Program-made: the position numbers and the translations under genes
Shown: piece by piece, positions 1-64,000 of the stretch
Numbering within the stretch: position 1 is the first letter of the stretch
How the letters are laid out: each line of letters opens with the position of its first letter
NCBI GenBank assembly: GCA_001899445.1
Contig: MPOA01000006.1
Span: forward strand, 310,001 to 374,000
Length of the DNA stretch: 64,000 bases
Direction of reading: 5' to 3'
Origin: Candidatus Desulfopertinax cowenii
GTDB taxonomy: Bacteria; Bacillota; Desulfotomaculia; Desulfotomaculales; Desulforudaceae
Notes under the pieces: generated by a model
What the model saw: the letters and a program-made list of their open reading frames with translations, nothing else
Told to the model about the DNA's origin: nothing
Database searches by the model: none

Positions 1-1304
1 ATCCCTGGTTTGATGACCGAGCTGGCCGCTTTCTTAATGGCCATGGAGATCGGGGCGTTGTTGTTGGTGGTGCCCACGATCAGGTTGGCCTTCACCACGA
101 TGCCGTTGGCGTCGGTGGCGTAGTGGTGAGTCAGAGTACCGCGCGGCGCCTCCACGATGCCGACGCCTTCCTCCGGCGACCCGGTCGGGATGTTCCGGAT
201 GTCCGGGCTGGTAACCTCCTCGTCCTGCGCCAGTTCCAGCAGACGCTCGGCCGCGTACATCAGCTCTACCAGCCGCGCCCAGTGGGTGGCCAGCACGGCA
301 TGCACCGGACGACCGCCCAGAGTCGAGAAGAACTTCTCGTAAGCCTCCTGCGCCAGCGGGGTGGCCATGCCGTCGCAGGCGTTAATCCGACCCAGCGGGG
401 CCGCCTGGTAGATCGCGGTACCCGGCCCCTCAGTGAAACCGGTCCAGCCAAACTTCTTCAGGTACGGGTATTTCAAGTAGCTGTAAGGCTCCACGTGCTC
501 GGCCACGTAGTCCACGTATTCCCGCGGCGAGTACTTGAACAGTTCCTTGCCCTCGGTGTCCACCACGCGGACCTTGCCGTCGTAGAAATTAATCTTGTTG
601 TTCTCGTCCACTAGGCCCATGTAGTTGGTGACCAGCTTGTAGGTGTCGCCCAGGATCAGTTCCACGTAGGCCTGGTTCTTCAACACCACGTCGTCGAACA
701 GCTTCAGGGAGAACTTGGCGAACTCCACGCAGGACTTGGCCATCTCCTCGACCTGCTTGCGCTCCTCCCCGGTGAGTCCCTTGCTCACGCCGCCGGGAAG
801 CGTCCAGGCCGGGTGGGTAGCCTTGCCGCCCAGCATCGCCTGAATCTGCTGCGCGTACGCCCGGTGCTTGATCACCTCGCCGCCGATCTCCAAGCCCACT
901 TTCTCGATCACGCCCAAGACGTTACGGACGGCCGGGTCGGCGTCCGGGCCCAGCACGAAGTCCGGCGCCGCCAGGGCGTAAAAGTGGGCGATGTGGCTGT
1001 GCACAAAGTGCGCACTGTAAAATAGCTCCCGCAGCTTCTTTGCCGCCGGTGTCGGCTCCACACCGAACACCATGTCCATGGCCTTACCCGAGGCCAAATG
1101 GTGCGCGCTGGGTCAGACGCCACAGATGCGGCTTACAATCTGCGGGACTTCCTCAGCCGGACGGCCCTCGCAGAACTTCTCGAAACCACGTAGCTCCGGA
1201 ATCTGAAAGTAGCAGTTTTCAACGGCCCCCGAATCGTCCAGGAAGATCTCGATCCTCCCGTGACCCTCAAGCCTGGTGATGGGATCAATGGTAATCCTCT
1301 TCAC
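1..1304 (-). CDS. mvhA: F420-non-reducing (MvhA-type) [NiFe] hydrogenase large subunit, selenocysteine-containing, 3' end outside window
   Basis: Large, Ni-binding subunit of a group 3c cytoplasmic hydrogenase that oxidises H2 and passes electrons via MvhG and MvhD, usually to heterodisulfide reductase. GTG start at 1302-1304 directly follows the mvhG stop. The N-terminus (KRITIDPITRLEGHGRIEIF) and the L1 motif RICGV-x-PSAHHLASGKA are clear. The residue after RICGV, normally Cys, is encoded by TGA (1113-1115, codon 64). The frame then stays open to base 1 with continuous MvhA-like sequence (for example FVHSHIAHFYALAAPDFVLGP, and LGRINACDGMATPLA), so the TGA is read through rather than a disabling stop. 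The C-terminal L2 motif lies beyond the window edge, so whether it also carries Sec cannot be seen. At least 434 residues are present. Confidence 0.93.
1076..1115 (-). promoter_or_regulatory. In-frame UGA (Sec codon) and candidate bacterial SECIS hairpin in mvhA
   Basis: Read on the minus strand, TGA (1113-1115) is followed by about 11 unpaired bases and then CCA-TT-TGGCC, an eight-base loop TCGGGTAA, and GGCCA-TGG (1076-1101). This is an 8-bp stem with a 2-nt bulge and a G/GU-containing apical loop. Position and size suit a bacterial SECIS element recognised by SelB. The hairpin also encodes conserved residues (HHLASGKAMD), so coding constraint could contribute to it. Confidence 0.7.
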
Positions 1305-2258
1305 TTACTTTGCCCTCCTTAATAGCGACCCGGGCAGACCATAGCGGTAGAAAGTGCCCGCCGGATCGACTATCTCGCTGATTATCCGGTCGGCCTCTTC
1401 GGGGGTGTCGGCGTCCACGACCGAGGCCAGCGCCGAGATGTATTTGGCGCCCTGGTCGATCACGCCGTCAACTGGCCCGTAGCAGCCGCGGCACGGCAAG
1501 TTGGCGCTGGTGCACTGGTTGCCACAGCCGGCTCTGGTCACCGGGCCCATGCAGGTCAGGCCCTGCTCCAGGAGACACTTCTTGGGATCCACCATGATTT
1601 CGTGGGGCCGGTAGAATTTCTTGACCTTCTTCTCGGTCTTCTCCCGTTCACATTCGTCGCACATGGTCTTGTTGGAACAGCCGACGAACGCACCCTTGGG
1701 CGGCAGGTTACCGGAAGCGATGACCTGGATAACCGCCCAGACCTGGGTCGCCGTCGGCGGACAACCCGGCATAAAGTAGTCCACGTCCACGACGTCGGCC
1801 AAACACTTGACTTCTTTGTAGAATTCGGGGAGTTCCAGCTCACCCTCGAGCACCTGGTACCTGGTCACGGGGAAAACCCGCTCGGGGTTTTGGGTGGAAT
1901 CGCTCTGGATGTAAACCCGGTCCAGGATGTCGTCCCGGCGCTTGAAGTTGGCGAGCCCCGGAATACCGCCCGCAATCGCGCAGCTGCCGAAGGCCACCAG
2001 CACCTTAGATTTCTGCCGGAGCAGTTTGGCGATGTGCTCGCCCTCGGAGTTCCGGATGGCGCCGTGGAATAGGCAAACATCGATGTACCCATCCGCGTAC
2101 GCTTCAACGTCGGCATACTTGAAATCCACGGCGAGCGGCCAGAATACAATGTCGGCTACGTTAGCCAAGTCTATGATTTTCTCGTTGATGTCCAGGATGG
2201 CCACGTCACAACCACCGCACGCCGCAGCCCAGTAGGAAGCTAACTTTAACTTGCTCAT
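1305..2258 (-). CDS. mvhG: F420-non-reducing hydrogenase small (Fe-S) subunit MvhG
   Basis: Electron-transfer small subunit of the MvhADG hydrogenase, relaying electrons from the Ni-Fe site through Fe-S clusters to MvhD. 317 residues, close to the family length (about 300). The start MSKLKLASYWAAACGGCDVA was chosen because it has a GAGGG ribosome site and sits 1 nt after the mvhD stop; an upstream in-frame extension would run back into mvhD. Visible cluster ligands: CGGCD near residue 15, PGCPPT in the middle, and a Cys-rich C-terminal third (CDEC, KKCLLEQGLTCMGP, RAGCGNQC, PCRGCYGP) for the medial and distal clusters. Nothing looks degraded. The gene order mvhD-mvhG-mvhA with 0-1 nt gaps indicates translational coupling. 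Confidence 0.95.
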   Translation of the reverse strand: MSKLKLASYWAAACGGCDVAILDINEKIIDLANVADIVFWPLAVDFKYADVEAYADGYIDVCLFHGAIRNSEGEHIAKLLRQKSKVLVAFGSCAIAGGIPGLANFKRRDDILDRVYIQSDSTQNPERVFPVTRYQVLEGELELPEFYKEVKCLADVVDVDYFMPGCPPTATQVWAVIQVIASGNLPPKGAFVGCSNKTMCDECEREKTEKKVKKFYRPHEIMVDPKKCLLEQGLTCMGPVTRAGCGNQCTSANLPCRGCYGPVDGVIDQGAKYISALASVVDADTPEEADRIISEIVDPAGTFYRYGLPGSLLRRAK

Positions 2259-2259
2259 C

Positions 2260-2700
2260 TTAACCCTCCCCACCGGCAGCCGCTTTTTGGTCCTGTTTGA
2301 ATGGCCCAAGCTGCCGAACCTGTTCGGTGAATTCGGCCATCACCTTGGCGAACTTGGTGCCTTCAGCCGAAGAGATCCACTCCAACCGAACTCGCTCGTC
2401 CTCGACGCCCAGTTGCTCCAGGACCTTCTTCATCAACCGGTAGCGCCGCATCGTCCGGTAATTGCCACTAACATAGTGGCAGTCGCCCGGGTGTCAACCA
2501 GCCACCAGGACGCCGTCGGCCCCGTCGCTCAACGCCTTGAAAACGAACTGCGGGTCGACGCGTCCCGAACACATTACTCTGATGATCCTAGCGTTAGGGG
2601 GATACTGAAGCCTGGACACGCCCGCCAGATCCGCTCCGCCGTAACTACACCAGTTACATAGAAAGCCGATGATTTTCGGTTCAAAATTTGCTTTCGACAT
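2260..2700 (-). CDS. mvhD: MvhD, [2Fe-2S] electron-transfer subunit of F420-non-reducing hydrogenase, selenoprotein
   Basis: Small protein linking the hydrogenase to heterodisulfide reductase (HdrA). ATG 2698-2700 has a GAAGGGG ribosome site; 146 residues including selenocysteine, the normal family size. Conserved cysteine motifs: [15 protein letters not shown] (residues 13-27), VMCSGRVDP (43-51), and the family motif VLVAG-C-HPGDCHY, in which the first Cys (codon 69) is TGA at 2494-2496. Homologous sequence continues after the TGA ([11 protein letters not shown], then [15 protein letters not shown]). Read conventionally, the gene would be two fragments (to 2494, and 2451-2260), each looking like half an MvhD. 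Sec-containing homologues (VhuD) are known in methanogens. No hdr genes adjoin, so the Hdr partner must be encoded elsewhere. Confidence 0.93.
2463..2496 (-). promoter_or_regulatory. In-frame UGA (Sec codon) and SECIS-like hairpin in mvhD
   Basis: On the minus strand TGA (2494-2496) is followed after 12 bases by the perfect inverted repeat TGCCACTA-TGT-TAGTGGCA (2463-2481). This forms an 8-bp stem, probably opening to a 7-nt loop with a central GU. Spacing and shape match the bacterial SECIS that lies immediately 3' of the UGA. Together with the conserved Cys position this supports Sec insertion rather than termination. Confidence 0.75.
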
Positions 2701-2807
2701 TCCCGCCCCTTCTTTCTTGAAGAGTTTGAAGCATAGAAGGTCCAAACCACGCCCGGTTGCTCTTTTCTCTCACCCCCAACATCTAAGCATTAGGCGCTTC
2801 TTAAGGC

Positions 2808-2855
2808 CGTGCGAAAGCGCACGCGGTTATTGAAACCGCGGTCAATCAATTGATT
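2808..2855 (-). promoter_or_regulatory. Tandem hairpins and 12-bp palindrome in the mvhD leader
   Basis: Between the proposed mvhD promoter and the mvhD start lie three symmetrical elements. They are CGTGCG-N4-CGCACG (2808-2823), CGCGGTT-N5-AACCGCG (2822-2840) and the perfect palindrome AATCAATTGATT (2844-2855). The two hairpins share two bases, so they compete at the junction. They could form a structured 5' leader or an operator. No U-tract follows, so they are not an obvious terminator. No known riboswitch was recognised. Confidence 0.4.
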
Positions 2856-2927
2856 AAAACCAAAACGCCAAACCATGCTCATCCTTGAGCCTGCTATCTG
2901 GCCTGACTTGTCCGAATTTATTAATAT

Positions 2928-2956
2928 ATTCTAACAAAAAGCCCCACCTGTTTCAA
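2928..2956 (-). promoter_or_regulatory. Sigma-A-type promoter for mvhDGA
   Basis: Minus-strand TTGAAA (2951-2956), 17-bp spacer, TAGAAT (2928-2933), set in AT-rich sequence about 22 bp past the murJ stop and reading toward mvhD. The predicted transcript would have a leader of roughly 220 nt that includes the hairpins at 2808-2855. Confidence 0.55.
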
Positions 2957-2977
2957 TCATATTTGCGAAACTATTGT

Positions 2978-4555
2978 TCAGCCCCGAATCCAGAAGCCGC
3001 CAATTTTTCCGGCCAGAATCCGCCGCGCGTAGTTTACTATGTTTATCAATTCGTCAAGGCGCAGTAAAATCCCTGCCACAAAGTAAACAATCGCTCCCGC
3101 CAAAATATCGAGTCCCACCCGGAGCAGGAGCCCAAGCCCGCAATCCCCCAATAAACAGGACAGGACCGTATCAACTCCATACACGACGGCGCCCATCAGT
3201 CCGGCCGCCAGCAGCACCCTGGCGCCGAAACGCAGGAGATCGGTCGTGATCAGTCCGGGCAACCGGCGCTGCAGGAGCCAGATCAGGATCACGGTGTTCA
3301 ACAGCGCGGTGACCGATGTTCCTAGGGCCAGCCCGGCGTGAGCCAGATACCCGACCAGGGCGACGCTCGCCCCGAGCTTGACCACCAGGGTGCCGATGGT
3401 CACGTACACCGGCGTCTTCATGTCCTGCATGGCGAAAAAGCCGCGGCTCACCAGCATCACCAGGCAATGCCCCACCAAGCCGACGGCGAAGAACAGCAGG
3501 GCCACGGCAGTCATTTCCGTCGCCCGAGCGTCGAAGGCGCCCCGCTGGAACAATAGCATCACAATAGGCTCCCGGAGCAACACAATCCCGGCGACGGACG
3601 GCACGATCAGCAGGAACACCACTTTTACCCCGCGCCGTAAGGTCCACGCCATTTCCGCCAGGTGCCCCTCCGCGATGTGCCGGCTTAAAGTGGGGAAGAT
3701 GGCCGTGGACACGGCCAGCACGAACAAGCTCTGGGGAAGCTGGATCAGCTTGTTGGCGTAATTCAGGGCGGCGATGCTACCCTCGGCCAATCCGGAGGCC
3801 AGCACCCAGTCGATCATCAGGTAGACCTGGTTAACGGAGAGACCCAAGGTGAGGGGCAGCATCAGGTAAAGCACCCGTTTCACCTCGGGGTGGCGCAGGT
3901 CCAGTTTAAGGGAATAGCGGAACCCGACCCGGCGCAGGACCGGTACCTGAATAAACGCCATGGTGGCCGCGCCGCCTAACACGCCGGCAGCCAGGCCGTA
4001 GATCCCGTAATAATTGCCCAGGACCAAAGCACCAAAGATGATCACGATGTTCATGGCTGCCGAACCGAAAGCCGGCAGGCCAAACACGTTGTTCGCGTTG
4101 AGCATGCCCATGAACAGGCCGGCCAGACTGAAGAAGATAATCGAAGGCAGCATGATCATAGTCAGCTGGACCGAGAGCCGGAAGGTTTCCGGGGCAAAAC
4201 CGGTGCCTAGGACTCCGACAATCACCGGCGCCAGGAACAGCCCGGCCACCGCCCCGCCCGTGGTGAACACGATCAGAGCGTTGGTAACCAGGCTACAGAG
4301 CCGCCAGACATCCTCCCGCCGGTTCTGGGTGACGTACTCGGTGAAGATGGGGACGATCACGGTGGCTAGGGCGATACCGGCCACGGCGTAGAAAATGTTA
4401 GGAACCGTGTAAGCCACCAGGTAGGCATCGGTGACGTACGTCGCGCCGAACTGGTGGGCAATGGCCACCTCCCGGCCTAAACCCAGCACGCGGGAAAGGG
4501 CCAGCATGATTATTACCACCACGGTGGCGCGCGCGACTGTTTCTCCTGCAGACAT
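2978..4555 (-). CDS. murJ: Lipid II flippase MurJ (MviN family)
   Basis: Integral membrane protein of the MOP superfamily that moves lipid II across the cytoplasmic membrane for peptidoglycan synthesis. 525 residues, normal for MurJ. The N-terminus ATVVVIIMLALSRVLGLGRE is the family signature (TM1 and the R-x-G-x-x-R-E loop). Hydrophobic segments then recur through the protein, consistent with 14 membrane spans, including MLNANNVFGLPAFGSAAMN and LPLTLGLSVNQVYLMIDWVLASGL. ATG 4553-4555 has GAGGT upstream. The gene stands alone, diverging from galT. Some Firmicute MviN paralogues lie in sporulation or polysaccharide loci; which role applies here cannot be told from sequence. Confidence 0.9.
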   Translation of the reverse strand: MSAGETVARATVVVIIMLALSRVLGLGREVAIAHQFGATYVTDAYLVAYTVPNIFYAVAGIALATVIVPIFTEYVTQNRREDVWRLCSLVTNALIVFTTGGAVAGLFLAPVIVGVLGTGFAPETFRLSVQLTMIMLPSIIFFSLAGLFMGMLNANNVFGLPAFGSAAMNIVIIFGALVLGNYYGIYGLAAGVLGGAATMAFIQVPVLRRVGFRYSLKLDLRHPEVKRVLYLMLPLTLGLSVNQVYLMIDWVLASGLAEGSIAALNYANKLIQLPQSLFVLAVSTAIFPTLSRHIAEGHLAEMAWTLRRGVKVVFLLIVPSVAGIVLLREPIVMLLFQRGAFDARATEMTAVALLFFAVGLVGHCLVMLVSRGFFAMQDMKTPVYVTIGTLVVKLGASVALVGYLAHAGLALGTSVTALLNTVILIWLLQRRLPGLITTDLLRFGARVLLAAGLMGAVVYGVDTVLSCLLGDCGLGLLLRVGLDILAGAIVYFVAGILLRLDELINIVNYARRILAGKIGGFWIRG

Positions 4556-4742
4556 TTAGCAAGACCTCAAAACCAATACTAACACTACGCCCCCAGCCCC
4601 GGCAAGGGCAAAAAATGCCGGTCGCAGAAGTCGCCAGATCCTGCTGCCGGCGTAATGTTCACAAATTTAGCAGGTTCCCGCCGGCCCTGGAACGCCTTTT
4701 TGACACCGCGGTGAAACGCGCGGGGTGCGCATTCCAACCAGC

Positions 4743-4802
4743 GCAACCCGGGGTACTTAAGGCTTGAGTCCGCGGGACTGTGCGGGCCCTGACTCGGGTT
4801 GC
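4743..4802. repeat. Inverted repeat enclosing an inner hairpin, murJ-galT intergenic region
   Basis: The 338-bp gap between the divergent murJ and galT genes contains GCAACCCG (4743-4750) and its exact complement CGGGTTGC (4795-4802). An inner hairpin AGTCC-GCG-GGACT lies between the arms. The right arm overlaps the putative galT -35 box. It could be a folded RNA or an operator. I match it to no known riboswitch, and the rest of the gap (4556-4742) shows nothing I recognise. Confidence 0.35.
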
Positions 4803-4828
4803 ACCGCCGTTAATGGATAGATTAAAAT
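4799..4828 (+). promoter_or_regulatory. Putative sigma-A promoter of galT-treT
   Basis: TTGCAC (4799-4804), 18-bp spacer, TAAAAT (4823-4828). The spacing is one base long but both boxes match 4-5 of 6. Predicted transcription start is near 4835, about 60 nt before the galT GTG. Confidence 0.45.
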
Positions 4829-4832
4829 AACC

Positions 4833-4849
4833 AAAGAATAATATTCTTT
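4833..4849. promoter_or_regulatory. Palindromic operator candidate at the galT transcription start
   Basis: AAAGAATA-a-TATTCTTT is a perfect 8-bp inverted repeat around one central base. It lies directly downstream of the proposed -10 box, so it would overlap +1, a typical repressor position. A GC-rich hairpin GCCGGG-N5-CCCGGC (4851-4867) follows just before the ribosome site. The regulator is not identified. Confidence 0.35.
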
Positions 4850-4893
4850 AGCCGGGGCTTGCCCGGCCGGTTCTACCGCAAGGGGAGGAAACG

Positions 4894-5913
4894 GTGCCTG
4901 AGTGGAGAAGGGATCCTATCGTGGACCGCTGGGTCGTGGTTGCCCCGGAGCGGAGCAGGCGGCCGTCCGACTTCCGGATGGAGCGTCAGCCCCGCAAGCA
5001 GGGCCGCTGTCCCCTATGTCCCGGGAACGAGGCGGACACGCCGCCCGAGGTGCTGGCCTATGGGAAACGCGACCGCGTGCCGGATACCTCGGGGTGGCAC
5101 GTGCGGGTGGTGCCCAACAAGTTTCCGGCGGTCCGCAACCTGCCGCGAGAAACCGGCCGCCAGGGCTTGTACGAGTGGATGAGCGGCCTGGGACGACACG
5201 AAATCGTAGTTGAAACCCCCGCGCACGTCCCGGACCTGGACGGACAGAACCCGGAGCAGGTGGCCGAAGTGCTTCGTTGTTGGATGGAACGTTCCCGGCA
5301 ACTGGCGCGCGACCCCCGGTGGCGGTACGTCCAGGTATTCAAGAACGTGGGCCGGCCGGCCGGAGCTTCCCTGGAGCACACCCACTCCCAGATCATCGCC
5401 ATCCCCTTTGTCCCGGCTGAGCTCGGCCGCGAACTGGCAGGCATGCACGTTTACCGACGGTCCACCAGTCGGTGCGTGCTCTGCGATATGGTCGCCCAGG
5501 AACTGGCCGACGGGCGCCGGCTGGTGCACGACGGCGGAGGTTTCGTCGCCTTTGCCCCGTTCGCCTCGCGCTTCCCCGGCGAGGTTTGGATCGCTCCCCG
5601 GGAGCACGCCCCGGATTTCACCGCGCTTCAGGCCGCCGGGCAGCGGGAACTGGCCGCTACGCTGCTGGCTGTACTCCGGGGTTTAGCCGCGGCGTTCAAC
5701 GCCCCGCCTTACAACCTGGTGGTGCACACCGCCCCGCATGGTGAAGCCGGAGGCGAACATTTCCACTGGCACTTTGAAATCTCACCCCGTCTCAGCATTA
5801 CCGCTGGGTTTGAACTGGGCACCGGGTACTACATCAACCCACTGCCGCCGGAAACTGCCGCCGCGTGGCTGCGGGACGGAAAAACTGTAGGGGGGAATGT
5901 ATCGAATGACTAA
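4894..5913 (+). CDS. galT: Galactose-1-phosphate uridylyltransferase
   Basis: Leloir-pathway enzyme exchanging UMP between UDP-glucose and galactose-1-phosphate; cytoplasmic. 339 residues, the family norm. The N-terminus has EWRRDPIVDRWVVVAPER and the zinc pair CPLCPGNE (Cys39, Cys42). The histidine-triad active site is EHTHSQIIAIP (His162 and nucleophile-position His164), with a C-terminal HFHWHFEISPRL. The GTG start has a strong AGGGGAGGA site 6-7 bases upstream. It overlaps the start region of the next gene, so both are probably one transcript. With galE (9794-10768) this gives UDP-galactose/UDP-glucose interconversion, supplying donors for trehalose and surface polysaccharide. Confidence 0.93.
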   Translation: MPEWRRDPIVDRWVVVAPERSRRPSDFRMERQPRKQGRCPLCPGNEADTPPEVLAYGKRDRVPDTSGWHVRVVPNKFPAVRNLPRETGRQGLYEWMSGLGRHEIVVETPAHVPDLDGQNPEQVAEVLRCWMERSRQLARDPRWRYVQVFKNVGRPAGASLEHTHSQIIAIPFVPAELGRELAGMHVYRRSTSRCVLCDMVAQELADGRRLVHDGGGFVAFAPFASRFPGEVWIAPREHAPDFTALQAAGQRELAATLLAVLRGLAAAFNAPPYNLVVHTAPHGEAGGEHFHWHFEISPRLSITAGFELGTGYYINPLPPETAAAWLRDGKTVGGNVSND

Positions 5914-7150
5914 GGACAGGGAAGTCAGCATAACTGACTACACACCTCTGGTTGGTGAAGAGAAGATTGAGGAACTGTTAAAATTCGGCGAGGAACTCAA
6001 GGGCCTGAAACTGCAACAGATCAATTCGGCCCGTTTCGGGGGCGGAGTGGCCGAAATGCTCCTCTCCCTGATCCCGTTGGAACGTTCCCTGGGCTTGGAC
6101 GTGTCCTGGGACGTTATTGAAGGCGACCAGGCTTTTTTCACTTATACCAAGACGGTCCATAATTTCCTGCAGGGCAAGCCGGGCACACTGGACCTCCTGG
6201 GCGCCAAGGTGTACTGGGATACCAACCGGCGGAATTACCCGCTGGTCAACGAACTGGCTGACGTGGTACTCGTCCACGATCCCCAGCCGGCGGGGTTAAT
6301 CACCTTCGTCCCCGAAGAGGTGCGCCGCCGCCAAAAGTGGCTCTGGCGGTGCCACATCCAAACCTCCCGGGACGCCTGCCTGCTGATGAACCCGGTCCGC
6401 TCCCTGATCGAGCTTTACGATGCGGCGATTTATTCGTCCACCAGGTACTGCACGTGGGACATCAGGCCGTTCATTATCCTGCCGTACATCGACCCGCTGT
6501 CGGATAAGAACCGGGAACTGACCGACGCCGAAATCCAGGCCGTCCTGGACCGGCACGGCATCGGGGACCTGGAGGAGAAACCCCTGATCACCCTGGTTTC
6601 TCGCTTTGACCCGTTCAAGGGGCATGCCTACGCCATTGACAGTTTCAGGGAGGTCCGTAAGAACCACCTATGTCAGTTGTTGATGGTGGGGGGAACCGCC
6701 AGCGACGACCCGGAAAACGAATTGATCCTCGCCGAAATCGAGGAAAAGATCAACGGCCTGGAAGACGTCCGGGTGCTCAACCTCCCCCCTGACAGCCACG
6801 TGGATATCAACGCCCTCCAGCGAGCTTCCACCATAATCCTGCAGCCCTCGGTAAAAGAAGGGTTTGGGTTAACCGTGACCGAGGGACTCTGGAAGGGTAA
6901 GCCGGTGATCGGGGGCGACACTGGCGGCATTCCCGCCCAGATCGCCGACGGTTACAACGGTTACCTGGTTACCCCAGGGGAATCAAGCGTCCCGGAAATG
7001 GCCGAACGGATCGCCTTCCTGCTGGAGAACCCGGTTATGGCCCGGGAGAAGGGCCGTCGAGGCCGGGAAACCGTCCGGGAACGTTTCCTGATCACCCGGG
7101 GGCTTTGGGACGAACTGATGCTAATCAAAACCGTGCTGCAGAATTCTTAA
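5906..7150 (+). CDS. treT: GT4-family trehalose synthase (TreT-like glycosyltransferase)
   Basis: Retaining GT-B glycosyltransferase of the trehalose glycosyltransferring synthase / trehalose phosphorylase group; TreT makes trehalose from NDP-glucose and glucose. The N-terminal half has LQQINSARFGGGVAEMLLSL and VLVHDPQPAGLI. The C-terminal half has LVSRFDPFKGHAYAI, the E-x7-E pair in KEGFGLTVTE, and KPVIGGDTGGIPAQI, which bind the nucleotide-sugar. 414 residues from ATG 5906; ATG 5897 is also in frame but leaves only one base after the GGGGGG ribosome site, so 5906 is preferred. It overlaps galT by 8 nt. With otsA/otsB downstream the cell would hold two trehalose routes. The exact acceptor (glucose or phosphate) is inferred from family resemblance only. 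Confidence 0.75.
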   Translation: MTKDREVSITDYTPLVGEEKIEELLKFGEELKGLKLQQINSARFGGGVAEMLLSLIPLERSLGLDVSWDVIEGDQAFFTYTKTVHNFLQGKPGTLDLLGAKVYWDTNRRNYPLVNELADVVLVHDPQPAGLITFVPEEVRRRQKWLWRCHIQTSRDACLLMNPVRSLIELYDAAIYSSTRYCTWDIRPFIILPYIDPLSDKNRELTDAEIQAVLDRHGIGDLEEKPLITLVSRFDPFKGHAYAIDSFREVRKNHLCQLLMVGGTASDDPENELILAEIEEKINGLEDVRVLNLPPDSHVDINALQRASTIILQPSVKEGFGLTVTEGLWKGKPVIGGDTGGIPAQIADGYNGYLVTPGESSVPEMAERIAFLLENPVMAREKGRRGRETVRERFLITRGLWDELMLIKTVLQNS

Positions 7151-7236
7151 CCGTTTGGATCAGGATCCTTGTGTACCCGGTCCCTAATCCTTTTCTTCTT
7201 CTTTGCTCATAATAACTGGTATCCTTACCGCAGTTA

Positions 7237-7245
7237 TGGTATTAT
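7237..7245 (+). promoter_or_regulatory. Extended -10 element, candidate promoter of otsA leader
   Basis: TG-G-TATTAT matches the extended -10 consensus TGnTATAAT. No convincing -35 box is present. The element lies 198 bp before otsA and upstream of a strong terminator hairpin, so a transcript from it would be a roughly 110-nt terminated leader unless antitermination occurs. Confidence 0.35.
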
Positions 7246-7327
7246 ATACAAGGGGGACTCCGTTTCTTCGGTTTAATTACAGCAGCTTGACTAACTAAAC
7301 AATTTTTGCTCTCGTTTTTCCCGTACA

Positions 7328-7357
7328 AACCTGCCGGGGCTCCCCCGGCAGGTTTTT
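7328..7357 (+). terminator. Rho-independent terminator between treT and otsA
   Basis: AACCTGCCGGGG-CTC-CCCCGGCAGGTT followed by T-rich sequence: a 12-bp GC-rich stem, 3-nt loop and a five-T tract starting at the stem's 3' end. It lies about 180 bp after treT and 86 bp before otsA. It may end galT-treT transcription or attenuate a leader that starts near 7250. Confidence 0.8.
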
Positions 7358-7442
7358 GATTTTGGGACCTATCCTGCCAGGCGGGAAAGCGGAGACACAC
7401 CTCTGGCACTTTAACGGAACTCACAACTGGGAGGTGACAGCA

Positions 7443-8915
7443 ATGACGATTCTAAAGACTTTGGAACGCCTAGTCGTGGTTTCCAACCGCGGCCCCGTAG
7501 TAATCAAGGACACGGCCGCCGGAACCTCGGCTTCCCGTTCGGTGAGCGGTCTGGTATCGGCGGTGGAGCCCATCATCGAAAACACCGGTGGCACCTGGAT
7601 CGCCTGGTGCGGCCGCAAATCGCCCAAACCGGGAGAAAGCGGCACCTGGCCGGTACCCAGGAACAACCCCCGGTACGTGGTGCGGGAGGTGACCCTTTCC
7701 CCGCAGGAATATCGGGACTATTACCTAGGCTTCGCTAACGGGTGCCTGTGGCCTCTGGCCCACAGTTTCGTGGACCGGTGCGTTATCGATTTCGCACAAT
7801 GGGAGACTTACCAAGAAGTAAACCGCCGGTTCGCCGCCCTGACTGCCCGGGAGTGGCGGGAAGGCGACGTGGTCTGGATCCACGATTTTCACCTGGCCTT
7901 GGTGCCGGAAATGCTACGGCGGGCACGGCCGCAGGCCCGGATTGCCTTTTTCTGGCATATTCCGTTTCCGTCCTACGACATCTTCAGTATCCTGCCCTGG
8001 GCCCGGCAGATCCTGCGCGGACTCCTGAACTGCGACAGCCTGGCCTTTCATTCGGCCGTGTACGTGGACAACTTCCTGCACTGCGCATCCCGGCTCCTCG
8101 GCGTCAAGACTCCGAACGATAACCGGCTTATCCACTGGGAAGGCCGGGAAATCAGCGTACGCGCGTTGCCCATCGGGATCGACGCCGACCGTTTCCGCGC
8201 CCTGGCCGCCGATCCCCGGGTACAGCAGCGGGCGGCCGCCATCCGCCGCGCCGTCGGCACCCGTTTCCTGGTCTTGGGAGTAGATCGGTTGGATTACACC
8301 AAGGGGATTCTGGAACGGCTTCAGGCGATTGAAATCTTTCTGGAGAAATTCCCCGAGTGCCGGCATCACTTCACCTTCCTACAGGTGGCCGTGCCCAGCC
8401 GCACCGAATGGAAAGACTACCGCGAACTGCGGCGGGCAGTCGAGGAAACCGTGGGGCGGATCAATGGGCGGTTCGGCGAACAGTGGCGGGTGCCGGTGCG
8501 CTACCAGTTCCGCTCCCTGAACCCGGAATACCTGGTGGCCCACTACTTGGCGGCAAATGTGGCCCTGGTCACCCCGCTGCGCGACGGTCTGAACCTGGTC
8601 GCCAAGGAATTCGTCGCCTCCAGGATCGACAATGCAGGGGTGCTGGTGCTCAGCCCCTTCGCAGGCGCCGCCGAACAGCTGACCGAGGCGGTAAAGGCCA
8701 ACCCATATCACCCACACCACATGGCCGAACAGTTACGGTTCGCCCTGGCGATGACGCCGGAGGAACAATCCCGAAGAATGAAGCTGCTGCGGCAAAACGT
8801 AGAGGAATACGACCTGTCCCATTGGTGGCAGAGCGTCCTGGATAGTCTAGCCGAAACCCGTCCTCGAAGGGTACAACCCCTTTCGTGGAGCCGCTCGGCA
8901 CCCAGCCTGGGCTAA
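7443..8915 (+). CDS. otsA: Alpha,alpha-trehalose-phosphate synthase (UDP-forming)
   Basis: GT20 enzyme making trehalose-6-phosphate from UDP-glucose and glucose-6-phosphate. 490 residues from ATG 7443, chosen for its GGGAGGTG ribosome site; the longer open frame from 7356 includes part of the upstream terminator region and is unlikely. Signatures: [11 protein letters not shown] at the N-terminus, the glucose-6-P-site region [48 protein letters not shown], and the C-terminal [14 protein letters not shown] for UDP-glucose binding. otsB starts 7 bp downstream, so the two steps are encoded as a unit. Trehalose would serve as osmo- or thermoprotectant, or as spore sugar. Confidence 0.95.
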
Positions 8916-8922
8916 AACTGGG

Positions 8923-9714
8923 TTGAATTTAAGGATGGCGGGAATTCAATTGCGGTTGTTTATGTTCCTGGACTATGACGGCACCCTGGTCCCCATCGCC
9001 GGGACTCCGGATCAGGCCGTCCCCCCGCCGGCACTCCTGCAACTGCTGCAGAAACTGGTAGGGCTGGAGGGCTTGCGCGTAGCCGTGGTCAGCGGCCGGG
9101 ACCTACAAGACCTGCAGTCTCTCCTGCCGGTTCGGGACCTGTACCTGGCCGCCTGCCACGGGGGGCTCATCAAGGTGCCTGGCTCCGAACCCTACACCCT
9201 GGCCGGCCAAGCCGACCGGCGTCAGCTTGACCGGCTGGCACGGGCGGCCGAGGCCCTGATCGCCGACCGGCGCGGGTTCCTGGTAGAACCGAAGGCCCTC
9301 TCCCTGGCCTTCCATTACCGCCTGGCCAACCCCCTGGAGGTAACGCCGGTCCTGCAAAGATTTAAGATCCTGCAGAAGCAACATTGCCCCCCTCCGGACT
9401 GGGAGATGATCCCGGGGAACAAGGTGCTGGAGGTGCGACCGGCGGGCGTAAACAAAGGCACAGCAGTCAAACACCTGCTCGCCCAGTGGCCCGGTGCCTT
9501 CCCCGTGTACATCGGCGACGACGTCACCGATGAGGACGCCTTCCGCGCCCTGTCCGGCCGCGGCCGGACCATCCTGGTGGCGAACAGGCCGCGTCCCACC
9601 GCCGCAGACCAGTGCCTGACCCGCGCCGCCATCCTGGTTTTTCTGCACCACCTCGCCGAAAAAGGGCCAGGCTACTTTTTTAGCACTCTAAAAGGTAGAC
9701 TGCCAGAAAAGTAG
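8923..9714 (+). CDS. otsB: Trehalose-6-phosphate phosphatase
   Basis: HAD-superfamily phosphatase that dephosphorylates trehalose-6-phosphate. Motif I FLDYDGTLVPIAG (nucleophile Asp of DYDGT), motif II VVSGRD, and motif IV GDDVTDEDAFRAL are all present. 263 residues from TTG 8923, about the usual length. ATG 8935 is an alternative start; neither has a good ribosome site, and coupling to otsA is likely. The last ~15 residues (EKGPGYFFSTLKGRLPEK) are encoded by the left half of a palindromic repeat that also supplies the stop codon. The native C-terminus may therefore have been replaced by insertion of that repeat. Confidence 0.9.
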   Translation: MNLRMAGIQLRLFMFLDYDGTLVPIAGTPDQAVPPPALLQLLQKLVGLEGLRVAVVSGRDLQDLQSLLPVRDLYLAACHGGLIKVPGSEPYTLAGQADRRQLDRLARAAEALIADRRGFLVEPKALSLAFHYRLANPLEVTPVLQRFKILQKQHCPPPDWEMIPGNKVLEVRPAGVNKGTAVKHLLAQWPGAFPVYIGDDVTDEDAFRALSGRGRTILVANRPRPTAADQCLTRAAILVFLHHLAEKGPGYFFSTLKGRLPEK

Positions 9715-9801
9715 CCTGTCCCCTTTTCTGGCAATCTCGGCAGGAGTCTGCTAAAAAAGTAGCCTGGTCCTTTTTTTAAATTTGGCCCTTTTTTTAAATT
9801 C
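9661..9801. repeat. Nested palindromic repeat element between convergent otsB and galE
   Basis: Outer arms CCAGGCTACTTTTTTAGCA (9667-9685) and its exact complement (9749-9767) form a 19-bp stem. It is extended by GGG against TCC and by A-runs against T-runs. Inside it, TGCCAGAAAAG (9701-9711) pairs with CTTTTCTGGCA (9723-9733). A direct duplication of CCTTTTTTTAAATT follows on the right. The unit AAAGTAGCCTG recurs in both stems. It looks like a small dispersed palindromic (REP/MITE-like) element and probably also serves as a bidirectional terminator. No transposase gene is present. Confidence 0.6.
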
Positions 9802-10768
9802 GTTTCAGTTCCCACTGCCAGGCGGTTTCGATGATTTGTCGGAGGTCGTCAAACCGGGGCTGCCAGCCCAACCGGCCCCGGATTTTTGAGCTGTCGGCCA
9901 CCAGGGCCGGCGGATCTCCCGCCCGCCGGCCGGCAAGTTCCACCGGGAAATCCACTCCGGTCACGTCCTTCACCGCACCGATCACCTCTAGCACCGAATA
10001 ACCCCGCCCGTACCCGCAATTGTACACCGCGCTTTCCCCGGTCTCCAGCAGGTGTTCCAGGCACAGCACGTGGGCCGCGGCCAGATCCTCCACGTGAATG
10101 TAATCGCGGACGCCGGTGCCGTCCGGTGTCGGGTAGTCGGTGCCGAATACGGTCACCCCCGGGCGCCGGCCCAGCGCCGCCCGCACGCTCACGGTGACCA
10201 AATGGGGCGCCCAGTCCTTGCCTTCGCCGATGCGGCCCGCAGGATCGGCCCCGGCCACGTTGAAGTAGCGCAAGGACGTATACGCAAGGTCCCCGGCGTG
10301 CGCCAAATCCCGAAGCACCTGCTCGACCATGGCCTTCGTACGTCCATAGGGGTTGATCGGCGCAAGCGGTGCCTCCTCAGGTACCGGAATCACCTCGGGG
10401 ATGCCGTACACCGCCGCGCTGGAAGAGTATATCAGCCGGCCGCAGCCGTGCTTCTTCATCGCCGCCAGCAGGTTTAAGGTTCCGGTAACGTTGTTGGCGT
10501 AGTACCGTAGCGGTTGGGTGACGGATTCGGGAACCGAAATGTGGGCCGCGAAGTGTATCACCGCGTCGAAACGCCGGGCGCCCAGCACTTCGTCCAACCG
10601 GCCTTTATCTAAAAGGTCACCCTCCACCAATTCCCCATAAAGCACCGCCTGGCGGTGTCCGGTGGAAAGGTTGTCGAAGGTCACCACCTGGTAACCTTGC
10701 GCCCCCAGAGCCTTCACCACGTGGCTCCCGATGTACCCGGCTCCGCCTGTGACCAGTATTGTCCTCAC
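9794..10768 (-). CDS. galE: UDP-glucose 4-epimerase
   Basis: Extended short-chain dehydrogenase that interconverts UDP-glucose and UDP-galactose with bound NAD. The Rossmann motif TGGAGYIGSH is at residues 6-15. Also present are the Leloir-type VIHFAAHISVPESV, the active-site SSSAAVYG and YGRTK (Tyr-x3-Lys), the substrate-binding LRYFNVAGADP, and GTGVRDYIHVEDLA. 324 residues from GTG 10768, chosen for the GGGGG ribosome site and because MRTILVTGG is the family start; the frame opens further upstream at 10804 without support. Convergent with otsB. It likely supplies UDP-galactose for surface glycan and pairs with galT. Confidence 0.94.
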   Translation of the reverse strand: MRTILVTGGAGYIGSHVVKALGAQGYQVVTFDNLSTGHRQAVLYGELVEGDLLDKGRLDEVLGARRFDAVIHFAAHISVPESVTQPLRYYANNVTGTLNLLAAMKKHGCGRLIYSSSAAVYGIPEVIPVPEEAPLAPINPYGRTKAMVEQVLRDLAHAGDLAYTSLRYFNVAGADPAGRIGEGKDWAPHLVTVSVRAALGRRPGVTVFGTDYPTPDGTGVRDYIHVEDLAAAHVLCLEHLLETGESAVYNCGYGRGYSVLEVIGAVKDVTGVDFPVELAGRRAGDPPALVADSSKIRGRLGWQPRFDDLRQIIETAWQWELKRI

Positions 10769-10896
10769 CAGACAAACCCCCAAATTCTTCAACCCGCACA
10801 TCACAACCGTCCAGGCGCTTTGTCCAATCAGGCCCCCAGAATGGAATCGCGGCTGAATTACGGGCCGTCACGCGGCTCGTTGTTCCGGCAGGCCGG

Positions 10897-11058
10897 TCAG
10901 TAACCGGTCAGGCCAACCGCCAGCGGCACCAACCCGACCAAACCCAGCCAGGCCAGCGGCGAACACGGCCCGACAAAGGCCAGAGGTACCAGGCCCAGCA
11001 GAATCAGCCCGACGATAACGCGCGCCACCCGCAGGCCCGGTGTCAGGTTGGGCCTCAT
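10897..11058 (-). CDS. Small DUF2892-like (YgaP transmembrane-domain-like) membrane protein
   Basis: 53-residue protein starting MRPNLTPGLRVARVIVGLIL, with a GGGGGTG ribosome site. It has two hydrophobic segments (about residues 13-29 and 35-51) separated by GPCSPLAW. The pattern of a basic N-terminal patch, a Gly-rich TM hairpin and an ending GLTGY resembles DUF2892 proteins, whose next residues are typically CP-x-Y. Here TGA (10897-10899) stands exactly where that Cys would be. The frame continues with PACRNNEPRDGP to a TAA at 10858-10860. It may simply end at TGA, be truncated, or read TGA as selenocysteine (a U-P-A-C motif). Function unknown. It lies 27 bp after the O-antigen-ligase-like gene and is probably cotranscribed. 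Confidence 0.6.
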   Translation of the reverse strand: MRPNLTPGLRVARVIVGLILLGLVPLAFVGPCSPLAWLGLVGLVPLAVGLTGY

Positions 11059-11085
11059 TCTTGATCACCCCCTGTCCCCGCCGGA

Positions 11086-13506
11086 TCATTTCTCCAAACC
11101 TTCCTCTCCCAACACCGGTAATTCACGGAGTTCGGCGTACAGTTGCGCCACGTCGGAGTTCAGCTCCCCGGCTTGGGCCAGTAGTTCGGACGCCCGTTCG
11201 GAATCGCCGCGCGCCGCGGCCACCGCGGCCAACCAGGCCAGAATCTCGCCCCGGGAGGCTTCATCTCCGGTCTCGGTGGCTTCTTCAAGAATAGCGGCCG
11301 CGGCGTCGAACTGCCCCAGGAAGTAATGGGACGCCCCCAGCGGGAATTGCATCTCCCGGGTTACCGCCAACGGGGCCCCGGACCATAACCGTTTTTGGGT
11401 TTCGTTCAGCCCATCCATCACCGTTTCCATTCGTTCAGGCACCGCCAGGGCGGCTTTGAAGTATTCCCGGGCCTGCTTCCGGTTACCGTCGCTGATCGCC
11501 CCGTAACCGGCCAGGAAGTAGGCCTGGGCCAGGTTTTCGTAGCGGTTCCGGGAAAGCGGCGCCTTCGCCACCGCCTCCTCGGCACTGGCTACTGCCGCCG
11601 CGTATTCACCACGAGCGTTTTGGATGTAAGCCCGCAGTTCGTAGTAGGCCGGATTGTACCGGCTCTTACGGATGGCCCGCTCAATCTCCGAAAGCGCAGT
11701 GTCGGAGTCGCCCCGCGCCTGGTAGGCCTGGGCAAGCATGTAGTTATAGCCGCCGTTAGCCGGGTTGAAAAACGCCGCCTGCTGCAGGGCCTCGATGCCC
11801 GCCGCCAGCCGGCCCTGCCGGAGCAGCGCCACCCCCTGACCCGCTTTCGCCGAGGCCGCGGACAAGGCCAGCGCCCCGCAGATGATTAGTCCGGCGCAGA
11901 TCCCGGCGGCCGTTAGCCGGGCATAGGCCGGCGGCACGTAGGACGACTGCTTGTGCTTTTTACGGCGGGGCGACTCCCCGACCGCGGCGGCCGCCCATGC
12001 CTCCCGCTTAAACCCCACCAGGGCGCCGAATAACGCCCAGACCACCAGCGCCAAGGCGCCGAGCGAGAAATTAAAGTCCAGGGCCGAGTGCGCCGCGACG
12101 GCCAGGCAGGCCACGCTAACCGCCACCAGCAGTGCCCGCCGGTCCGGATCGCCGCCGGATTCCTGGTAGAGCTGGTAGGCCGTCCAGAAGAAGACCACCC
12201 AAATGGCCAGGAACAGCAGCATCCCACCGATCCCCGTTTCCACCCCCACCTGCAGGTAGTGGCCGTGTACCTGTCGGCTGGTAAAGAAATAAGGCAAAAA
12301 GGTTTGGTAGGCCTCCGCCCAGCCGCCGCCGCCCCAGCCGGTGAGCGGCCGTTCCAGCACCATCTGCCAGGCGGTGCCAATGAAGTAGATACGGTGTTCG
12401 AGGTTGTGCCATTTGAGCGCCGCCTGCACCTTTTCCCAGTTCGTGAGGATAAAAATCCCAACAGCGGTCAGGGCCACGCCAAGCCCGCCTAGGACCAGGA
12501 GCGAACCGCGCATCTCGATCTGTCGCTGCCAGGCAGACCGGCGCAGCAGTCCGTAAAGCAACTGCCCCGCCACGGCCAGGATCAGGCCCACGAGTACCCA
12601 CAACCACGCGAATTCCAACCGTTCGGGCGGCAGGGCAGCGAGAAAGCGGTTGATCGCCACGAGCGCCGGAACCCCAACTAAGAACAGGTGCACCACCACC
12701 GGAAAACGCCTGTCGGCCGGCAGTGCGACCAGGAACAGCGGCAACAGGAGACCGAAAATGATGAACCCCCCCTGGGACTTCGTGCCGAAAAACACGGTCA
12801 GGAGCAGGAAGTTTCCCAGAGCGTAGTAGTATGGGTAGGGATCAAGCTCCCGGAGCCACGGCGGCACCCCCATCTGGGCGAAGGGATGCTGACCTTTCGA
12901 ACCCGGGTTGAGCACCCGGCGCTGCCAGAGGTAGAAGCCCAGGAAAAGAACGGCCATCAGGTAGTTGGCCAGGGCGTTCGGGTACTGGAAAGAAGAGTAT
13001 ATCCGACCGCCCAAAAAGCCGTCGCGAATTTCAATGATGCCGGTGGCGGTCGCCAGACCGGCAAGCGCCACCCCGATCGCGCTCAGGTAAACCACGTGAA
13101 AAAGGCGGTGCGCCTCCGGCACGGAGGTGATCACCCGGGCCGCGATCCAGAAGACCAGGAAATAAAGGGTGGCCCGGACGATTTCATCCACCGCCATCCC
13201 GGTGTTCACCGCAAAGAAGGCACTGTAAAAGTAGATTACCGGCAAGGCCAGCATCAGGTAGTCCAGCGGGTGTTCGAACATCCGGTTTTCGTAAGTGGAC
13301 ACTTTGGCCAACCAGACAAACCAGAACAAAGCCGCGGCGATGATCAGGGCCCAGTACTGCTCGGAGGCAAAGAAGAGACCCCGGAAATAGGGGCTAAGAA
13401 ACAAGATCGCCATCAGGCCCCAGAACGCGATGGCGTACGAAAGGGGTTGGGTGGTCCTGACAGCAGCCGGGGAGGCCGCTTTCGCCTTGGTGCCGGCTTT
13501 GGCCAT
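11086..13506 (-). CDS. O-antigen ligase/polymerase (Wzy_C) family protein with C-terminal TPR repeats
   Basis: 806-residue membrane protein. The N-terminal ~500 residues contain about a dozen hydrophobic segments and the family signature region around RPLTGWGGGGWAEAYQ followed by SRQVHGHYLQVGVETG (conserved Gly and His of the Wzy_C/WaaL loop). The C-terminal ~250 residues are tetratricopeptide-like helical repeats (for example ALQQAAFFNPANGGYNYMLA, then AIRKSRYNPAYYELRAY). Members ligate or polymerise lipid-linked glycans on the outer face of the membrane. In Gram-positives they act in cell-surface polysaccharide or glycoprotein assembly. The substrate cannot be told. ATG 13504-13506 is preceded by GAGGAGC. 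Nearby galE could provide the sugar donor. Confidence 0.8.
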   Translation of the reverse strand: MAKAGTKAKAASPAAVRTTQPLSYAIAFWGLMAILFLSPYFRGLFFASEQYWALIIAAALFWFVWLAKVSTYENRMFEHPLDYLMLALPVIYFYSAFFAVNTGMAVDEIVRATLYFLVFWIAARVITSVPEAHRLFHVVYLSAIGVALAGLATATGIIEIRDGFLGGRIYSSFQYPNALANYLMAVLFLGFYLWQRRVLNPGSKGQHPFAQMGVPPWLRELDPYPYYYALGNFLLLTVFFGTKSQGGFIIFGLLLPLFLVALPADRRFPVVVHLFLVGVPALVAINRFLAALPPERLEFAWLWVLVGLILAVAGQLLYGLLRRSAWQRQIEMRGSLLVLGGLGVALTAVGIFILTNWEKVQAALKWHNLEHRIYFIGTAWQMVLERPLTGWGGGGWAEAYQTFLPYFFTSRQVHGHYLQVGVETGIGGMLLFLAIWVVFFWTAYQLYQESGGDPDRRALLVAVSVACLAVAAHSALDFNFSLGALALVVWALFGALVGFKREAWAAAAVGESPRRKKHKQSSYVPPAYARLTAAGICAGLIICGALALSAASAKAGQGVALLRQGRLAAGIEALQQAAFFNPANGGYNYMLAQAYQARGDSDTALSEIERAIRKSRYNPAYYELRAYIQNARGEYAAAVASAEEAVAKAPLSRNRYENLAQAYFLAGYGAISDGNRKQAREYFKAALAVPERMETVMDGLNETQKRLWSGAPLAVTREMQFPLGASHYFLGQFDAAAAILEEATETGDEASRGEILAWLAAVAAARGDSERASELLAQAGELNSDVAQLYAELRELPVLGEEGLEK

Positions 13507-13552
13507 AGAACGAATAGCTCCTCTTCATCGTTTTTAATTTAATTATTTTTAA

Positions 13553-13580
13553 TTAATAATTGATTAAAATATTTGAACAA
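13553..13580 (-). promoter_or_regulatory. Weak sigma-A-like promoter in the AT-rich gap before the ligase gene
   Basis: Minus-strand TTGTTC (13575-13580), 16-bp spacer, TATTAA (13553-13558), inside a strongly AT-rich 129-bp gap between fliY and the ligase gene. This would separate ligase transcription from the flagellar operon upstream. Low-complexity AT sequence makes chance matches likely. Confidence 0.3.
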
Positions 13581-13635
13581 TTATCTCCTATATTCCAGTT
13601 TACCGCGCTAAAATTGTCAAAGTCAATATTTTCCG

Positions 13636-14796
13636 CTACGACATCAACAAGTGACCACCACCCTCTCGCCGGAGGTTTTGAATTCTCTCCCGGGGACTGA
13701 CAATCGAAGTAATGCGCACCCCAAAGTTGTCGTTAACCACCACTACCTCGCCCAACGCCACCAGCGCACCGTTCGCCAACACTTCGACCGGTTCGTCGGC
13801 CAACGTGGCCAGCTCCAGAATCGAACCCGGCACCAGCCCAAGCACCTCTTTGATCGGGCGTTTGGATCGTCCCAGGATCACGGTGATCTTAAGCGGCAGG
13901 TCCAGGATCAAGTCCAGCTTCTCCTGGGGCAGTCCCGGCGGCAGTCCGGGTGTTGTCTCCGGTGCCGGCCATGGTTCGGGTGCATGCGGCGGACTCCCCA
14001 GACTCGGCCGCAATCCCGGTTCAGGTTCCCCGGCCCGCGGTTGATCCGCCAGCGCCCCGTCGTCCGCATTAAGCGGGGCCGCGGTTTCGGATTCTAGTCT
14101 CTGCCACAGCAGGGCCGCCTCTTCCCGGGCCGTTTCCACGGTCATAATCTGGAGCAGTTCGGTGTCAATGAGTTCCCCTACGCGCATGTGGAAGGAAACA
14201 ACCACCATGTTTTCCTTAAGGCGACTGATGACCGCCTCTGCTTCTTCAGCTGATTCAAACACCTGGGCGCTGGGCGGCGAGATGGACACGGTGCGCTGAA
14301 CCAGGCCGGAGAGGGCGGTGGCCGCCGAGCCGATCATCTGATTCATGGCCTCCGCCGCCGCGCTGATCTCCATCTCCCCAAGGGTCTCCGGCGGCGAGGT
14401 ACCGTCGTTGCCCAGCATGAGGTCGGCAATAATGCTTGCATCCTGCACCCGGAGCACGAGCAGAATCGAGCCGCTCAAGCCCGCGGTAAACTTGACTTCG
14501 ATCACCAGGTACGGCACGGTAAACTGGACCAGCAACTCCTCCCGGCGTTTGACGTGGACCTGCGGGCTGGTGATGTTCACCTTGTGTCTCAACAGGGTGG
14601 ACAAAGTGGTGGCCGCCGAGCCCATGCAGATGTTTCCGATTTCCCCTAGGGCGTCCTTTTCCTTCGTGGATAGTGCTATTTCCGGCTCCGCCGGTGCGCC
14701 GGGCTCCGGGTCGACCGCTGAACCCTTCTCCGCATCCTGGCTGCCGGCCTTGAGCAAGGCGTCGATCTCCTCCTGGGCCAGTATCCTGTCAGTCAA
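13636..14796 (-). CDS. fliY: Flagellar motor switch phosphatase FliY
   Basis: C-ring component combining a CheC-type phosphatase domain with a FliN-type SpoA domain; it dephosphorylates CheY-P at the switch. 386 residues. The N-terminal CheY-binding peptide is MTDRILAQEEIDALL. CheC-like active-site helices are KEKDALGEIGNICMGSA and EMEISAAAEAMNQMIGSA (E-x2-N pattern). A Pro/Glu-rich linker spans about residues 235-290. The C-terminal SpoA domain begins near LDLILDLPLKITVILGRSK. It overlaps fliM by 8 nt and is the last gene of the long flagellar operon; in Bacillus subtilis fliM-fliY-cheY sit in the middle, after fliL. Confidence 0.93.
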   Translation of the reverse strand: MTDRILAQEEIDALLKAGSQDAEKGSAVDPEPGAPAEPEIALSTKEKDALGEIGNICMGSAATTLSTLLRHKVNITSPQVHVKRREELLVQFTVPYLVIEVKFTAGLSGSILLVLRVQDASIIADLMLGNDGTSPPETLGEMEISAAAEAMNQMIGSAATALSGLVQRTVSISPPSAQVFESAEEAEAVISRLKENMVVVSFHMRVGELIDTELLQIMTVETAREEAALLWQRLESETAAPLNADDGALADQPRAGEPEPGLRPSLGSPPHAPEPWPAPETTPGLPPGLPQEKLDLILDLPLKITVILGRSKRPIKEVLGLVPGSILELATLADEPVEVLANGALVALGEVVVVNDNFGVRITSIVSPRERIQNLRREGGGHLLMS

Positions 14797-15784
14797 TACT
14801 TTCGTCCCCTTCCACCAGGGAGGTTACCTGCACCGCCAGGTAGCGGCCGAGCACTCCTGCCTGAGCCTTGAATTTCAGCTGGTCACTGACGTAAAGATCC
14901 AGATCCTGGCTCACCCGCCGCGCCAGGGGCACCACATCGCCCACCTGGAGCTGCAACAGGTCCTGGACCGTGATTTCGCTCTCCCCCACCACCACGCTCA
15001 GGTCCACCGGCACCCGCTCCACCCAGTACGCCAGCCGTCGGCCTTCGGTGCCATCCGCCTGCAGGGCGCTGTGCACAAAACGATAGAAAGAAGACAGATG
15101 CGCCAGCATGGGGTCCAGCACGATATGCGGCAGGCAGATGTTGATCAAGCCCCGGGCCAAGCCACCTACCACGGTGGTCAGGGTGATCACCGCCACGATC
15201 TCGTTGGGCGAGATGATCTGGTGCAACCGCGGGTTCGTTTCAATCGATTCTATTTCAGGGTCTACTTTGTAAATATCCTCCCAGGCCAGCTTCAAGTGTT
15301 CCAGGAGCTTGACATTTAATTTGCGGGCGACCGATAGTTCAATGTCCGTCAAGTCCCGGACCTTCCTGGGCATTTCCCCCGGCCCGCCAAACAGGAGATC
15401 GATGATCGGGAATAGGAACTGGGGGTTGGTTTCCATCACCGCCATCCCCTTCAGCGGTTTAAGCGTGAAAATGGTGAGTACGGTCGGAATCGGAATGGAC
15501 CGCACAAAATCGTCAAAAGTAAACTGGTCCACCGAGGCCACCCGCACCACGATGTTCGAACGCAAGTAACCGGACAGGAAGTTGGACAGAATCCGGGCGT
15601 AGCTATCGTGGAGGGTCTGCAGGGTACGCAGCTGTTCCTTGGAAAACTTGTTCGGCCGCCGGAAGTCATACGGCTTGTAAGCCGTTTGCGGCTCACTTTC
15701 CCGCAGATCCTCGGCCTTTACCCGGCCGGCGGCTAGGGCCGATAACAGGGCGTCGATTTCTCCCTGGGTCAGGATTTCTTTCAC
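14789..15784 (-). CDS. fliM: Flagellar motor switch protein FliM
   Basis: Middle layer of the C-ring; binds CheY-P and FliG. 331 residues, standard. The N-terminal CheY-binding EILTQGEIDALLSAL is followed by YDFRRPNKFSKEQLRTL (family signature). A CheC-like middle domain includes PFSF-type regions, here LLFGGPGEMPRK and EDIYKVDPEIESIETNPRL. The C-terminal SpoA domain contains VVVGESEITVQDLLQLQVGDVVPL. It follows cheY by 42 bp and overlaps fliY, so switch and signal protein are made together. Confidence 0.95.
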   Translation of the reverse strand: MKEILTQGEIDALLSALAAGRVKAEDLRESEPQTAYKPYDFRRPNKFSKEQLRTLQTLHDSYARILSNFLSGYLRSNIVVRVASVDQFTFDDFVRSIPIPTVLTIFTLKPLKGMAVMETNPQFLFPIIDLLFGGPGEMPRKVRDLTDIELSVARKLNVKLLEHLKLAWEDIYKVDPEIESIETNPRLHQIISPNEIVAVITLTTVVGGLARGLINICLPHIVLDPMLAHLSSFYRFVHSALQADGTEGRRLAYWVERVPVDLSVVVGESEITVQDLLQLQVGDVVPLARRVSQDLDLYVSDQLKFKAQAGVLGRYLAVQVTSLVEGDESID

Positions 15785-15826
15785 TTGCTCTCCCCTCCCG
15801 GATAACCGTTCCTGATGCGCCGATCG

Positions 15827-16195
15827 TTAGTTCCGCACCAGCACCCGCTCGATCGCCTGGAGGATCCGCTCCTGCTGGAATGGCTTCACGATAAAATCCT
15901 TGGCTCCCGCCTGGATGGCCTCCATTACCATCGCCTGCTGTCCCATCGCGCTGACCATAACAATATTGGCCTTGGGGTCCTGGGCCAGGATCGCTTTTAC
16001 GCACTCGATCCCGTCCATTTCGGGCATGGTGACGTCCATGGTTACCAGGTCGGGCCGTAGCTCCTGGTACATCTGAACAGCCACCGCACCGTTTTCGGCC
16101 TCCCCCACCACTTCGTAGCCGTACTTGGTCAGAATGTTTTTGATCATCATCCGCATAAAAGCCGCGTCGTCCACCACCAGAATCCGCTTGGCCAA
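15827..16195 (-). CDS. cheY: Chemotaxis response regulator CheY
   Basis: Single-domain receiver that carries the phosphoryl group from CheA to the switch. 122 residues. Phospho-acceptor Asp54 in VTMDVTMPEMDG, acidic pair Asp9-Asp10 in LVVDDAAFMR, switch Ser in MVSAMGQQ, and Lys in FIVKPFQ. ATG 16193-16195 has AGGGATAAG upstream. It lies between cheC and fliM, next to its phosphatases CheC and FliY. Confidence 0.95.
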   Translation of the reverse strand: MAKRILVVDDAAFMRMMIKNILTKYGYEVVGEAENGAVAVQMYQELRPDLVTMDVTMPEMDGIECVKAILAQDPKANIVMVSAMGQQAMVMEAIQAGAKDFIVKPFQQERILQAIERVLVRN

Positions 16196-16223
16196 AACTT
16201 ATCCCTCCTGTTCATCACAATGA

Positions 16224-16871
16224 TTACATTCTGTTACAGTCAACCCCGGAAACCTGGGTTTCGGTGACAACCCCCAGCGCTGCAAACAGGCGGTCCAGGG
16301 ACTCGACTTCCGGCAGCATTATAAAATGGCTGTCCATCCGGTCCTGGTTCTGCATCCCCACGAAACTAGTCTGGATGCAGAGCACCTGGTCTTCGGCATA
16401 ACCGCTGGCCGCCACCGCGGTGGCGAAAATCGCGCCCAGCATGTCGTGCGCTAGTGCCGGAACCGATGGGACAAGCTGCAATCCGGTCATCTCGGCGATC
16501 GCCCCAGTAAAGGAACCGGTCATAATATTGCCGATTTCCATCACTGCCGAATAACCCATTTCGTCAAGGGCGGTGGTCGTCCCTCTTTTCTGGCCCAGCA
16601 GTAAATCCACCAGGGCACAAGCGCTAGGCTGGTCAAAAATGTAGAGAATAGTCGCCGGAACGTCGCCTTCAACCCGCAGGTTGACGCAAACCACCTGCTT
16701 TTCCACCCCCCCGATCAAGGTAATGGCTTCCTTCAGGTCCAAAAAAGTCGCCCGGGGCACGCGCATGTTCACCTTGGTCTGCAATAGGTGCGCAAGCGCG
16801 GTAGCAGCGTTGCCCACTCCAATGTTTCCGATTTCCTGCAGGATGTCGATTTTGGTGCTCGAAATCTTCAC
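16224..16871 (-). CDS. cheC: CheY-P phosphatase CheC
   Basis: 215-residue CheC/FliY/CheX-family phosphatase; it dephosphorylates CheY-P and partners with CheD. Both active-site repeats are intact: TKIDILQEIGNIGVGNAATA near residue 6, and MGYSAVMEIGNIMTGSFTG in the middle, each with the E-x2-N signature. No SpoA domain follows, which separates it from FliY. It lies between cheR and cheY; the cheD-cheR-cheC-cheY order suggests adaptation proteins are co-produced. Confidence 0.93.
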   Translation of the reverse strand: MKISSTKIDILQEIGNIGVGNAATALAHLLQTKVNMRVPRATFLDLKEAITLIGGVEKQVVCVNLRVEGDVPATILYIFDQPSACALVDLLLGQKRGTTTALDEMGYSAVMEIGNIMTGSFTGAIAEMTGLQLVPSVPALAHDMLGAIFATAVAASGYAEDQVLCIQTSFVGMQNQDRMDSHFIMLPEVESLDRLFAALGVVTETQVSGVDCNRM

Positions 16872-16885
16872 CGAGCCTGATCACC

Positions 16886-17677
16886 TCATGTTTTAAGTTT
16901 TGTTGCCGTGCGCACCCGGCGGTAGAAAGAAATCGCGATCCGTTCCAGTCCCAACTCGGAGGCTTTAAAAATGGTTTCACTCGCCCCCAGAAACAGCACT
17001 CCCCCGGGCCGGAGCGCCCGGCTGAACCGGCTGTTTACACGCCACTGGGCCTCCTTGGTGAAGTAGATCTGCACATTCCGGCAGATGATCAGGTCGTACC
17101 CGGGCCTGTACGGGTCCGCCAGCAGATCGTGCCGGCGAAAGACCACCCGCTTTTTGATCTCCGGGTCGAGAATGTACCGCCCGTTTTCGGACCGGAAGTA
17201 ACGTTCCCGACGAGTGGCCGGAACGTTGCGCAGCAGTTCGGCCGGGTACTCGCCCCGTACCGCCCTCTGCAACACGTTAGGGTCCAGGTCGGTAGCTTCA
17301 ATCCAGTGGCGTTTGCCCGGAGTCAGCTCATTCAGGATGATCGCCACCGAATACGGCTCAGCCCCGTTGGAACAAGCCGCGCTCCAGATTTTCAGCGTGG
17401 GGTTGACGGCCAACAGTTCCGGAAAAATCATTTTTTCTAGTTTATGGAACGCCTTAACATCCCGGAAAAACTCGGTGACGTTGATGGTCAGGTAGTCCAC
17501 AAAGTCGCTAAACGCCCGCCGGTCCCGCGAAATCATCTGGAAATAGGCTTCGTAACTTTCGATCTTCCGCCGAACCATGAGGGTGTTGATCCGCCGGCGG
17601 AGCTGGGTGTCCTTGTAGCTGTTCAGGTCCAATTTCAGTTCCCGGGCTACTCTGCTCTTGAATTCCTCGAATTCCAT
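16886..17677 (-). CDS. cheR: Chemotaxis protein methyltransferase CheR
   Basis: SAM-dependent methyltransferase that methylates glutamates of chemoreceptors. 263 residues. An N-terminal all-helical domain (to about 75) includes LTINVTEFFRD. The SAM-binding core has LKIWSAACSNGAEPYSVAIIL (the usual SAGCSTGEEPYS, with some substitutions) and DLIICRNVQIYF. The C-terminus has FSRALRPGGVLFLGASETI. No chemoreceptor gene occurs in this window. The ATG start lies 4 bp after the cheD stop. Confidence 0.93.
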   Translation of the reverse strand: MEFEEFKSRVARELKLDLNSYKDTQLRRRINTLMVRRKIESYEAYFQMISRDRRAFSDFVDYLTINVTEFFRDVKAFHKLEKMIFPELLAVNPTLKIWSAACSNGAEPYSVAIILNELTPGKRHWIEATDLDPNVLQRAVRGEYPAELLRNVPATRRERYFRSENGRYILDPEIKKRVVFRRHDLLADPYRPGYDLIICRNVQIYFTKEAQWRVNSRFSRALRPGGVLFLGASETIFKASELGLERIAISFYRRVRTATKLKT

Positions 17678-17681
17678 CTGG

Positions 17682-18218
17682 TTAGATCACCCGAACCGGC
17701 TGGCCGAGAGTGCGGATAGTCAGGAGTCCGTCGGACGTGTCTAGGCTGATCGTCCGTCCCACCGATCCCCCCACATCCTCGGCCGCGATCTTGATCCCCA
17801 GTTCCTTGAGGGCCTTACGGACCGCCTCCACGTTCCGCTCACCGATGGCCATCTGCATAGCCCGGTTGTTGCCGAAAAACATCTGGGCCCCCCCGGCCAG
17901 TTTCGCCACCATTCGCCCGTTCCTGCTGCCAGCCCGCTGCAATTCCTTCACCAAAACCGCCACGCCCAGGTCGGCGAATTTGGCCGGTTTGCCCCCGCTC
18001 CGGAACTGTTTGCTATCCGGCAGCATCACATGGGCTAGGCCGCCTATCCGGGCTACCGGATCGTACAGAGCCACACCCACGCACGAACCCAAACCCAGGG
18101 TGAGCAGCCGGTGCGGACTTCGAGCGACCTGGTATTCGGCGATCCCCACGTGGATGTTGCGCGCTTCCTCTACCGACAATCCTCTCAAGACGTCCGGTTC
18201 CAGACCCAAAACCTCCAT
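17682..18218 (-). CDS. cheD: Chemoreceptor glutamine deamidase CheD
   Basis: Deamidates receptor glutamines and stimulates CheC. 178 residues. Catalytic Cys46 in LGLGSCVGVALYDP and His in GGLAHVMLPDS; the C-terminal half has KLAGGAQMF and the conserved VGGSVGRTISLDTSDG. The N-terminus is ~20 residues longer than many CheDs; a start nearer the HVGIAEYQVA segment is possible, since the ribosome site before 18218 is only GGGAA. It sits between the flgG-like rod gene and cheR. Confidence 0.92.
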   Translation of the reverse strand: MEVLGLEPDVLRGLSVEEARNIHVGIAEYQVARSPHRLLTLGLGSCVGVALYDPVARIGGLAHVMLPDSKQFRSGGKPAKFADLGVAVLVKELQRAGSRNGRMVAKLAGGAQMFFGNNRAMQMAIGERNVEAVRKALKELGIKIAAEDVGGSVGRTISLDTSDGLLTIRTLGQPVRVI

Positions 18219-18240
18219 TTCCCATAATAGATAATCCGAC

Positions 18241-18987
18241 TTATCTCAGGGCCCCCACCTGGTTGATGGCCTTTTCCGCCAGGGCATCGTGGGTCCGGAC
18301 CAGGCGTTGGTTGGCGGTGTAGGTCCGGGCCGCCACCAGGAGATCAACCATTTCCTCGGCCAAGTTTACATTCGCCCCTTCCAGGAAGCCCTGACGCACA
18401 CGGGTGTCCGGAGTCGGTTCGGTCTCCCCGGCCCCAACCACCAGGTAACCGTCCGGGGTGCGCGCAAAGCCCTTTTCCCCGCCGGGCAAAGTGGTCAAGA
18501 GCAACCGGTCCAGTTCCTCCCCGGCGGACGAAAGCACCCGGCCGTCCGGAGTTACGGTGAAGTTCGAGTCCCCCACGTACAGGGGGCCATGCTCGCCCAG
18601 CACCGGGTCCCCCGCTCTGGTCACCAGGTAGCCGTCTTCGTTTACCGTGAAGGAACCGGCCCGGGTATACAGAAGTCCCCCTTCCCGTTCCACCGTAAAG
18701 AACCCGTCGCCGTCCAGAGCCAGGTCGGCACTCCGGCCAGTCTCGGTCATGGGCCCCACGGACAGATCGGTAACGAGGGCCTCCGTCTTTACCCCCAGAC
18801 CGGTACGGCCGATGGGCCAAAGCCCCTTTTCGTGCCGCAGCACGGCGGCCTGCAGGTACGGCGCGAAGGTCACCGCCTGCCGCCGGTAACCCGTGGTGTT
18901 CACGTTGGCCACGTTGTGCGCCACCGTATCTAGCCAGGCTTGCGCGGCCAGCATTCCCGAAGCGGAAATGTAGACGCCCCTGATCAT
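18241..18987 (-). CDS. flgG: Flagellar rod / basal-body protein of the FlgF-FlgG family
   Basis: Rod protein exported by the flagellar type III system, forming the distal or proximal rod. 248 residues. The N-terminal MIRGVYISASGMLAAQ and NVANVNTTGYRRQ are the rod/hook signature. The central SADLALDGDGFFTVE and YTRAGSFTVNEDGYLVT and the C-terminal GANVNLAEEMVDLLVAARTYTANQRLV are typical. Only this one FlgF/G-like gene is present, whereas Bacillus has two (flhO, flhP). Assignment to FlgF versus FlgG is not certain. Confidence 0.85.
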   Translation of the reverse strand: MIRGVYISASGMLAAQAWLDTVAHNVANVNTTGYRRQAVTFAPYLQAAVLRHEKGLWPIGRTGLGVKTEALVTDLSVGPMTETGRSADLALDGDGFFTVEREGGLLYTRAGSFTVNEDGYLVTRAGDPVLGEHGPLYVGDSNFTVTPDGRVLSSAGEELDRLLLTTLPGGEKGFARTPDGYLVVGAGETEPTPDTRVRQGFLEGANVNLAEEMVDLLVAARTYTANQRLVRTHDALAEKAINQVGALR

Positions 18988-18991
18988 CCGC

Positions 18992-19420
18992 TTATTCCCC
19001 CTCTCTGCGCATCCGCCTCAAATTCAGCATCAATTCGATTTCCCCCTTGTTCCGTCCGAATTGACGGGCCAGTTCGGTAATCGGCTGGCCGCGGTCAAAC
19101 GCCCGGTACACTTGTTCCTCCAGGGTTGTCTTGCGGTTGCTCTTGCCGCCCTGAGCCAGCAGGCCGCTCAATTGGCTTTCGATCCATTTAAGCCGTTCGT
19201 TCAGCTCGTTATTGACCGCGATCAGCTTTTCGATCTGATTTTCCAGGTTACGCAACTGAATGTCTGGCTCGGACTCCCGCGCCACCTGCAATTGCAGTTC
19301 CTCGTCAAAGGCCCGGCGCCGGCGCCGCAGCCAGAGAAAAAACACGCCGACCAGCACCGCGAAAAAGGTGAAAATGCCGCCCAGGAAAAACACGGTAAAC
19401 AGCCAGGGGTTTTCAAGCAC
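18992..19420 (-). CDS. SwrB/DUF6115-like membrane-anchored coiled-coil protein
   Basis: 142 residues: one N-terminal membrane segment (about residues 8-30, FTVFFLGGIFTFFAVLVGVF), a basic stop-transfer stretch RRRRR, a coiled-coil region (about 45-90), and a C-terminal helix-turn-helix-like part (LARQFGRNKGEIELMLNL). Position directly after the sigma-28 gene and overall layout match Bacillus SwrB (YlxL), which promotes assembly of the flagellar export apparatus. Sequence identity cannot be measured here, so function is inferred from architecture and position. Confidence 0.65.
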   Translation of the reverse strand: MLENPWLFTVFFLGGIFTFFAVLVGVFFLWLRRRRRAFDEELQLQVARESEPDIQLRNLENQIEKLIAVNNELNERLKWIESQLSGLLAQGGKSNRKTTLEEQVYRAFDRGQPITELARQFGRNKGEIELMLNLRRMRREGE

Positions 19421-19422
19421 CG

Positions 19423-20187
19423 CTAAAGGCCTCCTTTTTGCCGTCCCAGCTTGCCGATCTTGTCCCGCAGCCGGGCGATCGCCCGCGAATGCAACTGGCA
19501 GGCCCGGGACTCGGTCACTTCCAGCACCCGTCCCAGTTCCTTGAGCGTCAACCCTTCCTGGTAGTACAGGGCCAGGACCAGCCGGTCCTTTTCGTCCAAC
19601 TGCTCGATGGCGGCCACCAGGGTTTGGTAATCCTCCTCTTCCAGCACCCGTTCCACCGGATCGGGACTGTCGGTGTCCTCAATCAGGCTCCCCCAGCGCA
19701 CCTGCTCTCCGTCCCGGGCCACCCGCACCTCATCCAGGGACATCACCGATATCGCGTAAAAGTGACTGGCCAGGCGGTGGAACTCCTGGTTGCTCATACC
19801 CAGGCTCCGGGCCACGTCGGCGTCGGAAACTGAGGTCCCGGTCTCCCGCTCCAAGCGCGCCCGGGCTTGGTTGATCTTCTGTAACTTGTGCCAGAGCGAC
19901 CGAGGCAACCAGGACTGCCGGCGCACCTCGTCCATGATGGAGCCCCGGATCCGGTGGTAGGCAAACGTCTTGAAGTCGGTCCCCCGGTCCGGGTCGAATT
20001 TTTCCACGGCCTCGATCAGGCCGAACACCCCCCAGCCCTCTAGGTCCTCCTGGGTGATGAAGGACGGCAGGCGCACCGCCAAACGTCCGGCGATGTACTG
20101 AACCAGGTACAAATGATCCAGAATCAACTGCTCCCGCAAACTCTCACTCCGGCTCTCCCGGTACTGCTGCCAAACCTCAATAGCCAC
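19423..20187 (-). CDS. fliA: Flagellar sigma factor (sigma-28 / SigD, FliA)
   Basis: RNA polymerase sigma factor for late flagellar genes, held by FlgM until the hook is complete. 253 residues from GTG 20187, chosen because GGAGGTGG precedes it and AIEVWQQYRESRSESLREQLI matches the family N-terminus; the frame stays open to 20268 without support. Region 2 includes EDLEGWGVFGLIEAVEKFDPDRG and TFAYHRIRGSIMDEVR. Region 3 has GTSVSDADVARSLGMS. Region 4 has EKDRLVLALYYQEGLTLKELGRVL followed by VTESRACQLHSRAIARLR. Four matching promoters in this window (47791, 48848, 55442, 59164) are its likely targets. Confidence 0.93.
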   Translation of the reverse strand: MAIEVWQQYRESRSESLREQLILDHLYLVQYIAGRLAVRLPSFITQEDLEGWGVFGLIEAVEKFDPDRGTDFKTFAYHRIRGSIMDEVRRQSWLPRSLWHKLQKINQARARLERETGTSVSDADVARSLGMSNQEFHRLASHFYAISVMSLDEVRVARDGEQVRWGSLIEDTDSPDPVERVLEEEDYQTLVAAIEQLDEKDRLVLALYYQEGLTLKELGRVLEVTESRACQLHSRAIARLRDKIGKLGRQKGGL

Positions 20188-20264
20188 ACCGCCACCTCCA
20201 CTCTTTACCGCGTCACGCGTTCCCGATCTCCGGTACGGCAGGTTTGACGCCGCAGATGCTCCGG

Positions 20265-20906
20265 TCACCGCAGTCGCCGCTCCTCGGCCATTTTCCGAAA
20301 AAGGAAGGCCACGATGGCGTCTTCGTCGGCCTTCGCCAGCCCCTCAAACTCCACGCCCACCGCGTAACGGTCCAGATCATCGTCTTCCAGCTTTTCGAGC
20401 CGGTTGACCCGGCCCAGGGTGATGATCTGTCGGGGTCCTGCGGGAGCGGGGATTAAGAATTCTAGGACCAGCCGCGTGCCTGGAACCAGGGGACGCCCGC
20501 AAATGAGGCACACGCCGCCACCGCTCAGGTCGGACGTAAACCACCGCTCGCCTTGGACCGGGGTGCTGTAGTCCAGCTTTTCCCGGCCGCGCACCTCCAG
20601 GGTGACGGGCACCCGCACCATCCGGCGCCGCTGGATGCGCTCTACCTTTTCCGGCCGTTCCAACAGGTAAAGCGGAATGCGGTCCATTTTCCGCCCTCGG
20701 CAGATGCTGGAAAACCGGTAGGCCGCTTCGCTGGAAACGTAGGTCACCAGCACCCCGTCGCCCGGCGCCAGGATCAGGGGATTCCCGCGATGATAGGGCA
20801 CGCCCACTAGGAGATGCCTTTTGGTCACGTCCTGAAGCGAAGTGACGTAGGTTTCCGCCTCCTCGTCCCGGGCCACGTATATTTTTTGACCAATCTCAAG
20901 TTGCAC
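20265..20906 (-). CDS. PilZ-domain c-di-GMP-binding flagellar brake protein (YcgR-like)
   Basis: 213 residues: an N-terminal YcgR-like domain (about 1-95) and a C-terminal PilZ domain. The PilZ ligand motifs are RRRMVRVPV (the R-x3-R switch, near residue 93) and DLSGGGVCL (D/N-x-S-x2-G). Binding of cyclic di-GMP would let the protein slow the motor or act on the switch. It sits between flhG and fliA, as ypfA/ylxR-type genes do in some Clostridia. The motifs make c-di-GMP binding likely; the target is inferred. Confidence 0.85.
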   Translation of the reverse strand: MQLEIGQKIYVARDEEAETYVTSLQDVTKRHLLVGVPYHRGNPLILAPGDGVLVTYVSSEAAYRFSSICRGRKMDRIPLYLLERPEKVERIQRRRMVRVPVTLEVRGREKLDYSTPVQGERWFTSDLSGGGVCLICGRPLVPGTRLVLEFLIPAPAGPRQIITLGRVNRLEKLEDDDLDRYAVGVEFEGLAKADEDAIVAFLFRKMAEERRLR

Positions 20907-20933
20907 CTGAACAAAACCATCCTTAAAAAAGAT

Positions 20934-21806
20934 TTACCTGAACAGACGAAACAGTCTGCCGATAAAGCTATCCACCGCGCCCGCGGCGGGCTGGATTTCA
21001 CCGCTTAGCAGGTATCGGGCGATTGCTTCAACCTCCCGGGCGGCCACCGAGTTGGGCTCCACTAGGACGAAGGGTTCCTGGTTTTTCACCGCCCTGATTA
21101 CCACCGGGTCCTCGGCGATAGACCCAATATGCCGCACAGTGAACCTCAAGAACTTGCCGCAGACCAGTTGCAGTTTGACCGCCGCTTCCGCAGCCTCACG
21201 TTCGCTGGCGGCCCGGTTGATCACCAGTCCGATTTCACTGTGCACTTTGTACCGGGCCAGGATCTTGATCAGACTGTAGGCGTCGGTCAGCGAGGTGGGT
21301 TCGGGCGTAACCACCAGGATCACCTCCCGGGCGGCCGCTACGAAGCCGAGTACGCTCCGGGATATCCCGGCGCCTGTATCGATCAGCAGGAACTCGGCGG
21401 TACGGAGGTACGAAAGCATATCGATCAGCCGCTCCCGCTGGGAACTGTCCAGGTTAGCCAACTCCTGGATACCCGTGCCCCCGGGGATGATCTGCAGGTT
21501 GAACGGCCCGGTGACCACTACGTCCTCCAGTCTCTTGCCCCGATAGAGCACATCGTACAGGGTGTGGGGGGGGTTGAGCCCCAGGAGCACCTCGACGTTC
21601 GCCAAACCCAGGTCCGCGTCAAACAGGAACACCCTTTTCCCCATCCGGGCCAGGGCTAGGCCCAGGTTGACCGAGAGATTGGTCTTGCCCACTCCGCCCT
21701 TGCCGCTGGTGATCGCGATCACCCGGGTGATCGTCGGATCGACCTGGACCCGCGGCCGGATCACGCGGTGGGCCAGGGTACGCAGTTTGTACGCCTGGTC
21801 ACGCAT
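20934..21806 (-). CDS. flhG: Flagellar number/placement regulator FlhG (MinD/ParA family)
   Basis: P-loop ATPase that partners with FlhF to control flagellar number and location. 290 residues. The deviant Walker A ITSGKGGVGKTNLSVNLG begins near residue 33, preceded by a short basic N-terminus that carries the FlhF-stimulating region (DQAYKLRTLAHRV). Walker B-like LLIDTGAGIS, then LVVTPEPTSLTDAYSLIKIL. It overlaps flhF by 8 nt. The C-terminus is short, ending in FIGRLFRLFR, a probable amphipathic membrane-targeting helix. Confidence 0.93.
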   Translation of the reverse strand: MRDQAYKLRTLAHRVIRPRVQVDPTITRVIAITSGKGGVGKTNLSVNLGLALARMGKRVFLFDADLGLANVEVLLGLNPPHTLYDVLYRGKRLEDVVVTGPFNLQIIPGGTGIQELANLDSSQRERLIDMLSYLRTAEFLLIDTGAGISRSVLGFVAAAREVILVVTPEPTSLTDAYSLIKILARYKVHSEIGLVINRAASEREAAEAAVKLQLVCGKFLRFTVRHIGSIAEDPVVIRAVKNQEPFVLVEPNSVAAREVEAIARYLLSGEIQPAAGAVDSFIGRLFRLFR

Positions 21807-22950
21807 CCGGTTCCACCCCCTTCGTCAGGAGCTTGGCCAACTTCTTGGGGTACATGCTCTGGATGTCGTCGGGGACGTTCTGGCCGTCAGTAATTTGGGT
21901 CACCGGCAACCCGGTGTGGCAGATGATGTTCAGGATGCACCCCAGGGTATCGGTTTCATCGACCTTGGTAAAGATCAGCTTGGAATACTTTACCTTGCCG
22001 AAGTGCCGCACGCTGCGAAGCAAATCCCGGTGCTTGGTGTTGGAACTCAGCACCAGAATGATGTCCGCCGGATCCTCCAGCTGGTCGAAATAGGACTTGA
22101 GTTCAGCCACCTTTTCCGTGTTGTGCGGAGGTCTTCCCGCCGTATCCACCAGGATGTAGTCCTTGTTCCTGTGCCGGTGGACGGCATCCTGAAAGTCGCG
22201 GGGTGTCATGGCGATCTCCAGCGGTACACCCATTATTTCGGCATAAATCTTCAACTGCTCAACTGCCCCGATCCGGTAGGTGTCAATGGTGATGATGGCA
22301 CAGTTCTTCCCGTGAAACAGGGTATACTGGGCGGCCATCTTGGCCAGGGTGGTCGTCTTCCCCACTCCGGTGGGGCCAATGAACGCCAACACCCGCCTCT
22401 GGCCTTGGTCAGTGTAGGCCGGCTCCACCAGGTTAACAATCCCGTTCTGCAGGCAGATCCGGGCCAGGTCGTTTCGCTGGATGTCGCTCGGATCAACCTG
22501 GCGACGCAATTCGGTCATCAGTTGATTGACATATTCCGGCTGAATCTCCATGTCTTCCAGGAAACGCTGCCAGCCTTCAAAAAACTTTTCGTCACCTTCT
22601 GGATCCAACAGGCGCGTCTGGGAAAAACGGCTGAGCAGGCTCTTGATCTCGGACAATTCCTGGTATACTTGCGTCACCGGAGCTTTGTCCGAAACCGACG
22701 GCCGGGAATCGGGGGGAGGCGTGATCCAAGACGGCGTCGCCGCGGCCACCGGTTCCGGCGGTCGGACTTGGCTTGTCTGCGGTTCGTCCAGAGCGGCGGT
22801 AACTTCCAGGCGCCGGGGTAAAAAGTAGCCTAGAATCCCCCGGGAGCGCACTTTTCGGCTGGAAATAATTACTGCGTCCGGGCCGAGGTCGGCTTTGATT
22901 GCCCGTACGGCCTCGGTCATGTCCCGCGCCACGTACCGCTTAATCTTCAT
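21799..22950 (-). CDS. flhF: Flagellar SRP-like GTPase FlhF
   Basis: SRP-type GTPase that marks the site of flagellar assembly. 383 residues. A basic N-terminal B domain begins MKIKRYVARDMTEAVRAIK. A linker is followed by an N domain from about residue 90 and a G domain with G1 GPTGVGKTTTLAKMAA, a TYRIGAVEQL insertion-box segment, DTAGRPPHN, and the TKVDETD specificity motif. It overlaps flhA by 11 nt and flhG by 8 nt, so the pair is translated in tandem. Confidence 0.94.
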   Translation of the reverse strand: MKIKRYVARDMTEAVRAIKADLGPDAVIISSRKVRSRGILGYFLPRRLEVTAALDEPQTSQVRPPEPVAAATPSWITPPPDSRPSVSDKAPVTQVYQELSEIKSLLSRFSQTRLLDPEGDEKFFEGWQRFLEDMEIQPEYVNQLMTELRRQVDPSDIQRNDLARICLQNGIVNLVEPAYTDQGQRRVLAFIGPTGVGKTTTLAKMAAQYTLFHGKNCAIITIDTYRIGAVEQLKIYAEIMGVPLEIAMTPRDFQDAVHRHRNKDYILVDTAGRPPHNTEKVAELKSYFDQLEDPADIILVLSSNTKHRDLLRSVRHFGKVKYSKLIFTKVDETDTLGCILNIICHTGLPVTQITDGQNVPDDIQSMYPKKLAKLLTKGVEPDA

Positions 22951-25012
22951 CCCAGGTCACCGTCCCCACCGCTTCCACGTCCACCTGAGGCGTGATTTCC
23001 TGCAACGCCAGGATGGACAAGTGCGGAAAATGCCGCTCGGTCAAGCGCCGGAGCGGCAGCCGAATCCGGCTGGAACAGAGCACCACCGGGGCGTAGCCCT
23101 TGGCTTTAGCCCGTTCCACCGCGGTACCGAGGTTCTGGATCACCTTCTGGGCCGCCCCCGGTTCCAGCACCGGGAACGCGCCCAGCGCCGTGGGCTGAAC
23201 GGCGTCCACCAGCTTTTGTTCCAGCCGCGGATGCAGGGTGATCACCCGGATTTTCCCGTCTGGCGCGTGCAGCCGGGAAATAGTACGCGCCAGCGCCTTG
23301 CGGGCCGCCTCGGTTAACGCGTCCTCGTCCTTGCTTGAGCGAGCCCGGTCGGCCAGGGCCTCCAAGACGGACACCAAATCCCGGATCGGCACCCGTTCCT
23401 TAAGCAGGTTCTGCAGCACCTTCTGCACCTCGCCGAGCGAAATCAGGTTGGGCACCAGTTCCTCCACCACCGCCGGATTCTTTTCCTTCACCACGTCCAG
23501 CAACTCCTGCACCTCCTGCCGTCCCAGCAGCTCGTGGCCCTGGCGCTTGACAAACTCAGACAGGTGCGTAGCCAGCACGGTGGCCGGGTCCACCACGGTG
23601 AAACCGTTAATTTCGGCCTCTTCCCGGGCCTCCGGCGCAATCCACCAGGCCGGCAGCCCGAAAGTCGGTTCCCGAGTGGCGATGCCCCGGATCTGCCGGT
23701 CTCCGGTGGGGTCCATGGCCAGGTAACGCCCAGGCATCAGTTCGCCCTGCGCCGCCTCCACCCCGCGCAGTTTAAACACGTAACTGTTCGGTTTCAGTTG
23801 CAGGTTGTCCCGGATCCGGATCGGCCGGACGTAGATCCCCAGCTCCTGGGCGCATTGCCGCCGCACGGCCGCCACCCGGTACAAGAGGTCCCCACCCTGC
23901 TCCTCACTGGCCAAGGGGATCAGGTTGTACCCGATCTCCACCACCAGTGGGTCTACCTGGAAATAGGTTAATACGTTTTCGGGCTCGCGTTTCTGTTCCT
24001 GCGCTTGGGCGGCTTCCTGCTCTTCAAGAGCCGCCTGGCGCCGCTGTTCCTCCCGGCTCAGATTGTAGGCCAGGAAACCCAGCGCCGCCCCCATGCCCAG
24101 GAACAGCAGGTTCGGCATCGCCGGAATCAGGCCCAGGATCACCAGGATCCCCGTGGCCACCACCAGTACCCGCGGGAAGTTCAAGAACTGCCGGGAAACA
24201 TCCCGCCCGAAGCTGGCGTCCGAAGCCGCTCGGGTCACCAGGATGCCGGTGGCCGTGGACACCAGCAGCGCCGGGATCTGGGTCACCAGGCCGTCACCAA
24301 TGGTTAGCATGGTGAAGGTGGTGAGCGCTTGCTGCACATTCATCCCCATCACCGTCAGCCCGATGATCAAACCGCCGATAATGTTGATAAACACGATCAC
24401 CAACCCGGCGATGGCGTCCCCGCGCACAAACTTGGTGGCGCCGTCCATCGCCCCGTAAAAGTCGGCCTCCCGCTGCAGCCGTTTGCGCCGCTCCCGCGCC
24501 TCCTGCTCGGTGATCAACCCGGCGTTGAAGTCCGAATCAATCGCCATCTGTTTCCCGGGCATAGCGTCCAGGGTGAACCGGGCTGTTACCTCGGCCACGC
24601 GGTTGGAACCATTCGTGATCACCACGAACTGGACCAGGGTGATGATCAGGAACACGATGAAACCAACGATATAGCTGCCCCCGACCACGAACTGGCCGAA
24701 AGCAGCGATCACCTGGCCGGCGTCCGCCTGGCTCAGGATCAGCCGGGTCGAGGAGATGTTCAGCGCCAATCGGTACAGCGTCACCACCAGCAGCAGGGTC
24801 GGAAATACCGAAAACTCCAGGGCGTCGGTGACGAAAAGCGTGATCAGGATGATCACCATCGCCAGTCCCAGGCTGATGATCAGGAAAAAGTCCAGGACCG
24901 CCGGTGGCAGGGGAATGATGATCAGGAGCACGATCCCGATAATCAATCCCGCAATGATCAGGTCGGCGTACCGTTTGGTCCAGGGCTGTCTCTCCGCCAG
25001 TAACGGCAACAC
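22940..25012 (-). CDS. flhA: Flagellar export apparatus protein FlhA
   Basis: Nonameric core of the flagellar type III export gate. 690 residues, the usual length. The N-terminal half contains about eight membrane spans including the FHIPEP-domain segments (ISLGLAMVIILITLF, then FPTLLLVVTLYRLALN). The FHIPEP loop region ARFTLDAMPGKQMAIDSDFNAGLI is intact. The cytosolic C-terminal half contains VVDPATVLATHLSEFVKRQGHELLGRQEV. It lies between flhB and flhF. Confidence 0.95.
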   Translation of the reverse strand: MLPLLAERQPWTKRYADLIIAGLIIGIVLLIIIPLPPAVLDFFLIISLGLAMVIILITLFVTDALEFSVFPTLLLVVTLYRLALNISSTRLILSQADAGQVIAAFGQFVVGGSYIVGFIVFLIITLVQFVVITNGSNRVAEVTARFTLDAMPGKQMAIDSDFNAGLITEQEARERRKRLQREADFYGAMDGATKFVRGDAIAGLVIVFINIIGGLIIGLTVMGMNVQQALTTFTMLTIGDGLVTQIPALLVSTATGILVTRAASDASFGRDVSRQFLNFPRVLVVATGILVILGLIPAMPNLLFLGMGAALGFLAYNLSREEQRRQAALEEQEAAQAQEQKREPENVLTYFQVDPLVVEIGYNLIPLASEEQGGDLLYRVAAVRRQCAQELGIYVRPIRIRDNLQLKPNSYVFKLRGVEAAQGELMPGRYLAMDPTGDRQIRGIATREPTFGLPAWWIAPEAREEAEINGFTVVDPATVLATHLSEFVKRQGHELLGRQEVQELLDVVKEKNPAVVEELVPNLISLGEVQKVLQNLLKERVPIRDLVSVLEALADRARSSKDEDALTEAARKALARTISRLHAPDGKIRVITLHPRLEQKLVDAVQPTALGAFPVLEPGAAQKVIQNLGTAVERAKAKGYAPVVLCSSRIRLPLRRLTERHFPHLSILALQEITPQVDVEAVGTVTWDED

Positions 25013-25028
25013 TCAATCTCCCTTCCCG

Positions 25029-26105
25029 CTAACCTGCCTCGTGTTTGGCTCTCAACCGGTAAATCATCGCCAGAATCTCGGCCACCGCCTGGTACACCTG
25101 CACGGGGACTTCCGCACCCACATCACACCGCCGGTACAGATACCGGGCCAGTTCCCGGTTCTCCACCACCGGCACCCCGTGTTTCGCGGCCAGCTCCTTG
25201 ATCCGCTCGGCCAGGCGCCCGGCCCCCTTGGCCACCACCACGGGGGCGTTCATTTTCTCTTCCTGGTAGCGCAGGGCCACCGCCACGTGGACCGGGTTGG
25301 TCACCACTACGGTCGCCCGCGGCACTTCGTCCTTGATCCGGTTCATGGCGATCTCCCGCTGCCGCTTGCGGATCCAGCTTTTTAGGTGCGGATCGCCTTC
25401 GGTCTGGCGGTGCTCGTCCTTTACCTCGGACCTGGTCATCATCAAGCTTCTGTGGTGCGCGTACCGCTGGTAGGCGAGATCCAGCACGGCGATCAGCAGG
25501 TAGGCGGCAGCAGCCGCCCCCGCCACAGTCAAGAGCAGGTTGTGCACCAGGTAGAGTCCCTGCCCAGGCGTGGTCTTGCCCAAGATAAACAAGTCCCCAA
25601 TCCGCGAGTACAGGAGCCAGCCGCACAGCAGACCGATAACCAAGATCTTGAAAGTGGCCTTGGCCAGCTCGAACAGTCCGCGGCTCGAAAAGATCCGTTT
25701 AAAACCCTGCACCGGGTTTAGCCGCTCCAGCTTCGGCACCAGCGTGCTGGGAGCGAACAGGAAGCCCACCTGGGCGAAGTTTACCAGCAACGCGACCAGC
25801 AGGGCGGTCGCCAGCACCGGGGTAATTACCCCGAATAGCAGCGCGAGCGACTGGAGCACAAAGTAACCGACATTTGCGGGTGTAACGCTAGACGTCGAAA
25901 AACTCTGCAGGTACACGATGAACGCCCGCTGCAGGTCCAGGATGAACCATTCTAGGCTAACGAAGAACAGCAGCAGTACGGCCGCCAGGCTCACCGCCCC
26001 GGTCAGATCCCGGCTCTTAGCCACCTGGCCTTTGCGTCGGGCCTCTTGCAGTCGTCGTGGGGTTGGTTGTTCGGTTCTCTGTTGGCCGGTTTGCGTTTCC
26101 GCCAC
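25029..26105 (-). CDS. flhB: Flagellar export switch protein FlhB
   Basis: Export gate component whose C-terminal domain self-cleaves to switch substrate specificity from hook to filament. 358 residues. The N-terminus has QRTEQPTPRRLQEARRKGQVAKSRDL (family signature); four membrane segments lie between about 30 and 215. The cleavage motif, normally NPTH, reads NPVH here (Asn270), followed by VAVALRY. Asn and Pro are kept, so cleavage remains plausible with Val in place of Thr. 16 bp upstream of flhA. Confidence 0.93.
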   Translation of the reverse strand: MAETQTGQQRTEQPTPRRLQEARRKGQVAKSRDLTGAVSLAAVLLLFFVSLEWFILDLQRAFIVYLQSFSTSSVTPANVGYFVLQSLALLFGVITPVLATALLVALLVNFAQVGFLFAPSTLVPKLERLNPVQGFKRIFSSRGLFELAKATFKILVIGLLCGWLLYSRIGDLFILGKTTPGQGLYLVHNLLLTVAGAAAAAYLLIAVLDLAYQRYAHHRSLMMTRSEVKDEHRQTEGDPHLKSWIRKRQREIAMNRIKDEVPRATVVVTNPVHVAVALRYQEEKMNAPVVVAKGAGRLAERIKELAAKHGVPVVENRELARYLYRRCDVGAEVPVQVYQAVAEILAMIYRLRAKHEAG

Positions 26106-26149
26106 TATCCGCCACCCACCAACCTAGCTTACCAAATTATGAAAAAGCG

Positions 26150-26932
26150 TTAAGCCCCGCCGAAGAGCCGCATCAGCACCAGCAGATCCTGAACCATCTG
26201 GCCGAAAACGGGAGTCAGGACCCAACCCACTACGGGCACGATCACCATCAGCGTGAACAGGCCGGCCAAAACCTTCAGCGGGAAACCAAGCATAAACACG
26301 TTGATCTGGGGCACCATCCGCTCCAGCAACCCCAGGACGACGTCGACCACCAGGAGCACCGTGATCACCGGTGCGGCAATGACCAGGGCGATGGTGAGCA
26401 TCCCCCCGAAAGCCTTGGCCACAAACAGGGTGGTTTTCATCTGGGCGGTCGCCGCTCCCAGGGGCACCAGCTCTAAGCTCTGGGCCAACCCGGTGATCAA
26501 CAGGTGGTGTCCGTCGATACTGAAAAAGAGCACCAACCCGAAGAACCACAGAAACCGGGAAACGATCTCCCGCTCCCCTTCCTGCCCCGGATTCAGGATC
26601 TCCGCCAGGGCAAACCCGATCTGGAAGCCTATATACTGGCCAGCCGTTCGCACCACAGCGAACACCAGACTGGTGAAAATCCCCAGGCCCAGGCCTACTG
26701 CCGCCTCTCGGGTCAGCGCCAGCATAAAACCAGGAAAACTATCCAGGGGCACCCGCTCAAGCGGCCCGGCGAAGGGAATCAGCGCCAACGAAAGTACGAA
26801 GGCCAAACCCGCTTTGACGATGGGCGGGATCCCCCGGATGGAAAAAACCGGGCAGGAGGCGATGAAGGCCAGGATCCTGGTGAACACCAGGAGAAAGACC
26901 ACCAACTGCTCAAAGTCCAGCAGGTATTCCAT
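26150..26932 (-). CDS. fliR: Flagellar export protein FliR
   Basis: Membrane component of the flagellar export gate (FliPQR complex). 260 residues with about six hydrophobic segments, beginning MEYLLDFEQLVVFLLVFTRILAF. Conserved AFIASCPVFSIRGIPPIVKAGLAF and the family region GFQIGFALAEILNPG are present. It is 7 bp downstream of fliQ and 44 bp upstream of flhB. Confidence 0.94.
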   Translation of the reverse strand: MEYLLDFEQLVVFLLVFTRILAFIASCPVFSIRGIPPIVKAGLAFVLSLALIPFAGPLERVPLDSFPGFMLALTREAAVGLGLGIFTSLVFAVVRTAGQYIGFQIGFALAEILNPGQEGEREIVSRFLWFFGLVLFFSIDGHHLLITGLAQSLELVPLGAATAQMKTTLFVAKAFGGMLTIALVIAAPVITVLLVVDVVLGLLERMVPQINVFMLGFPLKVLAGLFTLMVIVPVVGWVLTPVFGQMVQDLLVLMRLFGGA

Positions 26933-26939
26933 CCCGGAA

Positions 26940-27203
26940 TCAGACCGCCGGCACCCGGCTGTACAACTCGGCCGTATAGGCGGTCAGCATCCGGATGTAC
27001 CAGGGAATCAGCAGCAGCAACACCAAGAATACGGCCACCATCCGGGGCACAAAGGTGATCATCTGGTCCTGGATCTGGGTCGCGGCCTGAAAAATGCTGA
27101 TCACCAGGCCAACCACTAGGCCCATTAAAAGCGGCGGTGCCGTCAGGAGCAAAATCAGCATCAGCGCCTGCTGGGCCAGCTCCACAGCTACGGCATCAGT
27201 CAT
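26940..27203 (-). CDS. fliQ: Flagellar export protein FliQ
   Basis: 87-residue export-gate subunit with two membrane hairpin segments. Signature sequence AQQALMLILLLTAPPLLMGLVVGL followed by FQAATQIQDQMITFVPRMVAVF. Length is exactly typical. A 122-bp gap separates it from fliP; no gene was seen in that gap. Confidence 0.95.
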   Translation of the reverse strand: MTDAVAVELAQQALMLILLLTAPPLLMGLVVGLVISIFQAATQIQDQMITFVPRMVAVFLVLLLLIPWYIRMLTAYTAELYSRVPAV

Positions 27204-27325
27204 TATCCACGCTCCCTAAACCTTCCGGTCACCAGCTCATCCCCGCACCAAAGGATAGACCCTCAAGAATCCTTCCTCAATGTTCTTTCCACCCGTCCGC
27301 CAGCACGAACAGCAACAGTGGCTGG

Positions 27326-28081
27326 TCAGACAAAGCTTTCCACCAGCGACCGCACCACCAAGTACCACCCGTCCACCAGCACGAACAGCAACAGTTTAAA
27401 CGGTAGCGAAATCATCACCGGCGGCAGCATAAACATTCCCATAGACAGCAGGATGCTGGCCACCACGATGTCGATGATCAAAAACGGCAGGTACAGCATG
27501 AATCCCATCTGGAAAGCCGTTTGCAATTCACTGATCATGAAAGCCGGGATCACCACCGTAAGCGGCAATTCCTCCGGCACCGGGTCCTCAATCTCGGCCA
27601 TGCGGACAAACAGGTCCAGGTCCTTTTCCCGGGTGTGGCGGAGCATAAACTCCCGCAGCGGCTCCGCCGCCCGCTCCTGGGCTTCCATCTGGCTGATCTC
27701 CCCGTTCAGGAACGGGGCGAGAGCCTCTTCGTTTATCTGGTTGTACACCGGCGCCATGATGAACACGGTGAGGAACAACGCCAGCCCGATCAATACTGAT
27801 CCCGGCGGGGCCTGGAAGGTCCCGATCGCCGTGCGCAGCAAGGCCAGCACCACCACGATCCGGATAAACGAGGTCATCATCACCAAAAAAGCCGGTAACA
27901 GCGAGATGACCGTCAGAAAGATCAGCAGTCGGACACTGGCGACTACTTCGCCTGGCGACTCCGGGGTCCCGATGGTCAGCTCAATGCTGGGAATAGGGAT
28001 CGGCTCCGCTTTTGCCTGCTGGGCCCCCAGGAAAAGTACCGCCCCCATAATAATCAAAACCGGTAGAAATTTCCGCCTCAT
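27326..28081 (-). CDS. fliP: Flagellar export protein FliP
   Basis: 251-residue export-gate subunit with a cleavable signal peptide (MRRKFLPVLIIMGAVLFLG, then AQQAKA) and four membrane segments. Family motifs: MTSFIRIVVVLALLRTAIG, APPGSVLIGLALFLT, and the C-terminal SLPFKLLLFVLVDGWYLVV. It overlaps fliO by 4 nt. Confidence 0.95.
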   Translation of the reverse strand: MRRKFLPVLIIMGAVLFLGAQQAKAEPIPIPSIELTIGTPESPGEVVASVRLLIFLTVISLLPAFLVMMTSFIRIVVVLALLRTAIGTFQAPPGSVLIGLALFLTVFIMAPVYNQINEEALAPFLNGEISQMEAQERAAEPLREFMLRHTREKDLDLFVRMAEIEDPVPEELPLTVVIPAFMISELQTAFQMGFMLYLPFLIIDIVVASILLSMGMFMLPPVMISLPFKLLLFVLVDGWYLVVRSLVESFV

Positions 28082-28473
28082 CGGCCGCCCGCCTTGCGGG
28101 TCCCGCCGGGAAATCCTGCCGGCCCACCGCCGGTCCGCCGCAGTAACAACCGCCCCACCACCGCCTCGGGCCGAAGCGGCTTCATCTCGGCTGGGGGCTC
28201 GTTCTTCAAAACCGCGGGCAGTTGGTCCATTTCCTTAACCACCGTGACCGCGCCCTCGTGGCAGACCAGCAGGTAGTAACACTCCCCGACCTGCACCAAG
28301 CTCATGCCCGTCTTTGGCCCCAGCGGCAGCTGTTCCACCACCCGCATCCGCCGCGCATGCGCAAACCCGGCGAGCGTCCGGGGCACCAAATACTTGAGCA
28401 CCACAACGCAGAGCAGGAGCACCAGCGGTAGAGCCACGGCCAGCCTCAGGAAAGCCAGGACTGTTTCACTCAC
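28078..28473 (-). CDS. fliO: Flagellar biosynthesis protein FliO/FliZ
   Basis: 131-residue protein with one N-terminal membrane segment (FLRLAVALPLVLLLCVVVLKYL). A small cytosolic domain follows, of the form ARRMRVVEQLPLGPKTGMSLVQVGECYYLLVCHEGAVTVV, the FliO signature pattern. It stabilises FliP during gate assembly. It overlaps both fliN (8 nt) and fliP (4 nt). The Gly/Arg-rich tail is low-complexity. Confidence 0.88.
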   Translation of the reverse strand: MSETVLAFLRLAVALPLVLLLCVVVLKYLVPRTLAGFAHARRMRVVEQLPLGPKTGMSLVQVGECYYLLVCHEGAVTVVKEMDQLPAVLKNEPPAEMKPLRPEAVVGRLLLRRTGGGPAGFPGGTRKAGGR

Positions 28474-28852
28474 GATTTCCCTCCCGGTTGAACACCTGCG
28501 GCGGGGAAATAAAGTGCACCCGCAGCGCGAAGAGGTCGTTGATCACCAGAACCTCACCCCGGCAGAACTTCACCCCGTTGATCATCAGGTCGATAATCTC
28601 GCCCGCGGCCCGGTTTAGTTTGATGATCGAACCTTCTTTCAGCTTCAGGAGATCCCCGATGGTCATCTCAACTTCGCCCAACTCCGCGGTCACTTCCACC
28701 CGTACGTCCTCCAGATAATTGAGGCTAATCCGGATGTCTAGCCCGGCCGTCTCCTTGAATTCGGGGAACTGCACTTTTTTGATGGCGGGAGTCTCCTGGT
28801 CCAGGCCGGATAAAAACTGCCTAATTTCATCTTCGTTTATCACGTCAATCAC
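28466..28852 (-). CDS. fliN: Flagellar motor switch protein FliN (SpoA domain)
   Basis: 128 residues: a short acidic N-terminus (MIDVINEDEIRQFLSGLDQE) and a C-terminal SpoA domain, YLEDVRVEVTAELGEVEMTIGDLLKLKEGSIIKLNRAAGEIIDLMINGVKFCRGEV in segments. It forms the base of the C-ring and docks FliH. The genome therefore has a separate FliN in addition to the FliN domain of FliY at 13636. It takes the slot after fliL where Bacillus has fliM-fliY. Confidence 0.92.
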   Translation of the reverse strand: MIDVINEDEIRQFLSGLDQETPAIKKVQFPEFKETAGLDIRISLNYLEDVRVEVTAELGEVEMTIGDLLKLKEGSIIKLNRAAGEIIDLMINGVKFCRGEVLVINDLFALRVHFISPPQVFNREGNRE

Positions 28853-28877
28853 CCGCCTGGTCAGTTGGCTGTCCAGC

Positions 28878-29369
28878 CTACTGAATAATAAACTCGGTAA
28901 AATACACGTTCACGACCTCCCCTTGTTCCAGGTGGCGATTGATCTCCTCCCTGATCTCCTCCCGCAGACGGTTTGGTGCCTCCGGCACCCGCAGGTCCGC
29001 GGTCGTCTTCTGCCGCAGCAAAAACACCAGCCCGTCCCGGATCCGGTGCTCTTTTTCCGCGATCTCCTTCTCAACAAGGCCGTCATCCAGGAATTCCAGC
29101 ACCAGCGCGACCCGGAAGAAGCGGTTGCCGGGGTGATCCGCCAGGTTTACCACCGTACTGCCGAAATCCAGGAACTTGAGTTTGGGTGTCGTCTCCTCCG
29201 CCTCCACCCGGCCACCTGACAGGGCCCCCGGATTAAAATGGTTGTAGGCGACCGCCGCCCCGGCGGCCGCCACCAACAACACCAGCACCGGGATAAGCAA
29301 TTTGCCCCGCTTTTTCTTTTTCGGTTTCGAATCGTTTAGGTGCTTTGTCCCTTCCGAACCACTAGCCAT
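28878..29369 (-). CDS. fliL: Flagellar basal-body-associated protein FliL
   Basis: 163 residues with one membrane segment (about 23-45, KLLIPVLVLLVAAAGAAVAY) and a periplasmic domain carrying KFLDFGSTVVNLADHPGNRFFRVALVLEFL. The C-terminus ELGEVVNVYFTEFIIQ-type is conserved (here EQGEVVNVYFTEFIIQ). FliL stabilises stators and supports torque. The gap to flgE (29370-29473) shows nothing I recognise; no flbD/swrD gene is there. Confidence 0.9.
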   Translation of the reverse strand: MASGSEGTKHLNDSKPKKKKRGKLLIPVLVLLVAAAGAAVAYNHFNPGALSGGRVEAEETTPKLKFLDFGSTVVNLADHPGNRFFRVALVLEFLDDGLVEKEIAEKEHRIRDGLVFLLRQKTTADLRVPEAPNRLREEIREEINRHLEQGEVVNVYFTEFIIQ

Positions 29370-29473
29370 AATCCTTTAGCTCCTAACCCGCAAAACTATT
29401 ACCACGCCCACCTCACTCCAGCAACCCTATGCCGCGGGCCGTCCGGTTTCAGCGCAGCCGATCCGGCAAACTA

Positions 29474-30487
29474 CTACCGCTTCAGATTGATCAACTCACC
29501 CAGCATCTCATCCGAAACGGTGATCACCCGCGCGCTGGCCTGGTAACCCCGTTGGGTGGTAATCATGTTCGCAAACTCCACCGAAAGGTCCACGTTGGAC
29601 ATCTCCAGCACCCCGGATACAACTTTGCCGCGCCCCCCGGTATCGGGCGTACCCCAATGAATGGTTACGTCGTTGTTTGGCATCGCATACACGTTTTCAC
29701 CCATCCGGACGAGGCCTTCCGGATGGGGATAATTATCCACCTGAATCTGCGGAGCCTCAATGATTTCAGTGTTTCCGTTAAGCACAACGTTGCCGTGCCG
29801 GTCGATCTTGATGGTTTCCAGGCTAAAATTCTGGTCCGGGAAGGAGGCTTCTAGAGCCTCCAGCAGGTTGATCGGGGCCGGGTCGTCTGCGGGGTCACCG
29901 TCGGCGTCGCCCGCCTTCCGGTAAAGTGGATCACCACCGTCTTCCGCAAAACCGGTAGGCTTGCTGTCCGCATCCACGGTCACCTGCCGAACCTTACCCA
30001 GCACCACGTAACCGGTGGAACTCACTAGAAAACCGTCCTTGTCAATGTAAAAGGTGCCGTCCCGGGTGTAGTACTTTTCCTCGATTTTAAAGTGCCGTGC
30101 CGCCCAAGTGCCGTCTTCTTTTTGAATGTAGTAGGTAAAATCGGCCTCGGCCGCGTCTACTTCTTTGATCTTACCCAGCGCAAAAAAGCCGTTCCCGTCA
30201 ACCCCCAGGTCAGTCACCCGGTTGGTGGCCAAAAAAGCCCCCTGGGTAAACATCGCGTCGATCGCACTGACCTGAACGCCCAGGCCGACCTGGGCCGGGT
30301 TGATCGCGCTCACCCCTAATGTGGAGGCTGAAGCACCCCGGATGTCCTGGCTGAGCATTTCGTGAAAGTTCACCCGCCCCGCCTTGAAGGAAGTGGTGTT
30401 GACGTTGGCGATGTTGTTGGCAATCACGTCCATCCGGATCTGGTGGCTCCGCAATCCGGAAACACCGGAACTTAACGACCGAATCAC
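29474..30487 (-). CDS. flgE: Flagellar hook protein FlgE
   Basis: Structural subunit of the hook. 337 residues from GTG 30487, chosen because AAGGAGGAATG precedes it and MIRSLSSGVSGLRSHQ is the family start; the frame is open to 30508. The N-terminal NNIANVNTTSFKAGRVNFHEML and the C-terminal VEFANMITTQRGYQASARVITVSDEMLGEL are the hook/rod signatures. It is short for a hook protein (many are 400 or more), with a compact central domain. Capped by FlgD and length-controlled by FliK, both encoded just upstream. Confidence 0.93.
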   Translation of the reverse strand: MIRSLSSGVSGLRSHQIRMDVIANNIANVNTTSFKAGRVNFHEMLSQDIRGASASTLGVSAINPAQVGLGVQVSAIDAMFTQGAFLATNRVTDLGVDGNGFFALGKIKEVDAAEADFTYYIQKEDGTWAARHFKIEEKYYTRDGTFYIDKDGFLVSSTGYVVLGKVRQVTVDADSKPTGFAEDGGDPLYRKAGDADGDPADDPAPINLLEALEASFPDQNFSLETIKIDRHGNVVLNGNTEIIEAPQIQVDNYPHPEGLVRMGENVYAMPNNDVTIHWGTPDTGGRGKVVSGVLEMSNVDLSVEFANMITTQRGYQASARVITVSDEMLGELINLKR

Positions 30488-30565
30488 GCCGCATTCCTCC
30501 TTAAACATGCTTGATGGGCTGCTTCGATCAATCCGCAGCCCGCAGCCTCCTTGCGGACCGGCTGC

Positions 30566-30940
30566 CTACTTAACGATCACCGCACTGTCGATATTGGTAA
30601 AGATGTTGTTTGCCGCCGCCTCACCGTTCACCGCCGTCACCACCGTCCGATTTGCAATGCTGGTCACCAACGCCAGGTCACCGTAAATCAAAAGCGATTG
30701 GCGGGCGCCCTTGGCTTCGGCCAGAGACACGGCCCGGCTGATCTTTTCCAGGTCTCGCAGCCCCAGGTTGACCTGTCTTTCGGCCAGCCGTTTCCGGGCG
30801 TGGGCCGAAAATTGCAGGTCGACCTTTTTGATCTCCCTGGCCATAATCTCTTGAAAGGCGGCCTGGTTGCCCCTCCTTATGCCGGCCGGCTGAACGGAGG
30901 CGGCGGATGGAACCGGTCCCGAACCAACCTTCTTAACCAT
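30566..30940 (-). CDS. Flagellar operon protein of the TIGR02530 type
   Basis: 124-residue protein of the Firmicute flagellar-operon family found between flgD and flgE. The core ADVQ-like FSAHARKRLAERQVNLGLRDLEKISRAV is followed by AKGARQSLLIYGDLALVTSIANRTVVTA, which matches the family pattern. Its molecular role is not established. ATG overlaps the flgD stop by one base. Confidence 0.8.
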   Translation of the reverse strand: MVKKVGSGPVPSAASVQPAGIRRGNQAAFQEIMAREIKKVDLQFSAHARKRLAERQVNLGLRDLEKISRAVSLAEAKGARQSLLIYGDLALVTSIANRTVVTAVNGEAAANNIFTNIDSAVIVK

Positions 30941-31341
30941 TACGGCCTGACCTCCACAACCTGACCGATATCGTAGCTCTCACCGCCGATCACCACCCAA
31001 GCGCCCTGCTCGTTGAGAAGCACCCGCTCAACTACCCCGGACACCTGCTGGTCATCGTGGAGCACCAGCACTTCCCGGCCTACGATCTCCGCGGCCTGGG
31101 TCAAGTACGTCGCCCGGTTCATTTCCCGCACGGCCTCCTCGACCTTGACCAGACGCTCCAGCATCCCAAACTGCACCGCCTGCTCCATCAGCTTGTCGGC
31201 GTCGGGCGGCGAGAACGGGCTTGGGTTTTTGAGCTGCGCCACCAGGAGCTTCAGGAAGGTGTCCTGGTCAAACAAGCCAGCCACCTTGGGGGTTTCTTTC
31301 TTAGGCAAGGCGTAAGCGCTTTCTATTCCCTGGACAGTCAC
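30940..31341 (-). CDS. flgD: Flagellar hook-capping protein FlgD
   Basis: Scaffold that caps the growing hook. 133 residues from GTG 31341, which has a GGAGGGAGG ribosome site; the open frame extends to 31401 without support. The N-terminal DTFLKLLVAQLKNPSPFSPPDADKLMEQAVQFGMLERL is the diagnostic FlgD segment (usually NQDP; here NPSPFSPPD). The remaining C-terminal part (QAAEIVGREVLVL and onward) is short, so this is a minimal FlgD without the Ig-like insertion seen in longer homologues. Confidence 0.9.
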   Translation of the reverse strand: MTVQGIESAYALPKKETPKVAGLFDQDTFLKLLVAQLKNPSPFSPPDADKLMEQAVQFGMLERLVKVEEAVREMNRATYLTQAAEIVGREVLVLHDDQQVSGVVERVLLNEQGAWVVIGGESYDIGQVVEVRP

Positions 31342-31416
31342 CGGTTCAACCTCCCTCCTGCACGATACTTGACAGCACCTAAACCAGGTAATCCACACCA
31401 CCGTAGTTCATAACGC

Positions 31417-32943
31417 CTAAACCAGGCAATTTACACCACCACGCTCCGGGTTACCCGCCAATCGGACAACATCCAGCCCCGGCTGGGAGTCGGGTTCTTC
31501 CGGCTCCGGGTGCCAGGTCCAAGAACCCCGGAACAGCCGGGCCGGTTGTTCGCCGGTGTTTCCATGGCCCAGGAATACCAAGGCGTTTCCGAGACCGATT
31601 TCCTGGCGGATCAGTGCTTCCCGCAACTGGGGTAACGCCTGCTCGATCACCGACTTCACCAGCCGGTCCGGCGTGTAGAACTTGGCCTCTAACCCATCCG
31701 AACCAAAGGTTAAATCCAAGGTCACTTTGCCCAGGTGGGGCGGTTCGAGAGCAATCTGCACCCGGACAGGCTGCCCCGTTTCGGCAAGGTTTGCGCGGAC
31801 CTGGGCCGTAACAACCTCGGCCAGCTGCTGCGCTACCGGCGGCGGGGGTTCGGGCCGGACTGGATTGTACACCGCGGCGGCAGGACTGGAAACTGCGGCA
31901 CCGGAACTCTGACCTATGGATGACGCACCTTCACGAGTCAAACTGCCGGACATTATCCCGGTAACCAGGTTGGCGTTTGGCGCAAGCCGCCTGCCGCTCC
32001 CCGGCTCCCCGGAAGGAACAGGCTGTGTTCCCGCCCGCGTCCCGCCCCTGGACACCTCTGCCGGGATAGAATTGGCCTGCTGACCTGGCATCCCTTCCCG
32101 GATGACGGCCGACAACCCCGGGTAAGACTCTGCGGCCCGTCCACCTGAAACAGTAGCCGGTCGATCCGGTACAACGGCCCCGAGATCACGGGATGTAGTA
32201 GCAGAGACCACCGGCCGCCCCGGCACCGGAGCTTGGCGATCGGAAACCGCGGACTGCGCCGCCTGTCGCCTCTCGGTAACCGCTTGCTTGTCGCGCAGCA
32301 GCTCCCTAACCGTTACAACCGGCTGTTCCACCACCCCGGCCGATGAAACCGACGTCGAAACGGTACGCTCCCTGGCCACCACAACCGGCTGTTCCACCAC
32401 CCCGGCCGTTACCGCTCTTCGTGCCTCGGCCGAGACCGTAACACCGGACGTCGCCCGCACCTGTAGCCGGACCTGGCCTTCCCCAGCCGGGTTTTCCGGT
32501 TCCGCCGAAATTAGGCGCCGGTTCAGAGCGCTTAGCGGATGAGGCTTTTCCAGCCGAATCTCCGCCGGAACAGGACCCGGGGCCGCTTCCTCACTTACCG
32601 GAGAACCGGGCGGTTGCCCAACGGCGCTGCTAAACGCTCCACGCTGCACCCCCACCGGATTTAACTCCGACGCCTGTTCGGCAACAAGAGCGGGCGACAA
32701 AGGCAGCGCCGCAGCTTGTTCTCCCAGCCCGGCCTCCCGGCTCTCGAGGCTTAAACCCTCATTCCCCTGGGGATCCAGGGGCAGAAGTGGTGGCTTCTCC
32801 GACAATGCACCGGCGGTCGTGTTCCGCACCAGCAGGGCCAAGAGCCGGCCGACAAAATCCCCACGGAAGACGACTTTTCCGGTTTGATCCATAGCTATGG
32901 TGAGTCGGGGAGCACTCATCATCCATAATAACGGTACGGTCAC
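31417..32943 (-). CDS. fliK: Flagellar hook-length control protein FliK
   Basis: Secreted ruler that sets hook length and triggers the FlhB switch. 508 residues from GTG 32943 with an excellent AAGGAGGTGA site. About 350 N-terminal residues are low-complexity, rich in Pro, Ala, Val, Glu and Ser. The C-terminal Flg_hook domain contains GQPVRVQIALEPPHLGKVTLDLTF and FLGHG. An internal duplication (VVEQPVV twice) is encoded by an exact 28-nt direct repeat at 32315 and 32381. Length and order between fliJ and flgD are as expected. Confidence 0.9.
   Translation of the reverse strand: MTVPLLWMMSAPRLTIAMDQTGKVVFRGDFVGRLLALLVRNTTAGALSEKPPLLPLDPQGNEGLSLESREAGLGEQAAALPLSPALVAEQASELNPVGVQRGAFSSAVGQPPGSPVSEEAAPGPVPAEIRLEKPHPLSALNRRLISAEPENPAGEGQVRLQVRATSGVTVSAEARRAVTAGVVEQPVVVARERTVSTSVSSAGVVEQPVVTVRELLRDKQAVTERRQAAQSAVSDRQAPVPGRPVVSATTSRDLGAVVPDRPATVSGGRAAESYPGLSAVIREGMPGQQANSIPAEVSRGGTRAGTQPVPSGEPGSGRRLAPNANLVTGIMSGSLTREGASSIGQSSGAAVSSPAAAVYNPVRPEPPPPVAQQLAEVVTAQVRANLAETGQPVRVQIALEPPHLGKVTLDLTFGSDGLEAKFYTPDRLVKSVIEQALPQLREALIRQEIGLGNALVFLGHGNTGEQPARLFRGSWTWHPEPEEPDSQPGLDVVRLAGNPERGGVNCLV
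32315..32408. repeat. 28-nt perfect direct repeat inside fliK
   Basis: The sequence beginning ACAACCGGCTGTTCCACC occurs at 32315-32342 and again, unchanged over 28 nt, at 32381-32408 (unit spacing 66 nt, a multiple of 3). It encodes the repeated AGVVEQPVV segment in the variable ruler part of FliK. Unequal recombination here would change ruler length by 22 residues without a frameshift. Confidence 0.85.
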
Positions 32944-32947
32944 CTAT

Positions 32948-33403
32948 TCACCTCCTTTCCTTGGCAGTACTGCGACGGAACCTAAAAGCTTGACTGCCCA
33001 GGTCATCCAGTTCCTTGATTTCCCGGGCGGCTTCGGCAGCGCGAAATTCCAAGTGTCGCCTTTCCTTCAGCCGCTCCAACACCAACCGTTCCCGCCTGGC
33101 TTCAACCACGTGTTCCCGCCGCTTTTCCACCTCCTTTCTGTACCGGACCACCGCCTGCTCCTCCTCCCGGCCGCGCCTTCCGAGGTAAGCACGGTAACAG
33201 TCCAGGTACAGGTTAGCCGCAAGATCGAAGGCGCTTCCCCGATCTACGGCCAGGGTTCTCTCCAACAGGCGCCGGGTTTCGGCCAACCGGTTCACCCAGG
33301 TCCGCCACCGGCTTTCAGCGGTTGCCAACTCTTGCCGGGCCAGTTCTTCCCGCAGGCGGCGCACCTGGAGCACCGCTTCCAAGCGGAAAGTAAACCTAGG
33401 CAC
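32948..33403 (-). CDS. fliJ: Flagellar export chaperone FliJ
   Basis: 151-residue, highly charged, almost wholly coiled-coil protein (RFTFRLEAVLQVRRLREELARQ at the start, many Arg/Glu heptads) that joins the export ATPase to FlhA. GTG 33403 overlaps the fliI stop by 8 nt. The first residues MPRFTFRLEAVL match the FliJ pattern (F-x-F-R-L-x-x-V-L). A longer open frame to 33457 lies inside fliI. Confidence 0.88.
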   Translation of the reverse strand: MPRFTFRLEAVLQVRRLREELARQELATAESRWRTWVNRLAETRRLLERTLAVDRGSAFDLAANLYLDCYRAYLGRRGREEEQAVVRYRKEVEKRREHVVEARRERLVLERLKERRHLEFRAAEAAREIKELDDLGSQAFRFRRSTAKERR

Positions 33404-34826
33404 TCTTAGCCTCCCCCTCCCCCGCCAGGTCGCGCAGCCGGGCAACGGTCTCGGCAAAATCGGTAAACTCCGCCTGGTCCTGCTGTAAAAAGCTAGTTAG
33501 CACTTGGCGCTTGGCCAGGGCCTCGTCCACCAGCGGGTTGGAACCGGACACATAGGCCCCGATGTTCACCAGGTCCTCGGCTTCCTTGAAAGCCGCCAGC
33601 AGCCGGCGCAGCTTCGCCGCCCAGCGCTGATGCTCCGGGGACGTGACGTCCGGCATCAGCCGGCTGGTACTCTGCAGGATATCAATAGCCGGGTAGTGGT
33701 TACGGGCCGCCAGCTCCCGGCTCAGGACAAGGTGACCGTCCAGGATGCCACGCACCGCGTCCGCCACCGGCTCCTGCAGGTCGTCCCCCTCCACCAGCAC
33801 GGTGTAAAAACCAGTGATCGAGCCGACTGCATTCGTACCCGCGCGTTCCAGCAACTTGGGCAGCGAGGCGAACACCGAGGGGGTATATCCCCGGGTGGTC
33901 GGGGGCTCGCCCACCGCCAGGCCGATTTCCCGCTGGGCTAGCGCAAACCGGGTGACCGAGTCCATCAGAAACAGCACGTCCCGGCCCCGGTCCCGGAAAT
34001 ACTCGGCAATCGTCGTGGCCACCATGGCCGCCCGCAGCCGGACCAGGGCCGGCTGGTCGGAAGTGGCCACCACGACCACTGAGCGCGCCAGTCCTTCCGG
34101 ACCCAGGTCCCGCTCCAGGAAATCCCTTACTTCGCGGCCCCGCTCGCCTACCAGGGCTACCACGTTCACGTCGGCGCTACAATAACGGCAGAGCATCCCC
34201 AGCAGCACGCTCTTGCCCACGCCGCTCCCGGAAAACACCCCCAGGCGTTGCCCGCGGCCGCACGTCAAGAAACCGTCGATCGCCCGCACGCCGGTGGTCA
34301 GGGGCCGGTTAATCCGCCGGCGGGTCAAGGGATCGGGCGGCGCATTGTGCACGGGATACTCTTCCGGCGCCTCCCCGCGCGTGCCTTGCAGTTCTCTCCG
34401 GCCGTCGCCCACTTCAGACGGAGGTGTGCTAGAGCGCCTCCCTTCTTGTCCGGCGACCAATGCTGACCCAGGAGCGATGAGCTTACCTAGACCGTCCACC
34501 ACCTGCCCGAGCAGATGCTCCCCCACCGTCACGGTGAGCGCCCGCCCGAGCGGCTTCACGCGGCACCCGGGCCGGATGCCCCGCAATTCACCCAGCGGCA
34601 TCAGCAGGGAAGTCTGACCCCGGAAACCCACGACCTCCCCCTGGACCGGCCGGACCTCTCCGGGCACATGCACGTCGCAGATCTCCCCGATGAAGGTGTT
34701 TAGGCCCTCGACCTCCACGGTCAGACCGACCACTTTAGTAACCCGCCCGAGAAGTCGGTACGGCCGGGCGGCCCGCACCCGCACCCGCCACGCTTGCAGA
34801 TCCAGTTGGGGAACCTTGCCGCTCAT
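33396..34826 (-). CDS. fliI: Flagellar export ATPase FliI
   Basis: F1-type ATPase energising substrate unloading at the export gate. 476 residues, slightly long for the family (about 435-450). Walker A FSGSGVGKSVLLGMLCR, Walker B DVLFLMDSVTRFALAQREIGLAVGEPPTTRGYTPSVFASL. Between SALVAGQ and YPVHNAPPDPLTR sits an extra, Gly/Arg/Ser-rich stretch of roughly 35 residues (about 128-160) replacing the short loop usual before the P-x-x-P-L-x-R motif. ATG 34824-34826 follows fliH by 33 bp. Confidence 0.94.
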   Translation of the reverse strand: MSGKVPQLDLQAWRVRVRAARPYRLLGRVTKVVGLTVEVEGLNTFIGEICDVHVPGEVRPVQGEVVGFRGQTSLLMPLGELRGIRPGCRVKPLGRALTVTVGEHLLGQVVDGLGKLIAPGSALVAGQEGRRSSTPPSEVGDGRRELQGTRGEAPEEYPVHNAPPDPLTRRRINRPLTTGVRAIDGFLTCGRGQRLGVFSGSGVGKSVLLGMLCRYCSADVNVVALVGERGREVRDFLERDLGPEGLARSVVVVATSDQPALVRLRAAMVATTIAEYFRDRGRDVLFLMDSVTRFALAQREIGLAVGEPPTTRGYTPSVFASLPKLLERAGTNAVGSITGFYTVLVEGDDLQEPVADAVRGILDGHLVLSRELAARNHYPAIDILQSTSRLMPDVTSPEHQRWAAKLRRLLAAFKEAEDLVNIGAYVSGSNPLVDEALAKRQVLTSFLQQDQAEFTDFAETVARLRDLAGEGEAKSA

Positions 34827-34859
34827 ACCTGAATCACACCCTTGAGGCCACTCGACAAC

Positions 34860-35525
34860 CTACTTAAGGGCCTTCAGAATCTCCCGCCAACGCACGTCCG
34901 TGGTGGCGTCCACCAAACCCCGTTCGGTTTCCACCAGGACACCGCCCTCGTCCAACTCGGCATCACCGATGATTCGCAGGGCCGCCCCCGCGGGAAGAAG
35001 CTCCTTTAGCTTCGGGGCCGCCTTCCGCAGGTGCTCAACGTGGGACGGGTGGGCATAGACCACCACGTTTTCCCGCTCCCGCACTGCCTCCAGCGCTTCG
35101 TGCACCACGGCGGCGATTGAAGCCGGATCCAGTTCCAGCTGCCGGGCCACCAGTTTTTCGGCGATTTCCACGGCCAGCATACGGACTTCGGATTCCAGTT
35201 CATCCAGGATACGCCGCCGGACATCCTCGGCCTCGCGCAGCACGCTCCGGGCCGCATTTCTGATTTTCTCGGCCTCGGTTCGGGACTGGGCAATTCCCTC
35301 TTGATATCCCCGCCGCTGGCCTTCCTCGTAAGCCTGCTTCCTGATTTCTTCCGCCTCAACCACGGCCTGCCGCAGCAGTTCCTCTGGGGTAGGTTCCGGC
35401 TGCTTTTCCGGCGCCCCCCCGTTGGGCCGTTTCAAGGGAAGCCGAAACAGGCGGCTCTCACCCACGGCCGCGCTCTTCAGAATCCGCCTGCCGACCATGC
35501 TAGACGACAAGAACATCTTCGCCAC
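34860..35525 (-). CDS. fliH: Flagellar assembly protein FliH
   Basis: Stator-like regulator of the FliI ATPase. 221 residues from GTG 35525; ATG 35516 or ATG 35497 (MVGRRILKS) are equally possible, and the first choices overlap the 3' end of fliG. The central part is a charged coiled coil with GxxxG-like spacing (EEGQRRGYQEGIAQSRTEAEKI). The C-terminal domain contains VRMLAVEIAEKLVARQLELDP and the conserved LDEGGVLVETERGLVDATTDVRW. Confidence 0.88.
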   Translation of the reverse strand: MAKMFLSSSMVGRRILKSAAVGESRLFRLPLKRPNGGAPEKQPEPTPEELLRQAVVEAEEIRKQAYEEGQRRGYQEGIAQSRTEAEKIRNAARSVLREAEDVRRRILDELESEVRMLAVEIAEKLVARQLELDPASIAAVVHEALEAVRERENVVVYAHPSHVEHLRKAAPKLKELLPAGAALRIIGDAELDEGGVLVETERGLVDATTDVRWREILKALK

Positions 35526-36510
35526 CGCGGGACACCACCACCTCTCCAGCCTCCTCCAGAGCGCGGATCACCTTGACGATCCGCTGCTGGGCCTCTTCCA
35601 CCTCTTTCAAACGTACCGGACCCATGAACTCGATTTCATCCCGCAGCATCTGAGAGGCCCGCTGGGATTGGTTCTTGTAAATCTTTTCCCGCACATCTTC
35701 GTTCGCCCCCCGCAGAGCCAGGGCGAGGTCCTTCTGGTTAATCTCCCGCAGGATACGCTGGATGGATAAGTCATCCAGCTTGACAATGTCCTCAAAAACG
35801 AACAGCTGCTGGCGGATCTCCTCGGCCAGGCGCGGGTCGTCCCGCTCCAGTTCTTCCAGGATCGCCTTCTCCGTCGCCCGATCGGCCATGTTCAGGATCC
35901 GAACCAGAGTCTGGGTGCCGCCGGCGTCCAGTACTTCCTCGGTCATTACCACGGATAACTTGCGCTCCAACATCCGCTCCACATCCTGGACCACCTCGGG
36001 AGAAGCCCGCTCCATGATCGCAATCCGACGGGCCACCTCGCTCTGCAATTCGGGCGGCAGGGCGCCCAGGATGGCGGTGGCCTGCGCCGGTTCCAGGTAG
36101 GCCAGGATCATGGCGATGGTCTGCGGGTGCTCCTCCCGGATGAAACTCAAGAGGTGCTTAGGATCGGTTTTGCGCAAGGAATAAAACGGGATCGTCTGCT
36201 GCGCTGCGGTAAGCCGTTTTAGGATACTGTCCGCTTTCTCCCGGCCCACCGCTTTCTCCAGCATCTCCCGGCAGTACTTCGGCCCCCCCTGGATAAGATA
36301 CTGCCGGGCTTCATACAGCTGCGTGAACTCTTCCAGAACGGAATCGCGTACTTCGGGCGGTACCCGTTCCATCTGGTTGATCATGAAGGAGATTTCCTCG
36401 ATTTCCTCGTCGAAAAAATCGTGTTTCAATATCCGAGCCGACAAGTCCGCACCCATTGCGATGAGGAATATGGCTACTTTGCGCAATCCCGGCTTGGTAG
36501 TTGCTGCCAC
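35500..36510 (-). CDS. fliG: Flagellar motor switch protein FliG
   Basis: C-ring protein that meets the MotA stator and generates torque. 336 residues. The N-terminal LRKVAIFLIAMGADLSARILKH docks on FliF. The middle domain contains the EHPQ motif (IREEHPQTIAMILAYLEPAQA). The C-terminal domain, with charged torque helix residues, includes FEDIVKLDDLSIQRILREINQKDLALALRGA and SQRASQMLRDEIEFMGPVRLKEVEEAQ. ATG 36508-36510 is preceded by AGGAGGAAGG. Confidence 0.96.
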   Translation of the reverse strand: MAATTKPGLRKVAIFLIAMGADLSARILKHDFFDEEIEEISFMINQMERVPPEVRDSVLEEFTQLYEARQYLIQGGPKYCREMLEKAVGREKADSILKRLTAAQQTIPFYSLRKTDPKHLLSFIREEHPQTIAMILAYLEPAQATAILGALPPELQSEVARRIAIMERASPEVVQDVERMLERKLSVVMTEEVLDAGGTQTLVRILNMADRATEKAILEELERDDPRLAEEIRQQLFVFEDIVKLDDLSIQRILREINQKDLALALRGANEDVREKIYKNQSQRASQMLRDEIEFMGPVRLKEVEEAQQRIVKVIRALEEAGEVVVSRGGEDVLVV

Positions 36511-36525
36511 CAGGCATCCTTCCTC

Positions 36526-38058
36526 CTATTTCTCAGTCAGCCAGAGTTTGATGATCTGCGCAACCTCGTCCGGTTTCTGCCTAGCCAACTCGCGGGCGCT
36601 AGCCTGCTTCTCGCTGAGCTGAGACGACGCGGTATCCGCCGCCGGCACGGCAACCGGAATCACGTCCTCCACCTCCGGCGCGGGTGATGCTCGCCGGCGC
36701 CGGCTCATTACCAGGGCCGTCACCACCGCAATCAAGAGCAGGAGCAATGCGGCTCCGGCAACTGCGGCATACAGGAGCAACTGCTGGCGCTCCCTTTCGG
36801 CGGCCAGCATCTCAGCCCGGCGCAGTTCCTCCTCCAGCTGTTCCTGGTAAGTGGTGTCGAAAGCCATGGGTACCACTACGATCTGGTCACCCCGCTCCGG
36901 GTTGAAGCCCAAAGCGGCGGCCACCACGTTTCGAATTTGTTCCGCCCGCTCTGGGGTAACATTACCGTCTACCACCACCGAGGTGGAAAGCCGCCGGAGT
37001 TCTCCCGGAGGTTGAACCACGGTCTCTTGCCGCGTGCCTACCTGGTAGTTGGTGATGGTCTCTTCACGGGAATACGATTCGTTCTGCATCGCGTGGGCCA
37101 GCGGGTAAGTGGCCGGCCCCTCGATATTGGTGTCCGTGCCCGGCACTCCGCCGGTACTGGCACCCTCGCTTTCCTCCCGAATCGTCTGTTCGCTGACCAC
37201 CTGGGATTCCCCGTACGGAATCGTGGAAACCGACTGCTGCTGGCTGAAATCCAAGTCCGCGGTCACCATGGCCACCACCCGGTCCGGGCCGACGATCCGC
37301 TGCAGCATCTGCTGCAGCCGCTGCTCCAGCCTACGTTCGTAATTGCGCTTGATTTCCTGGTTGGTAAGCGCCACTCCCGCCGTCGGGTCCTGGTGGCTGT
37401 CCCCGCTCAGGAGCCGACCGCGCATATCAACGAGGTGCACGTTCTCCGGCGCCAGGCCCTCTACACTGCCGGCCACCAGCGTCACAATCCCGCGCACCTG
37501 ACTCTGACTCAGCTCAAACCCCGGTCGGAGCTTTAAGGCAATCGAAGCCGACGGAGGTGCTGCCGCCTCAGCGAAGATGCTTTTTTCAGGCAGGACCAAG
37601 TGTACCCGCGCCGCCTCCACCCCGTCCAACTGAACGATTGTCCGGCGCAATTCTTCCTGGAGCGCCCGTTGGTAATTAACCTGCTGTTCAAACTCGGTGA
37701 TCCCCAGCTTGCTCCGATCGAACAGCTCCCAGCCGGCACCACCCCCCAGCGTCCCGGCAGTGGCCAGGTGGATCCGGGCCTCGTCCACACGGTTTTTAGG
37801 CACCTGGATGGTGGTGCCCCCGTCGCTCAGGATATAGGGGATACGCATCCCCTCAAGCTGTTCAATGATCGCTCCCGCCTCCCGGGGGTCCAGCTTGGTA
37901 AAAAGCGTAGTATAGTTCATTTGGCGGGCAAACTGGCCCAGGTAGTAGAGCGCCAGTATCGCGCCGATTACCAGTAGCACCAGGGAAACCTTGTGGGTGG
38001 TGCTCAAAGTCCGCCACCGCTCGCTCATCCTGACCAGTACGGCCTGCCTCTCCATCAA
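36526..38058 (-). CDS. fliF: Flagellar MS-ring protein FliF
   Basis: Forms the membrane MS-ring on which the rod and C-ring are built. 510 residues: N-terminal TM (VSLVLLVIGAILALYYL, about 25-42), ring-building motifs with YTTLFTKLDPREAGAIIEQLE, NYQRALQEELRRTIVQLDGVEAARVHLVLPE, then a second TM near residue 435 (LLYAAVAGAALLLLLIAVVTALV). The C-terminal FliG-binding tail ends QKPDEVAQIIKLWLTEK. Confidence 0.95.
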   Translation of the reverse strand: MMERQAVLVRMSERWRTLSTTHKVSLVLLVIGAILALYYLGQFARQMNYTTLFTKLDPREAGAIIEQLEGMRIPYILSDGGTTIQVPKNRVDEARIHLATAGTLGGGAGWELFDRSKLGITEFEQQVNYQRALQEELRRTIVQLDGVEAARVHLVLPEKSIFAEAAAPPSASIALKLRPGFELSQSQVRGIVTLVAGSVEGLAPENVHLVDMRGRLLSGDSHQDPTAGVALTNQEIKRNYERRLEQRLQQMLQRIVGPDRVVAMVTADLDFSQQQSVSTIPYGESQVVSEQTIREESEGASTGGVPGTDTNIEGPATYPLAHAMQNESYSREETITNYQVGTRQETVVQPPGELRRLSTSVVVDGNVTPERAEQIRNVVAAALGFNPERGDQIVVVPMAFDTTYQEQLEEELRRAEMLAAERERQQLLLYAAVAGAALLLLLIAVVTALVMSRRRRASPAPEVEDVIPVAVPAADTASSQLSEKQASARELARQKPDEVAQIIKLWLTEK

Positions 38059-38160
38059 GTTACCTCCCGGACCAACCAGTCAACGCCACACTTAAGCCCC
38101 GCTTCCAGAAACCCGCGGTTCACCCCCACCGGGCGGGGTATGCCCCGTCCGTTTTCCTGT

Positions 38161-38454
38161 TTACAGCGGCATCCGGGACAACTCCCGGTAAGCCTCCAGG
38201 ATCTTGTTGCGTACCTCCACGGCCAGTTGCATCGTCAACTCGGCCTCGCGTAAAGCAATGACCACCTGGTGCACGTCCTGCACTTCCCCATCCAGGAACT
38301 TCCGTACGGCCACGTCCGCCCGCACCTGGCTCTCGTTCAGCTGGTCGATGGCCTCGTTCAGCAGTTTTCCGAAGTTCACGCCGGACTGTTTGGCGCCGCC
38401 CGCGGACTCAATCGACGGACAACACGGGGCTTTAAGGGTAATCTCCTTGACCAC
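38161..38454 (-). CDS. fliE: Flagellar hook-basal body protein FliE
   Basis: 97-residue adaptor that joins the MS-ring to the proximal rod. The C-terminal half FLDGEVQDVHQVVIALREAELTMQLAVEVRNKILEAYRELSRMPL (in segments) carries the family signature of V-H-x-V residues and E-A-Y-R-E. It ends the flgB-flgC-fliE gene triplet that opens the operon; 102 bp separate it from fliF. Confidence 0.95.
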   Translation of the reverse strand: MVKEITLKAPCCPSIESAGGAKQSGVNFGKLLNEAIDQLNESQVRADVAVRKFLDGEVQDVHQVVIALREAELTMQLAVEVRNKILEAYRELSRMPL

Positions 38455-38472
38455 GAAACTTCCCCCTTATCC

Positions 38473-38889
38473 CTAACCGCGGCCCAATTCCAAGGCCCGA
38501 CTCGTTATCTGCTTGGCGGCCTCCAGCACCGCCGCGTTGGCCTCGTAGGCCCGGCTGGCACTGATCAGGTCGATGAATTCCCGGTTCACATCCACGTTCG
38601 GGTAGGCCACATAACCTGCGGCATCCGCGTCTGGGTGCCCGGGCTGGTACACCACCCGTGGCGGGCTAGGATCTTTCACCACGGCCTCCACCCGCACACC
38701 CGCACCTTCAAGCCCGCGCCGGGTCCGCTCCAGCTGTTGCGCAAAAACGGGTACTTCCCGCCGGTAGGGACCACCCTCCGGCGTCCGGGTGGTGTGCACG
38801 TTGGCAATATTGTTGCTGATCAGGTCCAGCCGCAGGCGCTCGGCCGTCATCCCCGAACCGCTTATCGCAAAACTCTTGAAGAAATTCAA
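38473..38889 (-). CDS. flgC: Flagellar proximal rod protein FlgC
   Basis: 138-residue rod protein. The N-terminal FKSFAISGSGMTAERLRLDL and NNIANVHTTRTPEGGPYRR are typical (rod signature plus the FlgC GPYRR motif). The C-terminal YPNVDVNREFIDLISASRAYEANAAVLEAAKQ is diagnostic. It lies 18 bp from fliE and 7 bp from flgB. Confidence 0.95.
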   Translation of the reverse strand: MNFFKSFAISGSGMTAERLRLDLISNNIANVHTTRTPEGGPYRREVPVFAQQLERTRRGLEGAGVRVEAVVKDPSPPRVVYQPGHPDADAAGYVAYPNVDVNREFIDLISASRAYEANAAVLEAAKQITSRALELGRG

Positions 38890-38896
38890 GGATCAA

Positions 38897-39295
38897 TCAC
38901 CTCCCGCCCCTGATGACCTGCGCGTAAACCTTGAACTTGCTGGTCCAGAACTGGCTCACCGCTCGATAGCCCAAAGCGTTTTCCACCAGTTCAATCATCT
39001 CCCGGTCCAGATCGACGTTGTTGCCGTCGGCCCGCACGGCAGTCTCCCGAACCTGCTCCACACCGGGCTGCCCCCCGTTCTCGAACCGGCCCGGGAGGTG
39101 CCGGACGTCGGTCCGTTTCAGGGGACCTGCGGAACCGGCCCCAGCCGCTTTCATAAACGCCTGAAAGTCCACCCGCAACCGTTTGAACCCAGGAGTGTTC
39201 AGGTTGGCGATGTTATTCGCGATCACCCGCTGCCTTAGGGCCTCACCGTCCAGCGCCCGCGCCAGCAACGACATCACCGGGTCCTTGCCCAGCAC
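38897..39295 (-). CDS. flgB: Flagellar basal-body rod protein FlgB
   Basis: 132-residue rod protein and first gene of the long operon. SLLARALDGEALRQRVIANNIANLNTPGFKR is the family N-terminus, and DLDREMIELVENALGYRAVSQFWTSKFK the C-terminus. The ATG (39295) has GGGGAGGTTG upstream. N-terminal MLGKDPVM precedes the usual rod start, so a slightly later start is possible. Confidence 0.93.
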   Translation of the reverse strand: MLGKDPVMSLLARALDGEALRQRVIANNIANLNTPGFKRLRVDFQAFMKAAGAGSAGPLKRTDVRHLPGRFENGGQPGVEQVRETAVRADGNNVDLDREMIELVENALGYRAVSQFWTSKFKVYAQVIRGGR

Positions 39296-39646
39296 CTATA
39301 CAACCTCCCCTCACCCAGGTTGCCATTTTTTCGACACATTGGCACATGTTTCCCTCGTTCGATAGGTGTTTGACAATGTTCTATGAAATTCCTGCCTTTG
39401 ACCCAAATTTTTTCCCGCAAAAATCAACGTTTTTCCTTCGCTACTAGGCTCATTCGGCACCGTACCTTATTAGCCCCACCAGAAGGGATTTGAACGCCGG
39501 GCCGGGAATAGGTGGTTGCAAAGTACCAGAGGTAGAACTGGTAGACGAAATATCCCCAGAAGCGAATAGCTGAAAGGCAGAAAAGGCAACTGTTTAACTA
39601 TTTACTGGCGAAAGTTGGGTCAAAAAGTGTTTTCCGGGGGCACATT
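39296..39646. other. Divergent intergenic region flgB / pseC
   Basis: 351 bp that must hold promoters in both directions: leftward for the flagellar operon and rightward for pseC. No sigma-28 site was found here. A perfect TTGACA at 39370-39375 (plus strand) has no -10 box at 15-19 bp. On the minus strand TTCATA-N17-TATCGA is the best, weak, sigma-A match. No further gene or repeat was seen. A GGGGGCAC ribosome site precedes pseC. Confidence 0.4.
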
Positions 39647-40804
39647 ATGAACTTTATTCCATATGGTAGGCACTCCATCGACGAAAAGGACATTGAAGCC
39701 GTGGTAGAGGTTATGCGTTCAGGTTGGCTAACGCAGGGTCCTAAGATAGCGGAATTCGAAGAAGCTCTGGCCACCTACTGCGGTACCCGTTACGCCGTCG
39801 TGTTTTCCAGCGGCACTGCTGCCCTGCACGCTGCCTACGCCGCCATTGAGCTTAGACCAGGCGATAAAATTATCACCTCGCCCATCACTTTCGTTGCCAC
39901 TGCTAACGCCGCGCTGTATCTCGGCGCAAGACCCGTTTTTTGTGATATTGAAAGGGATACTGCCAATCTAGACGCCACGCAAATCGAGAGGTTAATCACC
40001 AATCGAACGAGGGCTATCGTGCCTGTTCACTTCGCCGGTCAACCTTGTGACATGGACAAGATTCTCCGTATCGCCCGTCACCACAATCTTTACGTAATAG
40101 AAGACGCTTGCCACGCTCTTGGCGCCACTTACAGAGGTCAGCGCATCGGCAGTTTATCCGACATGACCGTATTCAGCTTTCACCCGGTGAAACACGTCAC
40201 TACGGGAGAAGGCGGGGCGGTGTTGACTAACAACCCCGACCTATACCGTAAACTCCGAATGTTTCGGGAACACGGTATCACCCGTGACCCCCGGTTACTA
40301 TCAGGTCTAAACCCCGGGAGGCAACCAGATCCCTGGTACTACGAGATGCTGCATCTCGGATACAACTACCGTCTCTCGGACCTTCACTGTGCCCTGGGGT
40401 TATCTCAGCTGAGGAAACTGGACGAGTTCCTGAAAAGGAGACGTGAAATTGCCGCCCTATATAATCAAACCTTCGCCAAAACACCGGCAATTCAACCGCT
40501 TGCCCAAAAGCCGGATCGGCATTCTGCCTATCACATTTACGTAACCCAAGTCAATTGGAAACAGATTAAAAAAACTCGTACCGAGGTTTGCACCTCACTG
40601 CGGCGGAGCGGAATCTCCACTCAGGTCCACTACATTCCCGTTTACCGCCAACCTTACTATCAGCGCCTCGGCTACGCTCAGGGCCTTTGTCCCCGGGCTG
40701 AAGCTTACTACGAAGCTGCTCTTACCCTGCCGCTGTTTCCGGCGATGACGAACGAAGATGTGTACCGGGTAATTAAAACGGTATGCAACGTTTGCAGCAT
40801 ATAA
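39647..40804 (+). CDS. pseC: UDP-4-amino-4,6-dideoxy-N-acetyl-beta-L-altrosamine transaminase PseC
   Basis: PLP-dependent DegT/DnrJ/EryC1 aminotransferase, the second step of pseudaminic acid synthesis, acting on the keto-sugar made by PseB. 385 residues. FIPYGRHSIDEKDIEAVVEVMRSGWLTQGP matches PseC N-termini. VVFSSGTAALHAAYAA, VIEDACHALGATYRG and SFHPVKHVTTGEGGAVLT follow; the Lys of HPVKH is the PLP Schiff-base residue. It converges on pseI, unlike the other pse genes, which are on the minus strand. Base composition is visibly lower in GC (48% in bases 39661-39720, counted) than the flagellar genes (65% in 36001-36060). Confidence 0.9.
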   Translation: MNFIPYGRHSIDEKDIEAVVEVMRSGWLTQGPKIAEFEEALATYCGTRYAVVFSSGTAALHAAYAAIELRPGDKIITSPITFVATANAALYLGARPVFCDIERDTANLDATQIERLITNRTRAIVPVHFAGQPCDMDKILRIARHHNLYVIEDACHALGATYRGQRIGSLSDMTVFSFHPVKHVTTGEGGAVLTNNPDLYRKLRMFREHGITRDPRLLSGLNPGRQPDPWYYEMLHLGYNYRLSDLHCALGLSQLRKLDEFLKRRREIAALYNQTFAKTPAIQPLAQKPDRHSAYHIYVTQVNWKQIKKTRTEVCTSLRRSGISTQVHYIPVYRQPYYQRLGYAQGLCPRAEAYYEAALTLPLFPAMTNEDVYRVIKTVCNVCSI

Positions 40805-40832
40805 CCAGTCACTCGCGCTGTCCGATTTTAAT

Positions 40833-41894
40833 CTAATCTAGTCGTTCACCGATCAGCTCCCAACTCAAAGGCGTTCCACAGGTAACGTCACGCGCCACCC
40901 GCCGCCCCAGGACATCCTTTAAAAACTTCGGCGGCAAACCGTAGCCGGGGCGAATGGAACGAACGTTCTCTTTGGTAAAAACCTCACCCGCCCGCATGTC
41001 CCGAACCACGAAGAGCGAACGCCTGAAGACCTTACTACTTTCTTCTTTTTCACTCACACCGTAATAGACCTTACCCAGAGCCTTTTCGGTCGTGCGAATG
41101 GCTTCTACCATGGCTTTAAACTCAGGCGGTTCCAGGGAAAAGGCACTGTCAGGTCCTGGATTGGACCGTGACAAGGTAAAATGCTTCTCCACAATGCAGG
41201 CGCCTAAAGCCACCCCGGCGACTGGTACAGCAATACCCAGTGTATGATCCGAAAGGCCAACCGGCAGGCCAAAAGCCTCTGCCAGATGGGGGATAGTACG
41301 CAAGTTCGCCTCTTCTGGTGGAGCAGGATAGGCACTGGTACACTTAAGTAAGGCTATCTCCCGCGTCCCGCCTTTTTGAGCCGCTTGAACCGCATCCTCA
41401 ATCTCACCCAAGGTAGCCATTCCAGTCGAAATAATCAACGGTTTGCCGGTGTTTGCCAATACTTCTATCAGTGGGAGGTCCACAATTTCAAAGGACGCTA
41501 CTTTGTAGGCTGTTACGCCCATTCTATCCAAGAAGTCTACCGACATCGGGTCAAAAGGCGTGGAAAGGAAATCAAGGCCAATTTTCTCTGCCATTTCTTT
41601 AAGCTTGGGTTGCCATTCCCAGGGAGTGTATGCTTTGGCATACAAGTCGTATAGTGTCCAGCCGTCCCATAGCGATCCATCTATCCGAAAATGTTTTCTG
41701 TCTGAGCGAATAGTCATTGTATCTGGAGTATAAGTCTGGAATTTAACGGCATCCGCCCCCGCATCCTTGGCGGCCTGCAAAAGACGGGCGGCCTGCTCAA
41801 AATCCTGGTTATGGTTGGCAGATATTTCGGCCACAATATAAACCGGTTCGTTTAGACCGATACGCCGTTTCCCAATGCTAATGTGTGAGATCAC
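40833..41894 (-). CDS. pseI: Pseudaminic acid synthase PseI (NeuB family)
   Basis: Condenses 6-deoxy-AltdiNAc with phosphoenolpyruvate to give pseudaminic acid. 353 residues from GTG 41894 with an AAGGAGGAAA site. N-terminal TIM-barrel: VYIVAEISANHNQDFEQAARLLQAA, GADAVKFQTYTPDTMT, DFLSTPFDPMSVDFL, AYKVASFEIVDLPLIE, LLKCTSAYPAPPEEANL. The C-terminal SAF (antifreeze-like) domain starts near RRSLFVVRDMRAGEVFTKENVRSIRPG. TMTIRSDRKHF is the PseI-type rather than NeuB-type signature. Last gene of the minus-strand pse set. Confidence 0.9.
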   Translation of the reverse strand: MISHISIGKRRIGLNEPVYIVAEISANHNQDFEQAARLLQAAKDAGADAVKFQTYTPDTMTIRSDRKHFRIDGSLWDGWTLYDLYAKAYTPWEWQPKLKEMAEKIGLDFLSTPFDPMSVDFLDRMGVTAYKVASFEIVDLPLIEVLANTGKPLIISTGMATLGEIEDAVQAAQKGGTREIALLKCTSAYPAPPEEANLRTIPHLAEAFGLPVGLSDHTLGIAVPVAGVALGACIVEKHFTLSRSNPGPDSAFSLEPPEFKAMVEAIRTTEKALGKVYYGVSEKEESSKVFRRSLFVVRDMRAGEVFTKENVRSIRPGYGLPPKFLKDVLGRRVARDVTCGTPLSWELIGERLD

Positions 41895-41960
41895 CTGTTT
41901 CCTCCTTAAAAAATGGGGGGATCAATCGCGCAATATTTCCACCCCGAAGGGTGCCAGCTG

Positions 41961-43484
41961 CTACTCTTCAAGGCGGCGAACCCTCACGTAATGCAGGGCA
42001 TTGTGCCCTTTTATTTTTCTCAAGCCCAATCTTTTGAATCCGGCTCTTTCAAAGGCCGCAATCGAAGTCCGGTTATCAGGCTTGATAAAGGCGTGCACAG
42101 TTCGTACAATTGTCTTGCGAAACAACTGTTCTACTCCCCGCTCAATGATCAGAGTTCCAAAACCCAGGCCGCGTTTACGCTTTTCTACACTCACGTGAAT
42201 CTCCGCTTCGTGTCCGCCCTGCAGATCGAAGCGTACCTGCCCCACAGGCAGATCTCTATCATCTACCGCGATGAATATAAAACAGTCTGACTGGGCCAAC
42301 CTGGAGTAAAACCATTCCACGTGATCATCCCACGGTATCGATTCAGACGAAAACGCAAAGTCCCGTACCGTGGGGTCGTTGACCCATTCCCACAGCAATT
42401 TGCAGTCCTCTCTTCGGGCCGGCCTCAAACTCAACAGTTGTCCCAGCATTTTCTTCAGTACTCTCGTGGATCCTTTGCCATCTACTAAGTTCTGGCCGCA
42501 CTTGGCCATTTTCATCCGCCTTTCAAATGACGTTAACAGTGCGTTCAGGGCGTCGGCGATTTCACCGGTTGAAATATCTTCGTACCAGCCCAAATTTACC
42601 GCCACACCTAGTGAATTTAACCGCTCTGCGATAGGCCGTTGATTTTCGGCAACAACCAGGACAAGGCTGGGCAAACCCATGAAAGCGAGCTCCCAGCAGG
42701 TGCTTCCGCCGGCCGAAATGGCTAACTCCGCCCAGGCCATAAGATCCGGCATATCCGTGACGTTGCTTTCCAAGCGTACGCCATCCTTTATCCAGGCCGC
42801 CGCAGCTCGGATTTTCTCGTCGGCGGGACCATTCCCCCCAAGCACCACTACTGCTTCCAACCCGTTTAATTGTACTCTCTGCAAAGCGTTGACCACTCTG
42901 AAGACGAGGTCGTTGAAATTGCCGCCCCCCAGAGTAACCAGCACTCTGCGAGCCAAACCCGGGATGCGCGGTGTATATCCGCGGTACCTTGAAAATTCCC
43001 GGCGCAAAAGCGCGTAACGCGTGCCGAGCAGGAGACGAGTGTGGGGTTCTTTATTCATGTATAGGACTTCCCGGGCGTGAGCGTTTTGGTTCAAGACAAT
43101 ATCTGCGGAATAGTGCTCCGCGTGGCCGTTGTCGTCTATAAACAATAGACGTAATCCACAAGCCCTAATAATGTGTTGGTAAAGCGCCCCAAAATGGTAT
43201 CCGTCGACCACTACCCAGGAAGCATCCCGTTCCCGGGCCAAACTGCTCATCTCGCGCGCATCCTCGACACTGCCTGGACCCACCGGAAGTGTGACCAGCT
43301 CTATCTTTTCAGCAGCCAAACGGGAAGCAATAGAAGGCGGCGGAGCCACCATAACAAAAGTTACGCGGCCTCCCGTATCCCGCCAAGCCTGAGCCAAGGC
43401 CAAACAGCGCATTACATGACCAGCACCGATCTGAGCACCTGCATCAACCCGAATGAGAATATGTTTGGTCTCTTGGTTGCTCAC
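41961..43484 (-). CDS. Fused PseG UDP-sugar hydrolase and PseH-type GNAT N-acetyltransferase
   Basis: 507 residues joining two pseudaminic-acid steps normally encoded separately. Residues 1 to about 340 are PseG: LIRVDAGAQIGAGHVMRCLALAQAW, WVVVDGYHFG, and the GT-B-like AISAGGSTCWELAFMGLPSLVLV, removing UDP from UDP-6-deoxy-AltdiNAc. Residues from about 350 (SLRPARREDCKLLWEWVNDPTVRDFAF) to the end are a PseH-like GNAT acetyltransferase (KRGLGFGTLIIERGVEQLF, then AFIKPDNRTSIAAFERAGFKRLG) that acetylates the 4-amino group. GTG 43484 overlaps the pseF stop (GTGA). No internal stop or restart was seen, so it is one polypeptide. Confidence 0.88.
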   Translation of the reverse strand: MSNQETKHILIRVDAGAQIGAGHVMRCLALAQAWRDTGGRVTFVMVAPPPSIASRLAAEKIELVTLPVGPGSVEDAREMSSLARERDASWVVVDGYHFGALYQHIIRACGLRLLFIDDNGHAEHYSADIVLNQNAHAREVLYMNKEPHTRLLLGTRYALLRREFSRYRGYTPRIPGLARRVLVTLGGGNFNDLVFRVVNALQRVQLNGLEAVVVLGGNGPADEKIRAAAAWIKDGVRLESNVTDMPDLMAWAELAISAGGSTCWELAFMGLPSLVLVVAENQRPIAERLNSLGVAVNLGWYEDISTGEIADALNALLTSFERRMKMAKCGQNLVDGKGSTRVLKKMLGQLLSLRPARREDCKLLWEWVNDPTVRDFAFSSESIPWDDHVEWFYSRLAQSDCFIFIAVDDRDLPVGQVRFDLQGGHEAEIHVSVEKRKRGLGFGTLIIERGVEQLFRKTIVRTVHAFIKPDNRTSIAAFERAGFKRLGLRKIKGHNALHYVRVRRLEE

Positions 43485-44212
43485 GGCACCACCTTTTGCT
43501 CTACCCGGGCGTTGATTTCCCGCCATTCGGGGCGGGCGGCAAGTAGTCGGCATACAGCATCCCAGGAAAAGGCATTGTCCCCAAAATGTTCGAATATCTT
43601 GCAGACCAGAGTCAGGTCTTCAAAGGTATCAACGGTCCACCGCAGACCCGAAAAATCCGCGCTGTTATATACGCCCAGCAGTCTGAACCTTTTCGGATTC
43701 CGGTAGATATAAGGAGTAACGTGCTCTCTCCAAGCCGGATTTGTGTCCTCCAGCCACGCCCGGGTCAAGGCAGCCATCGACATAACTTCGACATCCAGAC
43801 CACGTGGAAAGGTACGCGGTGGCAACGTATTACTGGCGTAATCCACTGCGGGTCGGGCTTCAACAAACTCCTTGATCACTTGATCAATCGTTTTAGGATC
43901 AATAAGAGGACAATCCGCGGTTATCCGAACAATTACTTCAGCCTTATAGCGCAAGGCGCTTTGATAGTACCGATCCAGCACATCTTCAGCACTGCCGCGA
44001 AACGACAACCATCCTTCCGTTTCACAAAGGGACACTATCGCATAGTCTGCCGCCCTTGTAGTCGTAGCGACAACCACCTCGTCCACCCTACGCGCCCGGT
44101 ACAATCGCTTAACCACGTGCCAGAGCATCGGCTTACCCAGGATAGGCTTTAAAACCTTTCCCGGTAATCGCGTCGAACCCATCCGGGCCTGGACAATGGC
44201 CATTATCTTCAA
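43481..44212 (-). CDS. pseF: Pseudaminic acid cytidylyltransferase PseF (SpsF-like)
   Basis: Nucleotidyltransferase activating pseudaminic acid as its CMP derivative, the donor for flagellin glycosylation. 243 residues. IMAIVQARMGSTRLPGKVL is the nucleotide-binding signature (R-x-x-S-x-R-L-P-G-K), followed by ITADCPLIDP and the core VDYASNTLPPRTFPRGLDVEVMSM. TTG 44212 is preferred because GGGGGA lies nine bases upstream; ATG 44203 is the alternative, and the frame opens to 44278. In Firmicutes this family is often annotated SpsF; pathway assignment rests on its neighbours. Confidence 0.82.
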   Translation of the reverse strand: MKIMAIVQARMGSTRLPGKVLKPILGKPMLWHVVKRLYRARRVDEVVVATTTRAADYAIVSLCETEGWLSFRGSAEDVLDRYYQSALRYKAEVIVRITADCPLIDPKTIDQVIKEFVEARPAVDYASNTLPPRTFPRGLDVEVMSMAALTRAWLEDTNPAWREHVTPYIYRNPKRFRLLGVYNSADFSGLRWTVDTFEDLTLVCKIFEHFGDNAFSWDAVCRLLAARPEWREINARVEQKVVP

Positions 44213-44274
44213 AGCGACTATTCCCCCATAAGCATGGGTGCCCGAACAGAAGCACCGAAGCACACACCCCAGAA

Positions 44275-45255
44275 TCAAGCAAGGAATGAACCGATTAATT
44301 GCCTTAGGTGGTCCGCATCAAGCCATTGTTCGTTGCTGCTACTGGAATACTCCCAACCATCCGGAACCGGTCGGCCCCCGCTCCAGTTACCGGCACGCCA
44401 AAACGGAAACGCCGGTTGAATCACGTAGAAAGAACCCACATCGATAACGTGACGAGCTTCGTCCGCCGAAATAAGTAGCTCATGGACCTTCTCCCCGGGG
44501 CGGATGCCGGTCAGGCGAATCTGACATTCGGGACCGATCACCCGAGCCAGATCCATGATGCGCATACTGGGGATTTTGGGAACAAACACTTCCCCACCCT
44601 TCATTTTTTCGATACAATTCAGGACAAAACCCACCCCCTGTTGCAGAGTAATCCAGAAGCGGGTCATCCGTTCATCGGTAACAGTAAGAACACCCGTTGC
44701 CCGTTGCTTGATAAACAAGGGAATGACACTTCCCCGGCTGCCGACCACGTTGCCGTAACGAACAACGCTAAACTTTGTACGGCCCCCGGCGTAAGAATTG
44801 CCGGCAACGATCAGTTTTTCCATACAGAGTTTCGTTGCTCCGTAAAGGTTTACCGGATGAACTGCCTTGTCAGTACTCAACGCAACGACTTTCTCAACCC
44901 CGTTGTCAATAGCGGCATCAATCACGTTTTGCGTGCCGATGATGTTGGTCTGAACCACTTCAGAGGGGTTGTATTCGGCTGCCGGCACCTGCTTAAGGGC
45001 AGCCGTGTGCACAATAATATCAACATTGTAAAACGCGCGGTAAAGCCGGGCCTTGTCGCGAACATCACCCAGGAAGAAACGCAAGCAAGGGTGTTTTAGC
45101 GGATTAAACGCCTGCTGCATCTCGTATTGTTTTAGCTCGTCTCTACTAAGAATAATCAGTCTGCGTGGCCGGTACCTGTCTAGTACCATTTCCACGAATT
45201 TTTGCCCGAATGATCCCGTTCCACCGGTGATGAGCACGGATTTGCCGTTTAGCAT
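44275..45255 (-). CDS. pseB: UDP-N-acetylglucosamine 4,6-dehydratase (inverting) PseB
   Basis: First enzyme of the pseudaminic acid pathway, a short-chain dehydrogenase that dehydrates and epimerises UDP-GlcNAc. 326 residues. GKSVLITGGTGSFGQKFVE (NAD site), SRDELKQYEMQQAF, VHTAALKQVPAAEYNPSEV, ALSTDKAVHPVNLYGATKLCMEKL (with the Y-x3-K of the active site), and RYGNVVGSRGSVIPLF. All are the PseB/FlaA1 signature. It is the promoter-proximal gene of the minus-strand set and is followed by pseF after 62 bp. Confidence 0.93.
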   Translation of the reverse strand: MLNGKSVLITGGTGSFGQKFVEMVLDRYRPRRLIILSRDELKQYEMQQAFNPLKHPCLRFFLGDVRDKARLYRAFYNVDIIVHTAALKQVPAAEYNPSEVVQTNIIGTQNVIDAAIDNGVEKVVALSTDKAVHPVNLYGATKLCMEKLIVAGNSYAGGRTKFSVVRYGNVVGSRGSVIPLFIKQRATGVLTVTDERMTRFWITLQQGVGFVLNCIEKMKGGEVFVPKIPSMRIMDLARVIGPECQIRLTGIRPGEKVHELLISADEARHVIDVGSFYVIQPAFPFWRAGNWSGGRPVPDGWEYSSSSNEQWLDADHLRQLIGSFLA

Positions 45256-45425
45256 ATGCTTATCCTCCGTTTGGCGCCTTCACGATTTTGGACAAAACTC
45301 CACGTTTCAACATATTTTTCTGCATAAGCCAGGTAATCCCTGCCTGCCCAGAGAATTTGAAAAAGGGCGCTAACTCTTTCTGGCCGGGTTCAAGTGATCC
45401 GTCCGAATTGTCGAAAAAAAAGTGT

Positions 45426-45433
45426 GGGGGGGG
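45426..45433 (+). repeat. Eight-G homopolymer at the start of the unknown gene
   Basis: GGGGGGGG follows AAAAAAAAGTGT, an eight-A tract, with the two runs six bases apart. It lies just upstream of GTG 45443 and within the open frame if GTG 45422 is used, so slippage could change ribosome-site spacing or frame. Possible contingency tract for flagellin glycosylation. The Gs may only be a Shine-Dalgarno sequence. Confidence 0.4.
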
Positions 45434-45442
45434 ACATCCCTG

Positions 45443-45991
45443 GTGAAAAGAATAAAGCTGACCGCGGGTGAAGCAGGAGAACAGCTCGAAACCCTGATCA
45501 TCCAGCACCTGAAGGAAGAGCTTTTCCTTTACCGCGCCGAAGCAAACGAGCAGGTTTTTTATACTGAAATAGGTGACCACTTGCGCAGTCTGGAGGCCGG
45601 CACCCCGGTTACGCTGGTGTTTTACACGGAGATCGAGCTGACCGCAGTCACCCTGGCCGAAGCCCGCCGTTTTATCGCCCACTGGACGAAAGAGCTGCCC
45701 GGCCTGGCCAACACCTTTTACGCCGGACACGGCTCCCTGGGCTCGCTGGCCCAACTGGCAGAGGCCCTGGCTTGGCTGCAGGCGGTGAGCAGCCAGCTTG
45801 CCGATCGCGACTTTGATCTCGCTGGCTGGCCTGAACGCCTCACCGCCGCCCTCCGGGAGTTGCTGCGGATAACGGAAGAAAACCAGTCCGTTGCCCTGGG
45901 CGATTTTCTGTTGTACGAACTTCAGGGCACCTTGGAGGGCTTGCACGACCGGCTGGTCCAAATCGAGTTGGCGGCTGGTGAAGTCACGTGA
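45443..45991 (+). CDS. Unrecognised protein, translationally coupled to the Maf glycosyltransferase
   Basis: 182 residues from GTG 45443 (alternative GTG 45422 adds MWGGTSL). No membrane segment or known motif was recognised. It is acidic and mostly helical with leucine-rich amphipathic stretches such as EQLETLIIQHLKEELFLYRAEANEQ, and has one hydrophobic strand-like part TPVTLVFYTEIELTAVTL. Its stop overlaps the maf start by 4 nt, and it heads a plus-strand unit diverging from pseB. Its coupling suggests a partner or chaperone for the flagellin glycosyltransferase; that is inference from position only. Confidence 0.75.
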   Translation: MKRIKLTAGEAGEQLETLIIQHLKEELFLYRAEANEQVFYTEIGDHLRSLEAGTPVTLVFYTEIELTAVTLAEARRFIAHWTKELPGLANTFYAGHGSLGSLAQLAEALAWLQAVSSQLADRDFDLAGWPERLTAALRELLRITEENQSVALGDFLLYELQGTLEGLHDRLVQIELAAGEVT

Positions 45992-47793
45992 CCAACACCC
46001 TCTGGGAGCAGAACCTGCGCGCCCTCCAGCACCGCAATCCGGCCCTGGCCGAAATCTTGCGCGCGAGGTCCCCGGTTTGTGACCTGGAGGTGATTACGGC
46101 CAGAAACGGCGACCCGGTGCCGGTGTGGCGAGGCCGCCCCCTTTACAGCCGCTATGATCCCCGCCGGGAAGCCGCGGCCTGGGCAGCCAGGGCGGTTGTT
46201 GAATCACCCCCGGCCGGGCAAGTGGTCTACCTTGTTTTTGGCCTCGGGCTCGGCTATCACCTGGAAGCGTTGCTGAAGAGAGACCCTTTCGCGCAGGCGG
46301 TAGTCTTTGAACCCGACCCCGGCTGGTGGCGCCGCCTGCTGGAACTGCGCGACATGCGGCCTATCATCAAGCACAAACGGGTGCTGATCCAACAAGCGGT
46401 GGACACCTCAGTCGGGAGCCCCCTGTTCCGCACCCTCATGCGCGGTGCCTTCACCGGCACAATAAAGGTGCTCGAACTTCCCGTTTACCGCCACCTTTTC
46501 CCGGAAGAATACGGTCGGTGGGCAAACGGCGTTACCGAAGTCGCCAGATACATTCGGGTCGGGCTCAAAACGCGCGAACGCTGGAAAGCTCAGTGGCTGG
46601 AAAACAGCATCGCCAACCTGATAGAAGTATTTGCCAATCCCGGCATCGTCACCTTAAAGAACGCTTTAAAGGACACGCCGGCAGTCATGGTGGCCGCCGG
46701 TCCTTCGCTTGACGAGCACCTGGAGGTGCTGCGAGAGCTGGTGGGGAAGGTGCCGATAATCGCGGCGGGCACCGGCCTGGTGCCGCTGGTGCGGGCCGGC
46801 ATCCGCCCGGACTACGTGGTCTCCATCGATCCCGGGGAAGGAAACTACCACGCCCTTAAGGACTGCCTGGACCTGCCCGCGGTTACCCTCGTTTTCTGCT
46901 CCTCGCTGCATCCGCGGATTGTAAAGGAGTTCGCCGGTCCCAAATTGTCGGCTTTTGCCGACCAGGAGCACCTGCCGCGCTGGATTGGAGAAAAACTGGG
47001 GTCGGACAAGGGGGTGCTGCCGGACGCCAGTTCGGTAGCCATTCCCACCCTGCAGTACGCTAGCGGTCTCGGGTGCCCGGAGATCGTCCTCCTGGGCCAG
47101 GACCTTTCCTTTCCCGACCCGGACCGGTACTACGCCGGGCGGCGCGCCTCCCCCGCCATCGGGGAGTATTTCCCCCGCCCCAGCGTCACCGGCGACACCG
47201 TCTATACCACCCACTCCCTGCTGGCCATGCACCGGGAACTGGAGGCCCGGGTGGCCGGGGTCACCCGGGCCGGCGTCCGGGTTTATAACGCTTCGCGGGG
47301 GTTGGTGATCGCCGGCACCCGAGCGCTGGATTTCGCGCGCTGGGCCCGGGAACAGCGGCACCGCCGCTTCAAACCGCCACCTCCCGGCCGGGACACGCCG
47401 TCCCGGGAACAGATCGCCGGGCGCTTGCGGGAACCGCTGCAAATCCTGGGCCGCGAACTGGCAGCACTTGAAGCCTTGGCGGCCGCGGCGGAGCGGGAAC
47501 TAACCACCCTGTCCCGGAATAACGTGTTCGTGACCCCGGCTCTGGTCCGGCGCCTGAACGCGGCCGTGGACAAGCTGAATACGGCCCGAAACAACACCGC
47601 TTACCAAAACGCCGTCAAGCGCACGGTGCAAAACCTGGAACTCCTTGTCACCTCCCGCAAGCCGGTGCTGGACGCGGGCACGCCTGATGAAATCAAAAGT
47701 TTTATCTGCCTGCTAGCCAACTTCGCCGCTAGCTTAAGGACCAGCGCGGAACATTTCCGCACGCAGTTGGAAAGAATCTTGCCCCCGGGCTAA
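45988..47793 (+). CDS. maf: Motility-associated factor (Maf) flagellin glycosyltransferase, MAF_flag10 / MptE-like domain
   Basis: Maf proteins transfer nonulosonic acids such as pseudaminic acid from CMP-donors to Ser/Thr of flagellin before export. 601 residues, typical. The N-terminal domain contains VVYLVFGLGLGYHLEALL. The central MptE-like GT-A-type core begins DTPAVMVAAGPSLDEHLEVL, with PIIAAGTGLVPLVRAGIRPDYVVSIDPG, and PEIVLLGQDLSFPDPDRYYAGR. The C-terminal part is helical. It sits between the pse genes and flagellin, matching that role. The final TAA forms the -35 box of the flagellin promoter. Confidence 0.9.
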   Translation: MTNTLWEQNLRALQHRNPALAEILRARSPVCDLEVITARNGDPVPVWRGRPLYSRYDPRREAAAWAARAVVESPPAGQVVYLVFGLGLGYHLEALLKRDPFAQAVVFEPDPGWWRRLLELRDMRPIIKHKRVLIQQAVDTSVGSPLFRTLMRGAFTGTIKVLELPVYRHLFPEEYGRWANGVTEVARYIRVGLKTRERWKAQWLENSIANLIEVFANPGIVTLKNALKDTPAVMVAAGPSLDEHLEVLRELVGKVPIIAAGTGLVPLVRAGIRPDYVVSIDPGEGNYHALKDCLDLPAVTLVFCSSLHPRIVKEFAGPKLSAFADQEHLPRWIGEKLGSDKGVLPDASSVAIPTLQYASGLGCPEIVLLGQDLSFPDPDRYYAGRRASPAIGEYFPRPSVTGDTVYTTHSLLAMHRELEARVAGVTRAGVRVYNASRGLVIAGTRALDFARWAREQRHRRFKPPPPGRDTPSREQIAGRLREPLQILGRELAALEALAAAAERELTTLSRNNVFVTPALVRRLNAAVDKLNTARNNTAYQNAVKRTVQNLELLVTSRKPVLDAGTPDEIKSFICLLANFAASLRTSAEHFRTQLERILPPG

Positions 47794-47817
47794 AGTTCGG
47801 CGGGCAGGCACCGAAAT
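47791..47817 (+). promoter_or_regulatory. Sigma-28 promoter of flagellin
   Basis: TAAA (47791-47794), 15-bp spacer, ACCGAAAT (47810-47817), against consensus TAAA-N15-GCCGATAA. The TAAA overlaps the maf stop codon. Transcription would start near 47824, at the first base of the leader hairpin. Confidence 0.65.
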
Positions 47818-47824
47818 AATCATT

Positions 47825-47875
47825 GACGGGGCAAGGGCTCCCGGGAGCATGAAAGATGCGCGCCCCGTCCCTTGC
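47825..47875 (+). promoter_or_regulatory. Structured 5' leader hairpin of flagellin mRNA
   Basis: GACGGGGC (47825-47832) pairs with GCCCCGTC (47862-47869), with the palindrome GCTCCCGGGAGC (47837-47848) inside. A second pairing, GCAAGGG (47831-47837) with CCCTTGC (47869-47875), is mutually exclusive with parts of the first. Because the sigma-28 start falls at about 47824, this structure would lie at the extreme 5' end of the mRNA. It could protect the transcript or control translation. The leader to the ATG is about 100 nt. Confidence 0.5.
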
Positions 47876-47924
47876 GGTTCCGCGGAAACGCTCAAGTCCA
47901 AATTAATTTTTAAGGGGGGAAAGC

Positions 47925-48752
47925 ATGCGGATTCAGAACAACATCGCCGCCTTGAACACCCACCGCTGGCTGGGCATCAACCAGGCCATGGCCAACAGGG
48001 CGCTGGAGAAGTTGTCATCCGGTTTCCGGATCAACCGGGCCGCCGACGATGCCGCGGGCCTGGCCGTATCGGAAAAAATGCGGGCGCAAATCAGAGGCCT
48101 GGAGCAGGCAGCCAGGAACGCCCAGGACGGCGTCTCCCTGATCCAGACGGCCGAGGGTGGCACCCAGGAGATCCACTCCATGCTCCAGCGGATGCGAGAA
48201 CTGGCCGTGCAATCGGCCACCGAGACGCTGACAAGCGAGGACCGGACACTGTTGAATGAGGAATTCAAGCAGTTGAGCCAGGAGATCACCCGGATTGCCT
48301 CCGAGAAAGAGTTCAACGCCCAGAAACTGCTGGATGGTAGTGCCACAGGAATCACCATCCAGGTGGGACCGAACACGGGGCAAACCATCAATTTTGCGAT
48401 CGCAGACCTGACGGCCACGGGACTTGGGGTTGAGACCACCGGCACAGGTGCACTGGACATCGGTACCGTGACCGGTGCCAACGCAGCCATCGCCACGTTA
48501 GACACCGCCATCACCACGGTTTCCACCGAGCGGGCCAAGCTGGGCGCCGTGCAGAACCGCCTGGAATACACGCTCACCGACCTGGGGATCACCGCCGAGA
48601 ACCTGACCGCCGCCGAGTCGCGGATCCGGGATGCCGACATGGCACTCGAAATGATGCAATTCACCAAGTACAATATTCTGGCGCAGTCCTCCATTGCCAT
48701 GCTGGCCCAGGCTAACCTGCAGCCCCAAAACGTCCTGCAGCTGCTGGCCTAA
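47925..48752 (+). CDS. fliC: Flagellin
   Basis: Filament subunit. 275 residues, a short flagellin consisting mainly of the conserved D0/D1 parts. The N-terminus has MRIQNNIAALNTHRWLGINQ and SGFRINRAADDAAGLAVSEKMRAQIRGL. The C-terminus has RAKLGAVQNRLEYTLTDLGI and NILAQSSIAMLAQANLQPQNVLQLL. The Thr/Ala/Gly-rich middle (about residues 155-200, with several Thr and Ser) offers likely O-glycosylation sites for the nearby Maf/Pse system. A strong ribosome site AAGGGGGGAAAGC precedes ATG 47925. Only one flagellin gene is seen here. Confidence 0.96.
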   Translation: MRIQNNIAALNTHRWLGINQAMANRALEKLSSGFRINRAADDAAGLAVSEKMRAQIRGLEQAARNAQDGVSLIQTAEGGTQEIHSMLQRMRELAVQSATETLTSEDRTLLNEEFKQLSQEITRIASEKEFNAQKLLDGSATGITIQVGPNTGQTINFAIADLTATGLGVETTGTGALDIGTVTGANAAIATLDTAITTVSTERAKLGAVQNRLEYTLTDLGITAENLTAAESRIRDADMALEMMQFTKYNILAQSSIAMLAQANLQPQNVLQLLA

Positions 48753-48790
48753 ACGGCCGGGGATAGACCAAACACTGCCGAGTAAAGCCG

Positions 48791-48828
48791 GGAAGCCATC
48801 CGTGCGGGTGGCTTCCGTGCTTAAGCAC
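48791..48828 (+). terminator. Hairpins downstream of flagellin, probable terminator or 3' stabiliser
   Basis: GGAAGCCA (48791-48798) pairs with TGGCTTCC (48809-48816), directly followed by the palindrome GTGCTTAAGCAC (48817-48828). No U-tract follows, so classical intrinsic termination is uncertain. The hairpins may stabilise the fliC message 3' end. Confidence 0.5.
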
Positions 48829-48847
48829 CAATCCCTACCGTCTACGC

Positions 48848-48875
48848 TAAAGATTCTACCCCACCGGTCCGATAA
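48848..48875 (+). promoter_or_regulatory. Sigma-28 promoter of flaG-fliD-fliS
   Basis: TAAA (48848-48851), 16-bp spacer, TCCGATAA (48868-48875), which matches seven of eight bases of GCCGATAA. It lies 35 bp before the flaG start. It separates cap-gene transcription from flagellin. Confidence 0.7.
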
Positions 48876-48910
48876 CCAAAATATAAGTTAGGGTTCGGGA
48901 GGTAGGGCCC

Positions 48911-49270
48911 ATGCGGGTGGAACCAATAACCCTAAACAAACTCCCTGGCGAGGCCGTCCAGAAGCGGGAACAAACATTACCACCCAAAGAACCCTTAAAA
49001 AATTCGCCCCAAAGGCCGGCCCAAGAGGAGCGGTCCGGGGAGTCCCTGAATCAGCAGCTGATCGCCGCCATCGAGCAGGCCAACCAGACCCTGCAAATCC
49101 GCGACCGGCACTTCCGCTTCACCATTCATCAGGCGACTAAGAAAATAATGGTGCAGGTGATCGACGTCGAAACGGAAGAGGTCATCAAGGAGATCCCCCC
49201 AGAAAAAATCCTGGACCTAGTGGCCCGCTTGTGGGAATTGGCCGGGATCTTCGTGGACGAAAAACGCTAG
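48911..49270 (+). CDS. flaG: FlaG-family protein
   Basis: 119 residues. The C-terminal half carries the FlaG signature, FRFTIHQATKKIMVQVIDVETEEVIKEIPPEKILDLVARLWELAGIFVDEKR (in segments). The N-terminal half is disordered and Pro/Glu/Lys-rich. FlaG is associated with filament length control; its mechanism is not well defined. First gene after the sigma-28 site and 43 bp before fliD. A second FlaG-like gene lies at 51794-52144 on the other strand. Confidence 0.88.
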   Translation: MRVEPITLNKLPGEAVQKREQTLPPKEPLKNSPQRPAQEERSGESLNQQLIAAIEQANQTLQIRDRHFRFTIHQATKKIMVQVIDVETEEVIKEIPPEKILDLVARLWELAGIFVDEKR

Positions 49271-49313
49271 AAATTATTATCTTATCTCGGCCAGGGGAAA
49301 GGGGGAAATACAA

Positions 49314-50861
49314 TTGAGCATGTTGCGCATCGGCGGCTTGGCTACCGGGCTGGACACTTACGAAATCATCCGGAGCTTGATGAAGGCGCACCGTAAACCA
49401 GTGGATAAGCTGCAGCAAAAACGCCAGGTTTTGGAATGGCAGCGGGAGGACTACCGCAGCATCAATTCTGCCTTGTTGCATTTCCACCGTAATATTGTTT
49501 CTCCTTTGCAGCTGAACGCACCTTTTCTGTCCAAGATGGCCGAGTCCTCAAACTCGTCGGTGGTAACCGCCACGGTTCCGTCAACGGCCGCCAGCGCCAC
49601 TTACGAGGTCGCGGTGCACCAGTTGGCCACCACCGCCTACAAAACCAGCACGGAAAACATTTCCTTGGATCCCGGAAACCAGATCGACCCGGACGCCACC
49701 CTGGCTTCCCAGAAGCACCTTTTCGCCGTGCCCTGGACCGAGGATCCAGATGGATTCATTAGATTTACGGTTGCGACTTACAGCCAGGACGGCAGTCAAA
49801 AAAGCGAAACCTTTGTGGTCGATCCCGAGGTTGAAAGCCTGAATCAGGTTTTGAAACGCATTTCCGAGAGCACCTTGAGTCTTTCGGCCTTCTACGAAGC
49901 CAGCGCCGACAAGGTCTCCATTGCCACGCGGCACACCGGCGACAACAACTCTCTGGGGGACGAAATCGAGTTTCTGAACGGTGACTTCCTGACCCAGGCC
50001 CTGCGGCTGGAGGCGGCCGTAGAAGCAGGCGGCACTGACGCTAGCCTTACTCTCAACGGTCTGGAAATAACCCGGGCGGCCAACAATTTCACCGTGAACG
50101 AGGTTAACTTCAGTGTTCAGGGTGTAGGCTCCGCCACCATCACCGTAAGCAGCGATACCGAAGCCGTGTTCCAGCAGATCAAAAACTTTGTCGACGAATA
50201 CAATGCCCTCCTGGATCACCTCAATACCGAGTTGCGGGAACCGCGTTATTACAGCTACCCCCCCCTGCTGGAAGACGATAAAGAGAAGTTAACCGAGCGC
50301 CAAATCGACCAGTGGGAGGAAAAGGCCCGCAGCGGGCTCCTGCGGCATGACCCCATTCTTTCTGAAACCGTCACCCAAATGCGCAACGACGTATACAATC
50401 CGGTCTCCGGACTGGAAGAGGGGTTTAGTCATCTGGCGCACATCGGAATCACCGTCGGCAGTTTCTCCGACCAGGGCAAGCTGGTGATCGACGAGGCTAA
50501 GCTGCGCGCAGCCATTGCCGAGGATCCCGAAGCGGTGGCCCAGTTGTTCAATAAGATCGGCGCAACCTACGAGGAGCAGGGCATTGCCCAGCGGCTGGAT
50601 CAGACGCTGGACGCAAGCATTAAGCGCCTGACCGCAAGAGCGGGTCACGACACAACCACCATGTCGTACGACCCCAGTTCCCTCGGCCGGCAAATCCGGG
50701 AAGTGAACGACCGCATCGCCCGAATGGAAGAAAGGCTGGAACAATTGGAAGATCGTTACTGGCAGCAGTTTGCGGCGCTGGAGCAGGCCATCGCCAGAAT
50801 GAACGCCCAGAGCGCCTGGCTGATGCAATACACAAGCGGCTGGCAAAATCAGAATCAATAA
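49314..50861 (+). CDS. fliD: Flagellar filament cap protein FliD
   Basis: Caps the filament and promotes flagellin assembly (HAP2). 515 residues from TTG 49314, with GGGGGAAATA upstream; ATG 49320 is the alternative. The N-terminal MLRIGGLATGLDTYEIIRSLMKA and QQKRQVLEWQREDYRSIN are typical. The C-terminal D0/D1 part has LSETVTQMRNDVYNPVSG, HIGITVGSFSDQGKLVIDEAKL and coiled-coil VNDRIARMEERLEQLEDRYWQQFAALEQAI. A variable middle domain spans roughly residues 150-300. Confidence 0.94.
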   Translation: MSMLRIGGLATGLDTYEIIRSLMKAHRKPVDKLQQKRQVLEWQREDYRSINSALLHFHRNIVSPLQLNAPFLSKMAESSNSSVVTATVPSTAASATYEVAVHQLATTAYKTSTENISLDPGNQIDPDATLASQKHLFAVPWTEDPDGFIRFTVATYSQDGSQKSETFVVDPEVESLNQVLKRISESTLSLSAFYEASADKVSIATRHTGDNNSLGDEIEFLNGDFLTQALRLEAAVEAGGTDASLTLNGLEITRAANNFTVNEVNFSVQGVGSATITVSSDTEAVFQQIKNFVDEYNALLDHLNTELREPRYYSYPPLLEDDKEKLTERQIDQWEEKARSGLLRHDPILSETVTQMRNDVYNPVSGLEEGFSHLAHIGITVGSFSDQGKLVIDEAKLRAAIAEDPEAVAQLFNKIGATYEEQGIAQRLDQTLDASIKRLTARAGHDTTTMSYDPSSLGRQIREVNDRIARMEERLEQLEDRYWQQFAALEQAIARMNAQSAWLMQYTSGWQNQNQ

Positions 50862-50880
50862 CCAGGAGAAGGGATGATCT

Positions 50881-51288
50881 ATGATCGTGGCCAACCCCTA
50901 CGATTTATACCGGCAGAATGCCGTTTTGAACGCCAAACCGGAGCAACTGGTGGTCATGCTTTATGACGGGGCGTTGAAGTTCATCAGGCAAGCAGACCAG
51001 GCGCTAACCAAGAAGGATATTCCAGGGGCCCACCAGGCCCTGGTCCGAACGCAGGATATCGTCACCCACCTCCGGGCCGCCCTGAATGAGGATTACGAAA
51101 TCACCCGGAGCCTGGACGCCCTGTATGCTTACATTTATAATCTGCTGGTGCAGGCCAACGTGAAGAAAGACCGAGACGTTCTGGCGATCGTCGCGCGGCT
51201 GATGAGAGAACTACGGGAGGCCTGGGTGCAGGCCCTAAAAGCAAAGCCAGACGAGGCCTCGCAGGGGAGCGGCCGCAGTGCCGGATAA
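50881..51288 (+). CDS. fliS: Flagellin export chaperone FliS
   Basis: 135-residue, all-helical chaperone that keeps flagellin unfolded before secretion. PYDLYRQNAVLNAKPEQLVVMLYDGALKFIRQA is the diagnostic N-terminal stretch; RSLDALYAYIYNLLVQANVKKD follows. A ribosome site (AGGAGAAGGG) lies in the fliD-fliS gap. It overlaps the next gene by 11 nt. Confidence 0.95.
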   Translation: MIVANPYDLYRQNAVLNAKPEQLVVMLYDGALKFIRQADQALTKKDIPGAHQALVRTQDIVTHLRAALNEDYEITRSLDALYAYIYNLLVQANVKKDRDVLAIVARLMRELREAWVQALKAKPDEASQGSGRSAG

Positions 51289-51793
51289 GATCCCGCGAGT
51301 AGGCGGCAGAAGCCCTTCCGGGTCCGCGCCGGAAGACCGAGACACGCTGGCAACCGCCGCGCCGCTTCGATTGGCGCGGGCGCAACTGGCGATCGCCAAG
51401 CAGATGTTAGAAATCTCTAGAAAACAAAAGGAAACGGCGGCCAGCCTGTCTGATAGGGAGGCGGTGGGCTATTTCCTGGCGTTGGCGGATGAACGCCAGC
51501 GACAGATGGATCGTTTCGATCAAATCCAAAAGGCCCGTTCAAGGAGCAGCTCCTCCCCGGCCGGCGAGGAACCCCAAGTCCAAGTCCTGCGCGAGCTGGA
51601 TGCGGCTACTCAGGGCCTCTTTCAGGAAACAGCCCGGATAGATGCCGTAACCCTCAAAGTCCTGGAAAACAACCGCGAGGCAGCCCGCGAAAAGCTGGAA
51701 AAAATTTGGCGCGGACGGGAGGCCCTCCGCACTTACACGCCGCAGAATCCTACCGCCGACGCCGGGGGAGCGTTTATCGACCGATCAAGGTGA
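51278..51793 (+). CDS. Unrecognised helical protein downstream of fliS
   Basis: 171 residues from GTG 51278, overlapping fliS by 11 nt. It is predicted helical and highly charged, with amphipathic repeats (RLARAQLAIAKQMLEISRKQKETAA) and a basic/Ser-rich linker near residue 90. Position matches where many genomes have fliT, the FliD chaperone, but no clear FliT signature was found. Another choice is a flagellar-export accessory protein specific to this lineage. Its stop abuts the stop of the convergent flaG2 (51793/51794). Confidence 0.65.
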   Translation: MPDKIPRVGGRSPSGSAPEDRDTLATAAPLRLARAQLAIAKQMLEISRKQKETAASLSDREAVGYFLALADERQRQMDRFDQIQKARSRSSSSPAGEEPQVQVLRELDAATQGLFQETARIDAVTLKVLENNREAAREKLEKIWRGREALRTYTPQNPTADAGGAFIDRSR

Positions 51794-52144
51794 TTACTTT
51801 TTCGCGTCGATGATGAGTCCGGCGGAATCGAAGAGATGACGCGCCAGGTCGGGGAGCTCTTCCGGATCCGCTTCGCGGAGTGTTTTGCCGCTGGCCCGGT
51901 CAACGATGCGAATTCGCCGTCGCTTCCCCTCCTGGTCCTGGTTGAAGCGGAAAACCAGTTGTTGGTTAAACAGCTCTGCCAGCCGGTTGAGGTGTTCAAT
52001 CGCCCGGACCAGCGCGCGGAGGTCAGTTGGTACCGGGGTGGTCGCTACTTCGCGCGCTAAAGCCACCCGGTCCGCCCCCTCGCCCCGGCGGGGCAGGGCC
52101 TCAAACTGCGCCAGCGACTGCAATCCGCCAGCCCCGATCTTCAT
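51794..52144 (-). CDS. Second FlaG-like protein
   Basis: 116 residues. The C-terminal LVFRFNQDQEGKRRRIRIVDRASGKTLREADPEELPDLARHLFDSAGLIIDAKK (in segments) has the FlaG fold pattern: a strand pair, then the E-I-P-P-E-like EADPEELPDLA and an ending G-x-x-I-D-x-K. It is the last gene of the flgM-flgN-flgK-flgL set and its stop touches the stop of the opposite gene. It may act with a different filament part than flaG at 48911. Confidence 0.75.
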   Translation of the reverse strand: MKIGAGGLQSLAQFEALPRRGEGADRVALAREVATTPVPTDLRALVRAIEHLNRLAELFNQQLVFRFNQDQEGKRRRIRIVDRASGKTLREADPEELPDLARHLFDSAGLIIDAKK

Positions 52145-52225
52145 GCCTTACCACTCCCGACCCCCACGAACGATCCACATGCGGGAGTGAAATAAACACC
52201 CCCACCACCTTATGAGTTGATAACC

Positions 52226-53176
52226 CTACCGGAGAAAATGCAGCAGGCTGACCTCCAACAGCCGGGTGGTTGCCGCCAGCAACGACTTGTAAACCAACTC
52301 CTCCCGGCCCAATTCAATGGACGCCTTGGCCAGGTCGGTGTCTCCGAGGATAGACTTCAATTCGGTGAGCTGAGCCTCATGAAAGGAAATCTGATCGGTA
52401 AGCATCTCCAACTGGTTGGTCTTAGCCCCCAACTGAGCCCGGAAACTTACCACTTTTTCTAGGTCTTCGTCGATCCCGCCCAGGATGTCGCGGATGCCCT
52501 GGGTGTCCCCGGCCTGCATGCAGTCTCTAAGTTCAAAAAGGCGGTCAAAAAACAGGGCGTGACGGTATCTGGCGTCGGCGGGGTCCTCCACCACCGCAAA
52601 AAGTTCGACATGATCAACGGTCTCGACCAGCAATTCCGCGGTCAGCAAACTGGCCCACCCGTCCGTGGCCGGGCTCGGCCCGCCACCCCCCGGGGGAAAC
52701 GTACCTACATAGTGTACCCATTCCGGCGGGGTTTTTGCCGGGTCCACCCGGCGCTCGAAAAGCGCCTCCGGGGCCGCCTCTCCGCGGACGCTGTTCGCCG
52801 CGGCCACTGCCGAGTTGATCAACCGGTCGACCTCGCGGGCAAGCGCGGCCAGGTCCTCCCCGCTCAAGGTATCGCTGGCCCCCTGCACGGCCAGTTCCCG
52901 GACCCGCTGATAAATATCACCGATTTGCCCCAGAACATTGTCCACCCGGTTCAGCCGGTTGATCTGGCTCTCGATGGTCCGCCGGTACAGGCCGCTTTGG
53001 TCGATCATTGCCTCCAATTGGAAGAGCCGTCCCAAGGCCTGGGGTTCGTCGCTCAGGCGGTTAATCCTGCGCCCGGAGGAAATCTGCTCGTGAATCCTGA
53101 TGGCCCCGCGCGACCGTTTCTGCAACCCGCTCAGCAACTGGTTGTAGAACATGTTATCGGAGATCCGCAAAGACAC
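52226..53176 (-). CDS. flgL: Flagellar hook-associated protein FlgL (HAP3)
   Basis: Hook-filament junction protein. 316 residues. RISDNMFYNQLLSGLQKRSRGAIRIHEQISSGRRINRLSDEPQAL is the N-terminal signature, in segments. The C-terminal FRAQLGAKTNQLEMLTDQI and TDLAKASIELGREELVYKSLL resemble flagellin D0/D1. The variable middle includes a Gly/Pro-rich loop GTFPPGGGGPSPATDG. It is 15 bp after flgK. Confidence 0.93.
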   Translation of the reverse strand: MSLRISDNMFYNQLLSGLQKRSRGAIRIHEQISSGRRINRLSDEPQALGRLFQLEAMIDQSGLYRRTIESQINRLNRVDNVLGQIGDIYQRVRELAVQGASDTLSGEDLAALAREVDRLINSAVAAANSVRGEAAPEALFERRVDPAKTPPEWVHYVGTFPPGGGGPSPATDGWASLLTAELLVETVDHVELFAVVEDPADARYRHALFFDRLFELRDCMQAGDTQGIRDILGGIDEDLEKVVSFRAQLGAKTNQLEMLTDQISFHEAQLTELKSILGDTDLAKASIELGREELVYKSLLAATTRLLEVSLLHFLR

Positions 53177-53191
53177 CTCTCCTTCCTCAAA

Positions 53192-54580
53192 TTAAACAGC
53201 CATCCGGTTAATCAGGGTATCTAGCAGTTCGTCCAGGACGGTCGTTAGCCGGGCCGCGGCTTGGTAACCATACTGGTACTGAAACATCCGGGTCATCTCC
53301 TCGTCCAGGGAAACCCCCGACACCGACTCCCGCAGGGATTTGCTCTGGGCCAGGACCATCTCCTGGTTGGCCAGCCCCTGGGTGGCGTTGTTCAGGTCGG
53401 AACCGATTTTTGCCAGGATACCGCCGTAATAGTACAGAATGGTGGTGTCGCCAGGCATCACCTTTTGTTCCACCAGTTGGGCCACCGACAGCGCTTCCGC
53501 GCTCGTCACCGTGTCCAAAACGGTGTCCACGTTGTCACCCAGGCGGATCACCCCGGCGGCGTCCTCACCCTCATTTACCGGCGCGAAAAACTCTGCTTGA
53601 GCCTCATCACCGAGTCCGCCAACAAGTTCATCATTAACCAGGCTGATCAGTTCCCCGGCCAACGTGTTCAGGTCGGCAGCATAGTCGTCGATGGACGTGA
53701 TCACCGCCAGTGCACCGCTTACCCTACCCCTATCCACCACCACCGGGTCAGGGGTCCCCTCCCAGTTTAACCCGATAGGGTTGTTACTTGCGTCCAACGC
53801 CAGTTCAACCCGGCGGGCCTCAATGGCCCCGGACACTAGGCGCTGGTCCGGGTCGACCGCCAGGCCGAAGTCCACGTTAACCGTTCTGGTAACCGGGTCT
53901 TCGACCACGGTGATAGCCGCATACCCCGCCAATTCTTCAAGCAGGGCGTCCCGGGCATCAAGCAGATCGTTAGGCTGCCCCCCGGCGGCCCGCACCCGGG
54001 CGATCGCCTCGTTAAGATAACGGATCCGCTCCGCCAGACTGTTGATTTCCCAGGCGTATCCTTCCAGCTGCCCGATCATGTCCTCGCGGAGCTGATGTAT
54101 TTCATTATAGGCAAACCGTATCCCGGTGGCCAAGGCCTGCCCCGCACCCTTCACCACGGCCTCCACTCCGGGGTCTCCCGGGTTTTGGCTGAGGTCGTGC
54201 CAGGCACCGAAAAAGTTCATGATCAGACTCTGGAGCCCGAAGTCGGACGGCTCGGGGAAAACGGCCTCCACCCGTGCAAGCCCCCTCTGCAGGTCTTCCC
54301 AGTAACCGACGGAACTGGTGGTGTTCTGGATCAAACGATCCAGGTAGTTGTCCTTGATCCGCCGGATCTCTTCGATACCAACACCTGTACCGATCTGGCC
54401 GGGCATGATAGCCTGTACCGCTGGATTGGACAGCGGGTTAGAAGCGCTCAAAACCACTTCCTGACGGCTGTAGCCGGGGGTATTGACGTTGGCAATGTTG
54501 TGCCCGGTCGTCTCCAGGGCCCGGCGGTGAGCCAAGAGTCCCCGGCGAGCCAGTTCGATGCCGAAAAAGGTCGAAGTCAT
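53192..54580 (-). CDS. flgK: Flagellar hook-associated protein FlgK (HAP1)
   Basis: First junction protein on the hook. 462 residues from ATG 54580, favoured by GAGGGGG eight bases upstream; the frame opens three codons earlier. The N-terminal STFFGIELARRGLLAHRRALETTGHNIANVNTPGYSRQEVVL (in segments) and the C-terminal GVSLDEEMTRMFQYQYGYQAAARLTTVLDELLDTLI are diagnostic. Spacing of 19 bp to flgN suggests cotranscription. Confidence 0.95.
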   Translation of the reverse strand: MTSTFFGIELARRGLLAHRRALETTGHNIANVNTPGYSRQEVVLSASNPLSNPAVQAIMPGQIGTGVGIEEIRRIKDNYLDRLIQNTTSSVGYWEDLQRGLARVEAVFPEPSDFGLQSLIMNFFGAWHDLSQNPGDPGVEAVVKGAGQALATGIRFAYNEIHQLREDMIGQLEGYAWEINSLAERIRYLNEAIARVRAAGGQPNDLLDARDALLEELAGYAAITVVEDPVTRTVNVDFGLAVDPDQRLVSGAIEARRVELALDASNNPIGLNWEGTPDPVVVDRGRVSGALAVITSIDDYAADLNTLAGELISLVNDELVGGLGDEAQAEFFAPVNEGEDAAGVIRLGDNVDTVLDTVTSAEALSVAQLVEQKVMPGDTTILYYYGGILAKIGSDLNNATQGLANQEMVLAQSKSLRESVSGVSLDEEMTRMFQYQYGYQAAARLTTVLDELLDTLINRMAV

Positions 54581-54599
54581 CAGGAACACCCCCTCGACG

Positions 54600-55088
54600 C
54601 TAGACTTCTTTGTTTACCAGCTTGGGATTGTTCCCGGTCGAAGTCACCCGGCCATTCTCCGAGTAAGTCTGCCCTTCACCGGAAAGTATCCGTAATAAGT
54701 ACTGATTAAGGCGTTGAGCGTTCACAATTAACACCCGATTGGTCTCGCTGGCCGCTTTAATGGTCTCCAAAGCTTGGCGTAGTTCCCGGCCGGTGGCCTC
54801 TAACTGTGACCGCCGTGGGTCGGAACAGGTGGCCGTGACTTGGCCCAACGGTGCGTCCGGTGCCAGTCCTTGCGCTTCCGCCAGTTTCCCGCTCAAGAGC
54901 CAACGCTCCTCCTCGATCCGGCGCAAATCCTTCTCCAGGTCAATCAACTGGGCCAAAGACTTCTCAAGCCCTGCCAAATCCGATTCAAGCAGGGCTGCTT
55001 GCTGGGCCATCACCACCGCGTGTATTTCACCGGCCAAAGCCAATTCTTTTTTCAAGCAGGCATTTAACCGCTCAAGTAGTTGTTCCAC
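54600..55088 (-). CDS. flgN: Flagellar export chaperone FlgN
   Basis: 162-residue, mostly helical protein (LLERLNACLKKELALAGEIHAVVMAQQAALLESDLAGLEKSLAQLIDLEKDL, in segments). FlgN binds FlgK and FlgL and delivers them to the export gate. The C-terminal NRVLIVNAQRLNQYLLRILSGEGQTYSENGRV has the FlgN-type N-Y-N-like end. It lies between flgM and flgK, the usual arrangement in Firmicutes. Confidence 0.85.
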   Translation of the reverse strand: MEQLLERLNACLKKELALAGEIHAVVMAQQAALLESDLAGLEKSLAQLIDLEKDLRRIEEERWLLSGKLAEAQGLAPDAPLGQVTATCSDPRRSQLEATGRELRQALETIKAASETNRVLIVNAQRLNQYLLRILSGEGQTYSENGRVTSTGNNPKLVNKEV

Positions 55089-55092
55089 CGTC

Positions 55093-55401
55093 TCACCTTT
55101 CGTCCGGCATCATCCCCACTTCCCGCTCCAGCAGCATTCCGGCGGCGATTCTACCGGGATCCGGCTGGTAGGTGCCGTCCCGGATTTCCGCCTTCAGGCG
55201 TTCCACGACCTCCTCGCGGAAAGCGGGCAGTTCAGCTAGTTTCTGGTGGTAAACCTGCAGTTCCCGGGCCTGGGTGGACAACTCGACGCTGTCCGCCGCC
55301 CGCGACTCGCCCGTCCGGGGACGCTCCCCGGCCTCCCGGCCCGCGGCCAGGCGGCCGTAAAGCCTAGAGAGGTCCACTCCCCCGGCCTTGTTTATCTTCA
55401 C
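55093..55401 (-). CDS. flgM: Anti-sigma-28 factor FlgM
   Basis: Binds and inhibits the flagellar sigma factor until it is exported through the finished hook. 102 residues from GTG 55401, with AAAGGAGTTGG upstream. The N-terminal half is disordered; the C-terminal sigma-binding helices have VELSTQARELQVYHQKLAELPAFREEVVERLKAEIRDGTYQPDPGRIAAGML (in segments), the FlgM pattern including the D-G-T-Y-x-P/V motif. Its own sigma-28 promoter (55442-55469) gives autoregulation. Confidence 0.9.
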   Translation of the reverse strand: MKINKAGGVDLSRLYGRLAAGREAGERPRTGESRAADSVELSTQARELQVYHQKLAELPAFREEVVERLKAEIRDGTYQPDPGRIAAGMLLEREVGMMPDER

Positions 55402-55441
55402 GGCTACCAACTCCTTTGGGCCGAAAACCATCCCTAAACTG

Positions 55442-55469
55442 TTATCGCCTTAAATCTCGGGCGACTTTA
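55442..55469 (-). promoter_or_regulatory. Sigma-28 promoter of flgM-flgN-flgK-flgL-flaG2
   Basis: Minus-strand TAAA (55466-55469), 16-bp spacer, GGCGATAA (55442-55449), with seven of eight bases matching GCCGATAA. It overlaps the last codons of cheB and lies about 40 bp before the flgM start. Confidence 0.7.
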
Positions 55470-56516
55470 CACTTGCCGGAGAATCTCGGCGGCAATTTCG
55501 GCCAGCGGCAGCACGCGGCAGACGGCGCCGATCTCCACCGCGGCCCGGGGCATCCCGTAAACCACGCAACTGCCCTCATCCTGGGCGATGGTGTACCCCC
55601 GGGCCATCTGAATGGCCTTCATCCCCTCTGCGCCGTCCCGCCCCATCCCGGTTAGTAGCACTCCCATGGCCCGCTCGCCGTACACGGCCGCAGCCTGGGA
55701 CATCACCGCGTCCACCGAAGGGCGAAAGCTGCCCGGGGCCAGCGGGGTCGGGTCTTCGGTCACCCCCACCCGGACTTCACCGGGGCCGGGTTTGAACCGA
55801 AAAGCCTTCCCGGAGGGGGCAATCAGCACCCGGCCGGGGACAACCGGGTCGTTATCGGCGGGGTGGCGCACTTCCAGCGCGCAGAGCGCATCCAGGTGTT
55901 CCGCCAGGGAGGCCGTGAAGCCGGGCGGCATGTGCTGCACCACCACCACTGCGGCCCAGAATTCCGCCGGCAGGGCGGTCAGTAGGACCTGCAGAGCGTT
56001 GGGTCCGCCGGTGGAACAACCAATCACCACCAGCTCAATTCGCCGCCTCACCGCCCGCTCCGGCCGCACCTGCGGCCGGCGGGCGGTCACGGGCACTACC
56101 CGGGTTTTGGTTTGCGGCAAAGAGGCCCCGGCCGCCGTGTTGATCTTCGCCGCTAGTTCCGCCAAGATGGCCGGCATTTCGGAAGCCCGGGCCGGTTTCG
56201 GCACAAAGTCAACCGCGCCTAGGGCCAGGGCCTCGATGGCCGCCTTACTTCCGGCCCGAGTGTGGGCGCTGAGCATGACTACCGGCACCGGATTCGTGGC
56301 CACGATTTCCCGCAGCGCCTGGAGGCCGTCCAATACCGGCATCTCCACGTCCATAATGACCACGTCGGGGCGAACCGCCGGAATCTTGGCCAGCGCATCC
56401 CGCCCGTTAACCCCGGTGCCCACCACTTCAAAACCGTAACGCTCGCGGAGTTCCCGGGCGATGAACATTCGGATCACGGCCGAATCATCGACCAGGAACA
56501 CTCTAACCGGCGGCAT
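55467..56516 (-). CDS. cheB: Chemotaxis response regulator / protein-glutamate methylesterase CheB
   Basis: Removes methyl groups from receptors after CheA phosphorylation. 349 residues from ATG 56516, the MPPVRVFLVDDSAVIR family start; the open frame extends to 56537 within cheA. Receiver domain: phospho-Asp56 in VVIMDVEMPVLDG. Methylesterase domain: VIGCSTGGPNALQVLL (catalytic Ser), VVVQHMPPGFT (His) and GMGRDGAEGMK (Asp). It overlaps cheA by 14 nt. Confidence 0.95.
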   Translation of the reverse strand: MPPVRVFLVDDSAVIRMFIARELRERYGFEVVGTGVNGRDALAKIPAVRPDVVIMDVEMPVLDGLQALREIVATNPVPVVMLSAHTRAGSKAAIEALALGAVDFVPKPARASEMPAILAELAAKINTAAGASLPQTKTRVVPVTARRPQVRPERAVRRRIELVVIGCSTGGPNALQVLLTALPAEFWAAVVVVQHMPPGFTASLAEHLDALCALEVRHPADNDPVVPGRVLIAPSGKAFRFKPGPGEVRVGVTEDPTPLAPGSFRPSVDAVMSQAAAVYGERAMGVLLTGMGRDGAEGMKAIQMARGYTIAQDEGSCVVYGMPRAAVEIGAVCRVLPLAEIAAEILRQV

Positions 56517-58599
56517 GGACCACGCCCCGGCGCCCACGGTTCTTCACGATCTCGGAAAGAAGCACGCGGACATCCACGATCAGGGCCACCTTCCCATCCC
56601 CGAGAATGGTCGCCCCCGAGATACCGGGTATGTGCCCTAGGAAATCCCCCAGGGACTTGATGACGATTTCTTGCTCGCCAATGAGCCGGTCAACCACCAC
56701 GCCGACCCGGTCCTTGCCCATCCCGACGGTGACCACGTACAGCTTTCCGTTTCCCGCAGCCTCCCGCTGGCGGAAGAGGCGACCCAGCCGAACCAGGGGC
56801 AGCACCTCGCCCCGGACCACCACTACTTCGCTGTTCTTCAGCAGCTGGATCTCGTCCGCGCCCACCTGGACGGTTTCCACCACGTTGTTCAGCGGGAAAG
56901 CGTACACGTGGTTATCCAGGCTGACCATCAGCGCCCGGATGATGGCCAGGGTCAGCGGCAGCTTGATGGTGACGGTCGTCCCTTGCCCCGGTGTGCTCTG
57001 TATCTCCACGATCCCGTTGATCTGTTCGATCTGGGCCTTAACCACGTCCATGCCGACCCCCCGGCCCGAAATGTCGCTGACGTTCTCGGCCGTGGAAAAA
57101 CCGGCCTGGAAAATCAGGTTCGCGGCCTCCTGGTCGCTCATGCGGCGGATGGTTTCCGCGTCAAATAACTGCTTTTCCAAGGCCTTTGCCCGGAGCTTCT
57201 CCGGGTCCAGGCCCCGTCCGTCGTCCTCCACGATGATCACAATGTGACTCTCCTGGTGGAAAGCCCGCAAAGTCAGGGTGCCGACCCGGGGCTTGCCCAT
57301 TCGGATCCGCTCGGCTGGCGTCTCCAAGCCGTGGTCGATGGCGTTGCGGATCAGGTGGATCAACGGGTCACTGATGACCTCGATTACGTTGCGGTCCAGC
57401 TCGGTGTCCCGGCCCTCGATCACCAGGTTAATCTCCTTGCCCAGCTTGTGGGTCAAGTCTCGGACCATCCTGGGAAAGCGGTTGAAGACCTGGGCGATCG
57501 GGAGCATCCGGGTCATCATGATTTCTTCCTGCAGTTGGCTAGTGATCTGGCCCAGGTGACCGGAAATTTCGTTCAGGGTGTCGATCATTTCCTCGGAACG
57601 GTATTTGGATTCGAGGATGTCGGCAAAACGTTCCAGCCTGATCCGCTCGATTACCAGTTCTCCAACCAGATTCATCAGGCTGTCCAGTTTCTGAACGTCG
57701 ATCCGCACGGTCCGAATCGTTTTCTTCTGAACGTCCGGCTGCGGTTGCGCCGGGAAAGCCTTTGGCTGTTCCGGCTTCCGGCTTGGTTCCGCCGGCGCGA
57801 AAACCCTGTCCTTTAGGGAATCGTCCAACCGGGTAATCGGTTCGACTGTGACGCCGGACACTTCACCGATGTTGCTCAGCAGACCATGCAGGCGGTCGGC
57901 GTCGTCCTGGGACAACCCGATCAGTTCGAACCCTTCATCATACTTGCCCTGTTCAATCTCCTCGGCCGGCGGAACCGACCGGATAATCTGCACCCCCGCC
58001 TTCTCCAGTTCCTGAAAAACCAGGAAAGCCCGCACCGATTTCATCTGGCAGCCGGGGTCGGTATCAACCCGAAGACGGTAAGCCGAAAATCCATGGTCCA
58101 GGGCCTTCCGGATCACCTCCCGCTCGGCTTCCGTCAGGGGCACGACCTCCGCCACTTCCCGCTCCGGGCCGGACGCTGCGGTTTCCGGTCTGATTTGGTC
58201 TTCCGCATCGGCCGCCGGCACATTATCCTGAAACTCCAGCAGCTTCTGCACCACGGGCTGGATGTCGGTACTGCCCTCCGTCCCCCCGGTGACCTCGTCC
58301 CGCAAAAGCTTCAGGGTGTCCAGGGCCTCGAACAACACGTCCACCATCTGGGGCGTGACCTTCAACCGGCCCTCGCGCAATAGAGAAAAGAGATTCTCCA
58401 TCTCGTGGGTAAGCGCGGCCATCTTGTCGTACCCCATCACTCCCGACGAGCCCTTGATGGTGTGCGCCGCGCGGAATATCTCCTGAATGATTCCCGGGGT
58501 TTCCCCTTCCCGCTCGAGGGTCAGGAAGCCGTCGTTTAGAATGTCGATTTTCTCTTCCAGCTCGTCCAGAAAAACCCTGATCTCCTCGGACGAAAACAT
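56503..58599 (-). CDS. cheA: Chemotaxis histidine kinase CheA
   Basis: Autophosphorylating kinase of the receptor array, donating to CheY and CheB. 698 residues. The P1 HPt domain has phospho-His46 in FRAAHTIKGSSGVMG. A P2-like response-regulator-binding region spans about 155-275. P3 dimerisation contains VRIDVQKLDSLMNLVGELVIERIRL. P4 kinase boxes are HLIRNAIDHGLETPAERI (N), VEDDGRGLDPEKL (G1), and DISGRGVGMDVVKAQI (G2). P5, the CheW-like domain, covers the last ~130 residues. It lies 12 bp after cheW. Confidence 0.95.
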   Translation of the reverse strand: MFSSEEIRVFLDELEEKIDILNDGFLTLEREGETPGIIQEIFRAAHTIKGSSGVMGYDKMAALTHEMENLFSLLREGRLKVTPQMVDVLFEALDTLKLLRDEVTGGTEGSTDIQPVVQKLLEFQDNVPAADAEDQIRPETAASGPEREVAEVVPLTEAEREVIRKALDHGFSAYRLRVDTDPGCQMKSVRAFLVFQELEKAGVQIIRSVPPAEEIEQGKYDEGFELIGLSQDDADRLHGLLSNIGEVSGVTVEPITRLDDSLKDRVFAPAEPSRKPEQPKAFPAQPQPDVQKKTIRTVRIDVQKLDSLMNLVGELVIERIRLERFADILESKYRSEEMIDTLNEISGHLGQITSQLQEEIMMTRMLPIAQVFNRFPRMVRDLTHKLGKEINLVIEGRDTELDRNVIEVISDPLIHLIRNAIDHGLETPAERIRMGKPRVGTLTLRAFHQESHIVIIVEDDGRGLDPEKLRAKALEKQLFDAETIRRMSDQEAANLIFQAGFSTAENVSDISGRGVGMDVVKAQIEQINGIVEIQSTPGQGTTVTIKLPLTLAIIRALMVSLDNHVYAFPLNNVVETVQVGADEIQLLKNSEVVVVRGEVLPLVRLGRLFRQREAAGNGKLYVVTVGMGKDRVGVVVDRLIGEQEIVIKSLGDFLGHIPGISGATILGDGKVALIVDVRVLLSEIVKNRGRRGVVHAAG

Positions 58600-58611
58600 A
58601 ATAGCCCTCCC

Positions 58612-59112
58612 TCAGGCCGATTTGTCCACGGTGAGTTCGCTTTTCGCTTGCTTCAGCTGCTGTCGCTCCTTCTGGGCCAGTATTTTTTCCAGGTCCAGCA
58701 GAATGATCAGGCGGCCCTGCCACAGCGCAATCCCGCGCAGATAGGCGGAGTCCACCCCGGACACTACCGGCGGGGGCGGTTCAATTTCGGACCGGGCTAC
58801 CCGCAGCACCTCGGACACAGCGTCAACGATCATTCCAATAGTAATTCCGCCCATCTTTACGATCATAATCCGGCTGTTCGCGGTAGATTCGGCCGGCAGC
58901 ATCCCGAACCGCTTGCGCAGGTCAATGATCGGGATGATGTTGCCGCGCAACTTGATTACGCCCTCGACAAACTTCGGCGCCTTAGGCACCGTGGTGATTG
59001 TCTCCATGCGGATGATTTCAAATACCTTGGCGATATCCACCCCGTAGGTCTGACCGTCCAGCTGAAAAACCACCAGCTGTTCTTCCTTCTTTTCAGTTTC
59101 GGCGTAGGTCAC
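58612..59112 (-). CDS. cheW: Chemotaxis coupling protein CheW
   Basis: Scaffold linking CheA to receptors. 166 residues from GTG 59112, chosen for GGAGGTGACGAC upstream; the frame opens to 59151. QLVVFQLDGQTYGVDIAKVFEIIRM and FVEGVIKLRGNIIPIIDLRKRFGM are the CheW signature. The 20-residue tail after VDSAYLRGIALWQGRLIILLDLEKIL is charged. First gene of the cheW-cheA-cheB unit. Confidence 0.95.
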   Translation of the reverse strand: MTYAETEKKEEQLVVFQLDGQTYGVDIAKVFEIIRMETITTVPKAPKFVEGVIKLRGNIIPIIDLRKRFGMLPAESTANSRIMIVKMGGITIGMIVDAVSEVLRVARSEIEPPPPVVSGVDSAYLRGIALWQGRLIILLDLEKILAQKERQQLKQAKSELTVDKSA

Positions 59113-59163
59113 GTCGTCACCTCCAAAAATAGGGGGTCCACACCCCCCCATGAAGTAAATATT

Positions 59164-59190
59164 TAATCGTCAAACTTGGTCAAAACTTTA
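59164..59190 (-). promoter_or_regulatory. Sigma-28-like promoter of cheW-cheA-cheB
   Basis: Minus-strand TAAA within TAAAGTTTT (59187-59190), 15-bp spacer, GACGATTA (59164-59171), with six of eight bases matching GCCGATAA. It lies about 52 bp before the cheW start. Confidence 0.5.
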
Positions 59191-59264
59191 GCCCTGGTCG
59201 CCCAACCACCAAATTCTATAAACTATAATCAAAAAAGATATGTTATGCGAAGGAGGGGAAAATC

Positions 59265-60941
59265 GTGCTGCTTACGGGGCTACGCCGCCGTTACCGTTTA
59301 GTGAAACGCTACCGCCAAATCGCGCGGATTCTGACCAAGCACGGTTTTGACTACGTACTGAACCAGCTCGGCCTAGCCGAGTTGATCGCCCTGCCGCGGC
59401 GCGCCATCGGCCGCCCGCCCCGCGAAGTGTTGAAACGCTCTACCCCCGAAAGATTACGCCTGGTGCTCGAGGAACTGGGGCCAGCGTTTATCAAACTGGG
59501 CCAGATCCTCTCAACGCGGGGCGACCTCCTGGCCCCGGAGTACGTCGCGGAGCTGGAAAAACTACAGGACCACGTGCCCCCAGTCCCCGTGACTGAGATT
59601 AGCCGGGTGGTGGAAAGCGAGCTGGGACAACCCCTTGAAGCCTTATTCGCCTACTTTAATCCCCAGCCCCTCGCGGCCGCTTCCATTGCCCAGGTGCACC
59701 GGGCTACCATGCCGGACGGCACCGAGGTAGTGGTCAAAGTGCAGCGCCCCGGGGTCAAGGAACAGATCGACCTGGACCTCCAGATCCTGCAGAACATCGC
59801 CGGCCTGGCCGACCGGCACACGCCCTGGGGCCGAATCTACAGTTTCAGCGACATGGCCGCCGAGTTTCAGAACACCATCGTCGAGGAAACCGACTTCCGA
59901 ACCGAGGCCCGGCACGCAGATACCATCCGCCGCAACCTAGAGAACGACCCCCGGGTGCGCATCCCCCGGGTCCAGTGGTCCCACACCACCCAACGGGTGC
60001 TCACCCTGGAATACGTGGAGGGCATCAAGCTTTCCAACCTAGCGGCCTTGGACGCGGCCGGCATGAACCGCGCCCAGCTGGCCCGGACGCTGGCGGACGT
60101 ATTGCTGAAGCAGATGCTGATCGACGGCATCTTCCACGCCGACCCGCATCCGGGCAATATATCCGTGCTGCCCGGAGAACGCCTTGTGTTTCTTGACTTC
60201 GGGATCATCGGCCGCCTGCACCCCGAACACAAGGAATATTTGGGCCAAATAATGCTTGGGTTGATTCGCAAAAATGCCGATATGGTTATTAGGGCGGTGC
60301 TGCGCACGGGAGCGGTGCCCGAAACGGCGAACCTGAACGAACTGCGGCGCGACATCCAGCGGCTGCAGCAGAAATACTACGATGTCCCCCTTAACCAGAT
60401 CAACGTCTCGGAATCAATGCAGGATTTCCTGGTGCTCGCCTACCGCCACCGGGTACGGCTACCCTCCGAGCTGACCCTGCTGATTAAGGCGCTGATCACC
60501 GCCGACGGAGTCGTGCGCATGCTCGACCCGGAAATCAGTATCGTCGAGGTGGCCAAGCCCCTCGGTCGGCGTCTGATCGCCGACCGTTTCAGCGCCGCGC
60601 GCCTGCGCCGCCTGTGGCGCGAGAGCCTGCCGGAGTATGCGCACGTTGCCGCCCAGCTACCCTTTCAGGTACACGAGGTGTTGGAGCAGCTTTCCCGGGG
60701 CAACCTCCGCATCAGGCAGGAAAATCCAAGCCTGGACCGGCTGTCCCACAGCGTTTCAGTATTGATCAACCGGGCAATTCTCACCCTGCTGGTGATCGTC
60801 CTGTTCCTGGGGACAGTTCTGTTCGCCCAGCAGGAACTGTTCTTCTTCGGGATCGTGGCCGCCGCGGATTTGAGTTTTGTGGCGGGCACAGTGCTCGGCG
60901 CCTGGCTGGTCCTTAAAATCCTGCGCTCGGGACACTTGTAG
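59265..60941 (+). CDS. ubiB: ABC1/UbiB-family atypical kinase
   Basis: 558 residues from GTG 59265 (AAGGAGGGG upstream). ABC1-family core: LGPAFIKLGQILSTRGDLLAPEY (K-x-G-Q motif region), ASIAQVHRATMPDGTEVVVKVQRPGV (Ala-rich nucleotide loop and Lys), a VEETDFRTEARHADTI segment, and HADPHPGNISVL with FLDFGIIGRL. Two C-terminal membrane spans (about 505-555). Members support quinone biosynthesis; the substrate in a Firmicute is unknown. A perfect TATAAT (59224-59229) precedes it but no -35 box was found. It may share a transcript with motA. Confidence 0.88.
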   Translation: MLLTGLRRRYRLVKRYRQIARILTKHGFDYVLNQLGLAELIALPRRAIGRPPREVLKRSTPERLRLVLEELGPAFIKLGQILSTRGDLLAPEYVAELEKLQDHVPPVPVTEISRVVESELGQPLEALFAYFNPQPLAAASIAQVHRATMPDGTEVVVKVQRPGVKEQIDLDLQILQNIAGLADRHTPWGRIYSFSDMAAEFQNTIVEETDFRTEARHADTIRRNLENDPRVRIPRVQWSHTTQRVLTLEYVEGIKLSNLAALDAAGMNRAQLARTLADVLLKQMLIDGIFHADPHPGNISVLPGERLVFLDFGIIGRLHPEHKEYLGQIMLGLIRKNADMVIRAVLRTGAVPETANLNELRRDIQRLQQKYYDVPLNQINVSESMQDFLVLAYRHRVRLPSELTLLIKALITADGVVRMLDPEISIVEVAKPLGRRLIADRFSAARLRRLWRESLPEYAHVAAQLPFQVHEVLEQLSRGNLRIRQENPSLDRLSHSVSVLINRAILTLLVIVLFLGTVLFAQQELFFFGIVAAADLSFVAGTVLGAWLVLKILRSGHL

Positions 60942-61037
60942 GAGTTTGTTGCCCCCTGAAGAAGGAATTAGGGAAATAACAACCGAAGAGTTGCAGAGAG
61001 TTTTTTTGGAGAAACTTGTCAGACGGGGGCGATCCTT

Positions 61038-61838
61038 ATCGATCCGACTACCATCCTTGGTATTATTGCGGCCTTGTCCTTCGTGGTTCTCGGTTTTATT
61101 CTCAAACACGGGCACCTGGCCTCGCTGGTGGTGCCAGCAGCCATAGCCGTTGTTTTCGGCTGCACAATGAGCGCCGCCTTCGCCACCTTGAGCAAGTGGG
61201 ACATCCCCAACGTGTTCAAAAGTTTGCGTATGCTGGTGGGGCACAAAATAAAAAGCCCGACGGAGATGATCGAGGAGATCGTAGCCCTGGCGGAAAAGGC
61301 CCGACGGGAGGGGTTGCTCTACCTTGAAAACCACCTGGAGAACGTGGAAGACTCTTTTCTCCGCAAAGGTCTTCAACTAGTAATCGACGGTGCCGAACCG
61401 GAAGTGGTGAGCGGCGTATTGGAAACCGAAATATACGCCCTGGAGGAAAGACACCGGGTTTCCCACGAATTCTTCGAGTCCGCCGGTTCTTTCGCACCCA
61501 CCATGGGTATTGCCGGCGCCATTATGGGCCTGATCGTGGCCCTGGGCAACATTCAGGACCCGGACAGCCTCGGCCCGGCCATCGCCAGTGCCTTCGTGGC
61601 CACCCTTTACGGCGTGGTTTTCGCCTACTGTGTCTGTTTCCCCATCGCGTCCAAGCTGAAAACCCTCACCGCAAAAGAAATAATGCTCCGCAGGCTGATC
61701 CGGGAGGGTGTGGTCGCCCTGCAGTCCGGCAATAACCCGATTATTATCCGGGAACGCCTGAACGCCTATCTGAATCCGGATGCCCGCGCGGCGCTGGCGG
61801 CAGCGCAGGAGCAACAGCTTACCAAGGCCGCCGAATAA
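61038..61838 (+). CDS. motA: Flagellar motor stator protein MotA, non-canonical start codon likely
   Basis: Proton (or sodium) channel subunit of the stator. 266 residues if started at ATC 61038: IDPTTILGIIAALSFVVLGFILKHG aligns with the usual MotA start M-D-x-x-x-x-I-G-I-I and supplies TM1. GGGGGCG lies seven bases upstream. Between the in-frame stop TAG (60969) and TTG 61074 there is no ATG, GTG or TTG. TTG 61074 would delete half of TM1. Downstream features are normal: FATLSKWDIPNVFKSLRMLV, SHEFFESAGSFAPTMGIAGAIMGLIVALG (the TM3 channel Pro and Gly region) and SAFVATLYGVVFAYCVCFPIASKL. Only the start is odd. Confidence 0.85.
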   Translation: MDPTTILGIIAALSFVVLGFILKHGHLASLVVPAAIAVVFGCTMSAAFATLSKWDIPNVFKSLRMLVGHKIKSPTEMIEEIVALAEKARREGLLYLENHLENVEDSFLRKGLQLVIDGAEPEVVSGVLETEIYALEERHRVSHEFFESAGSFAPTMGIAGAIMGLIVALGNIQDPDSLGPAIASAFVATLYGVVFAYCVCFPIASKLKTLTAKEIMLRRLIREGVVALQSGNNPIIIRERLNAYLNPDARAALAAAQEQQLTKAAE

Positions 61839-61859
61839 ACGCAGCGGAGGAGATACCTC

Positions 61860-62621
61860 GTGGGGAAAGGTAGCAACCGGGAAAAATGGGTCCTGCCTTA
61901 CGCCGACTTCGTTACCGTTCTGCTGTGTTTCTTCATTGTAATGTACAGCCTCAGCAGCGTGGATGCCGAAAAGTTCGCGGCGCTGGCGCGCGCGCTGCAG
62001 CACTCCCTGGGCGGTCGGGGCACCGTTCTGATCGAAGCGCCCGACGCGTCCATCGGCCCGGATAGTTACAACCCGATAGAACTGGACCGGGGAATATCCC
62101 AGGTCCACGACACCGCTTTTCTGGCCCAGATTGCTTCCGTACAGCAGCAGGTGCAGGAGTTGATGGACGAAGCCGGCCTGACCGCGCAAATCGAAATGTT
62201 CACCGAGGAAAGAGGACTGGTCATCAGTGTTCAGGACACGGTTTTATTCAGCAGCGGCTCGGCCAAACTCACGCCCCAGGCCAGGGAAGTCATGGACAAA
62301 CTGGGCTTGATTTTGCTGCAAACTCCGAACTACATCCGGATTGAGGGCCATACGGACAATGTACCGATTAATACGCCGCGCTTTTCCTCCAACTGGGAGC
62401 TTTCGGTGGCCCGGGCCACCAGCGTGGTGCAATACCTGATCGCCCGGCACAACTTCCCGCCCGAGCGTCTCTCGGCCACCGGCTATGGCGAGTACCGCCC
62501 CAAGGCCACCAACGCCACCGCCGAGGGCCGTCAGAAAAACCGCCGGGTGGATTTCGTGATTCTCAGCAGCCTGTATGAAAAATCCGAGCCCCAGGGCCAG
62601 CAGGACAAGCCGAACCCATAA
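61860..62621 (+). CDS. motB: Flagellar motor stator protein MotB
   Basis: Anchors the stator to peptidoglycan and holds the essential channel aspartate. 253 residues from GTG 61860. The single TM has WVLPYADFVTVLLCFFIVMYSLS, with the proton-accepting Asp at residue 16. An amphipathic plug region follows. The C-terminal OmpA-like domain has IEGHTDNVPINTPRFSSNWELSVARATSVVQYL and LSATGYGEYRPKATNATAEGRQKNRRVDFVIL. It lies 21 bp after motA. Confidence 0.94.
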   Translation: MGKGSNREKWVLPYADFVTVLLCFFIVMYSLSSVDAEKFAALARALQHSLGGRGTVLIEAPDASIGPDSYNPIELDRGISQVHDTAFLAQIASVQQQVQELMDEAGLTAQIEMFTEERGLVISVQDTVLFSSGSAKLTPQAREVMDKLGLILLQTPNYIRIEGHTDNVPINTPRFSSNWELSVARATSVVQYLIARHNFPPERLSATGYGEYRPKATNATAEGRQKNRRVDFVILSSLYEKSEPQGQQDKPNP

Positions 62622-62707
62622 CGACCGGGCACCGCCGCCCGAGAGCGGGGTGGCAAAGCATTCCGTGGCACCCCGGGAGTAAAACAAGCGCTGCGCTGCG
62701 CGAGGAC

Positions 62708-62736
62708 TTGCACGATGCTGCGGTTCATGCTACAAT
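62708..62736 (+). promoter_or_regulatory. Sigma-A promoter of tRNA-Val
   Basis: TTGCAC (62708-62713), 17-bp spacer, TACAAT (62731-62736). Predicted start falls about 15 bp before the mature tRNA. The 136-bp gap from motB otherwise shows nothing. Confidence 0.75.
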
Positions 62737-62757
62737 TAGACTTGCTAGACTTGCGAT

Positions 62758-62832
62758 GGGCGCGTAGCTCAGGGGGAGAGCGCTTGACTCACATTCAAGA
62801 GGCCGGAGGTTCGAAACCTCCCGCGCCCACCA
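62758..62832 (+). tRNA. tRNA-Val (anticodon CAC)
   Basis: 75 nt with complete cloverleaf: acceptor GGGCGCG/CGCGCCC, D stem GCTC/GAGC, anticodon stem CTTGA/TCAAG around loop CTCACAT (anticodon CAC, reading GUG), T arm GGAGG-TTCGAAA-CCTCC and encoded CCA. It reads valine codon GUG, which is abundant in this GC-rich sequence. Confidence 0.95.
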
Positions 62833-62884
62833 GTAACCAGTAATATCAAGGGTTCCGGGGTTTTGCCGAACTCCGATGTGAGAG

Positions 62885-62932
62885 GGACTTGCAGCCATTT
62901 TGCAACCGTGGGGCGCAAGTCCTTTTGTTTTG
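62885..62932 (+). terminator. Terminator-like hairpin downstream of tRNA-Val
   Basis: GGACTTGC (62885-62892) pairs with GCAAGTCC (62915-62922), followed by TTTTGTTTTG. The 22-nt loop contains a smaller GCA-N6-TGC symmetry. It lies 52 nt after the tRNA, so it could end the tRNA transcript. Confidence 0.5.
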
Positions 62933-62993
62933 CCCTTGTCACCTGGAGCGTCATACTCCATCAGCACCTTCTTCTGCATGCCGGGCAGCACTA

Positions 62994-63021
62994 TTGATCA
63001 GCATCGAAACTCTGATATAAT
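62994..63021 (+). promoter_or_regulatory. Extended sigma-A promoter of the YkgJ-family gene
   Basis: TTGATC (62994-62999), 16-bp spacer, perfect TATAAT (63016-63021) with an upstream TG at the extended -10 position (TGATATAAT). The proposed gene start is TTG 63131, giving a leader of about 100 nt. Confidence 0.65.
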
Positions 63022-63130
63022 TCTTAACAAGCTGAGAGCCGCAAGCGTGGCACCGGGCACGGAACCGCTTGGACGCCAGCAGCACTGTGGGTTATCATGG
63101 GTCAGATTGTTTTTAAAAGGTGGCGGGACC

Positions 63131-63979
63131 TTGAGCTGGCGGAAAGACGTGCTGGAAAAACTGCGAAACGGGGAGTTGCGGCGGCTGGACTGGGACGACC
63201 GCTTTTGTTTCGCCTGCCAGGATGAGTGTATGGGGCGTTGTTGTCAAAAAGCCGACATTCACCTGGATCCCTGGGACCTGGAGGTCATGGCGCGTGGACT
63301 CGGCATGAACACCGCCGACTTCGTAGACGCCTACGCCGAGCTGCAGATCGACCCCGAATCTCGATGGCCGTTCGCCCGCCTGCGCCACGTCGCCCAGGGC
63401 CCCTGCGCCTTTCTCGACGGCCGAGGGCTCTGCCGGGTTTATTCCCTCCGGCCGCGCAACTGCCGGGCCTACCCGGTGGGGCGCCGGGTGACCATGGCTC
63501 GGATGGCTAACGGTGAGCCCCAACTGCAGGCGTCCTTCTTCCTGCTGCAAACCCCGCCGGCCTGTCTCGGTCTGTACGCTGCACGCGAGTGGAGCCTCCG
63601 GGAGTGGCTGGGGGCATCCGGCTGCATGGAACACTTCCGGCTGTCGGCCGAGCACCTGGCCGTCAAGGCGCTGGCCCGGGAGCTGAAGTACCACGTGTGG
63701 TGGGAGGGCCCGCCGCACCTGCTGCTGATGCTGTTCCTGTTCGAACCGGACCTGATCCGGGAAGAATTCAGGATTACCGAGACCGAAGTGAGCCACGTGG
63801 ATTTGTATCGTCGGCGCATGCAGGCCCTGCGGCTGCTGCTCACCGATCAGGCCGCCCGGCACGGCCACTTCCTGGAAACCGGAACCGGCGAGGCCTGCAC
63901 CCTGGACCTGGCGGGGACGGCCCCGGATATCCTGGACTGGATGCTGAACATCCTACGCGGTGAGCAGCCGGGGGGTTAG
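63131..63979 (+). CDS. YkgJ-family cysteine-cluster (Fe-S or zinc) protein
   Basis: 282 residues from TTG 63131, chosen for the AAAGGTGG ribosome site seven bases upstream; a longer frame opens at 62900 but would include promoter and terminator sequence. The N-terminal FCFACQDECMGRCCQKADIHLDPWDL and GPCAFLDGRGLCRVYSLRPRNCRAYPVG hold the eight or so cysteines typical of the YkgJ/UPF0153 family (CxxCxxxCxxxCC, then C-x-C-x-C), believed to bind iron or zinc. The C-terminal ~150 residues are helical with no recognised motif. Function unknown. A new reading frame or ribosome site may follow just at the window end. Confidence 0.82.
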   Translation: MSWRKDVLEKLRNGELRRLDWDDRFCFACQDECMGRCCQKADIHLDPWDLEVMARGLGMNTADFVDAYAELQIDPESRWPFARLRHVAQGPCAFLDGRGLCRVYSLRPRNCRAYPVGRRVTMARMANGEPQLQASFFLLQTPPACLGLYAAREWSLREWLGASGCMEHFRLSAEHLAVKALARELKYHVWWEGPPHLLLMLFLFEPDLIREEFRITETEVSHVDLYRRRMQALRLLLTDQAARHGHFLETGTGEACTLDLAGTAPDILDWMLNILRGEQPGG

Positions 63980-64000
63980 TCCAGCCGGGGGAGATCCTTT

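Follow-up and report, generated by a model that had tools for sequence, protein, structure and literature searches.

The motA locus in the window

The window, a stretch of 64,000 nucleotides, lies in contig C6 of the Candidatus Desulfopertinax cowenii genome, a metagenome bin of 1,778,734 bases in 6 contigs. It carries a motA gene, flanked by genes for a UbiB/AarF-like kinase and a MotB-like protein, with an ATC where a canonical start codon would be expected. The features of the locus are as follows.

59265 to 60941, + strand: UbiB/AarF-like kinase gene, the upstream neighbour of motA (TIGR01982, 472.8 bits; the cut-off of 487.55 is not reached)
60949 to 61146, + strand: overlapping frame from TTG 60949 (LPPEEGIREITTEELQRVF...), not conserved and probably not a gene
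61001 to 61007, + strand: T7 tract, missing at the aligned place in relatives
61023 to 61025, + strand: ACG, codon -5, a rival start (TTG there in 5/8 family genomes)
61025 to 61034, + strand: extended Shine-Dalgarno sequence GGGGGCGATC, predicted to pair with GGAUCACCUCC of 16S rRNA
61038 to 61040, + strand: putative ATC start codon, ATC in 8/8 family genomes
61038 to 61045, + strand: ATCGATCC, invariant in 8/8 genomes, synonymous sites included
61038 to 61838, + strand: motA coding sequence read from the ATC, 266 aa, stop TAA (NCBIfam PRK08124; Pfam MotA_N and MotA_ExbB)
61074 to 61076, + strand: TTG, the first canonical codon downstream of the ATC (codon 13), not conserved
61860 to 62621, + strand: motB-like gene with a putative GTG start, directly after motA in gene order

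Residues 2-255 of the product match positions 2-256 of the NCBIfam PRK08124 profile, which aligns residue 1 with profile position 1. Both the MotA N-terminal and MotA_ExbB domains are present and motB adjoins, placing the product in the MotA stator family; the best match to the NCBIfam MotA equivalog, at 260.9 bits, is under that model's cut-off of 340. A search of the whole genome for MotA_ExbB returned a single match, which is the motA locus. The gene is under purifying selection, with dN/dS of 0.04-0.19 in the 7 of 28 family pairs that were tested. The N-terminus of the neighbouring MotB (61860 in the window; motB of L006-L013 in the family) varies by genus, with Gly-rich or Arg-rich starts in relatives.

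The motA frame is open from an in-frame TAG at 60969-60971, after which it reads GGA AAT AAC ... ACG GGG GCG ATC CTT ATC GAT CCG. The 22 open codons before ATC 61038 include no ATG, GTG or TTG. The original prediction, that no such codon lies in frame between TAG 60969 and TTG 61074, was borne out by direct reading of the sequence, which also found GGGGGCG at 61025-61031; its coordinates for these landmarks and for the T7 tract (61001-61007) were likewise correct. A canonical start is absent within 20 codons upstream in all three genomes of the window's genus, and the five family genomes of the other two genera have TTG at codon -5.

Sixty-four frames of the window have matches in genome G001, G004 or G006, and 60 of them have their own in-frame ATG, GTG or TTG near or upstream of the point at which the conserved stretch begins. 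Twenty-one were flagged because their alignments lacked a canonical start column in common; most of these flags come from shifts in the alignment, and the frame has a canonical codon of its own close by. Only four frames have no canonical start; three run antisense to genes with ordinary starts or are shadow frames of such genes, and the fourth is motA, which is thus the sole such case among these 64 frames, a count that applies to the window and not genome-wide.

Conservation of the ATC and of the ribosome-binding region

The family was sampled through eight genomes in three genera, and a further 105 genomes represented the rest of the order. ATC GAT CC stands at the MotA start in all eight family genomes. 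Outside the family, a motA match was found in 81 genomes and the start region could be placed in 73 (69 plus 4 placed separately), using one motA copy each and leaving second copies out; G025, G050, G051, G067, G068, G069, G070 and G095 were left out of the placement. The aligned residue is encoded by ATG, GTG or TTG in 66 of the 73, and the other seven have ATG one codon later; ATC occurs at this position in none of the 73. The family and order-wide alignments thus confirm that ATC 61038 occupies the place of the homologues' Met, as had been predicted.

The conservation extends to synonymous sites. No other invariant run in the 804-nt motA alignment is as long as ATCGATCC (8 nt vs 5 for the next), and dS between genera is ~1.5 (L006-L008). 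Thirteen Ile columns are invariant among the eight MotA proteins; codon 1 is always ATC, and 11 of the other 12 vary in codon. Only 12 of 154 invariant degenerate columns use a single codon throughout, the first two codons of motA among them. Mean pairwise identity, anchored at the ATC, is 0.35 at -60 to -16 (where 1 of 45 bases is invariant), 0.97 at -13 to -5, 0.52 at -4 to -1, 1.00 at +1 to +8 and 0.71 at +9 to +60. Such a footprint is what one would expect around a site of initiation. A local hairpin, rather than the start codon itself, could partly account for the invariance of ATCGATCC.

All eight family genomes carry a strong, extended Shine-Dalgarno sequence at proper spacing. GGGGGCGAT, invariant at 8 of its 9 bases, lies at a fixed distance from the ATC, with 8 nt between the fifth G and the AUC. 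The 3' end of 16S rRNA was taken from G004, where it reads GGATCACCTCCTTTCT, and pairing of this end with GGGGGCGAU(C/U) is predicted through both GGGGG and GAU. The predicted pairing at -13 to -4 amounts to -11.8 to -13.6 kcal/mol in 8/8 genomes. In a slightly wider window it reaches -11.8 to -13.8 kcal/mol in all eight, a strength attained by 5 of the 69 other motA genes compared across the order; this comparison, like that of the folds below, used the 69 placed genes without the 4 placed separately. The sister L014 shows this layout too, with G5 and 8 nt before GTG. A 21-nt element, GGRGGNGATNNNNATCGATCC, occurs as one exact copy per family genome (8/8), at motA, and is absent from all 105 other genomes of the order.

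Two further observations concern the surrounding sequence. The pattern GGRGGNGATNNNNATC was found at 68 places in the eight family genomes, including the eight motA genes, and is far commoner than a reversed control pattern. A purine-rich block (approximately GAAGGAAYY), located at 60960-60990 in the window just past the end of ubiB, is found again in all eight family leaders ~70-120 nt before motA, with a small flanking stem in several of them.

Based on these alignments, we propose that the start codon shifted from AUG, GUG or UUG to AUC in or before the family ancestor and has been retained since. The eight genomes form one lineage, and hence stand for one or few evolutionary events. The lack of any reversion to a canonical codon (0/8) is odd for an initiator as poor as AUC, unless its weakness is itself selected.

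AUH starts in the order and competing readings of the motA start

The use of AUH codons in this order was examined in infC. Of 31 genomes searched, 28 yielded an infC match, each of which was placed (L047-L074); the start is ATT in 21, ATC in 5 and ATA in 2. It falls at the aligned codon in 27 and a codon later in one (L057), and a canonical in-frame codon is also present further upstream in 10 of the 28. Within the family, all seven genomes with a match start infC at ATT (6) or ATA (1), the eighth (G002, 89% complete) having no match to the IF3 gene. AUH starts are therefore used in the order to which motA of the window belongs. In the window genome, the infC ATT is followed directly by ATC, leaving the exact start ambiguous.

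There were 43 tRNA matches in the window genome, with three tRNA-Met(CAT) according to ARAGORN, and the tRNA set gave no sign of a changed initiator; an odd initiator tRNA was rejected as an explanation. ARAGORN did not find tRNA-Ile(GAT) in this genome and no 16S rRNA gene was found in the whole bin; the assembly probably lacks both the rRNA operon(s) and tRNA-Ile(GAT).

The readings that would remove the ATC altogether fare poorly. The window genome was binned from a metagenome, and an ATG might in principle have been misread as ATC, but an error of sequencing or assembly is next to impossible with the identical ATC in eight assemblies, including the single-contig genome of 2,349,476 bases (G004); the suggestion that resequencing might show ATG is thus very unlikely to be realized, since independent public assemblies agree. 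A shortened MotA starting at TTG 61074, the first canonical codon in the window's motA frame, is barely credible, as this TTG exists only in the window genome (the first canonical codon lies at codons 6 to 36 in the other seven), its predicted Shine-Dalgarno pairing is merely -3.1 kcal/mol, and the first 12 conserved residues would be lost. It had also been suggested that ribosomes reading the overlapping frame might slip into motA at the T7 tract. That frame exists as described, is preceded by AGGAG at TTG 60949, and contains TTTTTTG in the phase that a -1 shift requires. In relatives the T tract is missing at that place, stops break the upstream frame, and the leader is as poorly conserved as given above; the first 24 codons of the frame have no Pfam match. 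With neither upstream frame nor slippery site conserved, a programmed frameshift gene was rejected, and we regard slippage as having a negligible chance of being correct.

Two readings that keep the region intact deserve more weight, each of them improbable. Translation might begin five codons upstream, at UUG in the other two genera and at ACG in the genus of the window; MotA would then be about five residues longer. The reading frame is open at -5 in 8/8 genomes, with TTG there in five and ACG in three, and this reading is kept as a rival because those five do offer a canonical codon (TTG). We consider it unlikely, as the Shine-Dalgarno pairing predicted for codon -5 is weak (-1.7 to -8.1 kcal/mol, vs -11.8 to -13.8 for the ATC) and weakest, at -1.7 to -4.0 kcal/mol, in the genomes that do have TTG. 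A start at -5 would also put GGGGG within the coding region, codon -1 encodes Leu, Phe, Arg or Ser, bases -4 to -1 are unconserved, and the window's genus would need a non-canonical codon (ACG) anyway. The other reading sees an RNA switch as the main reason for the region's conservation, with AUC retained for pairing and serving as the start despite that. A hairpin, GGGCGAU-N4-AUCGAUCC, is predicted over the Shine-Dalgarno sequence and the start (CGAU-N4-AUCG closed with GGG/UCC), and it possibly melts at growth temperature. At 37 C, 7/8 genomes have a local fold of -3.8 to -4.1 kcal/mol, which weakens to about -0.4 to -0.5 at 60 C; -3.8 kcal/mol is reached by 3 of 69 other motA genes, and 2 of 100 column shuffles match the consensus fold. 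Against such a switch, the hairpin is weak and nearly lost at 60 C, RNAalifold found no compensatory changes in it among the eight family leaders, and each of the two sites that vary, CCA in G002 and GGGGGGG in G003, costs the consensus fold a base pair. The only other structure that RNAalifold predicted in the leader was a weak stem close to the stop codon of ubiB. A region kept chiefly for its RNA structure therefore seems about as doubtful to us as the upstream start.

Probable initiation at AUC and its significance

The proposal that motA starts at ATC 61038 is strongly supported by its conservation in 8/8 genomes, by the placement of the Shine-Dalgarno sequence and by the order-wide comparison. 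The sequence evidence behind it is that the window's genus has no canonical start, together with the conservation, the Shine-Dalgarno position and the AUH starts of infC; counting against it is the in-frame TTG five codons upstream in 5/8 family genomes. We infer that AUC is the codon actually used, and consider it highly probable that motA of this family is translated from AUC by the ordinary initiator tRNA (fMet). The extended Shine-Dalgarno sequence GGGGGCGAU would position and hold the ribosome, allowing the initiator tRNA to start at AUC, and the weak codon would result in less MotA being made.

Comparable starts have been described in other bacteria. In Staphylococcus aureus, infC (AUA), cvfC1 (AUU) and ccpN (AUA) have non-canonical starts with extended Shine-Dalgarno sequences (PMC13009471). 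The non-canonical starts of cvfC1, ccpN and citZ gave ~10% of AUG expression in poor medium, and that of ccpN gave up to 30% in rich medium (PMC13009471); by analogy with these measured Staphylococcus cases (~10%), MotA synthesis would be lowered by AUC. AUC is a poor initiator according to E. coli work cited in PMC13068326, and an ATC start of Listeria rnhC is reported there as experimentally confirmed. The ccpN (Staphylococcus and Bacillus) and cvfC1 (Staphylococcus) genes resemble motA in having a lineage-conserved non-canonical start with extended Shine-Dalgarno pairing, but are different genes with a different third base, and their starts were mapped by ribosome profiling, whereas that of motA is read from sequence (PMC13009471). 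Listeria rnhC shares with motA the AUC as a fixed start in a Firmicute, but is a ribonuclease gene (PMC13068326). In E. coli pcnB, an inefficient start codon limits the protein level, as proposed here for motA, although this is another gene in another phylum and the codon is AUU (cited in PMC9410913 and PMC13009471). Another parallel is infC, present in the same genomes and, like the family motA, combining an AUH start with a strong Shine-Dalgarno sequence and long-distance conservation. It differs in being autoregulated by its own product (PMC9410913), whereas for MotA, a membrane stator subunit, no connection with initiation is known.

AUH starts that are conserved and follow an extended Shine-Dalgarno sequence are thus already known, and motA appears to be a new and unexpected gene among them; no AUC-started motA was found in literature on AUC and other non-canonical starts, infC, motA and Firmicutes motility, screened mainly by title. 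Beyond infC, few bacterial genes are known whose AUH start is kept family-wide. Gene callers restricted to ATG, GTG and TTG would mis-start or truncate the family motA, and similar genes have therefore probably been overlooked elsewhere.

IF3 discriminates against AUH starts, and its gene was found in 7/8 family genomes. It is possible that IF3 tunes MotA synthesis in this way. As a tentative extension, which we think rather less probable than not, motA and infC may form an IF3-sensed pair in which the amount of stator tracks the IF3-to-ribosome ratio, since IF3 rejects the AUH codons with which the two genes begin; the start region may in addition act as a temperature-sensitive hairpin. The AUH-started stator gene suggests that motor dosage is restrained at translation initiation, and the conserved AUC suggests that these cells keep motor synthesis low through a weak start signal. 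If motA and infC are indeed sensed together by IF3, motor power would be geared to the translational state in energy-starved deep-subsurface cells.
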